NCBI GenBank assembly: GCA_949915775.1 | Contig: CATLEG010000011.1 | Span: forward strand, 1-36,557 | Reading direction: 5' to 3' | DNA length: 36,557 bases | Source of the DNA: an uncultured Candidatus Melainabacteria bacterium | Lineage (GTDB): Bacteria > Cyanobacteriota > Vampirovibrionia > Gastranaerophilales > Gastranaerophilaceae | Part shown: positions 1 through 36,557 of the stretch, in pieces | Position numbering within the stretch: the stretch's first letter is position 1 | Layout of the letters: every line of letters starts with the position of its first letter | Notes under the pieces: model-generated | Databases searched by the model: none | Seen by the model: the letters and a program-made list of their open reading frames with translations, nothing else | What the model was told of the DNA's origin: nothing | Made by a program: the position numbers and the translations under genes

Positions 1-74
1 GTGATAGATTTTTTACGATTCTCTCTAACTACTTTCGCTATTGCTTTTTGTAACTCTTTTTTAAGTTCTTGCAT
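1..74 (-). CDS. N-terminus of a small regulator (partial, runs off left edge)
   Basis: An ATG at 74 on the minus strand opens 24 sense codons reading MQELKKELQKAIAKVVRENR and onward to the window edge with no stop. A basic amphipathic helix followed by R-E-N-R-K-K is how many XRE-family helix-turn-helix repressors begin, but the HTH itself lies outside the window, so the family is inferred. The gene is divergent from the membrane-protein gene at 162, and the gap holds a palindrome that could be its operator. No convincing ribosome binding site is visible upstream. Confidence 0.4.
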   Translation of the reverse strand, partial: MQELKKELQKAIAKVVRENRKKSI

Positions 75-98
75 AATATTTATTATTGTTCTAATATA

Positions 99-126
99 AT
101 GACAAGTTGTCATAATATTATGACAA
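99..126. promoter_or_regulatory. Operator-like palindrome plus third half-site
   Basis: ATGACAA (99-105) and TTGTCAT (107-113) form a perfect 7-bp inverted repeat around one base. A third copy, ATGACAA, lies at 120-126, 21 bp (two helical turns) from the first. A TATAAT at 95-100 overlaps the first half-site. The position between a divergent presumed regulator and the gene at 162 suggests an autoregulated divergent promoter. No binding protein has been shown. Confidence 0.45.
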
Positions 127-161
127 TAAGGTGCTTATTTAAATTTGGAGATTAATAATAG

Positions 162-893
162 ATGGAAAACGAACAAAATAAATCTATAACCATTTTGTCA
201 AAAAGAACAGAACGAAAGCACTTATCAATATTGGCTTTTGTACTTATTGGTATAATAAATGCCTTTGCTCTTGAATCTGAATATTTTGATATAATTCATC
301 CATTTGCATACAACTTATTAATGCTATTAACTTGTTCTTTATTAATTGCAATAATTATATTTTGGATAAAAGGTATAATAGATTATATTCATAATGGTTC
401 ATCAAAAATTCTGAAAAAGAATTTAACTAATGAAGATAAAATATTATTTAATGATATTAAATCAAAAAAACAATGGATAAAGTATCTTTGGATTATTTTA
501 TTTATTATTTTGGCCGTAAAAACAAATAGTAATCCTAATACTGATATTCCTAATGTTGAAAATAATTCACAAACTAAAACAGTTGAAACTCCGAAACCAG
601 TTCTATCGAAACCTAAAAAAGAAGAAGTTAAACAGAGTCAACCCAAAGAAGATTTAACTTGGTTTGCTCAATATGCATGTCAACAAGAAATAAAAGCTCG
701 TGCAATTTATCCACCATCAGTCAAAGTAAATTTTAGACGTGATAACTATATTAAAGGCAACAGCTATACCATATATGGAACAGTAGATAGTCAAAATGCT
801 TTTGGAGCAATGGTAAGACAAAATTTTGCCTGTGAAGCTATTATTGACGAGGCAAACGATAAATATTGGGTTAATGATTTAAATATTGAATAG
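162..893 (+). CDS. Membrane-anchored protein with C-terminal extracytoplasmic domain, unknown function
   Basis: The 243-aa product starts at ATG 162 with GGAG at 147-150. Three hydrophobic segments are visible at about residues 22-38, 45-72 and 105-121. A Pro/Lys/Thr-rich linker (about 125-165) follows, then a folded C-terminal domain (about 165-243) with two Cys residues and a Y-P-P-S-V-K start and N-A-F-G core. That domain resembles small secreted domains often found after a membrane anchor in phage and island proteins. The sequence gives no catalytic motif. It is followed 7 bp later by the TPR gene, so the two are probably co-transcribed. I do not recognise a named family. Confidence 0.6.
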   Translation: MENEQNKSITILSKRTERKHLSILAFVLIGIINAFALESEYFDIIHPFAYNLLMLLTCSLLIAIIIFWIKGIIDYIHNGSSKILKKNLTNEDKILFNDIKSKKQWIKYLWIILFIILAVKTNSNPNTDIPNVENNSQTKTVETPKPVLSKPKKEEVKQSQPKEDLTWFAQYACQQEIKARAIYPPSVKVNFRRDNYIKGNSYTIYGTVDSQNAFGAMVRQNFACEAIIDEANDKYWVNDLNIE

Positions 894-900
894 GTAGATT

Positions 901-2109
901 ATGAAAAAATATATCATACTAATTATGTTATTATGCTTAGCAAACAATTTTTCTTTTGCAATTGATAATGGCATACAAATTTCAGAAAAAGATAAAAAAA
1001 TATATGTAATGCGAAAAACAACACAAGAATTATATGGAGAAGATGTAATTGTTTATCATATATGTTATGTTGAAAAAGCACAAAAATTTCTAAAAAAAGG
1101 AGATTTTGAAAAAGCCAATAAATATATAAATCTTGCAATATACTATTATGATAAAAATCCATTAACATATTTAATAAAGTCAGAAATTAATTTACATAAT
1201 AATGATATTAAAAGTGCAAAATTAAATTTACAAAAAGCTTGTGATATAAGAGATACAAATATCAAAACAAATAAAAATGGTGAATATATAGAAGAATACA
1301 ATAATAGATTGTATGATTCGTATACTGCTGAAACACTGTGGGTAAGAATACTCAAATTATATGCAAAAATTGCCATTAAAGAAAATAATATTGAATTAGC
1401 AGAAGATTATATTAATGAAATTAGAGAAAATTGGAAATATTTTGATAGTGAAGTAACTCTTATTTATAGTAAAATACTTGAAGCACAGGGGAAACACGAT
1501 GCAAGTTATGGTTATAAAACTGTTTCTTATTCAATACAAAAGGCAAATAATGAAATAAACAAACATCCAAATAATGCAGAATTATATTATGACAATGCAT
1601 ATGCATTTAGTCTAATGGATGAAAATGAATTTGCATTAAGATATATCAACAAGGCTATAGAAATTTCTCCCAAAAGTGAATACCTGCTTTTTAAGGTCGA
1701 CTTAATTGAAGATAAAAAAGAAATTCTGAAACTATTAAATGAAGCTGTACAATTAAGTCCAATAGATAATGCACAAGTTTATGAATATAGAGGAACATAT
1801 TTCATGGAAGATGGACAATATGAAAAAGCATTAAATGATTTCAAAAAAGCTATTCAATATGGTACAAAAGAAGATGAGTTAGCTAATAGTCTTGGAATTT
1901 GTTATTTTGAAACTGGTAATTATCATGAAGCTATAAAATATTTCTCAAAGCCGGATTGCAATTTAGGATATAAGGCTGATACATTAATGGAACTCGGCAA
2001 GTATCAGGAAGCTTTAGATATTTACTATAAAATATTAAATAATCCTGACTATAACAAAGATGCAATATTGATTAATATAAAATACTGCAAAAACCACATG
2101 AAAAAATAA
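901..2109 (+). CDS. Exported tetratricopeptide-repeat protein
   Basis: The 402-aa product has an N-terminal signal peptide (Lys-rich start, hydrophobic core, likely cleavage after F-S-F-A near residue 20). Helical TPR-like repeats lie at about residues 55-110, 145-200 and 220-380. Repeats with typical A-x-x-Y/F-x-x-A-I spacing include E-K-A-N-K-Y-I-N-L-A-I, Y-E-K-A-L-N-D-F-K-K-A-I and Y-H-E-A-I-K-Y-F. TPR arrays are protein-interaction scaffolds, so it probably acts outside the cytoplasm as an adaptor. The partner is unknown. It sits in a run of exported-protein genes in the island, with 12 bp to the next gene. Confidence 0.75.
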   Translation: MKKYIILIMLLCLANNFSFAIDNGIQISEKDKKIYVMRKTTQELYGEDVIVYHICYVEKAQKFLKKGDFEKANKYINLAIYYYDKNPLTYLIKSEINLHNNDIKSAKLNLQKACDIRDTNIKTNKNGEYIEEYNNRLYDSYTAETLWVRILKLYAKIAIKENNIELAEDYINEIRENWKYFDSEVTLIYSKILEAQGKHDASYGYKTVSYSIQKANNEINKHPNNAELYYDNAYAFSLMDENEFALRYINKAIEISPKSEYLLFKVDLIEDKKEILKLLNEAVQLSPIDNAQVYEYRGTYFMEDGQYEKALNDFKKAIQYGTKEDELANSLGICYFETGNYHEAIKYFSKPDCNLGYKADTLMELGKYQEALDIYYKILNNPDYNKDAILINIKYCKNHMKK

Positions 2110-2121
2110 AGAGGTAATAAG

Positions 2122-2556
2122 TTGCTAAAGAAACCTGTAGTATTTCTTCTATTTATCATAATTTTATTAGTTTCTATACCCGTCTTATGCCAAATCTTTG
2201 TCTTAAACCAAAACGGAAACAATCTACTGCCGGAAAAAGAAAAATTAAGAGAATCTGATTATGTAAATGCATACTGCAAAGGTACAAAAGAATACGTTTT
2301 ACCGGACAAGACACGTATTGATTGCTTAACAGAACAATATGCCTGTGAATTTGACTGGGCTAAAAAATGGTATGAAGGTTTTGGACAAGCTCTCTGGTAT
2401 GCACATAATTCAGGTAAAAAACCTTGCTTGGTTTTAATTTTAAAAACTCAAAAAGATTACATATATTTTGATAGAGCAAAAATCCTATGCGATAAATACA
2501 ATGTTCACTTAATAGATATTAAAAGTAAAAATTTTCAAGCAAACAGTATAAAATAG
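2122..2556 (+). CDS. Exported or membrane-anchored protein, possible PD-(D/E)XK-like core
   Basis: The 144-aa product starts at TTG 2122, supported by GAGGT at 2111-2115. Residues 1-28 are a signal peptide or single membrane anchor. The body carries D-C-L-T-E-Q-Y-A-C-E-F-D-W-A-K-K-W-Y-E-G-F-G-Q and then K-K-P-C-L-V-L-I-L. This layout (acidic residue, later E-x-D-x-x-x-K-W, then a beta strand) recalls a widespread small family with a restriction-endonuclease-like fold. That assignment is from memory of the pattern and is uncertain; a thioredoxin-like fold was considered, but the cysteines are not in a C-x-x-C motif. It lies in a four-gene run at 162-2807. Confidence 0.5.
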   Translation: MLKKPVVFLLFIIILLVSIPVLCQIFVLNQNGNNLLPEKEKLRESDYVNAYCKGTKEYVLPDKTRIDCLTEQYACEFDWAKKWYEGFGQALWYAHNSGKKPCLVLILKTQKDYIYFDRAKILCDKYNVHLIDIKSKNFQANSIK

Positions 2557-2564
2557 GAGTAAAT

Positions 2565-2807
2565 ATGAAAAACATATTATTACTAACAATTATCGGTTTA
2601 TTAATTACCATGCCTGCATTCGCCTATGAAAAACACTATATTAAAAACAATAAAGGACAGACTACAGGCTACACTAAAACTTACTCAAATGGCAAAACTG
2701 TTCAATACAACAAAAAAGGACAGGTTGAATATACTTACAAAAAGGATTCTTCCGGTAAGGTTACAAAGTATTCTAAAACTGGTAGAAAATTAGAAACTTA
2801 TAAATAA
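2565..2807 (+). CDS. Small secreted repeat protein, unknown function
   Basis: The 80-aa product has a clear signal peptide (hydrophobic residues 4-18, cleavage likely after P-A-F-A). The mature part is a polar Lys/Tyr/Gly/Thr-rich chain with repeating units of the type N/S-x-G-K/Q-x-x-x-Y (for example Y-S-N-G-K-T-V-Q-Y and S-S-G-K-V-T-K-Y). Such short beta repeats resemble MORN/YD-like strands, but no function can be assigned. The ribosome binding site is AGGAG at 2555-2559, and the gene follows the previous one by 8 bp. It is the last gene of the left plus-strand run. The 157 bp after it show no further gene. Confidence 0.65.
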   Translation: MKNILLLTIIGLLITMPAFAYEKHYIKNNKGQTTGYTKTYSNGKTVQYNKKGQVEYTYKKDSSGKVTKYSKTGRKLETYK

Positions 2808-2964
2808 ACAATTTTAAGGCTTGTTAAATTTCAAATAGGTATAAATACATCATGAACATCATAAAAGTCGATTCTGGAACATCACTACAACGATACGTTA
2901 ATTTAGCCCAAGCCACATAAGGGTTCTAGGACAACAATTTTAAGCATAGTACTTTTTATACTAA

Positions 2965-5586
2965 TCATATTAGAAACTCTTTATACTTTTCAACCTGAAA
3001 TTTTAAACATGGAATGTCGTACATTTTTTTTGCAATAAGTTTAGCATTTTCGATTTTGTTCTGTATTTTAAATTCATTTAAAATACTAATAAGAACATCA
3101 ATTTCCTTATGTAAATATTCGACATCTGCAAGTGATGAAATAAAAATAGCTATCAAATTATATACAAGTGCATTATTTTGAGTAACTTTTAAATAACATA
3201 ATATTTTTTCTAAAAATTGTCCAATACTATTGTGTGCAATTAAACTTTTAGGAAAGGCTTGTTGAAGAACTAACTTTAATTCTTCTTGATACGTTTCAAT
3301 CTCATTAATATCGCAATAGCGATTAAATATAGCTAATAATGTACTTACAAAAGCTTTGTTTTTAATTTTCACAATATCAATCCAAAATGTCATAACTTTT
3401 TCTTTAGAATAATTTGGATTTTCTCTATATTTTAAACCATTTAATATATCTTGATAATCTTTGTCAGAAAAATGTTTACTAAATTCTTCAAAAATTTTAT
3501 CTTCATTAAATCTTAATTTTGAATCTAATAACATTCTTACAAATCTTGTTCTTATTTCACCTTCTTTTATTTCATTTTTTTCAAAGGCTTCTAAAATTAA
3601 TGATTTTAAATCTTTAAATTGAGGTATATAACGGAAATAAGAAAGATATCCATTTAAAAAATATTTTTTAGCTTTGTCTTTTAATTGGTGTATCCTTTCC
3701 AACAAATGTAAATCTTTATATTTATAAGACAAGTAATCATATTGCATTCCAAGATAATAATAAAATTCACGGCATCTTTCTTCATTTTCTTTTAAAAGAA
3801 TATATTCTAAGAAATTTTTATCATCATTATTAAGTACTCTGATTTTTGTTAAATGCTCCATATAACATCTAAAATTTCTGCCATGTGTAGTATTTAAAGC
3901 AGTAAAACTTATGTCATATTCATTTTTGTAATAACTTTCATCATAATCACAATAAGCAATTTGCTTTATATATTTGAAAATTTTCTTGAAATATTTGTGT
4001 CTTTTAGTTACAACATTGAAATTAAAATCTATTAATTCATACAATAAACTATAATAATCTTCTTTATTAGAATTTGTTGCAGCCAGTTTCTTATCTATAA
4101 ATAATATTGCTTTATTTAAAGAATTTATATTTTCAACATTTTGTGAAAGAACTTCTATAAAAACTCGTATAAATCCTATTTTATTTAAATTGACAAGATT
4201 ATCGTCTTCTAAATATTTGTTGATATTTTCAGATATTAATTTTTTGAACAAGTCAATAAGCCCACGTTCATTTACTTCTTCTACACTTTCTTTGTCAAAT
4301 TGAACTAAATGATGATTATATTCTCTATCTTGATTTACATATTCAATTTGCTCCTTCACAGATTTCAATCTAAATTCTTCTTCTGATATTGGTGATACAT
4401 TTCTGACCCAGCCGCCTACACCAGACTGCCAATATATTCCAGGATTTTCTTTTTCATATTGATATTTTTCTTTTAATTCATAGAATAGATTCTTAAATTC
4501 TGAATGTTCTTTTAAACCATGTAACACATTATACTTAGTTCTTTCATCTTTCTTTGGAAATTTATCTAAATACACTTTTATATCATCATTTAATGTGTCC
4601 AAATTATCTATTTTGTTAATACTTTTAAATATTTGTACTAACTCATAAAGACATATATCTGTTACCTTAACAATATTTTTTTTATTTATATGTTTAAAAA
4701 ATTCTTTTAATACATCTATATATTTATCTAAATTTTCATAAATAAAATATAAACCTAACTTTCTGAGCATAAAGATTCTTTGCGATAATAATTTCTTTAT
4801 ATTACAAGCAATATCCTTACCTGAATTTAAATTAAGACATAAAAAATATAAAATAATATCTGAAACATCACTACTCGTATAATCATTTACAAAACTCTTG
4901 TTAATTTCTTCCATATCAAATTTTTGATGCCTAAAAACATCTAATATATCATTTAAGTTATCATGTGTTTTTAAATAAACTTTATTATATTTTTCGACCA
5001 AATAATCAAAAAGAAATTCTTGTGATAGAGTATTTTGAATGTTTTCTTTACTAGTTTCGTCATTAATAATTTCGCTCAAATAATAGGTTTCATATATAAC
5101 CTCGCCTCTTTTATCAAAAGAGGTAGATTTTAATTCATATGTTAATAGAGTAGATATTGTTGCCTTTATTAAATCTTCGTATTCTACTATTTGTTCTTTT
5201 TTATATATATTTTTAACTAATTCTATTGCATGTTTATGTTTTAAAATCTTAGTGTAATCAATTTTATTTAAATCTATAATATCAAATCTATCTAATAATT
5301 CTGTTAACTTATAATATGTTGAATAATGAATATCATTAATTTCAATTTCTTTGATATTTTCATTTATTATTTCTATAATAATATCTTTAGTATTGGAATC
5401 ATAAGTGCGTTCTAAATACTGTATAACCCAATAAGATGCATCGTCTGTAAAATTTAATAGTCCTTCTTTTTGAAATGGTACTAAAAACTCTTGTGCGGAA
5501 AGTTCTTTAAAAAATAGACTTTTTTCATTTATATCAGATTTTAAATTATTACACAGTTCTTTTATAGTTATCTTACCCAAAATCAA
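2965..5586 (-). CDS. Large helical partner of the SIR2 protein, unrecognised family
   Basis: The product is 873 aa and almost entirely alpha-helical by composition (Leu/Ile/Lys/Glu/Asn-rich heptads throughout). One non-helical insert lies at about residues 383-410, with the residues I-Y-W-Q-S-G-V-G-G-W-V-R-N-V-S-P. I see no Walker, protease or nuclease motif. The start is TTG 5586 or the third codon TTG at 5580; a GGAGG lies just upstream. The gene overlaps the SIR2 gene by about 14 bp, which implies translational coupling and a two-component system. Known SIR2 defence proteins such as DSR2 fuse the NADase to a long helical sensor region. Here that region may be a separate subunit (inference). 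Confidence 0.7.
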   Translation of the reverse strand: MILGKITIKELCNNLKSDINEKSLFFKELSAQEFLVPFQKEGLLNFTDDASYWVIQYLERTYDSNTKDIIIEIINENIKEIEINDIHYSTYYKLTELLDRFDIIDLNKIDYTKILKHKHAIELVKNIYKKEQIVEYEDLIKATISTLLTYELKSTSFDKRGEVIYETYYLSEIINDETSKENIQNTLSQEFLFDYLVEKYNKVYLKTHDNLNDILDVFRHQKFDMEEINKSFVNDYTSSDVSDIILYFLCLNLNSGKDIACNIKKLLSQRIFMLRKLGLYFIYENLDKYIDVLKEFFKHINKKNIVKVTDICLYELVQIFKSINKIDNLDTLNDDIKVYLDKFPKKDERTKYNVLHGLKEHSEFKNLFYELKEKYQYEKENPGIYWQSGVGGWVRNVSPISEEEFRLKSVKEQIEYVNQDREYNHHLVQFDKESVEEVNERGLIDLFKKLISENINKYLEDDNLVNLNKIGFIRVFIEVLSQNVENINSLNKAILFIDKKLAATNSNKEDYYSLLYELIDFNFNVVTKRHKYFKKIFKYIKQIAYCDYDESYYKNEYDISFTALNTTHGRNFRCYMEHLTKIRVLNNDDKNFLEYILLKENEERCREFYYYLGMQYDYLSYKYKDLHLLERIHQLKDKAKKYFLNGYLSYFRYIPQFKDLKSLILEAFEKNEIKEGEIRTRFVRMLLDSKLRFNEDKIFEEFSKHFSDKDYQDILNGLKYRENPNYSKEKVMTFWIDIVKIKNKAFVSTLLAIFNRYCDINEIETYQEELKLVLQQAFPKSLIAHNSIGQFLEKILCYLKVTQNNALVYNLIAIFISSLADVEYLHKEIDVLISILNEFKIQNKIENAKLIAKKMYDIPCLKFQVEKYKEFLI

Positions 5587-6571
5587 CTTCCTCCGGATTT
5601 GTATACCTTATTAATGCGGGTTTTTCTTTTGAAATATTTAATATTGTTTTAGTTAAATTTTCAATAACTTCTTCAAAGCTTTGTTCGATGCCAGTACTAT
5701 CGGTATCATATACATATGTTTTTATCTTGTGATTACTAGCTATATCAAAATAATTTTTATTAAATTCATTTTCTAAAACTTTCGCTTCGCAATTATCTAC
5801 AATAACACTAATTTGTTTAAAATTTTCTGTATTAGGCTTATTCGCGATTATCTGAAGAATTTCTTCATCACTTAATGAATAACCTAAAAAGATAATATAA
5901 AATTCTTTTAATAAGTCCTTTATAAATTGTTTTTGTCGCTTATATTCATCTGAATTTTCAAGTATGTAAACTCTATTATATTGTTCTTTACTTAGGACTA
6001 AATCCATATAAGATGATTGCTTAAATTCTGAGGAGTCCCCACTAAAACGACCATGAAGATAAATTATTGAATCAAGCAAATTGCTTTGAGAAGGATTTTC
6101 CATATTAATATATGGAATGTAAAAATTTCTGTTTAGACCTTCTTCTTCGGTTTGAAACTTTTCAATCATTACATCATAATTCGTTTGAAGGATTAATACA
6201 GCTTTTTCTTTATATAGTTTATTTAAACAATTATATATTTTACTATCTTTGAAATTTTTTCGAGGGTTTTCGTAAAATAATTCTTTTAATAAATTATTAA
6301 ATTCTTGTTCTTTATTTTTATTTTTTATCTTTTCTGTACAAATACTAATTATCTTTATAGGTTTATTTAAACTTAATAAATTTAGTTTTTCAGAACGAGT
6401 AATAATTTTTTGTTGCAAGCAAAATTTCGTAATACTATTCGCTAATCCTTGCCAATCGGGCATCCCAATATTAAATCCTACACCTGAACCCAAAAACAAG
6501 CACACTCTTTTTGCTTTTATCGCATCTTGAAATTCTACTTCCTTAAATAATGACTTGTAATCTTCTAACAT
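5573..6571 (-). CDS. SIR2-domain NADase-like defence effector
   Basis: The product is 332 aa from ATG 6571. A TTG at 6598 would add nine residues but has no ribosome binding site. The SIR2_2-type fold is visible: a glycine-rich nucleotide loop L-F-L-G-S-G-V-G (residues 25-32), T-N-Y-D with the expected catalytic Asn131, L-H-G-R with His173, and I-F-L-G-Y-S-L-S-D further on. Asn131 and His173 sit close to the positions known in DSR2-type anti-phage sirtuins, which deplete NAD+ when triggered by phage proteins. No membrane segment is seen. The gene is first in a two-gene minus-strand operon and divergent from an AbiF-like gene. A TAAAAT lies 7 nt before the ATG, so the mRNA may be leaderless. 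Confidence 0.8.
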   Translation of the reverse strand: MLEDYKSLFKEVEFQDAIKAKRVCLFLGSGVGFNIGMPDWQGLANSITKFCLQQKIITRSEKLNLLSLNKPIKIISICTEKIKNKNKEQEFNNLLKELFYENPRKNFKDSKIYNCLNKLYKEKAVLILQTNYDVMIEKFQTEEEGLNRNFYIPYINMENPSQSNLLDSIIYLHGRFSGDSSEFKQSSYMDLVLSKEQYNRVYILENSDEYKRQKQFIKDLLKEFYIIFLGYSLSDEEILQIIANKPNTENFKQISVIVDNCEAKVLENEFNKNYFDIASNHKIKTYVYDTDSTGIEQSFEEVIENLTKTILNISKEKPALIRYTNPEEVDFG

Positions 6572-6718
6572 ACAATTTATTTTAATATAAATATACAAAA
6601 TTTTACGATATTTCTAAACAATAAGATGGTTAATATAAAATTACCAATTTCATTGTCAGTTAAAATAGGGGGCAGTAACATTTTCATAAGAATAAATAAC
6701 CATGCCAGCAAACTATGC

Positions 6719-6724
6719 TATAAT
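6719..6724 (+). promoter_or_regulatory. Extended -10 promoter giving a leaderless abi mRNA
   Basis: TGCTATAAT (TATAAT at 6719-6724) lies exactly 6 nt before the ATG at 6731, so transcription should start at or next to the start codon. No good -35 box is visible, which the TGn extension would compensate. The same geometry is found for the prophage paralogue. The rest of the divergent gap 6572-6718 holds the presumed SIR2 promoter and no other gene. Confidence 0.5.
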
Positions 6725-6730
6725 TACCTT

Positions 6731-7390
6731 ATGATAGATATTAAATCTAAAGATGAATTAATTGAGATTATTACACCCGTTAGGCTTGGTGCTTATGGTT
6801 CTAGCGATAATTCTATATTATTAAATGAATATATCTATAATCTTAAACTATCAGAAGCTTTTTATCCGGCTTTGTCATTATTGGAAATCACTCTTAGAAA
6901 TCGGATTTGCAATGCAGTTGAAAAACTTATTAGTAAAGATTGGCTTTTACAAGAACTCAATAAACAAAGTATTTTAGCCGATAAAGAGTATCAAAAACTT
7001 TTAGAATCTGCTAATAAAATTAGAAAAAGTGGAAAGAAAATAACCAATGACAGACTTATATCTGAAATGACTTTAGGTTTTTGGATTCATCTTTGTACAA
7101 AGTCATACAGACCCAAATTATGGGATAAAAAAGGTTTTTTTGAGGCTGTGTTTCCTAACTACACTAATAATGGTGATTTGAGAAAAATTGCACCTATTCA
7201 AAATGATTTGTTAAATATTTTGAGATTAAGAAATAGAATTTTCCACCACGAAATCATTATTAATGGTAATAAAACTCCGGAAGAACAATACCAATTAGTT
7301 TTAAATATGCTACATTTGTTATCGACCGGCATGGAAAGCCTTTTAAATGATATAAGCAGATTTGAAACAATAACAAAGCAAAAACCCTAG
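6731..7390 (+). CDS. AbiF/Abi_2-family HEPN protein (island copy)
   Basis: The product is 219 aa from ATG 6731. An upstream ATG at 6626 would add 35 residues that have no counterpart in the prophage paralogue. Conserved Abi_2 features are Y-P-A-L-S-L-L-E-I-T-L-R-N near residue 50, L-G-F-W-I-H-L-C in the middle, and the HEPN motif R-N-R-I-F-H (Arg167-x4-His172). HEPN proteins of this family are ribonuclease-type abortive-infection toxins. AbiF has been reported to pair with an RNA antitoxin and proposed as an ancestor of Cas13. The stop codon TAG (7388-7390) lies inside the hairpin of a convergent small RNA. It sits beside the SIR2 operon in a defence block. Confidence 0.8.
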   Translation: MIDIKSKDELIEIITPVRLGAYGSSDNSILLNEYIYNLKLSEAFYPALSLLEITLRNRICNAVEKLISKDWLLQELNKQSILADKEYQKLLESANKIRKSGKKITNDRLISEMTLGFWIHLCTKSYRPKLWDKKGFFEAVFPNYTNNGDLRKIAPIQNDLLNILRLRNRIFHHEIIINGNKTPEEQYQLVLNMLHLLSTGMESLLNDISRFETITKQKP

Positions 7391-7426
7391 CGACTCTGCA
7401 AGCAGGACATCAATCTAGGGTTATCC
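7380..7426 (-). ncRNA. Convergent ~47-nt RNA linked to the island abi gene (candidate RNA antitoxin)
   Basis: Read on the minus strand, a predicted start near 7426 leads into stem AACCCTAG (7422-7415), an inner motif TCCTGC-TT-GCAGAG, the matching arm CTAGGGTT (7390-7383) and a U run to 7380. The T tract lies only on this strand, so the hairpin ends a minus-strand RNA rather than the abi mRNA. The prophage abi copy has a homologous RNA at 28014-28064. The outer stem there is AACCTAGG/CCTAGGTT, a set of paired changes that keeps the helix. The overlap with the abi stop codon is the same in both. Confidence 0.7.
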
Positions 7427-7432
7427 AATAAC

Positions 7433-7461
7433 ATTATAAACTATTTTGTATAGTTTTTCAA
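7433..7461 (-). promoter_or_regulatory. Sigma70-type promoter of the island small RNA
   Basis: On the minus strand, TTGAAA (7461-7456), a 17-nt spacer and TATAAT (7438-7433) form a near-consensus promoter directed at the hairpin RNA. The block is conserved at the prophage locus: both share AACACTTGA around the -35 and ATAATGTTA at the -10. Confidence 0.7.
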
Positions 7462-7527
7462 GTGTTATAACTATTTTTTGTTATATTCTATTTACAAAGT
7501 AAAAGAAATATAAGTTCATCTTTTTCT

Positions 7528-8655
7528 CTAACTATTTATATCACTTTTTATAAATTCTTGTAATATTGTATTACCTGTAGTTTCTATTGGTTTTCTTAAA
7601 TTCTCCGCTCTTAAATGAGAATATCTATTAGTCATTACAGGAGTTTTATGCCCTAAAGTTTTCTGGGTTATAAACTGTGAAATTCCATCCATTGCTTGAT
7701 AGCTGGCATGAGTATGTCTTAAATCATGAAATACAAAGTTTTTAATTCCACATTTAGCAACTATTTTAGGAAATACTTTACCTATTAAACGTTCATTTGG
7801 ATTTTCATTGCTATTGACAAATACATAATCATTTTTTAAATGTCTTACTTTATTATTATTTTTAAATTCATAAAGTTCACTATATAACCAATCATGCATA
7901 GGAGTACCTCTATTTGTGCCATTTTTAGTTTCCATAAAATATAACATTTTATGTTCAAAATCAACATTTGCCCAAGTGAGTTTAAGTATTTCACTTTTTC
8001 TTGCTCCGCATAATAATGCGATTAAAGTACATAAATATAATTCCAAACTTGTTTTTTTACATTCCAAAAGCAGTTTGTTAATTTCATCTAGTTCTAAAAA
8101 TCTTGTTCTTTCATTATTTTCCGGAAGTTTTTTTACTTTTTCCATCGGGTTTATATCTATAATATCAAGGTCGATTTTTGCAAAACTAAAAACAACACTA
8201 ATACATTCCAAATATCGATTCACAGTTGCTGGTGATATGGTATTTTGTGTAAATTTTCTTTCATTTTTTATAGTTGGTATTTCTTTAGGTTTTTTTGCTA
8301 ATTTTTCCCTACATTCAACTAAGGTAGCAGAGGTAATGTTTCTAACAAATAATTCACCTATTTCATTTCTAAACCAATTCAATGCTCTAATAAATTCTTT
8401 TTGTGCTTTTTCTTTTTTCTTTGGTAACTCTATTTCTATGAATTTATCAATTAAATTATTCATTGTTAGTTTCTGAAGCTTTCGTTTTGGAAAATTTACA
8501 CCTTCTTTTATTTTTGCTTCTGCACTATTAGCCCAATCTTTTGCATCGGTTTTCCTATCAAATGTTTTAGTTACAGTTCGATGCCCTTTGATTCTAATTA
8601 TAACTGTAAAACTTGTTTTCCCATTTTTCTTTACACGTTCTTGAATAACAGCCAT
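7528..8655 (-). CDS. Tyrosine recombinase (integrase) of the tRNA-Asn island
   Basis: The 375-aa product starts at ATG 8655 with GAGGGAG just upstream. An N-terminal arm/SAM-like DNA-binding region (about 1-175) precedes the catalytic domain. The catalytic set is visible: Arg219 in C-G-A-R-K-S-E, Lys244, His310-x-x-Arg313 in H-D-L-R-H-T-H, His336 in L-G-H-K, and nucleophile Tyr345 in N-R-Y-S-H-L. The length is typical of phage or island integrases. The gene lies about 170 bp from a truncated tRNA-Asn 3' end, the expected arrangement for an element using a tRNA gene as target. It should catalyse integration and, with an excisionase not seen here, excision. Confidence 0.93.
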   Translation of the reverse strand: MAVIQERVKKNGKTSFTVIIRIKGHRTVTKTFDRKTDAKDWANSAEAKIKEGVNFPKRKLQKLTMNNLIDKFIEIELPKKKEKAQKEFIRALNWFRNEIGELFVRNITSATLVECREKLAKKPKEIPTIKNERKFTQNTISPATVNRYLECISVVFSFAKIDLDIIDINPMEKVKKLPENNERTRFLELDEINKLLLECKKTSLELYLCTLIALLCGARKSEILKLTWANVDFEHKMLYFMETKNGTNRGTPMHDWLYSELYEFKNNNKVRHLKNDYVFVNSNENPNERLIGKVFPKIVAKCGIKNFVFHDLRHTHASYQAMDGISQFITQKTLGHKTPVMTNRYSHLRAENLRKPIETTGNTILQEFIKSDINS

Positions 8656-8822
8656 TACTCCCTCACTAATATTTTGCTACACTTTTGCTACAGTAAATTT
8701 TAAAAAGATATAAAAAGTTACAAATATTATTATACAACAAAACTTGCCAAAAGTCAACAGTAATCACAATTTACCTTTTTGTAATTTTTTATATTTATTT
8801 GTATGTTTTATAAGACTACAGT

Positions 8823-8864
8823 CTGTTAACCGGTAGGTTGTTGGTTCGAGTCCAACCTGGGGAG
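8823..8864 (+). other. tRNA-Asn(GUU) 3' fragment: island attachment site
   Basis: The fragment has an anticodon loop CTGTTAA with anticodon GTT (8825-8827), a T arm gttgg-TTCGAGT-ccaac (8840-8856) and the acceptor 3' strand CTGGGGA plus discriminator G. No D arm or 5' acceptor strand (TCCCCAG) lies upstream. The bases before the loop also fail to pair with CCGGT, so homology starts at the anticodon loop. This is the duplicated tRNA 3' end left at one border by a tyrosine recombinase. The intact tRNA should be at the island's other end, left of this window. Confidence 0.85.
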
Positions 8865-8884
8865 TTTTTTATTGCAAATAAAAT

Positions 8885-8907
8885 GTCGGGTTTATCCCGA
8901 CTTTTTT
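8885..8907 (+). terminator. Intrinsic terminator after the tRNA-Asn end
   Basis: Stem GTCGGG (8885-8890) / CCCGAC (8896-8901) has a 5-nt loop and is followed by TTTTTT. It follows the tRNA 3' end by 20 bp and is probably the original terminator of the host tRNA gene, now outside the island. Confidence 0.75.
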
Positions 8908-8995
8908 ATTTGTCAAAAATAGTCAAAGTTGGATATATTTTCACAGACAGTGCGATTTCACATTTAATACGATATTTTATAAATTTTTCAAACGG

Positions 8996-9021
8996 GATAA
9001 GCATTTTGGCTTATCTTTTTT
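8996..9021 (+). terminator. Intrinsic terminator
   Basis: Stem GATAAGC (8996-9002) / GCTTATC (9009-9015) has a 6-nt loop and is followed by TTTTTT. No supported gene lies directly upstream, so it either closes a short host transcript or backs up the terminator at 8885. Confidence 0.6.
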
Positions 9022-9365
9022 GTTGAGAAAAAATATCATACCATTTTGAAACTGTCTATTTTATGTCCGTCAATTTCTATATCCAAGACAGTAATTATAA
9101 TTGCTTTTCAATGGAAATTATTGATTTCACAAATAAAATGATATTTTTTATTTTTTTTGAAGTCGGAAATTTGAATTTTGAACTTGGAAGAAAAGTCGGA
9201 AGAAAAATTTTAAACCAAAATATTTTTATTTGAAATTTTATCATTCGGTTTGAATTTTATTCTCGGAAATCGTGAAAAAAATTGTTTTAGCAAAAGTTAG
9301 CAAACGATTTAAAAAAGGTCAAAAGTACCTTAAAATATAGATAAGAAGTTAATTTGAGGTACTAA
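9022..9365. other. Gene-free stretch, likely left end/control region of the Mu-like prophage
   Basis: There is no supported gene here. Short repeats with a CGGAA core occur as AGTCGGAA (9161-9168), AGTCGGAA (9194-9201) and CTCGGAA (9262-9268), each followed by an A/T-rich tract. They could be transposase or repressor binding sites, as Mu-type left ends carry several. TTTTGAAACTG (9044-9054) recurs at 12834-12844, before the second module. The exact prophage end (a 5'-TG/CA-3' terminus with a 5-bp target duplication) cannot be fixed without the right end. Confidence 0.35.
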
Positions 9366-11402
9366 ATGGCAGATCCAAAAGACAAATATATAGATATAAA
9401 TTTAGTAGCAAAATTAAAAGGTTACACAACAAACCGCCCTGTTAGACAGGAAATAAATAAAGAAAATTCAAAATACACCGCCCGAAAAGTTAAAGTTCAG
9501 GGCGGTTTTAGTTATGAGATATTATTTTCAACTCTTGAACCCGAAATTCAAGAAAAGATTTTAGATGAAGAAATTAAATCAAAAAGTTTAGTTCCTATTA
9601 ATATAAATAATAATATAGAATCAACTTACGAATTTAAAACAGAAAAATTAAGAGTTGAAGCATTAGCCAAAATTGACCTTATTAAATCATTTGAAAGGTT
9701 TGAATCAAGATATTCAAGCAAAAAACAAGCCGAAGAATTATTTTTAGATTTGTATAATTCCGGAGAATATTTAAAAGATATTTATAAACAATTAGGCAAA
9801 ATTTCAAGATCATCACTATATCGGTGGAGTACAACATATAAAAAATACGGGACTGTTGAAAGTCTGATTCCGAATTATAAATGTTCTGCATTAGGAGAAT
9901 ATAACACAAGTTTAACCCCTGAAATGATAGAACAATTTGAAAAATTTTTATTTCACCCGAACAAATTTAAAATAGCAAAAGCCATAAGTTTATCAAAATA
10001 CTGTTTAGAACAGAAAGGTTTTGAAAATTTACCCGCCGACATAGCATTTAGACGATATGCAGACCATATTAAAAAGGTAAAATATGACAAATGGATTTTA
10101 TTCAGAGAGGGCGAAAAAGCATTTAACGATAAAGTTATGCCTTATATTGAAAGAGATCCAAATTTATTAGATGTCGGAGATGTACTTATAGCAGACGGAC
10201 ATGACCTAAATTTTGAAGTTAAAAACCCATTTACAGGAAATCCAACAAGAGCAACACTTGTTGGATTTTTTGATTGGAGATCAAACGCACTTGTCGGATA
10301 TGAAATAATGATGAGTGAAAGTACTCAATGTATTGCTTCCGCACTTCGTAACTCAATAATAAATTTAGGTAAAATTCCAAAAGTAGTTTACCAAGATAAC
10401 GGCAGAGCTTTTAAGTCAAAATATTTTCAAATAAAAAATTTAGATGAAGCGGGATTTAACGGAGTCTATGCAAATTTAGGCATTGAATCCGTATTTGCAA
10501 AAGTCCGAAACGCACAAGCAAAAGTTATTGAAAGATTTTTCCTAGAATTTCAAGAAGAATTTGAAAAAATGATGCCGTCATATATCGGAACAAGTATTGA
10601 AGATAAACCCGCAAGACTACGCAGAGGAGAAAACTTGCACAAAGCACATTATTTAAAAACAACAGGCGGTACAATTCCGACAGTAGAGCAAGCTATAAAA
10701 TGTATTGATTTTTGGCTTTATAACTATCATTTTAATAAACCAAATCCGCATGATCCAAATATGACGATTAAAGAGAGTTTAAATACTGTTCAAAAAGAAC
10801 ATATTGATATTTCAAAATTAAATTATCTGATGATGAAAACCGAAGCAAAAACAATTCACAGAAACGGCATAAGATTTTTAAATCAAAATTATTATAGCGA
10901 TTCTTTATTCGGACTTAAAGAGCAAGTATATATCCGCTATTCACTTTTTGATTTAACAAAAGTGTTAGTTTACTCATTAAAAGGCGAATTTATATGCACC
11001 GCAAAACGAGTTGAAAAAGTTCACCCAATGGCTAGAGTATTGGGAACTGTCAAAGATATGGAAGATGTTAAACAGAAAATTAAAAAGAAAACCCGACTCA
11101 AAAATAAAGCGGTTAAAGAATTTAAGAAATATTTTGACATTGAAACAACTGGTATTTTAGAAATTACACCCGAAGGGGTAAATGAAAATAAAATTGAAGA
11201 ATTTAAACCACAAAAACAGAAAAAAGAAAAAAAGAAAACGGTTCGTGAACAACAAATGAACAGACCTTATTTTAAAGATAATTTTGAAAAATATGAATGG
11301 TTATTGAAAAACGGTTGCACCTGTCAAGAAGATAGGCAATTTATAAAAGCATTTAAACAAACAGATGAATATAACTTAATTTATGGAGGTACAAATGAAT
11401 AA
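9366..11402 (+). CDS. Mu-type DDE transposase (first module)
   Basis: The product is 678 aa, close to MuA (663 aa). The N-terminal Mu DNA-binding region (about 8-70, with Y-T-A-R-K-V-K-V-Q-G-G) is followed by an HTH region (about 120-165) and an RNase-H-like core. Catalytic residues are Asp277 (A-D-G-H), Asp344 (Q-D-N-G) and Glu389 (V-I-E-R), near MuA D269/D336/E392. A mu-transpos C-terminal barrel and a Lys-rich tail (about 600-640) follow. It should nick and join the element's ends in replicative transposition. It overlaps the ATPase gene by 8 bp. It differs clearly from the second transposase at 13294, so it is not a recent duplicate. Confidence 0.92.
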   Translation: MADPKDKYIDINLVAKLKGYTTNRPVRQEINKENSKYTARKVKVQGGFSYEILFSTLEPEIQEKILDEEIKSKSLVPININNNIESTYEFKTEKLRVEALAKIDLIKSFERFESRYSSKKQAEELFLDLYNSGEYLKDIYKQLGKISRSSLYRWSTTYKKYGTVESLIPNYKCSALGEYNTSLTPEMIEQFEKFLFHPNKFKIAKAISLSKYCLEQKGFENLPADIAFRRYADHIKKVKYDKWILFREGEKAFNDKVMPYIERDPNLLDVGDVLIADGHDLNFEVKNPFTGNPTRATLVGFFDWRSNALVGYEIMMSESTQCIASALRNSIINLGKIPKVVYQDNGRAFKSKYFQIKNLDEAGFNGVYANLGIESVFAKVRNAQAKVIERFFLEFQEEFEKMMPSYIGTSIEDKPARLRRGENLHKAHYLKTTGGTIPTVEQAIKCIDFWLYNYHFNKPNPHDPNMTIKESLNTVQKEHIDISKLNYLMMKTEAKTIHRNGIRFLNQNYYSDSLFGLKEQVYIRYSLFDLTKVLVYSLKGEFICTAKRVEKVHPMARVLGTVKDMEDVKQKIKKKTRLKNKAVKEFKKYFDIETTGILEITPEGVNENKIEEFKPQKQKKEKKKTVREQQMNRPYFKDNFEKYEWLLKNGCTCQEDRQFIKAFKQTDEYNLIYGGTNE

Positions 11403-12099
11403 AACTTTTATCCGAACAAAAAATGTAGTCAATTTTGTTTCTCTTATGAACGAATTGCAAAATCTTCCGCCGAACATTCCTAAAATGGCACTTGTCTATG
11501 GCGATTATGGTTTAGGAAAATCAGAAACAATAAAATGGTGGACTTTCAAAAATGATTGCGTATATGTAAGAGCAACACAGGGAATGTCTGCAAGGTGGTT
11601 ATTATCAGAAATAGCCGAAGAATTAAATGTAGAATCCTATTGGCATATAGATGATACTTTTCACGAAATTGAACAAGCCCTATTGCAATATAGAAAAACT
11701 ATTATAATCGATGAAGTTGATTATCTGATAGAAAAGAAAACTATTGAAACTTTAAGAGATTTGCACGACAGAACAGGTTGTCCCCTCGTTTTAGTAGGAA
11801 TGGATCAAGTTGATAAAAAACTTTCAAGATATCCACATTTGGTCGATAGAATTTATAAGAAGTTCCATTTTGAAAACTATGATAAAAACGATGTTAAAAA
11901 AATATTGTCGGAACTTTCTGAAATTACAATAACAAATGACGGAATTGAATATTTAGCAACAAGATCAAATCAGTTCCGGCAGATAGTTAAACTTGTAAAT
12001 AAAGTTGAAAAACTTGCCAAAACAAACGAAATAGCAAAACTAAATGAAGAAAATTTAAGAGGTATTTTAAATGAAAGACAAAATATTATTACTTTGTAA
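11395..12099 (+). CDS. MuB-like AAA+ ATPase (first module, no HTH)
   Basis: The product is 234 aa from ATG 11395, with GGAGG at 11385-11389. Walker A is G-D-Y-G-L-G-K-S (about residues 38-45) and Walker B is T-I-I-I-D-E-V-D (about 102-109). A sensor-like L-V-G-M-D-Q follows, then a helical lid. MuB/TniB/TnsC-type ATPases bind target DNA, stimulate the transposase and give target immunity. Unlike MuB and the ATPase at 15242, it has no N-terminal helix-turn-helix and begins directly at the ATPase domain. Translation is coupled to the transposase (8-bp overlap) and to the next gene (29-bp overlap). Confidence 0.88.
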   Translation: MNKTFIRTKNVVNFVSLMNELQNLPPNIPKMALVYGDYGLGKSETIKWWTFKNDCVYVRATQGMSARWLLSEIAEELNVESYWHIDDTFHEIEQALLQYRKTIIIDEVDYLIEKKTIETLRDLHDRTGCPLVLVGMDQVDKKLSRYPHLVDRIYKKFHFENYDKNDVKKILSELSEITITNDGIEYLATRSNQFRQIVKLVNKVEKLAKTNEIAKLNEENLRGILNERQNIITL

Positions 12100-12748
12100 G
12101 AGATTAAACAAATTTACTATTAATGAATTAGTTACTATCACTGAAACAAAACAAGATATTATACAAAAAATAATAGATGAACTTGTCAATGACGATAAAA
12201 TATACAAAGACGGAGATAATTATTGTTATAGGAAGTTAATTGGTACAAATAATAATAAAACCTGTCTTCCTGTTATGTTCCAATATCATTCAAATCAAGA
12301 AATAGACTTTATAATTAAAGGTTTTTGTTCTGATATTGAAGTAAAAAAAATGATTAATGTTTTTGGTATTGGAAAATTTGTAATGGATAGATTTTATTCA
12401 TATTTGAGAACAAGATTATATGATAAACAAATGACCGAACTTTTAAACCATTTTGAAAAAGAACCGAAAATAGGACAAGAGCGGGAATATATGACAGCAA
12501 AAGTTTATTTATATTTGTACGATGACAAATTATTTGTATCTGAAAAACTTTTAAAATCAAATAAAGCAAAAAAACACACCGAAGAAGAAAGACTAACCAT
12601 TAAGAATATATATTTAAGAAGTTATAGAAAGGTTTTAAGTCGGGCATATACACACAAGTTTCATTTACACCTATCAGAAGAACTTTGGAAATGGGGTAAA
12701 GAATTTAAAACACAATATAAATTATTGAATAAAATCTTATATTCTTAA
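12071..12748 (+). CDS. Third gene of the first transposition module, winged-helix-like, unknown
   Basis: The 225-aa product starts at ATG 12071 inside the ATPase gene, with GAGG at 12059-12062. Residues 1-55 look like a winged-helix domain (N-K-F-T-I-N-E-L-V-T-I-T, then D-E-L-V-N-D-D-K-I-Y, a wing-like turn). The rest is basic and helical with no known catalytic motif. The tight overlap with the ATPase shows it belongs to the same unit. It may be a DNA-binding accessory factor for end or target recognition. I do not recognise it as TniQ/TnsD, since it has no visible zinc-finger cysteines. Confidence 0.7.
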   Translation: MKDKILLLCKRLNKFTINELVTITETKQDIIQKIIDELVNDDKIYKDGDNYCYRKLIGTNNNKTCLPVMFQYHSNQEIDFIIKGFCSDIEVKKMINVFGIGKFVMDRFYSYLRTRLYDKQMTELLNHFEKEPKIGQEREYMTAKVYLYLYDDKLFVSEKLLKSNKAKKHTEEERLTIKNIYLRSYRKVLSRAYTHKFHLHLSEELWKWGKEFKTQYKLLNKILYS

Positions 12749-12895
12749 CATTTCTTATAAGCGATTAACAAACTTTTCTTAAAATCTATCCAATTAAAAT
12801 AATTATTATATTAAAGGCATATTTTTTTATAATTTTTGAAACTGAAAAACATATATTTTTCGGTGAAAAAGTTTACTGAACAAATTTTCAGCCTA

Positions 12896-12923
12896 TTTCA
12901 AATAAAAAGTAAATCTATATAAT
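12896..12923 (+). promoter_or_regulatory. Promoter candidate for the second transposition operon
   Basis: TTTCAA (12896-12901), a 16-nt spacer and TATAAT (12918-12923) would start transcription near 12930, directly at the structured leader. The -35 is weak and the region is A/T-rich, so chance matches are possible. Confidence 0.4.
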
Positions 12924-12930
12924 AAAAATT

Positions 12931-13072
12931 ATGGGGTGATTTTGCAACAACCAAAAGGCTATGTATCATTGAAAAATAGCCCAACTTGGTTATGCAAAAT
13001 CAGTCAGGTGTCCTATACAAAACACCTAAAAAAATATTAGTCATGGTTATGTAGCCCCAAAGATTAGCCATG
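12931..13072 (+). ncRNA. Candidate structured leader RNA before ner/transposase
   Basis: Several helices can form. GATTTTGC (12938-12945) pairs with GCAAAATC (12994-13001) and is extended by AACC/GGTT. Inside it, GGCTA (12957-12961) pairs with TAGCC (12977-12981). GGTGT (13007-13011) pairs with ACACC (13022-13026), and CATGGTTA (13042-13049) with TAGCCATG (13065-13072). The loop of the last helix holds CCCC (13055-13058), which could pair with GGGG (12933-12936) as a pseudoknot. The last helix ends one base before the ribosome binding site AAAGGA of the next gene, so it could control translation. I do not match it to a known riboswitch class. Confidence 0.45.
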
Positions 13073-13088
13073 AAAGGAATAGAAAATT

Positions 13089-13307
13089 ATGATGAACTGT
13101 GCATTTTGTCAAAAAAAACTAACGATTAAATTTATTTTAAGTATTTATGGCATTTCAGCAACTGAAATTGCTAATGCGGTTCATTTGTCTAAATCTATGG
13201 TTTGGAAGCACTTAAACGGTGATAGTTATAACGAAAATATAGATATTTATATTGTTCAGAAAGTTTTCGGATTAAATTTTGAGGGTCATAATTATGACCG
13301 TAAATAA
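13089..13307 (+). CDS. Ner-like small HTH regulator
   Basis: The 72-aa product starts at ATG 13089 (a second ATG follows at once), with AAAGGA about 10 nt upstream. Residues 18-45 form a clear helix-turn-helix (G-I-S-A-T-E-I-A-N-A-V-H-L-S-K-S-M-V-W-K-H-L). The size and position, just before the transposase, match Mu ner, a negative regulator of early transcription. It overlaps the transposase gene by 14 bp. The N-terminus contains C-A-F-C, of unknown meaning. Confidence 0.75.
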   Translation: MMNCAFCQKKLTIKFILSIYGISATEIANAVHLSKSMVWKHLNGDSYNENIDIYIVQKVFGLNFEGHNYDRK

Positions 13308-15252
13308 TACACTCCCAAAATGGATATCAGAGGAAACAGCTTGTGAATTGTTGAATATAAAGCCACAGGCACTAAAACTTAGATGCAGAAACGGTGTTTA
13401 TAGTTATAGAGCAAAGAAAATTGATAATAAAACTAAATATCTAATAAGTACAAAAACATTTGAAAATGTTCTTCTTAAAGATTTAGAAATAGAAAAAAAT
13501 GACTATAAAACTGAAAAATCGTATTCTGATGCTCCGGAATGGGCTAAAATTCAAGCAGATAAATACATAATAATTATAAATCAATCAAAAAATCTTAAAG
13601 GTAATGATTTAAAAAATTTTATAAACGAATGGAATATTAATAATCCCGAAAATAAAACATCATACCCACATTTTATGAGAATGAGAAAAAGATATTTAGA
13701 AAGCGGTATAAGTGGACTGCTTGCTAAATACGGACATAGAAAAGGTGCGTGTAAATTAAATAGTGAATTTTATGAATATTTTAGAAATTTATATTTAAAA
13801 GAGGGATCGCCGTCATTACAAACTTGTTGGGATATTACGCTTGGTTATGCTATTAGAACCACAGGAATTGATAAACAATATTTTCCAAGCCGAATGACAT
13901 TTTTAAGACGACTTGAAAAAGAATTATCAAAATCTGAAATATATTTGGCTAGAAACGGTAAAACAAAATGGAATCGTAAGTATGGATCATATATTGTTCG
14001 TGATTATTCGGATATTTTATGCGGTCAAGTTTGGGTTTCAGACCACGCACAAATTGATATTGCTTGTTTAACCGAAGACGGAAATATTGTTTTTCCGTGG
14101 GTAACGGCTTGGAGGGATTTTAAATCGGGAAAATGGCTTGGTTGGATTTTACAAACAGGAAGCCCAAATTCTGATTTAATTTTCCAAAGTTTTTACTATG
14201 CGGCTAATGAATGGGGTTTACCAAAAGATGTAATTATAGATAACGGAAAAGATTACCGCTCAAAAGATTTTGCGGGTGGCAGAAAAAACAGAATAAAAGT
14301 TGATACAAACGAAACAAAAACAACTTCTATGCTTGCAGAATTAAATGTAGAAGTTCATTTTGCACTACCATATAACGCACAAACTAAACCTATTGAAAGA
14401 GATTTTTTGAAAATAAAAGGTTTATTATCAAAACATTGTGTTGGTTATCGTGGCGGAAATGTTGTTGAAAGACCCGAAAAATTATCAAAAGAAGTAAAAT
14501 GCGGAAAAATTTTACCATTTGAAAGATTTAAAGAAGTTTTTGATGATTTTATTATAAATGTTTTAAATAAAAAACCGTCACAGGGTAAAAATTTAAACGG
14601 ACTTTCTCCGGATCAATTATTTGATGAGGAATTTAATATTATTGAAACACCGTCAAAAGATGCCTTAAAACTGTTCTGTATGAGAACATCAAAGACTTAT
14701 ACTATTGGCAGAAACGGTATTAATGACCGCCAATTAGGAATTTTCTATTGGGCGGATTGGCTCATAAATAATACTGGTTTGAAAATTTATATGCGTAGAG
14801 ATATCCAAAACTATAAAGAAGCGTGGGTATTTAGAGCAGATAATGACGAATTTGTTGGAAAAGTAACGGCAGTTAAAGCAGTTGCGGCTTTATATGCTGA
14901 TAAAATTTCAAAAGAAGAATTTAAAACCGCTATGGCAAATAAAAAGCGGGATCTTAAAGTTGCACAAGAAGCAATTAAACAAACTCTTGAAATTCCGATT
15001 GAAGAAATTAACGAAAATTACAAAGCCGCATATAAAATCGTTGAAAAAACAAAGATATCAAGGGTTTCAAAAATTGCTAATACAAATATGGATAAAGTTA
15101 TCCAAAAATCAAAAGAAATGGAAAAAATCGGCAGATACGATATGACAGCATTTAATTATGAAAAGCCGACAAAACCAACTAAAAAATTATATCTGTACGA
15201 AACAGACAAAATTCTTGATGAAGAATTAAAAGGAGTTGCTTATGGATCTTAA
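13294..15252 (+). CDS. Mu-type DDE transposase (second module)
   Basis: The product is 652 aa from ATG 13294, chosen for GAGGG at 13281-13285; a TTG at 13279 would add five residues. An N-terminal winged-helix region (about 5-60, W-I-S-E-E-T-A-C-E-L-L-N-I-K) binds DNA. The DDE core shows Asp250 (S-D-H-A-Q), Asp316 (I-D-N-G) and Glu368 (P-I-E-R-D), then a mu-transpos C-terminal barrel (G-I-F-Y-W-A-D-W). It overlaps the next gene by 11 bp. It has the same family and role as the first transposase but little sequence in common. With Ner before it and MuB, GemA and Mor-like genes after it, this is the better candidate for the phage's own transposase. Confidence 0.93.
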   Translation: MTVNNTLPKWISEETACELLNIKPQALKLRCRNGVYSYRAKKIDNKTKYLISTKTFENVLLKDLEIEKNDYKTEKSYSDAPEWAKIQADKYIIIINQSKNLKGNDLKNFINEWNINNPENKTSYPHFMRMRKRYLESGISGLLAKYGHRKGACKLNSEFYEYFRNLYLKEGSPSLQTCWDITLGYAIRTTGIDKQYFPSRMTFLRRLEKELSKSEIYLARNGKTKWNRKYGSYIVRDYSDILCGQVWVSDHAQIDIACLTEDGNIVFPWVTAWRDFKSGKWLGWILQTGSPNSDLIFQSFYYAANEWGLPKDVIIDNGKDYRSKDFAGGRKNRIKVDTNETKTTSMLAELNVEVHFALPYNAQTKPIERDFLKIKGLLSKHCVGYRGGNVVERPEKLSKEVKCGKILPFERFKEVFDDFIINVLNKKPSQGKNLNGLSPDQLFDEEFNIIETPSKDALKLFCMRTSKTYTIGRNGINDRQLGIFYWADWLINNTGLKIYMRRDIQNYKEAWVFRADNDEFVGKVTAVKAVAALYADKISKEEFKTAMANKKRDLKVAQEAIKQTLEIPIEEINENYKAAYKIVEKTKISRVSKIANTNMDKVIQKSKEMEKIGRYDMTAFNYEKPTKPTKKLYLYETDKILDEELKGVAYGS

Positions 15253-16117
15253 ATATCAATTATTGGATTTAATGAACAGAAAAAATTATAGTACGGCATT
15301 TGTAGCCAACGCAACAGGCATAGCAAAATCAACTCTGTCAATGTGGATCAATGGCAATTACAAAGGCGATAATTCAAAAATTGCTGATAAAATCAATAAT
15401 TTTGTTCAATTAGAAATAGAAAGAAAAGGTAAAAGAGAATTACCAATATGCGATATTTCAATTCTTAAATATATTTTTGAAATAGCAAGAACAAGCCATA
15501 CACAAGGAACAATAGGTGTATGTGTCGGAGAAGCGGGATTAGGTAAAACTATTGCCGTAAGAGAATATGCAAAACAAAATCTTAATGCAATTTTAATTGA
15601 AAGCGATTCTACTTATAAAGAAAAGGCATTATTGAAAGAAATTCACAAAAGATTAAGTCTTTCGGGAAAAGGTAGTCGTTATGATTTGATGTGTGAAGTT
15701 GTAAACAAATTGAATAATTCAGGCAGATTACTAATTATAGATGAAGCCGAAAATTTGCCTTATGGAGCATTAGAAATTGTAAGAAGAATACACGATAAAG
15801 CGGGAATTGGTATATTTCTCGTTGGCAGAAACATACTTGTAGAAAATTTAAGAGGTGCAAACAAGCAATACGACCAACTTTATTCAAGGGTTAATAACTA
15901 TAAATTTTTAGACCGCTTAAATGTAAATGATATTAAAAAAATTTTGTTGTCAGTTAATCAAAACCCCGATTTGGCGGAAGATTTTTTAACTCATTCAAAA
16001 GGTAACACAAGAAGATTAGAACATCTTATATTGCACAGTATTTCTGTTTCCGAATTTAACGGAACAGAGGTCGATAATACTGTAATAGAAGAAACTTCCA
16101 AATTATTAATGGTATAG
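15242..16117 (+). CDS. MuB-like transposition ATPase with N-terminal HTH (second module)
   Basis: The product is 291 aa from ATG 15242, with AGGAG at 15231-15235. Residues 10-55 are a Cro-type helix-turn-helix (A-T-G-I-A-K-S-T-L-S-M-W-I-N-G), followed by an AAA+ domain. Walker A is G-E-A-G-L-G-K-T (about 96-103), Walker B is L-L-I-I-D-E-A-E (about 160-167), and sensor 1 is F-L-V-G-R-N. Length and domain order match MuB (312 aa), which selects target DNA and activates MuA. It lies in an operon with the transposase (overlapping) and is followed 10 bp later by a small membrane-protein gene. Confidence 0.92.
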   Translation: MDLKYQLLDLMNRKNYSTAFVANATGIAKSTLSMWINGNYKGDNSKIADKINNFVQLEIERKGKRELPICDISILKYIFEIARTSHTQGTIGVCVGEAGLGKTIAVREYAKQNLNAILIESDSTYKEKALLKEIHKRLSLSGKGSRYDLMCEVVNKLNNSGRLLIIDEAENLPYGALEIVRRIHDKAGIGIFLVGRNILVENLRGANKQYDQLYSRVNNYKFLDRLNVNDIKKILLSVNQNPDLAEDFLTHSKGNTRRLEHLILHSISVSEFNGTEVDNTVIEETSKLLMV

Positions 16118-16127
16118 GGAGGTTCGT

Positions 16128-16313
16128 ATGTACGAATGTAGAAATGCCGGTAATAAATTCCGACCCGTTACCTCCATTGTTGAAAAGGCTTTTTATGTTT
16201 TTTTAATTGCCCTATCCATTTTTATTTTGGGAGTCCAAATAGGAATTAAACACGGTCGGGAACTGCAAAAAGAGGATATTTGTATAGAATATGGCTACTG
16301 TTTACCAAATTAA
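16128..16313 (+). CDS. Small single-pass membrane protein
   Basis: The 61-aa product starts at ATG 16128 with GGGAGG upstream (16117-16122). One membrane helix (about residues 22-43: F-Y-V-F-L-I-A-L-S-I-F-I-L-G-V-Q-I-G-I) is followed by a short charged tail. It lies between the MuB-like and GemA-like genes and overlaps the latter by 23 bp. The function is unknown. Mu early regions carry small non-essential genes at this place. Confidence 0.6.
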   Translation: MYECRNAGNKFRPVTSIVEKAFYVFLIALSIFILGVQIGIKHGRELQKEDICIEYGYCLPN

Positions 16314-16737
16314 AAAAATTCACGCATTAAAATCGGTTGTCGGTCTTGATGATGATTTATATAGAGATATGCTGATGTCTTTTGATGTTCAAACTTCCAA
16401 AGATTTAACTTTTACGGAAGCAAAAATTTTAATTGAAATTTTGGAAGAAAAGGCAATCGCTATGAAAAAATGGGTAAAACAACCATTAAAATATTCTGAT
16501 TTAGACAGAGAAGAAAAAATGGCAACACAGGCACAACTCCGAATGATAGAGAGTATGTGGCGGGAAATTTGTTATTTTGATAATGATAAATTTGCGAAAA
16601 AATCATTAAGAAAATTTTTAAAATCAAAATTTAAAACAGACGATATTATGTTCTTGACTAAATGCAAAGCGGTTAAAGTAATACAGGCAATTAAGAACAT
16701 ACAAAAAAATCTTAAAAAAAGTGCGGCCACACTTTAA
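16291..16737 (+). CDS. gemA: GemA/Mu gp16-like early regulatory protein (DUF1018)
   Basis: The product is 148 aa. The N-terminal segment I-K-K-I-H-A-L-K-S-V-V-G-L-D-D-D-L-Y-R-D-M-L and the later Q-A-Q-L-R-M-I-E-S-M-W-R-E-I follow the pattern of Mu gp16/GemA: two similar helical modules starting with a Q/I-x-x-I-H/E motif. In Mu, GemA modulates host gene expression and DNA supercoiling. The gene position (after MuB, before the Mor-like gene) agrees with Mu. The start ATG 16291 lies within the preceding gene. Confidence 0.8.
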   Translation: MATVYQIKKIHALKSVVGLDDDLYRDMLMSFDVQTSKDLTFTEAKILIEILEEKAIAMKKWVKQPLKYSDLDREEKMATQAQLRMIESMWREICYFDNDKFAKKSLRKFLKSKFKTDDIMFLTKCKAVKVIQAIKNIQKNLKKSAATL

Positions 16738-16765
16738 GTAACAGTAGAAAATAAAGGAGAAAAAA

Positions 16766-17113
16766 ATGAACAACAAAGAAATGCAAAATGACGGTATGGG
16801 ATCAATGTCAATGATGAGCAACAGTTTTTTCGGAGAAGTTTCACACGAAAACGACGAAAAAATTTCAAAAGAATGTGCATTTATTGGTTTAATCAAAAAC
16901 CATAAACTTATTCTTGAAGATGAGTTGAGAGAAGCAAAATTGAAATTTGCTGATGTTGCCCTAGAAAGAGAAAATTGGTCGGGCAAATATGAAAGAGAAA
17001 TGGCTTGTAAAGTTATTGAGGGTCAAATTTCAATGTTAAACAAATTAGAAACAGACTTTGAATGTATGATTACCCCGCCCGAAAATAAACCAGTTATGGC
17101 TATGTCGGCATAA
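16766..17113 (+). CDS. Unknown early phage protein
   Basis: The 115-aa product starts at ATG 16766 with AAAGGAG at 16753-16759. The N-terminus is Met/Asn/Ser-rich (M-Q-N-D-G-M-G-S-M-S-M-M). Residues 35-105 are helical with heptad-like spacing (I-L-E-D-E-L-R-E-A-K-L-K-F-A-D-V-A-L). No known motif is seen. It lies between gemA and the structured RNA that precedes the Mor-like gene. Confidence 0.6.
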   Translation: MNNKEMQNDGMGSMSMMSNSFFGEVSHENDEKISKECAFIGLIKNHKLILEDELREAKLKFADVALERENWSGKYEREMACKVIEGQISMLNKLETDFECMITPPENKPVMAMSA

Positions 17114-17120
17114 CAAAATA

Positions 17121-17185
17121 GGTCGAAACGGTCGGATAACGGTGCAATCTGACCGTCTATGTGTTAGGCACATACTGACGAGACC
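17121..17185 (+). ncRNA. Candidate three-way-junction RNA upstream of the Mor-like gene
   Basis: Three helices close neatly. P1 is GGTC (17121-17124) / GACC (17182-17185). P2 is ACGGTCGGA (17128-17136) / TCTGACCGT (17148-17156), 9 pairs with an 11-nt loop. P3 is TATGTG (17158-17163) / CACATA (17169-17174) with a 5-nt loop. In an A/T-rich genome the G/C-rich P2 is notable. It ends about 15 nt before the ribosome binding site of the activator gene, so a cis-regulatory leader is likely. I could not match it to a known class. Some base pairs could instead reflect protein-binding palindromes in DNA. Confidence 0.5.
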
Positions 17186-17207
17186 ACAATTAAATAAGAG
17201 GAGATTA

Positions 17208-17516
17208 ATGGAATACAAAGAGTGGATGAAAAATGTCACACCCGAAGATATGCCAAATGACGATTTAAAATTTATTGCCTGTAATGCAGGATTAAAATCG
17301 GCTATGGCATTAATTTTACTTTGTCCGGGGGTAACTGTAACCATTCCGAAACACGCATTAAACGCACTCAAAGAAAAACATATTATAAACCATTATGACG
17401 GAACAAAATTTACTCTAAATAAATTGGCGGTTGATTGTGAATTATCCCAAAGATATGTTTATAACCTTATAAGACGGAATATCAACAAAAAGGATAATAA
17501 TGACAGTTCAAAATAA
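17208..17516 (+). CDS. Mor/C-type transcription activator
   Basis: The product is 103 aa from ATG 17208, with GAGGAG at 17199-17204. The Mor pattern is visible. A dimerisation region ends in V-T-V-T-I-P-K (compare I-Y-I-P-K in Mor), and a C-terminal HTH reads L-N-K-L-A-V-D-C-E-L-S-Q-R-Y-V-Y-N-L-I-R-R. In Mu, Mor activates the middle promoter and the related C protein activates late promoters. Only one such gene is seen here, so it may serve both roles (inference). It is somewhat shorter than Mor (129 aa). A terminator follows 29 bp downstream. Confidence 0.75.
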   Translation: MEYKEWMKNVTPEDMPNDDLKFIACNAGLKSAMALILLCPGVTVTIPKHALNALKEKHIINHYDGTKFTLNKLAVDCELSQRYVYNLIRRNINKKDNNDSSK

Positions 17517-17544
17517 AATTATGAAAAAGATTCATCACTTCTTT

Positions 17545-17573
17545 ACTGTAATGTTCAAACCATTACAGTTTTT
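17545..17573 (+). terminator. Intrinsic terminator after the Mor-like gene
   Basis: CTGTAATG (17546-17553) / CATTACAG (17561-17568) form an 8-bp stem with a 7-nt loop, followed by TTTTT. It should separate the early operon from the genes at 17.7 kb onward. About 40 bp later a TGCTACAAT (17611-17619) may be an extended -10 for the next operon. Confidence 0.75.
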
Positions 17574-17692
17574 CTTATATTTATTAAAACCCTGTTATAG
17601 TGCTAACTTATGCTACAATTTTTACCCAAAAGACTTTAAAAATGGGGGTTCTGCTTTAAAATGTGGGTGTACTAAAAAATAAGGAGGTCAAT

Positions 17693-18538
17693 ATGACAGT
17701 AAACACAAACATTTCAGCACAAGATGCACTCAAAAACACAGTAAAATTCAGAGAATTTATTGTGGAAGCAGACAAAACACCTTTTGAACAAGTATTAAAA
17801 GATTATCCGCAAAACGAAGTTAAGTACATTATAGACTTAACTCAAAAGGCAGAAACTTATCACAATGTTATTGACGAATTACAAGAGGGTGAAACACCTT
17901 ATATAATTTGGGTAGTAACAAACACGAAACCCGAATTATTAAAATATATAAAATTCTTCAATAATACGAGAAGTAAAAACACAGGAATTTTCTTATTCAA
18001 AGCAAGTTTAAATGAGGATCAAATAGAGTTCAACTGTATTTTAAAACCGAACAAAATTTCAAAAGGTCAAAGCGGAGAAGATACAGAAAAATTTTATTTA
18101 GACCATTGGAACAGATATGTTGAAACTTGTAAGCAATTTGACATCTTAAATATGATAGTCAAACCAATTCCGAAAAGATCAACATTCGTAAGTATCGGGA
18201 ACGCAAATGTAAAGATAATGCAGACTGTAAGTAAAAAATCGGGTTTTGTATCGAGCGAATTATATATAACCGATAAAAACATATATGATTTACTATTCGA
18301 CCAAAAAGAAAAAATAGAAAAACAAGTCGGAGAACTTGAATGGTTAAGATTAGATGATAAAAAGGCATCAAGAATAGTTAAATATTTCAATATAGATGTT
18401 GAAGCAGATCCCGAAAGAGCCGCACAAGAACATATTAGATCCGCTCAAAGTCTTAAAGAAATTTATCAAAAATACATAGCACCTTTTTATAAAAAATCTT
18501 CAAAAAAAGAATTAGACAATAAGGTAATAGACAATTAG
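17693..18538 (+). CDS. DUF4268-like protein, possible nuclease fold
   Basis: The product is 281 aa from ATG 17693 with a strong AAGGAGG at 17681-17687. The C-terminal part has the DUF4268 look: S-S-E-L-Y-I-T-D-K-N-I-Y-D-L-L-F, then K-E-K-I-E-K-Q-V-G-E-L-E-W-L-R-L-D-D-K-K-A-S-R-I. The N-terminal half resembles a restriction-endonuclease-like alpha/beta domain, but catalytic residues are not certain. Such proteins are found in phages and defence islands with unclear roles. It starts a new transcription unit after the terminator at 17545. Confidence 0.6.
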   Translation: MTVNTNISAQDALKNTVKFREFIVEADKTPFEQVLKDYPQNEVKYIIDLTQKAETYHNVIDELQEGETPYIIWVVTNTKPELLKYIKFFNNTRSKNTGIFLFKASLNEDQIEFNCILKPNKISKGQSGEDTEKFYLDHWNRYVETCKQFDILNMIVKPIPKRSTFVSIGNANVKIMQTVSKKSGFVSSELYITDKNIYDLLFDQKEKIEKQVGELEWLRLDDKKASRIVKYFNIDVEADPERAAQEHIRSAQSLKEIYQKYIAPFYKKSSKKELDNKVIDN

Positions 18539-18562
18539 GCAATATCAAAATAGGATTAAAAA

Positions 18563-18817
18563 ATGGGCAATTATAAACTAAAAATCGCAAACAGAAGAAC
18601 CCGCCAAAAGCGGGTTCTGACTCTGGAAGAATTTAAAAAAGAATTTAACTTACAGTTAATTCAAGGAATAAATACATATACGGAACACAAGAAAAGTAAA
18701 TGTTTTTTACCGCCATTTATGGATCATAACGATTATAAAGCGGACTTTTATTTTTCTCTGCAATTTAATTTCAACAATTATTGTATATGTGATTGGTATA
18801 TAGAAAGAATAGTTTAA
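18563..18817 (+). CDS. Small basic phage protein, unknown
   Basis: The 84-aa product starts at ATG 18563 with AGGA about 7 nt upstream. The N-terminus is strongly basic (K-I-A-N-R-R-T-R-Q-K-R), and the C-terminus is aromatic-rich with two Cys (F-N-N-Y-C-I-C-D-W-Y). A perfect 9-bp hairpin lies within codons 12-19 (AGAACCCGC 18596-18604 / GCGGGTTCT 18610-18618). It may affect translation or mark a DNA site. The stop codon is followed directly by a terminator. Confidence 0.55.
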   Translation: MGNYKLKIANRRTRQKRVLTLEEFKKEFNLQLIQGINTYTEHKKSKCFLPPFMDHNDYKADFYFSLQFNFNNYCICDWYIERIV

Positions 18818-18840
18818 AAGCCGTTTCAAACGGCTTTTTT
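18816..18840 (+). terminator. Intrinsic terminator
   Basis: AAAAGCCGTTT and AAACGGCTTTT form a near-perfect inverted repeat with a minimal centre, ending in a T run. It follows the stop codon of the 84-aa gene. The next gene starts 19 bp later, so readthrough may be needed or another promoter used. Confidence 0.7.
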
Positions 18841-18858
18841 AATTAGAAAGGACAAAAA

Positions 18859-19140
18859 ATGAGAAAATTAAAAAACGAAGAAAATTTATCATACGGAACA
18901 AAAGTTTTTGATTTTAAGAAAAAAACAGTAGCATTAATCATTAAAACTTGGGATAACACATTTTGGGAAAACGACGGTAAAAAAATAGATATACGATTTG
19001 CCACTTGTGTTGATATAGAGGGTAAAAGATATAATACCGAATTTAAAAACTTGACTCCGCTTGAAAATTTATCAATAGGAAGACAAGTTGAATTAGGCAT
19101 TTTAAAACCGAAAGGGACAGAAAATGACAACAATATTTAA
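18859..19140 (+). CDS. Unknown early phage protein
   Basis: The 93-aa product starts at ATG 18859 with AAAGGA at 18846-18851. It seems to be a small mixed alpha/beta domain (T-V-A-L-I-I-K-T-W, I-D-I-R-F-A-T-C-V-D-I). The end I-G-R-Q-V-E-L-G-I-L-K-P-K-G suggests an OB/SH3-like small barrel, which is speculation. The gene overlaps the next by 17 bp. Confidence 0.5.
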   Translation: MRKLKNEENLSYGTKVFDFKKKTVALIIKTWDNTFWENDGKKIDIRFATCVDIEGKRYNTEFKNLTPLENLSIGRQVELGILKPKGTENDNNI

Positions 19141-19342
19141 AGTTATACCAAGTTATAAGGAATGGGAAGAAATGGAAGAAATAAACAATATAACAGGGGT
19201 TGAACCTTTTGACACAGATAATTGGTGCGATAAGGATCAGTTCGATTTGCACCCCGAATTAAAAAAATATGTAACGGAAGAAGAATTTGAAGCAATAAAA
19301 AACGGTCAAACCGATTATATCGCTTTCAGAATAGATGATTAG
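19124..19342 (+). CDS. Small acidic phage protein, unknown
   Basis: The 72-aa product is strongly acidic: about 19 Asp/Glu against 7 Lys/Arg, spread along the chain (W-E-E-M-E-E, F-D-T-D, V-T-E-E-E-F-E). Its ATG at 19124 lies inside the previous gene. Small acidic early phage proteins are sometimes DNA mimics or inhibitors, but nothing here proves that. It is followed 9 bp later by another small gene with AGGAGG between them (19342-19347). Confidence 0.5.
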   Translation: MTTIFKVIPSYKEWEEMEEINNITGVEPFDTDNWCDKDQFDLHPELKKYVTEEEFEAIKNGQTDYIAFRIDD

Positions 19343-19351
19343 GAGGATTAA

Positions 19352-19612
19352 ATGATTAATAAAATAATTGAAAAAATTAAAAATTTTATATCTCCAAACC
19401 AAGAAAAAACAGTATATAGGCGGTTTGATTATATAAACCATTCAAAAAAATCTGATATGACATATATCGGGCAAAAAGCCGTAATTGATGATGCCACAAG
19501 ATTTTATCATGAGCATTTTACAGATGAAGATAATTATGATGAAAATTGGGAAGTAAAAACCTTTGAACAGGCATTAGAATTTTGGGAATGTAACGGATAT
19601 GAAATCCGCTAA
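19352..19612 (+). CDS. Unknown small phage protein, last early gene
   Basis: The 86-aa product starts at ATG 19352 after AGGAGG. The N-terminus is basic and amphipathic. The C-terminal half is acidic and aromatic (F-Y-H-E-H-F-T-D-E-D-N-Y, then F-E-Q-A-L-E-F-W-E-C-N-G-Y-E). No motif is recognised. It is the last plus-strand gene before the two-way terminator. Confidence 0.5.
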   Translation: MINKIIEKIKNFISPNQEKTVYRRFDYINHSKKSDMTYIGQKAVIDDATRFYHEHFTDEDNYDENWEVKTFEQALEFWECNGYEIR

Positions 19613-19614
19613 AC

Positions 19615-19651
19615 AAAAAAGACTTCACCCATAAAAGTGAAGTCTTTTTTT
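19615..19651. terminator. Two-way terminator between convergent early and late operons
   Basis: AAGACTTCAC (19619-19628) pairs with GTGAAGTCTT (19637-19646), flanked by an A run on the left and a T run on the right, so it works on both strands. It lies between the last plus-strand early gene and the end of the minus-strand late operon. Confidence 0.9.
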
Positions 19652-19672
19652 ATGTAAATACTCAAAAATAAA

Positions 19673-19963
19673 TTAGGCTCTTAAATCTTTTGCCGTTTCA
19701 AGAAGATAATTTGCAAAAGTTTCTATTGCAGAAACCCCTTGATTAAAACAATAATCATCAAGTTCATTCGGGGTTTCTTTTATTTTATTTTTGAGTCGAT
19801 AAAGACTATTTATTGCGGGTTCTGAATATTTTGCCAAATTTTCATACAATTTTGTTATGGTATTTGGCACATTTTTTTCAAGTAATTTCTTTACAAAAGG
19901 CTGAATTAAAGCCCAAATGAAACTAAATTCTTTCCAATTTTTAAACAATGCTAACAAATTCAT
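19673..19963 (-). CDS. Small helical late protein, unknown
   Basis: The 96-aa product is all-helical, with a moderately hydrophobic N-terminus (F-S-F-I-W-A-L-I-Q-P-F-V) too short and polar for a sure membrane helix. It is the last gene of the late operon, overlaps the amidase gene by 23 bp, and might act in lysis. A holin role is not supported by a clear transmembrane segment. Confidence 0.5.
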   Translation of the reverse strand: MNLLALFKNWKEFSFIWALIQPFVKKLLEKNVPNTITKLYENLAKYSEPAINSLYRLKNKIKETPNELDDYCFNQGVSAIETFANYLLETAKDLRA

Positions 19964-20492
19964 AGGTATTTCCTTTCTTTTCCAGTTTGTACTTTCTGTC
20001 TTTAATTTTCTTTTTGTACCACTCCGCCTTATTTCTTAAATAACTTCCGATTCTGTTTAATTGGAGATTTGGCAAAAATGGAAGATAAATAATATCAATT
20101 TTTCCCTGTGGTTTTTGCCTTTTTCGGTCAAACTCATAATGCGTAAATACGGAATTTTCAGTAATCAAAATACCGTATTTATTGCTTAAATATCCGACAA
20201 GACAACACATAGATTCTATTTGTTTTTGAGTTAGGGGGCATTTTGTTTGTTTTAATTTTTCTGTGAATCCGACCATAGCACAGGCAGAAATTCCAATGCA
20301 CCCAGTATTGCCACCTCCACAATGAGCCGCATAATTTCCGTCATAACAATTTAAGTTATCTTCCGGGGAATGTGATCCAAAATAAATTTTTCCATTATTA
20401 TCAATTAAAAAATGATATGAGTTTAAATCCTGTTGGCAAGGGTTATAATTCCCCGCCGTCCAATGCAGACAAATTTTATTAAGAGATGTCAT
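19941..20492 (-). CDS. N-acetylmuramoyl-L-alanine amidase (phage endolysin)
   Basis: The product is 183 aa with an Amidase_2 fold: L-H-W-T-A-G near residue 9 gives the first zinc histidine, A-A-H-C-G-G-G and C-I-G-I-S lie in the middle, and T-H-Y-E-F-D-R holds a second histidine. The P-Q-G-K-I-D segment should give the third ligand (Asp). It cleaves the bond between muramic acid and the stem peptide at lysis. It has no signal peptide, so a holin would be needed. It overlaps the coiled-coil gene by 14 bp. Confidence 0.85.
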   Translation of the reverse strand: MTSLNKICLHWTAGNYNPCQQDLNSYHFLIDNNGKIYFGSHSPEDNLNCYDGNYAAHCGGGNTGCIGISACAMVGFTEKLKQTKCPLTQKQIESMCCLVGYLSNKYGILITENSVFTHYEFDRKRQKPQGKIDIIYLPFLPNLQLNRIGSYLRNKAEWYKKKIKDRKYKLEKKGNTYEFVSIV

Positions 20493-20883
20493 TTGTTTCC
20501 TCCGTCAATTGCGATAACTCTGATTCAAGTTCCGTTTTTTCGGTATTCAATTCCGATAATTTTTCCCTTAATTCATCTATCTGATTTTGGTAAAAATCTA
20601 AATAAGTAGTGCCATTTTCAAGAGTTCCGCCCTCTCTTAATGCTCGAATAGATTTTAAATCCAAATTATCAAGTTCATTGTGTATATTTGCTATTTCGTT
20701 GTTTATTTCGTTTATTCTTTGATTTTGTGCATATCCGGGTTGCAGAGTAACATCAAAAACTTGATTATCTATAACGGTAAATTTTCCGCTTCTGACTAAT
20801 TTTGTTTCTTCTTCTGTTAATTGGCGATCATTATTTTGTTGATCGCCGGAATAAATTTGTCCTGACTGTGTAATATAAAACAT
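20479..20883 (-). CDS. Coiled-coil protein following the tail fibre, possible fibre chaperone
   Basis: The product is 134 aa from ATG 20883, chosen for AAAGGA 6 nt upstream. The first ~55 residues are beta-rich (M-F-Y-I-T-Q-S-G-Q-I-Y-S-G, and a T-E-E-E segment). The rest is a long coiled coil (Q-R-I-N-E-I-N-N-E-I-A-N-I, and L-R-E-K-L-S-E-L-N-T-E-K-T-E-L-E). Its place just after the large fibre gene suggests a fibre-assembly chaperone or fibre subunit. That is inferred from position. Confidence 0.55.
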   Translation of the reverse strand: MFYITQSGQIYSGDQQNNDRQLTEEETKLVRSGKFTVIDNQVFDVTLQPGYAQNQRINEINNEIANIHNELDNLDLKSIRALREGGTLENGTTYLDFYQNQIDELREKLSELNTEKTELESELSQLTEETNDIS

Positions 20884-20900
20884 ATAAAATCCTTTCTTAT

Positions 20901-22961
20901 TTAGTACCAAAGTTTAAAGAAATATTTAAAATTGGCTGTAATATCCGTTGTAGTTACAAAATGTTTACCGTAAGATCTGTTATAACGGTTAATCCAAAAG
21001 GCATAAGAATCACCTGTTCTTTGAGTTAGGGTTTTACTTGCGAGAATGTAGGGTTGCGGGATTGGATATTCATTGTAAGCATCTATTGTTGGTAAATGAA
21101 TAATTTGACCGACTGAATAACCCGCAATAGAAGAAGTACAAATCAAACAAGGAATAACTATTGCTTTTTGTATTTGCGAATCAGTTAAATTCAAATTATG
21201 TGTTATTGTAATAAAACTGCTTGCAGTAAATTCATATTGTCCGCTTTCATAAAAGTGCGTAAATAATGAACTCTGCGGAAGTTCTGTTTTTTCTGCTTTC
21301 AAAGCCATTTGAGTTTGTAAAGTAGAAATATCCGCTAAAACATTAGCAACATTAATATTGCTGACATTTGTTAAAACACTTCCTACTTTATAATATTTTT
21401 TTCTTGCTTGAAATTTTGCCAAAATATCCGCATCATATTCGGATAATGTCGGAACTGCGGTTCTTCCTATTGCTTGCCACATAACCCTTTGGTATGCGTT
21501 ATTTGTATAAGTATAAAATCCTGTCGTAGTTTTAGCCCAAGTTGAAATTATTGTTCCATTATAGGCATTGTCGTAACCCTGAACATTGATTGCGTATTCA
21601 AGTTCCCTCATTGGTCTGTGCAACTGAATATAGTTATATTCTGTCTTTGAAGATGAATTGGTGTATTGATAATGTTCTCCGCCCTGTTCACACCAACCGT
21701 CATTATATAAATCAAGCCATTCGCTACCGTAACGCAAAGTTTTTACTATATGCCGAGTTATCGGAACACCCAAATCTTTCGGCAAATAAAATTGTTTATT
21801 TGTAGTATCGAGAATATAAAAATCAGCAATTCCGGTTCTGTTATATAAACTATCAACTATTGATTTATGAGCAACAAGGGCAATTTTATGACCGTTTGAA
21901 GCAAGTCTGTAAGGGAAAGAATTTACAAGATATGTAGCCCAAATAACAACTTCTCCGATATTTACATAGGTGCTTGAACTTCCTGTGAATAGTATCTTAT
22001 AGTATTTATAAAAGGTTGTATTGCTTCGTGCATCTATAACAAATTTGTCGGATTGATTTGTTGCGGTTGTATTTGTAAAACTGCAAACATCAGTCCAAGA
22101 TGTTCCGTTATTTGAACCCTGTAATTTACCACCAGTTGGGATATGACTTGTGCTATAAATAGTTAGGTCAAGTTTTGAAACTTTTATTGCGGTTGGGTTA
22201 TAAAAAATCAAATACCAATTATTGTCTGTTTGAGAAGCAGAATGCCAATATGATGTATCAAAATCACTTCTAAAAGCCATATACGGAAGATAACTCGTTG
22301 AGTAATCACTTGAAGAAGCAACCGCAAAAGAACTTCCGCCAAGAGTACCATTTGCACTTAAAACAGGTTGAACCCATTGTTCTTCAATAAGTTGGGTTTT
22401 TGCCGTTCCGCTATTATATTCATTTGTAATTTGAGTAACGGCATCAGAATAGGTATTTGTTACAAGACTTCCCTGTTCCATAAGTCCGACTGATTCAGAA
22501 GCGGATAATGCTCTGTCAAAAGTAAATGTTGAAAATAAGGGGTTAAAATCTCCCGCAATTTTTGTTGAAAGAGATAAATTCCCACTACCGTCAAAACTTC
22601 CGCTTGCGGTTACATCACCAGTTAAAGCAATAGTTCTTGCCGTTTGTAATTTTGTTGCGGTATTAGCATTTCCGCTTAAAGCACCCTGAAAAGTTCCGGC
22701 AATAATTTTATTTCCCTGTATAGAAACTGATGTATTTCTTTTTAATTCGGTTGTGTTTCCCGAATTTACACCGACAGGATTTAAAACATTTGTGTTGTCG
22801 GTTGCACTTGATAAATCATTTACACCGACTTTTGAAACACCATTGTCGGTTCCGATATACAATTCTTTTGTATCTTCGCACCATAAAGGTGTTCCTGACA
22901 GTGCGGAATTAGGCAAATCTGCTTTATTTCCTCGTCTTAACCTTATATTAGTTGAAGCCAT
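20901..22961 (-). CDS. Tail fibre/receptor-binding protein with F5/8-type C-like domain
   Basis: The product is 686 aa. Residues 1-45 (I-R-L-R-R-G-N-K-A-D-L-P, then E-L-Y-I-G-T-D-N-G) form the short N-terminal module common in phage tail fibres and in the Bordetella phage Mtd protein. A beta-rich shaft follows (A-N-T-A-T-K-L-Q-T-A-R-T-I, L-T-G-D-V-T). Around residues 195-345 lies a discoidin-like (F5/8 type C) fold with S-Y-L-P-Y-M-A-F, L-Q-G-S-N-N-G-T-S-W and Y-Y-K-I-L-F-T, known to bind sugars. The C-terminal part (about 345-686) is probably the receptor-binding tip. The start overlaps the upstream gene's stop (TAATG). Confidence 0.85.
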   Translation of the reverse strand: MASTNIRLRRGNKADLPNSALSGTPLWCEDTKELYIGTDNGVSKVGVNDLSSATDNTNVLNPVGVNSGNTTELKRNTSVSIQGNKIIAGTFQGALSGNANTATKLQTARTIALTGDVTASGSFDGSGNLSLSTKIAGDFNPLFSTFTFDRALSASESVGLMEQGSLVTNTYSDAVTQITNEYNSGTAKTQLIEEQWVQPVLSANGTLGGSSFAVASSSDYSTSYLPYMAFRSDFDTSYWHSASQTDNNWYLIFYNPTAIKVSKLDLTIYSTSHIPTGGKLQGSNNGTSWTDVCSFTNTTATNQSDKFVIDARSNTTFYKYYKILFTGSSSTYVNIGEVVIWATYLVNSFPYRLASNGHKIALVAHKSIVDSLYNRTGIADFYILDTTNKQFYLPKDLGVPITRHIVKTLRYGSEWLDLYNDGWCEQGGEHYQYTNSSSKTEYNYIQLHRPMRELEYAINVQGYDNAYNGTIISTWAKTTTGFYTYTNNAYQRVMWQAIGRTAVPTLSEYDADILAKFQARKKYYKVGSVLTNVSNINVANVLADISTLQTQMALKAEKTELPQSSLFTHFYESGQYEFTASSFITITHNLNLTDSQIQKAIVIPCLICTSSIAGYSVGQIIHLPTIDAYNEYPIPQPYILASKTLTQRTGDSYAFWINRYNRSYGKHFVTTTDITANFKYFFKLWY

Positions 22962-23644
22962 TAAAATGATCCTCCGTCAATATCTCCTGTGTAAACTGAA
23001 ACAAATTCGATAGCAGTTCCGGCTGAATTTACCGCAAGAACTTTTCCGCCCTGTTCTGATAAAGTGTTCGGGGTATCTGTCAAATCTGTAATTTTTTGAA
23101 CAAAATAAGGTTTGTTTAAAATGTTTTCCCAAGTAATTACGGCATCAAGATCATTTAATTCCGAAACTTTTACCCAAGCCGTACCGTTATAAACATATTC
23201 AGCACCGCCTGTTTCAACTGTATTATCAGCCGTAGCATCTATAACAAGAGCATGAAGTCCTGTGAAAGCATTTAAGGCATCTCTTGCAGAAATATTATTT
23301 ACGACTGCAGCCTCCTTAAATTCTGTCGGTATTTGAACAACAGGAATTTTGCCGTTTGAATCCAATGTAGCAAGTCCGTTTGCAACACCTTTTTTAAGGT
23401 TTATTCTGTTATCTACTGCGGAAGCAAAATCGTCAATATCTGTTGAGGGGTGGCTATGAACAGAGTTCGCTTTTCCGTTTAATAACTCTTGAATTTGATT
23501 AGCATTTTTAAATTCTGTTAAATCGGCATTTTCACCGTTTCCGATAAAAAGTCTTTTATCGTCTGATGTGTATAAAAGTTCTGCTATTGAAGCATTTTGA
23601 GGTAAATTTTTGGCAAGTCCTCTTTTAATCTGAATTTTTCCCAT
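22961..23644 (-). CDS. Short tail fibre protein
   Basis: The 227-aa product starts at ATG 23644 with AAGGAG upstream. The N-terminal module (I-Q-I-K-R-G-L-A-K-N-L-P, then R-L-F-I-G-N-G) is shared with the larger fibre at 20901. A middle region (G-L-A-T-L-D-S-N-G-K-I-P-V-V-Q-I-P) is a classic phage fibre/collar motif. The C-terminus ends in D-I-D-G-G-S-F, close to the end I-D-A-G-E-F of the neighbouring fibre protein. It is likely part of the fibre network on the baseplate. Confidence 0.75.
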   Translation of the reverse strand: MGKIQIKRGLAKNLPQNASIAELLYTSDDKRLFIGNGENADLTEFKNANQIQELLNGKANSVHSHPSTDIDDFASAVDNRINLKKGVANGLATLDSNGKIPVVQIPTEFKEAAVVNNISARDALNAFTGLHALVIDATADNTVETGGAEYVYNGTAWVKVSELNDLDAVITWENILNKPYFVQKITDLTDTPNTLSEQGGKVLAVNSAGTAIEFVSVYTGDIDGGSF

Positions 23645-23676
23645 GGTGTAAATCTCCTTATTTTCTTGTGTGTAAA

Positions 23677-24462
23677 CTAAAATTCTCCCGCATCAATGTT
23701 TTCGGCATTATCAACTTTTAAATCTTGGTTTTTGTCATAATCTTTGGAATTTAAAAAGTATGACGGTTGTTCTTCCGTATCTTCCGTTTCTTCGGAAATA
23801 AATCCCGCACCGTCCACATATTCGCAAGTATCAATTATTCCGTTCATATTTTGGTCGTATATGATCGCATTCATCATTTGGTCTGATATAACATTTTCGG
23901 CAATATCAAAATTAGTAAATCCTCCGCCGTCAATGATTTCGCATGTATCTACCAAGCCGTTTTGGTTTGTATCGTACATTGATGTTCTCATTGAGGTGGA
24001 ATTTTTATAATCGTCAAAAAGCGATAAAACCCAATTCACAGTTGCATACTGCAAACTTTTATCAACTTTTAACTGTAAAACATGTGAAGAAATGGCTTTT
24101 ATAGTAACCTTTATCCATAATTCTTTTGTAGAACCCTCATTTTCTATTGGTTTATAAGTTTCGGGTTGTTTTGCAATCAGTATTAAATTGTTGCGGTTAT
24201 CAAAAATTCCGATTTCTCTTATATAAAATCCTCCGATATCTGTCGGAATTAAACCTTTTGCGGTAAGTTCCGTAACTTCCGCTATATTTGTTCTGTATTT
24301 TTCATTTATTAATTCGGTTTGGTTTGATTGAGGTTCATAATATTCGCCGTTAGAATCACCCACCGCAATAAATGAAAGGTCGATTTTTTCGCCCTTTGAA
24401 AGTGCTTCATTAATAAGTTCCGCACCTCTATCGGTAATTATTGAATAGAAATTTTCACTCAT
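23677..24462 (-). CDS. gpH-like tail fibre N-terminal protein with calcium-loop repeats
   Basis: The product is 261 aa. Residues 1-145 match the P2 gpH/DUF3751 tail-collar region (F-Y-S-I-I-T-D-R-G, then G-G-F-Y-I-R-E-I-G-I-F-D). After it come three EF-hand/dockerin-like loops of the form D-x-N-x-N/D-x-x-x-D: residues 164-175, 203-214 and 243-254, about 40 apart. The first two are followed by I/V-D-G-G/A-G-F and the last by I-D-A-G-E-F at the C-terminus. Such loops bind calcium in dockerins. Here they may stiffen or trimerise the fibre. The gene follows gpI with a 4-bp ATGA overlap. Confidence 0.8.
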   Translation of the reverse strand: MSENFYSIITDRGAELINEALSKGEKIDLSFIAVGDSNGEYYEPQSNQTELINEKYRTNIAEVTELTAKGLIPTDIGGFYIREIGIFDNRNNLILIAKQPETYKPIENEGSTKELWIKVTIKAISSHVLQLKVDKSLQYATVNWVLSLFDDYKNSTSMRTSMYDTNQNGLVDTCEIIDGGGFTNFDIAENVISDQMMNAIIYDQNMNGIIDTCEYVDGAGFISEETEDTEEQPSYFLNSKDYDKNQDLKVDNAENIDAGEF

Positions 24463-24992
24463 ATTAAAATTTCCTCGCTTGTAATAACCGCACTAGCGAA
24501 CTTTGCATTAACAATTTGAAGTAAATGTATAATCAGAGTTTCAAGTTTTGACCGCACATTCTTGTTGGCAAAAATGGTATCTAAAACTAATTTTTCAAAA
24601 TCAGAGTCAAAAGCCCTGTTTTCCATATCAATAGATATTTTGAAATAATAAGGATTTCCACTATATTCAAACCATTCAATAACATCACTTTCTATTCCAA
24701 GAATGTTTAATGCTCGTTTTAGTGCAAATTTTGTTCCTCTATATTTATGCAGATTTAATGAATTTTTTAGTAATGTTCTTTTTTCTTCAACGGTTTTACA
24801 GTTTATCCAACCCTCTTGTCCTGTTATATGAAATTGTTCCGCTAAATGAGCAAGTGCGGTTTCTTCCACTTTGTCAAATAAATAGATTAATAAACATTCC
24901 GTATCTAAATCTTGAAATCTTGAAAATAATTCATCAAAAGTTTTTGAAGATAAATCGTTAATAGGGGATAAATTTACATTATTCATCGGCAT
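24459..24992 (-). CDS. Baseplate/tail formation protein gpI
   Basis: The product is 177 aa. It matches P2 gpI: L-F-D-K-V-E-E-T-A-L-A-H-L-A-E-Q-F-H near residue 40, then R-G-T-K-F-A-L-K-R-A-L-N-I-L-G-I around 85 and V-I-E-W-F-E-Y. In P2, gpI sits at the baseplate edge with gpJ and links to fibres. The gene lies directly after gpJ (14-bp overlap) and before the fibre gene, the usual P2 order J-I-H. Confidence 0.88.
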   Translation of the reverse strand: MPMNNVNLSPINDLSSKTFDELFSRFQDLDTECLLIYLFDKVEETALAHLAEQFHITGQEGWINCKTVEEKRTLLKNSLNLHKYRGTKFALKRALNILGIESDVIEWFEYSGNPYYFKISIDMENRAFDSDFEKLVLDTIFANKNVRSKLETLIIHLLQIVNAKFASAVITSEEILI

Positions 24993-26091
24993 ATCCCCCT
25001 AATTGAATATTGAAACTTGTTAAATTAGCCCATTGGTTTTTTGATAGTTGTTGATAAGCGGGGGAAATTAAATCAACTTTATAAACCCCATAAACAGAAC
25101 TTAAAAGTTCAATAATCTGTGACGGAACAATGTCTTTTCCAAGTTTTGATGATATTTCTGTTTTATAATTAGCAAGTTTTTCATTAACTAATCTTTGAAC
25201 CGAATCTATATCAGAATTCAAATAAAGAATTAAATTGGCATTAATTGTAAAATCAACTTTTTCGGGTTCATGAACAATAACTTTATCCGTAAGCGGTCTA
25301 ATTTTTTCATCACTCAAATATTCCGTAACAATATCAATTATTTCCTGTGTCGGATTTCCGTTTTTGGTAAGCGGGTAAATATCAACAATTCCCGCTTCGT
25401 CAGATAAAACCGCAACATCTGTTATATCTTGATGTGCCGATAATGTATGAAAACGGTATGCACCCTCACTTCCTGCATTTGAAAAACTTTCGGGGGCAAG
25501 TCTTATTCTTTCCCTTAAACTTTCAATATCTTCTTCATCTGATCCGCCGTAAGAAATTTTTGTATTATAAACACTTTCAATAAAATCAATAGCTGTCAAA
25601 AGATTATTTATAGTGCCTGTTTCATAACCGTTTGTGCTATTTCCTGTCGATAAGCATGTTCCTGAAACTTCAACAGATTTTTCTCCGGGAGATATAACAC
25701 AGTCTTTATCGGTTACAAAAATATATTCTCCGTCTTCCGTTTCTATTTCAGTATTTTTCGGAATAATGATATTTTTTTCTTGAACTTCATTGATTACAAA
25801 TTTAAAAATTGTTAGTGCGGGTTTTCCTGCTAATTTTTTAACTCCGACAAGTTCGCCAAGATGTTCAAGAACTTCCATAGGTGCATAACTTAACAGATTT
25901 GATTTTGCAACCTCTTGTATTTTTATTCTCAAAAGGTTTTCACGATAAACACCAACATCAATTAAAAGTCTTTCAACTTGTGCGGGTTGAAGTGTTTTGC
26001 CTGTTTTTTCTTCATACAAAGAAATCCACTCTTGCGTGATTTTTTCGGCGTCTCTTTCTATAAAATTTGGTTCGGGTAATTGTGTTTTCAT
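24979..26091 (-). CDS. Baseplate wedge protein gpJ
   Basis: The product is 370 aa and belongs to the P2 gpJ/Mu gp47 baseplate family. The N-terminus reads P-E-P-N-F-I-E-R-D, then L-L-R-I-K-I-Q-E-V-A-K, A-P-M-E-V-L-E-H-L-G-E-L-V-G-V and a beta-rich middle. A well-kept segment is S-F-S-N-A-G-S-E-G-A-Y-R-F-H. It builds the baseplate wedge of contractile tails. It overlaps gpW by 4 bp and gpI by 14 bp, so the block is translated together. Confidence 0.92.
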   Translation of the reverse strand: MKTQLPEPNFIERDAEKITQEWISLYEEKTGKTLQPAQVERLLIDVGVYRENLLRIKIQEVAKSNLLSYAPMEVLEHLGELVGVKKLAGKPALTIFKFVINEVQEKNIIIPKNTEIETEDGEYIFVTDKDCVISPGEKSVEVSGTCLSTGNSTNGYETGTINNLLTAIDFIESVYNTKISYGGSDEEDIESLRERIRLAPESFSNAGSEGAYRFHTLSAHQDITDVAVLSDEAGIVDIYPLTKNGNPTQEIIDIVTEYLSDEKIRPLTDKVIVHEPEKVDFTINANLILYLNSDIDSVQRLVNEKLANYKTEISSKLGKDIVPSQIIELLSSVYGVYKVDLISPAYQQLSKNQWANLTSFNIQLGGYADE

Positions 26092-26444
26092 AGATTTATA
26101 TTTGCAGTTCCTGTTGTAGAATTTTCTTTAAGTTTCCATTGGATTTTTATGTTTATATGTTCATTTTCGATATTTACGATTACCGAATTTACTTTTATTC
26201 GGGTTTCCCATAATGCTATGGCATCTATGGTTTCTCTTATAATGTTTGGTTTTGCTTCGTTTACAGGGTAATCAACATATTTATAAACATCAGATCCGAA
26301 TGTAGGGCGGTGCGGGTCTGTACCTTTTCTTGTTGTGATAATTATTGCAATACATTGGTTTATATCATCAACACCCTGTGCAATTCCTCCGATTTCATTT
26401 AACTTTAATTGCCAATCTACATAAGTGATTTCATTTAAGTTCAT
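26088..26444 (-). CDS. Baseplate protein gpW (gp25-like)
   Basis: The product is 118 aa with a gp25/gpW fold: I-N-Q-C-I-A-I-I-I-T-T-R-K-G (about 27-40), R-P-T-F-G-S-D-V-Y-K-Y-V-D (about 45-57) and W-E-T-R-I-K-V-N. The residue pattern T-R-x-G-x-x-x-x-x-P-x-x-G is standard for this family. It forms the inner baseplate wedge with gpJ and gpI. It abuts gpV at the start codon. Confidence 0.9.
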   Translation of the reverse strand: MNLNEITYVDWQLKLNEIGGIAQGVDDINQCIAIIITTRKGTDPHRPTFGSDVYKYVDYPVNEAKPNIIRETIDAIALWETRIKVNSVIVNIENEHINIKIQWKLKENSTTGTANINL

Positions 26445-26941
26445 TACATTGTACTCGTGGTTTTTTGGTTTTTATCGGGGTGGGTATGCAAATTATATGT
26501 ATCTCTCATACTGTGCATTGAAGATTTTTTGTCGGTTATATCGGCATTTGATTTTATGCCGTTTGTATTTGTCAAAATTCCCTCGTGTGTTATATCTCCG
26601 ACAAGTTTTATATTTTGAAAAACGACTGTTAAGGTGTCGGTTTCTTTGTCTGCGTTAATTTGCGATCCATTTTCAAGATTTACGGATAATTGTTTTTCAT
26701 TTGTTACGGCGGGTTTATCTTCATTTGAATAAATTGCACCTAAAATAACACCGTCTTCTGAATTTTGATCCATAAGACAAACAACTTGCTCGTTAATATC
26801 CGGCATGGAATAAAATTTGTCTTTTAGTGTTTTTGTCTGTAAAACAGGCAACCAGTAAGAAGTAGAATCATCATCACCAAAATTTACTCTTGCTTGGCAT
26901 AAAAGCGGGTTTATTTGTGAAACAATACCAAATCTTAACAT
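26444..26941 (-). CDS. Baseplate spike protein gpV
   Basis: The product is 165 aa. An N-terminal OB-like region (V-S-Q-I-N-P-L-L-C-Q-A-R-V-N-F, then V-V-C-L-M-D) is followed by a beta-helical stalk (about 85-140) and an H-T-H-P motif near the C-terminus (about 151-154). In P2 and Mu spikes the H-x-H of three chains binds iron at the tip that pierces the outer membrane. It overlaps gpD by 7 bp. Confidence 0.9.
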   Translation of the reverse strand: MLRFGIVSQINPLLCQARVNFGDDDSTSYWLPVLQTKTLKDKFYSMPDINEQVVCLMDQNSEDGVILGAIYSNEDKPAVTNEKQLSVNLENGSQINADKETDTLTVVFQNIKLVGDITHEGILTNTNGIKSNADITDKKSSMHSMRDTYNLHTHPDKNQKTTSTM

Positions 26942-27903
26942 GTTTCAACCTCGCAAATCGTTTTATATCCGCTTGTTCTGTCTATGATATGGCGGACTTT
27001 TTTAAGATGATATTTCCCCGAAAAATGACCGATTCCTTTTAGTTCAATATTTAAACCCGCAACAATATATGGATTTCCGACCATTTCTATTGAACCCTCA
27101 ATTTTTGTATCAGCAGTATTAAGAGCCGCATTTGCTTTTAATATGGCTTGTTTCCTATCTGAACAACGAACATTTATTTTTAAAGTATCGCCCTTTGCAA
27201 CATCTTCATTTCGTGCAGTTGCTTTTACGGTTTTCTTTTTCTTTGGATCATAATAAGAAACTTGCACCGATTTATATTTTTGGCTTGTTTTTTCACGCAA
27301 GTTTATTTGTGTTAAATCGGATTTATAAAAGATTTGGGTTGATTTTGCACCTTTTAACTTTTGCACATCATAGAAAACAAGATTATTTTCAGCAATTTTA
27401 AATATATATCCGTATTGTTCTGCAAGTTTTGTTAAAAATGACAAATCTCTTTCTTTATTTTGGGTAATTCTATCAACCCTGACATCTTCAATTTCACCGA
27501 CTAATGTGTAACCGTGTTTGTCGGCTACTTCTTTTGCTATTTGTTTTAAGGTTTTATTTTCATATCCAACGGAATTTTTTTGTCTTAAAGGTTTTTTAAT
27601 TCCTGTTGCTAAACCTTTAATTGAAATTGTATCGGGCGGGGTTTCATATTCAAGTTCATCAATTTCAAAAGTTCCGCAATTTAAGAGTTTATCTGTATCA
27701 TAACCTATATAACATCTTAAACTATCACCCTTTGACGGAATCCACGCCCCCTGCCAAAGTTTTTCAGAGTCCTCAAAATTTATCTGCAATTCGTCAGACT
27801 CTCCATGTTCAACATCTGTGTATTCAATAGAGGTTACATATTGAGAAACATCATTTGTAATATTCTTTTGTTCGTAAAATAGTTCAAATATTGGTTTTAG
27901 CAT
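26935..27903 (-). CDS. Baseplate hub protein gpD (late control D family)
   Basis: The product is 322 aa and matches the P2 gpD/VgrG-like hub: S-I-E-Y-T-D-V-E-H-G-E-S-D-E-L-Q-I near residue 26, then K-S-V-G-Y-E-N-K-T-L-K-Q-I-A, L-S-F-L-T-K-L-A-E-Q-Y-G-Y, and a C-terminal G-K-Y-H-L-K-K-V-R-H-I. It connects tube and spike. In P2 this gene follows U and X directly. Here an abi gene and its RNA are inserted between gpX and gpD. Confidence 0.9.
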   Translation of the reverse strand: MLKPIFELFYEQKNITNDVSQYVTSIEYTDVEHGESDELQINFEDSEKLWQGAWIPSKGDSLRCYIGYDTDKLLNCGTFEIDELEYETPPDTISIKGLATGIKKPLRQKNSVGYENKTLKQIAKEVADKHGYTLVGEIEDVRVDRITQNKERDLSFLTKLAEQYGYIFKIAENNLVFYDVQKLKGAKSTQIFYKSDLTQINLREKTSQKYKSVQVSYYDPKKKKTVKATARNEDVAKGDTLKINVRCSDRKQAILKANAALNTADTKIEGSIEMVGNPYIVAGLNIELKGIGHFSGKYHLKKVRHIIDRTSGYKTICEVETC

Positions 27904-27978
27904 TTATTTAATCTTTCAATTTTTGATTAAATAATTACCGCAAAACCTATCTATAACTTAATAAATGTTAGCAAACAC

Positions 27979-28007
27979 TTGACAAAAACTGCGTTATAGT
28001 GAATAAT
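27979..28007 (+). promoter_or_regulatory. Sigma70-type promoter of the prophage small RNA
   Basis: TTGACA (27979-27984, a perfect -35), a 17-nt spacer and AATAAT (28002-28007) point at the hairpin RNA, against the late operon. The region matches the island copy: AACACTTGA at the -35 and AATAATGTTA at the -10. Confidence 0.75.
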
Positions 28008-28013
28008 GTTAGT

Positions 28014-28064
28014 GTACAACCTAGGAAGTTCTCCCTGCATTAGCATAGAAGCCTAGGTTTTTTT
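28014..28064 (+). ncRNA. Convergent ~51-nt RNA linked to the prophage abi gene (candidate RNA antitoxin)
   Basis: From a predicted start near 28014 the RNA has outer stem AACCTAGG (28018-28025) / CCTAGGTT (28052-28059). An inner stem is TTCT/AGAA with TGC-ATTA-GCA on top, and seven T's end at 28064. The T run is on this strand only. The abi stop codon (TAG on the minus strand, 28055-28053) lies in the 3' arm, as in the island copy at 7380-7426. The inner motif TCC-(C)TGC-TT-GCA-AG is shared. Confidence 0.72.
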
Positions 28065-28748
28065 GTTGCCTATATTAAGATCTTTTATTAACTTATTGTA
28101 TATATCTAAAAATGTCGAGGTCTTTTTTAGAATTTCTAAATCATCATTAGGTAGATATGAAAGCATTTCTAAAATATCATTATACAGACTTAGTGTTCTT
28201 GACGGGTATTTAAAGATCTTTTCGTAATGGAAAACCCTATTTCTAAATCTTCTTATGGTGTATAATTTCTTTGCGATATATTTTATAGAATGTTTATGCG
28301 GATAATTTACAAACACACCATAAAAGCATTTAGGTTTATTCCAAATCTTTGAATTATATTTTTTTACACATAGATTTGTCCAAAAACCAAAGTTAAGATT
28401 AGCAACAACTTTTCCTATTGTAAAATCTTTTTTTTCGGCAATACATTCATCTTTTGTTGTATTATATGCCTTTACTAATGCCGTATATTCGCTTGGGTCT
28501 AACCATACATTATTATTTATTTCATCTTCTATCCAAGTATTTGAAATATATTGTTTTAAAATACTGTCAATAGAATTTCGTAAAATGACTTCTAATGTGC
28601 ATAATTCGGGATAGATAGCCTGCGAAATTTGAATGTTATTACTGTAATTTTTAATAACATCTTGCATTGTATCTGTTTCACAATAGGCATAAGCAGAAAG
28701 TCTTTCAGCACTATATGTAGAATTGTATTTATTCATGCTATCAGTCAT
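28053..28748 (-). CDS. AbiF/Abi_2-family HEPN protein (prophage moron)
   Basis: The product is 231 aa. It shares its layout with the island protein at 6731: Y-P-E-L-C-T-L-E-V-I-L-R-N (about 46-58), L-N-F-G-F-W-T-N-L-C (about 118-127), F-Y-G-V-F-V-N-Y, and R-N-R-V-F-H (HEPN Arg169-x4-His174). Only perhaps a quarter to a third of residues agree by eye. The family acts as abortive-infection RNases, and AbiF is reported to have an RNA antitoxin. The gene is cargo between the tail genes gpX and gpD, on the late strand but with its own promoter. It may exclude other phages while the prophage is resident (inference). Confidence 0.82.
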   Translation of the reverse strand: MTDSMNKYNSTYSAERLSAYAYCETDTMQDVIKNYSNNIQISQAIYPELCTLEVILRNSIDSILKQYISNTWIEDEINNNVWLDPSEYTALVKAYNTTKDECIAEKKDFTIGKVVANLNFGFWTNLCVKKYNSKIWNKPKCFYGVFVNYPHKHSIKYIAKKLYTIRRFRNRVFHYEKIFKYPSRTLSLYNDILEMLSYLPNDDLEILKKTSTFLDIYNKLIKDLNIGNKKT

Positions 28749-28754
28749 AACACA

Positions 28755-28760
28755 ATTTTA
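28755..28760 (-). promoter_or_regulatory. -10 box 6 nt before the prophage abi start (leaderless)
   Basis: On the minus strand TAAAAT (28760-28755) lies 6 nt before ATG 28748, with TTACCA (28782-28777) as a possible -35. No Shine-Dalgarno sequence is present. The distance equals that of the island copy, which argues for a shared leaderless design. Confidence 0.45.
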
Positions 28761-28814
28761 CTACAAATAAGTCTTTTGGTAATTATTTAATTTTCAAGGT
28801 ACAAATTTTATTTT

Positions 28815-29030
28815 TTATTTTTTCCAAGGGGGTAATTCAAATTTGATAGTTTTACTTTCTTCTAATATCGGGATTTTAAGTTTTATTCCCGCCTGTAATG
28901 TCGGGGTAATTGGTACATTTGGATTTGCTTTTATAATTTCTTCGTAATTTGTAGGTGTTTTGTAATACTTGTATGAAATAAGATCCCAACGGTCATTGTC
29001 CTTTGTAATGTAGGTATAATATTCCGTCAT
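28815..29030 (-). CDS. Tail protein gpX (LysM-like)
   Basis: The product is 71 aa. It fits P2 gpX: an early Y-Y-T-Y-I-T-K-D-N-D-R-W-D-L-I-S-Y-K-Y-Y, then I-I-K-A-N-P-N-V and a final L-Q-A-G-I-K-L-K-I-P, the LysM-like pattern with W-D near the start. It probably sits in the tail hub or tube tip. It overlaps gpU by 4 bp (ATGA). Confidence 0.88.
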   Translation of the reverse strand: MTEYYTYITKDNDRWDLISYKYYKTPTNYEEIIKANPNVPITPTLQAGIKLKIPILEESKTIKFELPPWKK

Positions 29031-29449
29031 TTTTTCTTGAATCCTTTTTGTTCTTCTTCATCATCTTCGGGAATTTTGCCTATATATTCTTTTAATTTCA
29101 GCTCCACTTGTATTGAAATTAAATCACCCTCGGGGCTTGTTTGCTCAACGGTTTTTCCTATTTCTTCAATTACAAATACTCCGACATAATCACCGTTTCC
29201 TTTTATAAATTTAAGCGGGGTTGCTTTTTCTGCTAATTCTGTAAGGTTTAAAATTTCTTCTTCCGGAACACAAAATGTTCTGTGAAAATTTAGTTTTATA
29301 TTTTGCTCTTTTAGGTTTTCGCCTAAATATTGTAATATTGGTTTATTTTCAATTCTTTCATGTTGTGCATAATTATATGAAATCGTTTCAGATAAACCGT
29401 TAAAATAAGTTATTAGTTCAAATTTAATATTTCCTAATTGTGCAAACAT
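29027..29449 (-). CDS. Tail protein gpU
   Basis: The product is 140 aa and agrees with P2 gpU: M-F-A-Q-L-G-N-I-K-F-E near the start, P-I-L-Q-Y-L-G-E-N-L, and G-V-F-V-I-E-E-I-G-K-T later. It acts as a tail completion/baseplate-proximal protein in P2. The charged C-terminal tail (D-D-E-E-E-Q-K) is extra. It follows the tape measure directly and precedes gpX, as in P2. Confidence 0.85.
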   Translation of the reverse strand: MFAQLGNIKFELITYFNGLSETISYNYAQHERIENKPILQYLGENLKEQNIKLNFHRTFCVPEEEILNLTELAEKATPLKFIKGNGDYVGVFVIEEIGKTVEQTSPEGDLISIQVELKLKEYIGKIPEDDEEEQKGFKKK

Positions 29450-31870
29450 TTAATAAGCAACCCTCTCTTTTCTTTCAAATTCTCTCTTTATAAGTGAAAT
29501 AACTTCATCTTTGTGTTGTTTTAAGAGTTTTGCAAATTCATCTTTTGTTGATCCGTTAGGTACTGTTATTGTCGGAGAATAATTTATTACAAAACTTGCA
29601 CCGCCCATTGTTCCTATTCTTCCGACATTTGCTTTAAATGATGATGTCATAAGACCAAGAGATTTGTTCATAGCCGATACAAGCGGGGTTGGTTTTATTG
29701 TTGAAGCAATAGTTTCTACAATTTTCAGTTTATGTAAATCTTTAAGAGGTCCTGTTTTTGCGGGAGAGTGCGGTAAGTGATCCCTTATAATTTGAGTTAA
29801 ACCGCCTATTGCTTTTTTAACCTTTTCAAAACTTTTTATAATTCCGCCTGCAAGCATTGAACCGATTTTTGCACCAAATTCAACAACTTTTGCAATAAGT
29901 TCAACGAATTTTACAATAATTCCCGCTATTGCTTTACCGAATTTTACACCCATTTGTTCGGCTTTTCCGCCTGTATCTTCTACTGGTTTGAATAGTTTTT
30001 TAAACCAGTCAATAATTGAGCGAATAGGTTTTATTATCGGTTCAAGAGCCACTGCCATTCTTTTAAATACAGGCATTAAAGGTTCTAATCCCGCTTTAAG
30101 TCCGTTCCATAAACCTTTAAAAAATGCGGTAATAGGTTTCCAATATTTGTAAATTACAAACACAACGGCACCGATAGCAAGAGCAATCCAACCAATAGGA
30201 GAAGTTAAAAGAGTTACGGAAAATGCCCTAAATGAAATAATCGCTTTTTGTATCATGCCGGGGATACCCAAAAAGGCATTTTTAAATCCGTTTAAACCTG
30301 TAATTACTGTATTTGGAATTGCTTTTATTGAATTTATAGACCAGTCTTTTAATGCGGAAACAGATCTTGAAATATTGATTGGAAGTTCTTTAAAACTTCT
30401 GACTATACCCTCTTTCAAGTTTTTATCAAGTCGGCGGATATCTGCAAAAATACCGTTTTTAATTGAAAATGCAGAACCTAAACCCATTTTATCGCCGTTT
30501 TGTGCAATTTTAAAACCGTATGTAATATTGTGTGCGGTTGAATTTAGTCCTAAATTTTCTAATATTTTTGCAGAATTTTGTACTAAAAGAGGTGTCAATG
30601 TTCTTGCTTTTTCAATAAAACCGCCGTAAAAGCTCAATAATTTACTACCCGCTAAACAGGCAACGCCGATTCCTGTTGCAAGAACACCCAATCCTGCCGT
30701 TGATATTGCAATAAAACTTTTTGCACTCGGTGGTAATTTCATAAACAAAGTCAAACATGTTTGTCCGAAATCTAACAGTTTACCAAATAACGGTGATAGT
30801 GCTTCGCCAAGTTCAATACTTAAAACTTGTGAAAGGTTTTTAAGTCTTTGTAATTGTGCGTGTTCGGTATTAAATTGTTTTTGGTATCCCTCATTTAATA
30901 AATTTGCACCGTTACGCATTGATTCCAATGTTTCAATGTACGATTTATTTTGTTTTGTTGTCAAACCTACAACTGCGTTATATGCCATTGTAGAACCAAA
31001 TAACTCTAAAATAGCGGAATCATTACCGTGAACTTTATCTGTAATTGCTTTAAAGGCATTAACCATACCGCCCGATTTTTGTATAAGTTCTTTGAAATTA
31101 TTTACACCTAAACTTTTGAAAACTGCAACGGACTCTTTTGATTCTCTTGTCATTCCCGCAATAGCCGCTTTTAATTGATGATGTGCTTGAGCCGCCGGTT
31201 GTCCTGTTGTAGTTAATGCGGCTACTGATGCCAAATAATCATCAAGTTCAATTCCGGCGGCTGCAACTGTTCCCGCAACAGAACCAAAACCCTGTGCAAT
31301 TCCCGATATTGTTGTTTTACCAAATTTAACTGTTTTGAAAATAGTATCATATACTTTGTCTGCTTTTTCTCCTTTTAATTGAAAAGCATTTAAAGATGAT
31401 GTTACAAGATCCACCGCCTCTGATGTTGAACCTAAACCAGTAATACCTAATTGTGCCGACTTTTCCAAAACTTTAAATTGACTATCGGCTTCAATACCCG
31501 CTGATCTGATGTCATATAAAGCGGAGGTTAAACCGTCTAGGGCAACAGGGGTTCTTTTTGCAATTTCCAATACTTCGTTTTTCATAGCACCAAAATTTTC
31601 AATATTGGTATCTATCAATGTTGAAACATTTGCCATTCCTTTTTCAAAATCAGCCGCATTTTTAAGATTTACGGCACTCATAGCAAGCAAAGCACCGCCC
31701 GCCATAGTTGCGGTTTTACCGATTTTTTCAAGATTTGCTGAAACATCTTGTATTTTATGTTTCATTCTGTCAAATTCGGCATTTGATTTTGAAACAGAGT
31801 CCTTTATTACTTTTGACATTTTATCAAAAGCAACAAGGGTTAATGATATTTTCATGGCTGTATCGAGCAT
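29450..31870 (-). CDS. Tail tape measure protein
   Basis: The product is 806 aa. The N-terminal part is a coiled coil (about 15-60) and is followed by the TP901-type conserved region (F-E-K-G-M-A-N-V-S-T-L-I, then A-L-Y-D-I-R-S-A-G, G-Q-P-A-A-Q-A-H-H-Q-L). Hydrophobic segments lie at about 380-410 and 550-580. The last ~80 residues are conserved at the C-terminus (F-V-I-N-Y-S-P-T-I-T-V-P-N-G). It sets tail length and is threaded through the tube. By the usual ~1.5 A per residue rule the tail would be near 120 nm (rough inference). The gene lies just after the frameshifted chaperone. Confidence 0.92.
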   Translation of the reverse strand: MLDTAMKISLTLVAFDKMSKVIKDSVSKSNAEFDRMKHKIQDVSANLEKIGKTATMAGGALLAMSAVNLKNAADFEKGMANVSTLIDTNIENFGAMKNEVLEIAKRTPVALDGLTSALYDIRSAGIEADSQFKVLEKSAQLGITGLGSTSEAVDLVTSSLNAFQLKGEKADKVYDTIFKTVKFGKTTISGIAQGFGSVAGTVAAAGIELDDYLASVAALTTTGQPAAQAHHQLKAAIAGMTRESKESVAVFKSLGVNNFKELIQKSGGMVNAFKAITDKVHGNDSAILELFGSTMAYNAVVGLTTKQNKSYIETLESMRNGANLLNEGYQKQFNTEHAQLQRLKNLSQVLSIELGEALSPLFGKLLDFGQTCLTLFMKLPPSAKSFIAISTAGLGVLATGIGVACLAGSKLLSFYGGFIEKARTLTPLLVQNSAKILENLGLNSTAHNITYGFKIAQNGDKMGLGSAFSIKNGIFADIRRLDKNLKEGIVRSFKELPINISRSVSALKDWSINSIKAIPNTVITGLNGFKNAFLGIPGMIQKAIISFRAFSVTLLTSPIGWIALAIGAVVFVIYKYWKPITAFFKGLWNGLKAGLEPLMPVFKRMAVALEPIIKPIRSIIDWFKKLFKPVEDTGGKAEQMGVKFGKAIAGIIVKFVELIAKVVEFGAKIGSMLAGGIIKSFEKVKKAIGGLTQIIRDHLPHSPAKTGPLKDLHKLKIVETIASTIKPTPLVSAMNKSLGLMTSSFKANVGRIGTMGGASFVINYSPTITVPNGSTKDEFAKLLKQHKDEVISLIKREFERKERVAY

Positions 31871-32309
31871 TGTTCCTCTATTTCTGAATTACATTTGCTT
31901 GTATAGTTAATTGCTTGGTTACACCAATAAATAAGTTCTTTTATTTGCATTTGTCCGATTTCCGAATATTGCCAGCCGGTTGTTTTACATAAATGAATTA
32001 TGCTTAAACTGTCGGGAATTTCGTCAATGTCGTTTCCGTCTTTGTTTCCGTTTTCGGTGTTTCTTCCTTTTTTGTCGGTTGAAACTTCCCCGATATAGCA
32101 CTCTGCAATTCAATTACATCTGATAAATCCATTTCCAAAATATCTTCATAAACAAGTGGTTGTCCGTCTATTTCGGTTAATTCGGCAATTAAAGCATAAG
32201 GGATTTCTTCAGATGTTTTTGCTTTCATTTGTGCGTGTAGTAAATCAATACCTTTTCCGTTTCTCAAAATTGCAACTTTGCCTGAGGGTAAATTAATCGT
32301 TTTTTCCAT
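31852..32309 (-). CDS. Tail assembly chaperone, long form by -1 ribosomal frameshift
   Basis: The zero-frame product (32309-32004, 101 aa) matches the tail-chaperone pattern (I-N-L-P-S-G-K-V-A-I-L-R-N-G-K-G, then A-E-L-T-E-I-D-G). It carries the slippery heptamer A-AAA-AAG at 32073-32067 in the correct frame. A -1 shift there gives 152 aa ending at 31852, inside the start of the tape measure gene. The extension contains D-S-L-S-I-I-H-L-C-K-T-T-G-W-Q-Y-S-E-I and K-E-L-I-Y-W-C-N-Q-A, the typical gpT/E' part. Dual-form chaperones guide tape measure folding in lambda (G/GT) and P2 (E/E+E'). The ribosome binding site is AAGGAGA. Confidence 0.82.
32067..32073 (-). promoter_or_regulatory. Programmed -1 frameshift slippery site
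   Basis: The minus strand reads A-AAA-AAG, in phase with codons 79-81 of the chaperone. GGGGAAG about 18 nt upstream could act as a Shine-Dalgarno-like stimulator. I see no strong downstream hairpin. Confidence 0.78.
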
Positions 32310-32337
32310 AAAAATTTTTCTCCTTAATTTTTTGATG

Positions 32338-32377
32338 TTTATATGCGAATAAAATAGTGTTCAAAAAGTGTTCAAAA
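32338..32377 (-). promoter_or_regulatory. Promoter-like sequence before the tail genes
   Basis: On the minus strand TTGAAC (32364-32359) and TATAAA (32343-32338) are 15 nt apart. TTTTGAACAC is repeated twice with an 11-bp period (+ strand 32357-32366 and 32368-32377), which could be an activator site. The 133-bp gap between terminase and chaperone is the largest in this part of the operon. No gene is present in it. Confidence 0.3.
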
Positions 32378-32442
32378 GACTTCAAATTAAATTTTTAGGG
32401 TGCGGGGTAACCAACTAATCACAAAATTATTTTTAAGAGCCT

Positions 32443-33804
32443 TTAAAAGCCTTCTGTCATTTTTAGGGTTTCGTACTTTTTTCTTGATGAAATTTCAACT
32501 GGACTAAAAGGAACAGAACAAGCAATTAAAGCAAGTGCCAAAGCCCAAAATCTATCTGCGTGTCCGTTTACTTCTGAACTGTCGGCATCAAATCTTATGT
32601 TACCCGCCTTTGTTGAAACTTTGCGGATAGAATGTAAATCCTCTCTTATTTCGTGATCGGGCGGAATAAATATTGATTTGTCTTCAAAATTGATCCGTAA
32701 GTTATAAGCCATTTCTTCTTTTGATTTGTTGGTAAACATTACGGTTTCAACTCTGTATTTCCCGAAATCTCTTTGTGCTTGTTCTGCTAATTGCATACCA
32801 ATACCGGTACTATCAATGCAACATCTTCTTAATTTGGGGTGTTTCAGTATATTTGAAATAATTTCATATTGAATATGAAACGGTGTTTTTTCCAATACTT
32901 TAACTTTTCTTGTATATTTTGAGTTTTCAAACCGTTCTAAACACCAAATAACGGTTAAATCTTTTCTTCTTCCGATATCAATACCGACATATAAATCACC
33001 TTTGATGTCGTTTAAGTCTTTTAAAACTTCTGTATTTTCACAACTTGCAATCAAGTCATAAGGTAAAAATGCACATGCTTCATCTATTGCCACGCAACAA
33101 TATTCTTGTAACCAAGTGTATTCATCAAAACAGTCCTGTTTTTGTTCTTCTAACCAGTCGTGTTTTTCTTTTTCGGTGGTTTTTCTTCCATAAATTTTAT
33201 CAACTAAACCCTCTTTTACGGCTAATTGTATCGGGGTTGTATGTAACGACCATTTCAAGAGGTGTTTCATAATTTGGACTATAAATTTATAAAACAGGCT
33301 TGATTGTCCGTTATGCGTAGATAAAATCCTTAAAGGAAATCCCCAAGTTACACAAGGTTTTGCGGCTCTCCACATATCAAGCGGGTTTTTATGATGTGCA
33401 AATTCATCAAGAACTGTTTTACCGCCTTTGGATCTGAAAGCATTTGGGTTTGACGATAATGCGTGAATTTTTGTACCGTTTGAAAATTCAATAACATAGG
33501 CTTTTACATCTTTATCGGAATCAATAACTTGTTCGCCTAAATCTTTTGCAACAACATTAAAAAGATTTACCCATTTTTTACAATAGTCAATGTACTCTCT
33601 TGCGGCACTTTCATCGGCTGATGAAAACCACACCGCCGGAACTTTTTTATATACGCAATCTCTGACATCTTCATAAGATTGGCAATAAGTAGCCCCAATT
33701 CTTCGGGATTTCTCCCATATTTTTATTTTTGATTTATCGTTTAACCACCGCATCTGATACGGAAGAAAAAACGGTGTTTTATTCTTCTTCGGTTGGTTCG
33801 TCAT
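32443..33804 (-). CDS. Terminase large subunit (Mu gp28-like)
   Basis: The product is 453 aa. The ATPase domain starts with S-R-R-I-G-A-T-Y (residues ~33-40, a Walker-A variant typical of Mu gp28-like terminases), and Walker B is T-V-L-D-E-F-A near residue 130. The nuclease domain has D-L-Y-V-G-I-D-I-G-R-R-K-D (about 270-282), C-C-I-D-S-T-G-I-G-M and a late D-R-F-W-A-L-A-L-A. It packages DNA into proheads, in Mu by a headful mechanism from the integrated copy. It overlaps the small terminase by 26 bp. No portal gene follows it, unlike Mu. Confidence 0.92.
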   Translation of the reverse strand: MTNQPKKNKTPFFLPYQMRWLNDKSKIKIWEKSRRIGATYCQSYEDVRDCVYKKVPAVWFSSADESAAREYIDYCKKWVNLFNVVAKDLGEQVIDSDKDVKAYVIEFSNGTKIHALSSNPNAFRSKGGKTVLDEFAHHKNPLDMWRAAKPCVTWGFPLRILSTHNGQSSLFYKFIVQIMKHLLKWSLHTTPIQLAVKEGLVDKIYGRKTTEKEKHDWLEEQKQDCFDEYTWLQEYCCVAIDEACAFLPYDLIASCENTEVLKDLNDIKGDLYVGIDIGRRKDLTVIWCLERFENSKYTRKVKVLEKTPFHIQYEIISNILKHPKLRRCCIDSTGIGMQLAEQAQRDFGKYRVETVMFTNKSKEEMAYNLRINFEDKSIFIPPDHEIREDLHSIRKVSTKAGNIRFDADSSEVNGHADRFWALALALIACSVPFSPVEISSRKKYETLKMTEGF

Positions 33805-34225
33805 TTTCAGGCATAATTCCTAAAACATCTCTTTCAATTTGTGCAATCAATTCTTCGGATAGACCTTTTTGTTTTTCTTTTTCAGCGGGTTTATATACAA
33901 GATCCTCATAAGATTTTACTTTTGTGAACATAGGTATAATTCTGCAAAAAGCATACATTCTCCCCGGATCAATTTTTTCTCCGCTTTCCATATCTTCCAT
34001 AATGTCATTCATTAGTTTTCGGCAGAAAACATATAAATCCTCGTGAAAAGTTTGTTTTGACTTTAAAAATTCTTTCCGTTTTGTGTTCCAATCACCCTGT
34101 TCTTTCCACCTTGTTATTGTTTTAGTGTGAACATTTAAACGACTTGCAATTTCATCAATCGTCATAAATTTATATATGTATTGTCTTTCTGCTTCGGCTA
34201 ACAGATATTGTTTTTTATTAGTCAA
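33779..34225 (-). CDS. Terminase small subunit-like HTH protein
   Basis: The product is 148 aa from TTG 34225, supported by GGAGG a few bases upstream. Residues 18-45 form a helix-turn-helix (M-T-I-D-E-I-A-S-R-L-N-V-H-T-K-T-I-T-R-W-K), followed by helical and acidic C-terminal parts. DNA-recognising small terminases have this layout, and the place just before the large subunit supports it. Confidence 0.78.
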   Translation of the reverse strand: MTNKKQYLLAEAERQYIYKFMTIDEIASRLNVHTKTITRWKEQGDWNTKRKEFLKSKQTFHEDLYVFCRKLMNDIMEDMESGEKIDPGRMYAFCRIIPMFTKVKSYEDLVYKPAEKEKQKGLSEELIAQIERDVLGIMPENDEPTEEE

Positions 34226-34460
34226 ATTCCGCCTCCAATTTTTTGATTTTTTCAGCGGTTTCTTTCATTTCATTTTGAACTTCATAAAGACGATTTACGG
34301 AAACCGATATTTTTTCCATATCAAGTTTTAGTACATCTTCATAAGGATTTAATAAAGAACGAATAATTAAAATCAGACCCGAACTTTCCGTATCAAGTGT
34401 TCTGAATTTCTTTTTATTTTCGGCTAACAATCCTTTTAATTGTAATCTTTCGGGGTTCAT
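34218..34460 (-). CDS. Small coiled-coil late protein
   Basis: The product is 80 aa from ATG 34460, chosen because AGAGAGG lies 6-9 nt upstream and ATGA overlaps the previous stop. Helical throughout, with a C-terminal coiled coil (E-V-Q-N-E-M-K-E-T-A-E-K-I-K-K-L-E-A). In Mu, small genes (gp25-gp26) sit before the terminase genes, and this may be an equivalent. The function is unknown. Confidence 0.6.
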   Translation of the reverse strand: MNPERLQLKGLLAENKKKFRTLDTESSGLILIIRSLLNPYEDVLKLDMEKISVSVNRLYEVQNEMKETAEKIKKLEAEFD

Positions 34461-34705
34461 TGTTGTACCTCTCTTTTCAAGATAGGACACCAAAGGTTGT
34501 TGTCTATCTTGCTTTCAATTCGGGATAATAAAGCCGCATGATATTGGTTAGTTTCCAGTAAATCTTTTAAGATTTCAAAATTATTCTGAATAATTTTCTC
34601 AAATGCTTTAACTTGGGCTTGATGATATATATACCAAATTGCAAAAATTAAAGCGGGGAAACCAACATTTTCAACAAAAGGGGTAAGTTGATTAAAAATT
34701 TCCAT
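34457..34705 (-). CDS. Holin-like small membrane protein
   Basis: The product is 82 aa from ATG 34705, chosen for GAGGA at 34716-34712. One membrane helix (about 15-32: F-P-A-L-I-F-A-I-W-Y-I-Y) is followed by an amphipathic helical region. This recalls BhlA/UviB-type holin-like proteins, which have an N-terminal helix and charged tail. It is the first gene of the late minus-strand operon. A holin role is plausible, since the amidase lacks a signal peptide. Confidence 0.55.
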   Translation of the reverse strand: MEIFNQLTPFVENVGFPALIFAIWYIYHQAQVKAFEKIIQNNFEILKDLLETNQYHAALLSRIESKIDNNLWCPILKREVQQ

Positions 34706-34717
34706 ATAGTTCCTCAA

Positions 34718-34923
34718 AAATCGTGCATACGGATATTCATACTTTAAACAATGTTAGAAGTGTTTACAAATGTTTTGTGCAAATAATTTTACTTGCATTT
34801 TGCAAGTAAAAATACTTGCATATTTCATTTGTAATAGGGTGAAACACCGTTTAAACTTTGAATATACGAGAGCAAAGTTTATACAAATGCGAATAATCGC
34901 ATACAAGAAAAGGTTAGTATTAT
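34718..34923. promoter_or_regulatory. Divergent late control region with several hairpins
   Basis: The region lies between the minus-strand terminase/tail operon and the plus-strand head operon. It has the inverted repeat ACTTGCA (34791-34797) / TGCAAGT (34801-34807), a further ACTTGCA (34814-34820), a 9-bp pair TAAACTTTG (34852-34860) / CAAAGTTTA (34873-34881), and TGCGA (34888-34892) / TCGCA (34897-34901). The three ACTTGCA half-sites look like an activator or repressor site, perhaps for the Mor-like protein. This is inferred from position. Confidence 0.45.
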
Positions 34924-35916
34924 ATGAAGTATTTTCAAGTTTTTAAAGCGGGGAAATATCCGCAAGGAGAATTTACCCAAAAAGATGTAGAAGAAATTGC
35001 AAAAAATTATGATCCGTCTTTTTGTGAAGCACCTATCACAATAGACCACGAACAAACTGGACCCGCTTATGGTTGGGTTGATAAAGTTAAAACTGACGGA
35101 GATATTTTGCAAGTCAGTTTCAAAGATACCCCAAAATCATTTCAAGATGATGTAAATGCGGGCAAATACAAAAAAGTTTCCGTTGAACTCTATAAAAATT
35201 TAGAGGGCAAAGGTCATTATTTAAAAGCGGTTTCTTTTTTGGGTGCGGCTATCCCGCAAGTTAAAGGTTTAGAACCAGTTAAATTTATGGACTCTGAATC
35301 TGAAATTTATGAGTTTGAAGTAGCGGAAGACGAAACCGAAAATTTTACACAAGATGAAATTGACGATCTAAAAAAGCAAGTTGAAGATTTGGAAAATCAA
35401 ATTGCAAAATTCAAAGAAAAAGACAAACAAAAAGAACAAAAATTGGAAACAATTAAATCTTTGAAAGATAAAATTTCCGCTTTAACAAATGAAGTTTCTA
35501 CTTTTAAGGAAAAAGCACAAGGAAAAGAACAAATTGAACAAGAGTTGAACGACATTAAAACGGCTCTAAAAAATAAAGAATATGAAGATTTTATTGAAAA
35601 ACAAATCAATGACGGAAAATTAGTTCCCGCCAATAAAGATGTTGTTTTATCCATATTCAAAGAGTTGGATAATGTCAAAAAATTCGGTGAGGACACAGAA
35701 CTTGTATCAAGTTTCAAATCTTTTATTGAGTCCTTACCGAAACAAATTGTATTTGATGAAACCGCAACCAATAAAAATAAAATTGAGGGCGGTGAATCAG
35801 ATAAGTTTGCAAATGCTGATGAAGATAGTTTGGAAATCTTTAACCAAGCACAGGAACTTGCAAAAAAAGAAAATATTTCTTTTAAAGAAGCATTACTCCG
35901 ACTTGATACATTCTAA
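34924..35916 (+). CDS. Phage protease/scaffold (Mu gpI-like)
   Basis: The product is 330 aa. The protease part (about 1-120) has F-K-A-G-K-Y-P-Q-G, P-I-T-I-D-H-E-Q-T-G-P-A-Y-G-W-V and a later K-K-V-S-V-E-L-Y, L-K-A-V-S-F-L-G, the pattern of Mu I protein. The D-H and S residues are candidate catalytic positions. From residue 145 a long Lys/Glu coiled coil acts as scaffold. It should guide and trim the prohead. It is followed by the capsid gene after 58 bp. Confidence 0.88.
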   Translation: MKYFQVFKAGKYPQGEFTQKDVEEIAKNYDPSFCEAPITIDHEQTGPAYGWVDKVKTDGDILQVSFKDTPKSFQDDVNAGKYKKVSVELYKNLEGKGHYLKAVSFLGAAIPQVKGLEPVKFMDSESEIYEFEVAEDETENFTQDEIDDLKKQVEDLENQIAKFKEKDKQKEQKLETIKSLKDKISALTNEVSTFKEKAQGKEQIEQELNDIKTALKNKEYEDFIEKQINDGKLVPANKDVVLSIFKELDNVKKFGEDTELVSSFKSFIESLPKQIVFDETATNKNKIEGGESDKFANADEDSLEIFNQAQELAKKENISFKEALLRLDTF

Positions 35917-35974
35917 AAATATATAATTTACCCCGATTTATTCCACATTAACCCCAAAGGAGCAATAAAAAATT

Positions 35975-36557
35975 ATGGGCAGACTAGAAGAATTACGAAT
36001 TAATGCGTATTTGTCCGAAGTCGCAAGAGGATACAGTAATAATGCATTTGTAGCACAAAATCTGTTTCCGACAATTTATTCCGAAAAAGAAAAAATTGAT
36101 ATTTTCGAGTTCAACAAAGAAGCATTTAACATTTATGACACAGAAAGAGCCATAAGAGCAAATTCAAATGTCATTTCTCCGCAAGGATTTAAAAAGCATA
36201 CCACGACTTTAACGGAACATGATTTGTCATATCCTATTGACTACCGTGAAGAACAGGAAGCAGAAAAAATTAAATTACAGTTACACGCAACAAATGTTGT
36301 AACTAACGGTTTACAGTTAAAACACGAAAAACAATGTGCCGATTTGGTGCAAGATCCTAACAATTATTCAAACACCAATAAAATTTTATTGTCGGGAACA
36401 TCTTGTTTTAACTACAAAATTTCTGATCCGCAAGGTGTAATAGACGATGCAAAAGACAAAGTTTCCGCTAAAATTGCACAAGACCCTAATACAATGGTTA
36501 TCGGTCAAGAAGCGTGGAAATCACTAAAAAAACACCCTCAATTAAAAGGTTTAATAT
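35975..36557 (+). CDS. Major capsid protein (partial, runs off right edge)
   Basis: ATG 35975, with AAAGGAG at 35956-35962, opens a frame without stop for 194 codons to the edge. It begins M-G-R-L-E-E-L-R-I-N. Segments such as N-N-A-F-V-A-Q-N-L-F-P-T, E-H-D-L-S-Y-P-I-D-Y-R-E-E-Q-E-A-E and D-P-N-N-Y-S, then P-N-T-M-V-I-G-Q-E-A-W, are characteristic of an HK97-fold major capsid family in Mu-like and other phages. It lies directly after the protease/scaffold gene, the standard head order. Confidence 0.85.
   Translation, partial: MGRLEELRINAYLSEVARGYSNNAFVAQNLFPTIYSEKEKIDIFEFNKEAFNIYDTERAIRANSNVISPQGFKKHTTTLTEHDLSYPIDYREEQEAEKIKLQLHATNVVTNGLQLKHEKQCADLVQDPNNYSNTNKILLSGTSCFNYKISDPQGVIDDAKDKVSAKIAQDPNTMVIGQEAWKSLKKHPQLKGLI

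Follow-up and report, generated by a model that had tools for sequence, protein, structure and literature searches.

Short RNAs neutralise AbiF toxins through protein binding (PMC12373285, PMC12737573), which raises the question of whether a structured RNA that converges on a HEPN gene from the opposite strand could serve the same purpose. Such an arrangement was found in a 36,557-nt stretch of DNA from an uncultured Candidatus Melainabacteria bacterium (hereafter, the window), where a first-pass annotation, made from the letters alone, had inferred an antitoxin or regulatory role of the RNA towards the HEPN protein. To answer this question, the protein, the RNA, and the pairing of the two were compared across related genomes and more distant phyla. 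Features of the locus and of a second, paralogous locus in the window are collected in Table 1.

Table 1. Positions of the features at the two HEPN loci, in coordinates of the window
Feature	Position	Strand	Remarks
Extended -10 promoter (TGCTATAAT) of gene A	6716..6724	+	Ends 6 nt before ATG; predicted leaderless mRNA
Gene A, 219-aa HEPN protein, AbiF fold (modelled)	6731..7390	+	R167-N168-x3-H172
RNA A, structured, about 49 nt	7378..7426	-	Convergent to gene A; placed by RNA model
Promoter of RNA A	7433..7461	-	TTGAAA (7461-7456), 17-nt spacer, TATAAT (7438-7433); 11/12 matches
Promoter of RNA B	27979..28007	+	TTGACA (27979-27984), 17-nt spacer, AATAAT (28002-28007)
RNA B, structured	28014..28064	+	Convergent to gene B; overlaps its TAG stop
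Gene B, 231-aa HEPN paralogue	28053..28748	-	Inside Mu-like prophage, tail genes on either side
-10 box (TAAAAT) of gene B	28755..28760	-	6 nt before ATG

Family membership and fold of the HEPN proteins

The predicted products of gene A and gene B are 32% identical. Gene A had been described as encoding an Abi_2 protein with a HEPN R-x4-H motif, and the motif held: R167, N168 and H172 were invariant in an alignment of 70 homologues, in which E52, R56 and N57 were also kept. The Abi_2 label did not, with Pfam Abi_2 (PF07751) scores of 15.6 bits for gene A and 17.6 bits for gene B, both below the curated cut-off of 25.6; across the family, Abi_2 was matched at E 0.1 or better in 10 of 11 members, the best value being 5e-7. 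The assignment to AbiF was therefore based upon fold and PADLOC in place of the sub-threshold Pfam match. The PADLOC profile PD-T4-5 matched gene A at E 1.9e-11 and gene B at 6.4e-13, over best stretches that are partial and in a library without a cut-off, and was the top PADLOC match for both window proteins and for all 26 scanned relatives from other loci.

The AlphaFold model of the gene A product had a pLDDT of 94.6. A Foldseek search of the PDB placed chain A of 8VZ6, PbAbiF bound to its ncRNA, at the top with a probability of 1.00, all others reaching 0.23 at most. The two structures aligned over 197 residues with a Z score of 12.1 and an rmsd of 3.5, followed by matches at Z 6.1 and 5.7, both to HEPN proteins of the Csm6 family. 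A BFVD fold search returned no credible match. Since 8VZ6 was the one convincing PDB match, gene A is, according to its structural model, an AbiF-fold protein although Abi_2 sequence membership fails.

In 31 of 33 convergent loci, the toxin gene has no clear ribosome-binding site, and a -10 box with at least 5/6 matches, of the extended type, is present 4-9 nt (nearly always 6 nt) before its ATG. The box was present in 16% of shuffles, and the figure for the loci is an upper bound because the ATG was picked among candidates by this same box, although that choice does not by itself account for the constant 6-nt gap. This arrangement predicts a weakly translated, leaderless toxin mRNA beside a strong RNA promoter.

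Gene B is cargo of the Mu-like prophage, flanked by tail X and baseplate hub genes (26935-29030), and close relatives of it, convergent RNA included, were observed on four IMG/VR contigs (L130-L133). A homologue that shares 83% identity with gene A, accompanied by the same RNA, is present on a contig titled as a Fusobacterium sp. MAG (L021), probably through mis-binning of the contig or a recent transfer. Next to gene A, a SIR2-like gene (5573-6598, minus strand; Dsr1/ThsA-like according to PADLOC) is directly followed by an 873-aa gene (2965-5586, minus strand) for which no family match was found; this pair (2965-6598) is a possible two-gene defence system.

A structured RNA opposite the 3' end of each HEPN gene

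Both elements that had been reported opposite gene A, a TTGAAA-N17-TATAAT promoter and a short hairpin RNA that takes in the gene's TAG stop codon and terminates in a U run, were recovered at the positions given in Table 1, as was the twin RNA at gene B with its own promoter and stop-codon overlap. The 3' end of gene A reads ...AAAAACCCTAG, and the 3' stem arm and U run (7384-7380) of RNA A, the hairpin of which ends in TTTTTGC, extend over the final codons of the gene and its TAG stop (7388-7390). The lone fold of the 7380-7426 hairpin is unexceptional (z -1.73, with 16 of 200 shuffles folding equally well), and a simple terminator scan did not report it, so the case for the RNA rests on comparison.

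Conservation, covariation and distribution of the type 1 RNA

Two covariance models were built, one per RNA type (R1 and R2), because a joint MAFFT alignment misaligned both types. The check that the first-pass annotation had suggested, a model made from the window hairpins and searched beside abi genes, was carried out with R1, for which homologous loci were added, and gave the outcome that the annotation predicted, homologous hairpins beside related genes. Across 11 homologous loci the type 1 hairpin comprises an 8-pair outer stem, a middle stem, an asymmetric internal loop (usually UCC facing a single base), an inner stem-loop, and a U run. Changes on both sides were observed in 11 of 14 pairs, and pairing was 91.9% compared with 77.8% in shuffles and 50% or less when the structure was slid along the alignment. 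R1 describes a covarying three-helix hairpin at a fixed distance from a promoter.

Within the genome of the window, R1 matched nothing but the two window copies, at E 2e-11 and 6e-12; each of them had been part of the training set. Among 383 genomes of the order, the host clade being Candidatus Gastranaerophilales according to named matches, 65 matches were obtained at E 0.01 or better against about 4 expected. A HEPN match adjoined 45 of these, always on the opposite strand (45/45), and 34 of the 45 were outside the training set. Viewed from the protein side, the same genomes contained 45 full-length HEPN matches, one of which is cut by a contig end, and the RNA lay within 150 nt of 43 of the 44 testable homologues. 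In the exception (L020, in genome G292) the C-terminus of the protein is altered, and the RNA lies 2.9 kb further along. Lower-scoring, true Abi_2-like matches in the 383 genomes had no R1 RNA alongside.

The geometry of the type 1 pairs is nearly uniform, with 42 adjacent pairs convergent and divergent cases confined to one genome (G075, twice) and a fragment in another (G069). Stop-codon overlap was seen at 30 of the 38 convergent loci, and at most convergent loci the RNA covers the final 12-16 nt of the coding sequence; in some loci it starts 11-77 nt beyond the toxin stop; stop-codon sharing is common, not essential. A promoter with at least 10/12 matches precedes the RNA at 38 of the 39 distinct type 1 loci, a score reached by 2.4% of shuffles; the spacing was 17 in 32 loci, and the -10 box nearly always ended 6 nt before the motif.

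Further RNA types in distant relatives

A second RNA type, with the core CCUCUCCC-[stem]-GGUGAUGA, was found on the opposite strand upstream of the HEPN gene, in divergent orientation, in Bacteroidota, Spirochaetota, Pseudomonadota, Thermodesulfobacteriota, Chloroflexota, Planctomycetota, Cyanobacteriota and Actinomycetota. In its alignment (A8), 9 of 15 pairs had changes on both sides. Two Bacteriovoracaceae loci (L096 and L099) have a type 2 RNA in convergent orientation, and four Bacteroidota loci (L086, L089, L092 and L097) have a TAnnTTTG box, the promoter consensus of this phylum, at the promoter position. R1 weakly detected ten type 2 or related RNAs, at the same place and on the same strand. 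Within the cyanobacterial/melainabacterial phylum, R2 gave a single match, which had no HEPN neighbour.

A third hairpin occupies the divergent slot at plasmid genes of E. coli, P. aeruginosa, Zymomonas, Moraxella and perhaps Acinetobacter, with 2 pairs showing changes on both sides in an alignment of four sequences only. The RNA type tracks the protein clade, and the convergent state requires two changes on the unrooted tree. Some relatives (L070, L074, L153 and L166) are without a modelled RNA.

Several other arrangements were observed. On a plasmid of Vampirovibrio chlorellavorus, the HEPN gene is preceded by a tandem pair of RNA motifs (L052:2827-2956), comparable to the double motif of RCd22. 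Additional divergent hairpins lie upstream of PD-T4-5-like genes at L158, L163, L154 and L082, suggesting still further RNA types; a AGGCCCCACUG..CAUGCGCC hairpin is common to L158 and L163. An exact-core pattern seen in viral contigs was judged mostly chance upon an R2 scan of the 80 listed loci and L341, which gave 8 matches, 7 of them viral and three of these 7 beside a HEPN gene. A permissive Rfam scan of ten distant loci returned only chance miRNA- or snoRNA-like matches.

RNA copies without a toxin gene

No HEPN match adjoined 20 of the 65 R1 matches, two of which have a truncated HEPN gene at a contig end, and the RNA can thus persist alone. About 18 type 1 RNAs are without a HEPN neighbour (L196, L197, L199, L200, L202 and others), several with intact promoters; among neighbours named by eye are an apparent restriction specificity gene (L200) and a KAP-like ATPase (L198). 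In a single case (L216, G065:C101:22000-41000), a tandem pair of RNA motifs with no HEPN gene (about 9845-9952) is located between cas6 and cas1 in a type I-B CRISPR-Cas operon, the array of which has 13 repeats; this position recalls CreTA-like RNAs. A well-conserved type 2 RNA is also found on a 56-kb phage contig with no HEPN gene (L224:7643-7705, minus strand), where it is a possible counter-defence antidote.

We put forward tentatively, and with some doubt, a broader reading: that these RNAs are the undescribed opposite-strand cognate antitoxins of the PD-T4-5 branch and have spread toxin-free, and that toxin-free copies with intact promoters, among them the one on the 56-kb phage contig and the tandem one in the cas operon, would serve as antidotes, whether for counter-defence by phages or for anti-addiction, or would link an RNA-controlled toxin to a cas locus.

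Proposed function and alternative explanations

The pairing at 43 of 44 homologues, the covariation, the conserved promoter and the PbAbiF fold together support the idea of the first-pass annotation that the RNA serves the HEPN protein, in the form of a dedicated RNA-protein pair. We consider it likely that the locus encodes a HEPN RNase toxin of the AbiF fold and an opposite-strand structured RNA that acts as a type III-like antitoxin by binding the HEPN dimer. Furthermore, because the same pairing recurs across many bacterial phyla, the RNA is probably the missing antidote of this AbiF-like toxin family, as judged from sequence comparison.

Weighing against this reading are the unremarkable single-sequence fold of RNA A, the R1 copies with no HEPN neighbour, the relatives that have no modelled RNA, and the partial match to the PD-T4-5 profile. 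For this two-gene module, the protein fold, the conservation and covariation of the RNA, its promoter and U run, and the constant opposite-strand pairing were established computationally; transcription, binding, inhibition and triggering are inferred steps. The short structured RNA would be made abundantly from its own strong opposite-strand promoter. It would bind the HEPN dimer through the conserved pyrimidine-rich asymmetric internal loop and mask the R-x4-H active site in the way known from PbAbiF and its RNA, which would amount to type III-like neutralisation, while the toxin would be weakly expressed from its extended -10 promoter as a leaderless mRNA. Phage infection could then stop transcription or destroy the RNA, freeing a toxin that would cut RNA and halt growth (abortive infection). 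In the convergent form, toxin read-through past the stop would be antisense to the RNA and could deplete it as well.

The overlap with the gene end also allows for a type I-like antisense role, in which the RNA would anneal to the toxin mRNA at its 3' end and make this mRNA less stable or less well translated. Read-through toxin mRNA would be fully complementary to the RNA, the last 12-16 nt of the coding sequence and the stop codon are covered at most convergent loci, and a 3'-overlapping antisense antitoxin has a precedent in yonT/SR6 (PMC5848175). We nevertheless regard this role as unlikely, since covarying stems and an internal loop that pairing in cis does not need are conserved across phyla, the RNA begins beyond the stop in some loci and lies upstream of the gene in other phyla, and the toxin mRNA of the convergent group is predicted to be leaderless and thus has no 5' leader to block. 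A trans-acting protein ligand was favoured over antisense because the structure persists whether the RNA is at the 5' or the 3' side. Slightly less credible still is that the RNA is a guide-like cofactor or sensor that activates the HEPN protein. Cas13, the proposed descendant of AbiF, does use its own RNA for activation (PMC12737573), and RNA types that follow protein clades fit activation as they would any RNA-protein pair; however, the RNA is about 50 nt long without a spacer-like variable segment, and both characterised AbiF RNAs are inhibitory (PMC12373285, PMC12737573).

A hairpin with a U run at the end of convergent genes could also be a mere terminator or transcription roadblock with no function in trans, which we think very improbable. 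The U run lies on the RNA strand only, as the first-pass annotation had pointed out, and a near-consensus promoter directly precedes the hairpin in 38 of 39 distinct loci, so that hardly anything beyond the hairpin would be transcribed. The internal loop shows conservation, and in relatives the RNA is found on the upstream side of its gene. Bidirectional termination and plain antisense control were both ranked below the type III-like antitoxin. That the pairing itself arose by chance or from the alignment deserves almost no credence: training-set loci were read by eye and model E-values are rough, but this reading was refuted by the slid structure, which drops pairing from 92% to 50% or less, by the 65 matches, with 34 adjacent loci outside the training set, and by the opposite-strand placement at all 45.

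Significance

CRISPR-Cas13 is proposed to have arisen from AbiF and its RNA. A sizeable sister branch of AbiF, the PD-T4-5 type, often annotated as 'Abi family protein' or 'hypothetical', is known as single-gene toxins without an antidote, and the opposite-strand RNAs, present in at least nine phyla, offer this branch a testable partner. The RNA position is not fixed to an upstream leader, and both flanks and both strands should be taken in when such genes are annotated or cloned. The pairs also provide independent RNA-HEPN combinations for asking how an inhibitory RNA could turn into a guide.

Comparison with known systems

What is known already is the logic of an AbiF-type toxin with an RNA antitoxin; what appears new here is an RNA without an Rfam match, the motif and geometry of which are unlike RF03085. 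No Rfam family matched the window at gathering thresholds or positions 6500-7600 at E 5 or better, and the RF03085 model itself had no match in the window, in 6500-7600 (E 5 or better) or in the own genome. As the control genomes gave no match, phiC2 was taken as the positive control for RF03085, and was matched. Compared with the AbiF systems (RCd22-AbiF_Cd of C. difficile and PbAbiF-AbiFr, 8VZ6), the loci share a HEPN dimer fold with R-x4-H, a small hairpin RNA by the toxin gene, an asymmetric internal loop, and carriage on phages and islands. The reported abiF RNA (RF03085, e.g. RCd22) lies upstream on the toxin strand and is co-transcribed with the gene (PMC12373285), and the convergent geometry therefore differs from it; the RNA described here has its own promoter and is encoded opposite to the gene at all 45 adjacent loci. 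RF03085 has the form CCCGCC-A-AGC..GCU-CAAAUC-GGCGGG with a long bulge on the 3' side, whereas the long loop side is 5' here (UCC or CUCUC); the PbAbiF RNA inhibits via bulge nucleotides (PMC12737573). In a search of mainly open-access journal literature, no divergent or opposite-strand AbiF RNA was found; the AbiF covariance models by Zilberzwige-Tal et al. mentioned in PMC12804078 could already cover part of the RNAs described here.

PD-T4-5 (Vassallo et al. 2022) is described as a single-gene, TA-like abortive-infection system distantly related to AbiF/D, and the passages of PMC9519451 that were consulted name no antitoxin or RNA partner; an E. coli plasmid relative (L160) has the third hairpin type in the divergent slot. 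The AbiD/AbiF gene of the same genome as the window (L001, G000:C15) likewise combines a HEPN abortive-infection protein with a short promoter-hairpin-terminator element. It differs in encoding a true Abi_2 protein (136 bits) and in the canonical placing of its leader, ahead of the gene and on the gene's own strand. This leader, at the AbiD locus L001:1290-2394, matched neither R1 nor RF03085 and is possibly another unmodelled AbiF-type RNA.

The type III systems ToxIN, CptIN and TenpIN have a tandem-repeat RNA array upstream on the toxin strand and a toxin that is not a HEPN protein. An RNA antitoxin bound to an RNase toxin would, by analogy, follow the same logic, and the RNA gene is adjacent to the toxin gene here as well (43 of 44 testable full-length homologues), but it usually encodes just one hairpin, which has a promoter to itself and lies on the opposite strand, with tandem pairs in L052 and L208. 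In the type I system yonT/SR6, the antitoxin RNA overlaps the 3' end of the toxin gene and acts by antisense pairing (PMC5848175); the overlap at the toxin 3' end is shared with the loci described here, which differ in the conserved structure and loop of their RNA and in its presence at either end of the gene.

Follow-up and report, generated by a model that had tools for sequence, protein, structure and literature searches.

A P2-like prophage in a Candidatus Gastranaerophilales-like genome of 2.04 Mb carries, between the genes gpX and gpD and on their strand, an abi gene that is faced by a small hairpin RNA encoded on the other strand. The locus raises the question of what this pair is and what it does inside a tail operon. 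We analysed a stretch of 36,557 nucleotides around it (the window; features in Table 1). The pair is probably a type III-like toxin–antitoxin system, a divergent cousin of AbiF–AbiFr, with the RNA produced from its own counter-strand promoter and the whole carried as prophage cargo (a moron). The gene, the RNA fold, the promoters, covariation, association across phyla, asymmetric loss and AbiF homology are taken from sequence; transcription, RNase activity, RNA–protein binding, the trigger and the benefit are deduced from them.

Table 1. Coordinates of the abi/RNA module, its neighbours and its island paralogue in the window
Feature	Position	Strand	Basis or remark
Island paralogue toxin	~6731–7390	+	34% identity to window abi over the matched part; start placed after leaderless −10
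Counter-strand RNA of island toxin	7375–7429	−	R1 34.5 bits, E 9.2e-5; convergent
gpD (baseplate hub), downstream neighbour of abi	26935–27903	−	PF05954, E 5.5e-7, bits just under the Pfam cut-off
Inverted repeat flanking the module, left arm, 30 nt	27926–27955	+	80% complementary to 28762–28791
RNA promoter, −35 TTGACA	27979–27984	+	sequence
RNA promoter, −10 AATAAT, spacing 17	28002–28007	+	sequence
Counter-strand structured RNA, ~51 nt, predicted antitoxin	28014–28064	+	covariance-model match spans 28011–28067
5′ arm of outer stem	28018–28025	+	AACCTAGG (feature list: AACCUAGG); sequence and covariation
Pyrimidine-rich 5′ side of internal loop	28026–28035	+	AAGUUCUCCC; conserved columns
Inner stem-loop UGC-AUUA-GCA	28036–28045	+	covarying inner helix
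3′ arm of outer stem, contains abi stop codon	28052–28059	+	CCTAGGTT (feature list: CCUAGGUU); sequence
abi, putative RNase toxin, AbiF/PD-T4-5-like HEPN protein, 231 aa	28053–28748	−	profile, motif and structure matches
Predicted −10 (TAAAAT) of leaderless abi transcript	28755–28760	−	sequence; 6 nt before ATG (28748)
Inverted repeat, right arm, 30 nt	28762–28791	−	80% complementary to left arm
gpX (tail protein X), upstream neighbour of abi	28815–29030	−	PF05489, E 2.7e-9

A first-pass annotation of this DNA had described the RNA as a hairpin of about 51 nt with a U7 tail behind a TTGACA-N17-AATAAT promoter, and all of these elements can be read from the sequence. The predicted fold, with a minimum free energy of −15.4 kcal/mol (z-score −3.11), consists of an 8-bp outer stem, a pyrimidine-rich 5′ internal loop of about 10 nt, a short inner stem-loop of variable sequence, a 6-nt 3′ internal loop and a U tract. 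The T run at 28058–28064 contains seven T's, two of them paired, the U tract extending to 28064. Covariance model R1 scores the RNA at 70.0 bits (E 5.7e-13 in its own genome), a match by construction, as the window RNA is one of the 15 R1 seed sequences. Rfam, including the abiF family RF03085, contains no match to it. Identity with RF03085 was rejected: that model finds nothing at E ≤ 10 in window positions 28000–28080 or in the five toxin loci scanned, and nothing genome-wide at E ≤ 0.001, although control genomes were also without a match, so that the genome-wide search alone leaves absence unproven.

The protein is matched by the PADLOC PD-T4-5 profile PDLC04038 at E 6.4e-13 (the curated cut-off is not displayed), and seven of its relatives by the PD-T4-5 profile at E 3.6e-14 to 2.6e-24. 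The match to Pfam Abi_2 (PF07751) reaches 17.6 bits (E 0.0048), below the gathering cut-off of 25.6; judged by its sequence, abi is a divergent relative of the Abi_2 or AbiD/F family. In an alignment of 74 homologous sequences Arg57, Asn58, Trp123, Arg169, Asn170 and His174 are invariant, the last three forming the RNxxxH motif of HEPN proteins. An AlphaFold2 model (pLDDT 94.6) has as its top structural match the PbAbiF dimer bound to its ncRNA (8vz6), whose Z-score of 11.8, over 209 residues, compares with 5.5 for the chain ranked second; helical proteins may reach such a score by chance, but three methods agree on 8vz6 and leave other chains far behind. Foldseek assigns this match a probability of 1.00, yet an E-value of 0.045, profile comparison gives E 0.0076, and identity to PbAbiF in structural alignments is 16–19%. 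PbAbiF with its ncRNA is the only convincing structural match of the modelled protein. Having a predicted HEPN fold like that of PbAbiF and the catalytic RNxxxH motif, abi is a putative HEPN ribonuclease of the AbiF/PD-T4-5 group, its RNase activity being expected from motif and fold, and it probably forms a dimer.

The annotation of abi as leaderless is a fair prediction, given the −10-like TAAAAT directly before the start codon and the absence of a Shine-Dalgarno sequence. A −10 element with at most one mismatch, 3–9 nt before the start, is found in 38 of 46 toxins (shuffles: mean 8.9, maximum 18); the toxin promoters consist of the −10 only, usually placed exactly 6 nt ahead of the ATG. The claim that the module repeats the design of the island also stands, the island toxin having its own convergent RNA. 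Beside the island module, a SIR2_2-domain gene (5573–6598) adjoins an 873-aa open reading frame (2965–6598 together, minus strand), perhaps as part of a small defence island.

The association of RNA and toxin was followed in a family set of 288 genomes, 29 of which were matched by P0001; 31 loci were read, of which 29 are assessable after leaving out L026 (contig end) and L030 (a 48-aa fragment), further P0001 match places lying outside this count. In all 29 the opposite strand encodes a hairpin RNA that overlaps the 3′ end of the toxin gene or lies just beyond it; 24 are recognised by R1 at E ≤ 0.01, one at E 0.022 and four by motif. This supports the annotated pairing of RNA and toxin as a functional unit. 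The position of the abi stop codon in the hairpin arm, which had been described as part of the same design, is true of the window (complement of 28053–28055) and of 20 of the 29 loci; in the other nine the stop lies elsewhere or the reading frame runs through the RNA gene, and a role of the stop codon in the mechanism was rejected.

In the 15 seed RNAs all 165 cells are paired, with double changes in 8 of 11 pairs (26 cells), the pairing of the outer stem being partly due to selection because the seeds (alignments A2 and A7) were chosen by eye or script for their outer hairpin; the inner helix was not used in choosing. None of 500 shuffles reaches the seed values and slid versions are at most 54% paired. 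Whereas the stems vary in sequence, the internal loop is conserved. A TTGACA-N17-TATAAT-like promoter with at most three mismatches lies just before the hairpin in 42 of 43 RNA copies; the sole 43rd, L138, is a coordinate artefact, its promoter actually being TTGAAA/TAAAAT. It is hard to believe that the hairpin is a transcription terminator and nothing else. With its U7 end it can serve as an intrinsic terminator, but the promoter directly in front of it leaves nothing else to terminate, the toxin strand has on sequence inspection no U tract behind the hairpin, and the inner helix and loop are conserved beyond what a terminator needs. At one locus (L074, 2720–5618), a 958-aa open reading frame, P-loop-like by eye, lies between the toxin C-terminus and the RNA, which is 2.9 kb away.

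How a toxin–antitoxin pair of this kind may work is suggested by its relatives. AbiFCd is described as toxic and as neutralised in trans by RCd22, which binds it (PMC12373285), and a review describes AbiFr as binding PbAbiF and blocking the RNase with bulged nucleotides (PMC12737573). By analogy, the RNA of about 51 nt, folded as a stem, a pyrimidine-rich internal loop and a hairpin, would bind and block the abi toxin as AbiFr does AbiF. It would be transcribed from a near-consensus promoter and the leaderless toxin mRNA from a weaker, −10-only promoter, so that RNA should exceed toxin. If RNA synthesis stopped or the RNA were lost, through takeover by a phage or loss of the prophage, toxin would be freed and growth would stop; in this way the freed toxin would guard the lysogen against other phages and keep the prophage stable.

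With AbiF–AbiFr and AbiFCd–RCd22 (type III-like toxin–antitoxin systems; RF03085; 8vz6) the module shares a HEPN toxin of the Abi_2/AbiD/F group, the RNxxxH motif, a small hairpin RNA beside the gene and the location in a prophage. RCd22, however, is described as an upstream, same-strand, co-transcribed RNA with two abiF motifs and attenuation (PMC12373285). This is not the arrangement of the window module, whose RNA is a single counter-strand hairpin with a promoter of its own, an 8-bp outer stem, a 10/6-nt internal loop and no RF03085 match. PD-T4-5, plasmid-borne in E. coli, has the protein family in common by PADLOC profile; its founder is presented as a toxin–antitoxin-like Abi defence gene distantly related to AbiF/D, in passages of PMC9519451 that mention no RNA partner. 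The E. coli plasmid relatives L186–L188 are without this type of RNA. ToxIN and other type III systems offer a looser analogy in the RNA antitoxin for an RNase toxin, in abortive infection of phages and in phage-borne RNA mimics. ToxI is a same-strand tandem-repeat array, and the fold of ToxN differs from that of a HEPN toxin. Multiple RNA repeats in a type III antitoxin have been described (PMC8860590), as has the escape of phage PhiTE from ToxIN by RNA mimicry (PMC3475682). A literature search at the level of titles and abstract openings found no description of a counter-strand RNA for PD-T4-5-like genes, and the orientation is provisionally new.

Outside the family, in Bacteroidota, Pseudomonadota, Myxococcota, Chloroflexota and Vampirovibrio-labelled records, the RNA was not seen 3′ of the toxin; a related RNA lies upstream instead, divergent and on the opposite strand, antisense to the presumed 5′ UTR. 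At E ≤ 1e-4, model R2 detects this upstream RNA in 33 of 38 loci, no more than about 110 nt from the start codon; the five loci lacking an R2 match are L086, L088, L092, L104 and L106, the first and third being cyanobacterial rows. Among 15 RNAs of the divergent layout, all 60 cells of the inner helix are paired, with double changes in all four pairs; some rows of alignment A7 are off by one column at the outer stem (seven unpaired cells). The R2 match to the window RNA is exact in position but weak (15.1 bits, E 0.24), and that to L003 reaches 17.7 bits (E 0.038). The layouts are linked by two loci: in L067 an R1-type RNA (31.1 bits) occupies the 5′ divergent position, and L108, on a Vampirovibrio plasmid (3815–3950), has an R2 match of 28.8 bits and a weak R1 match (19.7 bits, E 0.41) side by side upstream of the toxin. 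The protein tree separates the divergent-layout Vampirovibrio row from the clade that unites all convergent rows (fork 100/91). This branching points to the 3′ convergent position as the derived one; L067 lies inside the clade, on a long branch.

This type of RNA is missing beside homologues on plasmids of E. coli, Pseudomonas and Zymomonas, one of 11 plasmid or phage loci being positive at E ≤ 1e-4; borderline R2 matches of 17–18 bits lie upstream of the toxins of L118–L120 and L192. Another conserved, GTCCTCGGGGGGAGGC-like element precedes abi in L187, L188, L191 and L192 (E. coli, Zymomonas and Pseudomonas plasmids) and is perhaps the RNA of a further subfamily. In the Bacteroidota loci L070, L082, L091, L105 and L111 an attC-like palindrome just behind the toxin was noted by eye, as if these were integron cassettes; TAnnTTTG promoters were likewise noted by eye in Bacteroidota loci. 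Scanning 386 genomes of the phylum for the RNA alone with R2 gave eight matches of 25.8–36 bits; no toxin recognised by the A4 profile at E ≤ 0.1 lies next to them, and by eye they resemble coding sequence or ordinary terminators. Since chance matches thus reach 36 bits, genome-wide R2 scores below about 36 bits were not trusted. One scan with a stricter RNA pattern yielded no match.

The two layouts bear on how the RNA would act. Type I antitoxins are antisense to the toxin transcript, and the RNA studied here may resemble them, as it overlaps the predicted toxin transcript on the opposite strand, both transcripts being predicted from sequence. Type I toxins are small hydrophobic peptides. 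The abi protein is not of that kind, being a helical HEPN protein of 231 aa, and the structure of its RNA is conserved by covariation. A type I-like antisense action, in which the RNA pairs with the toxin mRNA at its 3′ end here and its 5′ UTR elsewhere, leading to decay or transcriptional interference while the protein is left unbound, seems unlikely to us, though several facts speak for it. The toxin-adjacent RNA always lies on the counter-strand, overlapping the predicted toxin transcript or bordering on it, a placement that direct binding would not need and that antisense control would explain, and convergent or divergent promoters would interfere with each other. Perfect antisense pairing, however, requires neither covarying stems nor an internal loop conserved across phyla; solitary RNAs persist, the RNA of L074 is 2.9 kb from its toxin, and the nearest solved relative is an RNA-bound toxin. 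Most tellingly, the RNA passes from the 3′ side in the family to the 5′ side in most outside loci, staying on the counter-strand and keeping its core, while the part of the mRNA that it covers changes completely; no fixed part of the mRNA can therefore be the target. As the fold of the RNA is conserved and the covered mRNA region is not, we place direct inhibition of the toxin well ahead. Transcriptional interference or antisense decay may be added to it by the constant counter-strand position, with which direct inhibition is compatible.

Conservation within the RNA also bears on whether it might direct the HEPN nuclease to phage RNA, as a Cas13-like guide or sensor, rather than inhibit it. 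AbiF has been proposed as the ancestor of Cas13 (PMC12165695, PMC12737573), which lends this some appeal. But the only unpaired part of variable length is the apical loop, which is short, and the rest is conserved, so that no variable guide segment is seen; a guide function appears very improbable.

Direct inhibition of a toxin by its RNA also fits the pattern of loss. Run alone on the 288 genomes, R1 gives 21 matches, all of at least 51 bits, 15 of them at a toxin. At L138, where the contig ends, only a remnant of the toxin accompanies the RNA, L143 retains a 29-aa toxin remnant, and L137, L146, L147 and L148 have the RNA and no toxin (L147 is decaying, and the promoters of the last three are weakened). 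The RNA occurs without an intact toxin at five of the 21 (L137, L143, L146, L147 and L148). L146 (1501–1562) lies at the same gpX/gpD junction as the window module, where the RNA has been kept, the toxin is gone and a Gp49/RelE-like gene stands beside. The first-pass annotation had held that related phages with the gene and without the RNA would speak against its reading; none was seen among the 29 assessable family toxins. At the level of sequence, the RNA is tolerated without toxin and the toxin is not seen without RNA, as expected of a toxin–antitoxin pair.

On viral contigs the RNA-only pattern gave nine matches, five at a toxin and four without one in the stretch examined. Two of the four are firm and lie behind a gene of about 388 aa: L197 (7640–7702, minus strand; R2 41.5 bits), with an integrase gene nearby, and L203 (4104–4159, minus strand; R2 29.2 bits), with almost the same sequence as toxin-linked copies. 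The other two, L199 (1885–1918) and L201 (771–804), both on the minus strand and near tRNA-like sequence (L199 also near an HNH gene), match at 26.2 bits in the core only and may be chance matches, being below the trusted R2 score. The toxin-less phage RNAs are possible antitoxin decoys; an abiF RNA has been described in a cyanophage (PMC9964418).

Why the module sits where it does was approached through 30 related prophages (L156–L185). The gap between gpX and gpD is −1 to 9 nt in 19 of them, 94–138 nt in four and 771–1183 nt in seven. The comparison of prophages with and without the insert that had been suggested thus bears out the abi/RNA module as cargo: 19 of 30 are empty at this place and the rest have larger gaps or cargo. 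The junction is a cargo hotspot. It holds abi and its RNA in the window and L159, the RNA with a Gp49-like toxin gene in L175, a Gp49/HigB-like gene with an HTH gene (HigB/HigA-like) in L166 and L182 (of these two, the domain scan covered L166 only) and a PBECR3-like gene in L160; L168 has a gap of 772 nt, of which the 30 nt before gpD are identical to those of L166. TTAAATAATTACYG, the core of the inverted repeat that flanks the module, occurs at both ends in L003, L033, L035, L116 and L117. The L160 cargo seemingly has, by eye, a different inverted repeat of its own. The repeats at the abi cassette and at L160 could mark a unit of cassette exchange or a mobile unit. The five tree rows at or near the junction (window, L034, L035, L116 and L117) form one clade (100/99), making a single entry of the module into the prophage lineage likely.

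The annotation had further proposed that the RNA, by opposing the late operon, makes a switch between lysogeny and lytic growth, late transcription of the tail operon silencing the RNA and freeing the toxin at induction. The geometry is real, with gpX, abi and gpD on one strand and the RNA running against them, but the switch is not supported as proposed. The same convergent layout recurs in the island and at many homologue loci whose examined stretch yielded neither gpX nor gpD; at the junction itself the abi module is one of several different cargoes. A leaderless reading frame without a Shine-Dalgarno sequence should also be poorly translated from a long late mRNA. Considering in addition the 5′-side RNA outside the family, the layout is a property of the module itself and not a product of its place in the tail operon. 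A switch driven by collision with late transcription is therefore improbable for this prophage, and as a design principle it was rejected as the specific explanation, since the layout exists without tail genes.

The PBECR3-like cargo of L160, at the gpX/gpD junction of another prophage (Pfam E 3.1e-5, below the cut-off), has relatives in 19 of the 288 genomes, including the window's own (L211, G000:C10:3710–4183, minus strand). Among the 13 loci read (L205–L217), 11 have a full, highly conserved convergent candidate RNA, about 85 nt long, with a promoter and a conserved core; a contig end truncates L215, and L216 shows only part of the core. Rfam gives only chance-level matches to this RNA. 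The PBECR3-like protein appears to be a second, unrelated toxin with the counter-strand RNA layout.

A wider reading joins these observations; we find it plausible and advance it tentatively. On this view, a new RNA family absent from Rfam 15 would supply, in several phyla, the antitoxin to PD-T4-5/AbiF-like HEPN toxins, in every case encoded opposite the toxin gene. It would have shifted from the 5′ side, where it is divergent, to the convergent 3′ side without losing its fold. Solitary phage copies could be decoys against the host toxin. The same layout of leaderless toxin and convergent RNA would have arisen with the PBECR3 nuclease-like toxin at the same junction, and counter-strand RNA antitoxins would be a general class behind single-gene Abi systems.

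Catalogues list PD-T4-5-like Abi genes as defences of a single gene, and the passages of PMC9519451 that describe the founder name no antitoxin. Should such genes be restrained by a counter-strand RNA, many solo Abi genes would turn out to be toxin–RNA pairs; cloning or expressing Abi genes without the RNA strand would then mislead, and the covariance models R1 and R2 would find the partners directly. The 5′ and 3′ layouts, the diverged stems, the solitary copies and the unrelated toxin provide a natural series for the coevolution of RNA antitoxins and toxins near the root of Cas13, one that also bears on whether phages carry RNA decoys against HEPN toxins.
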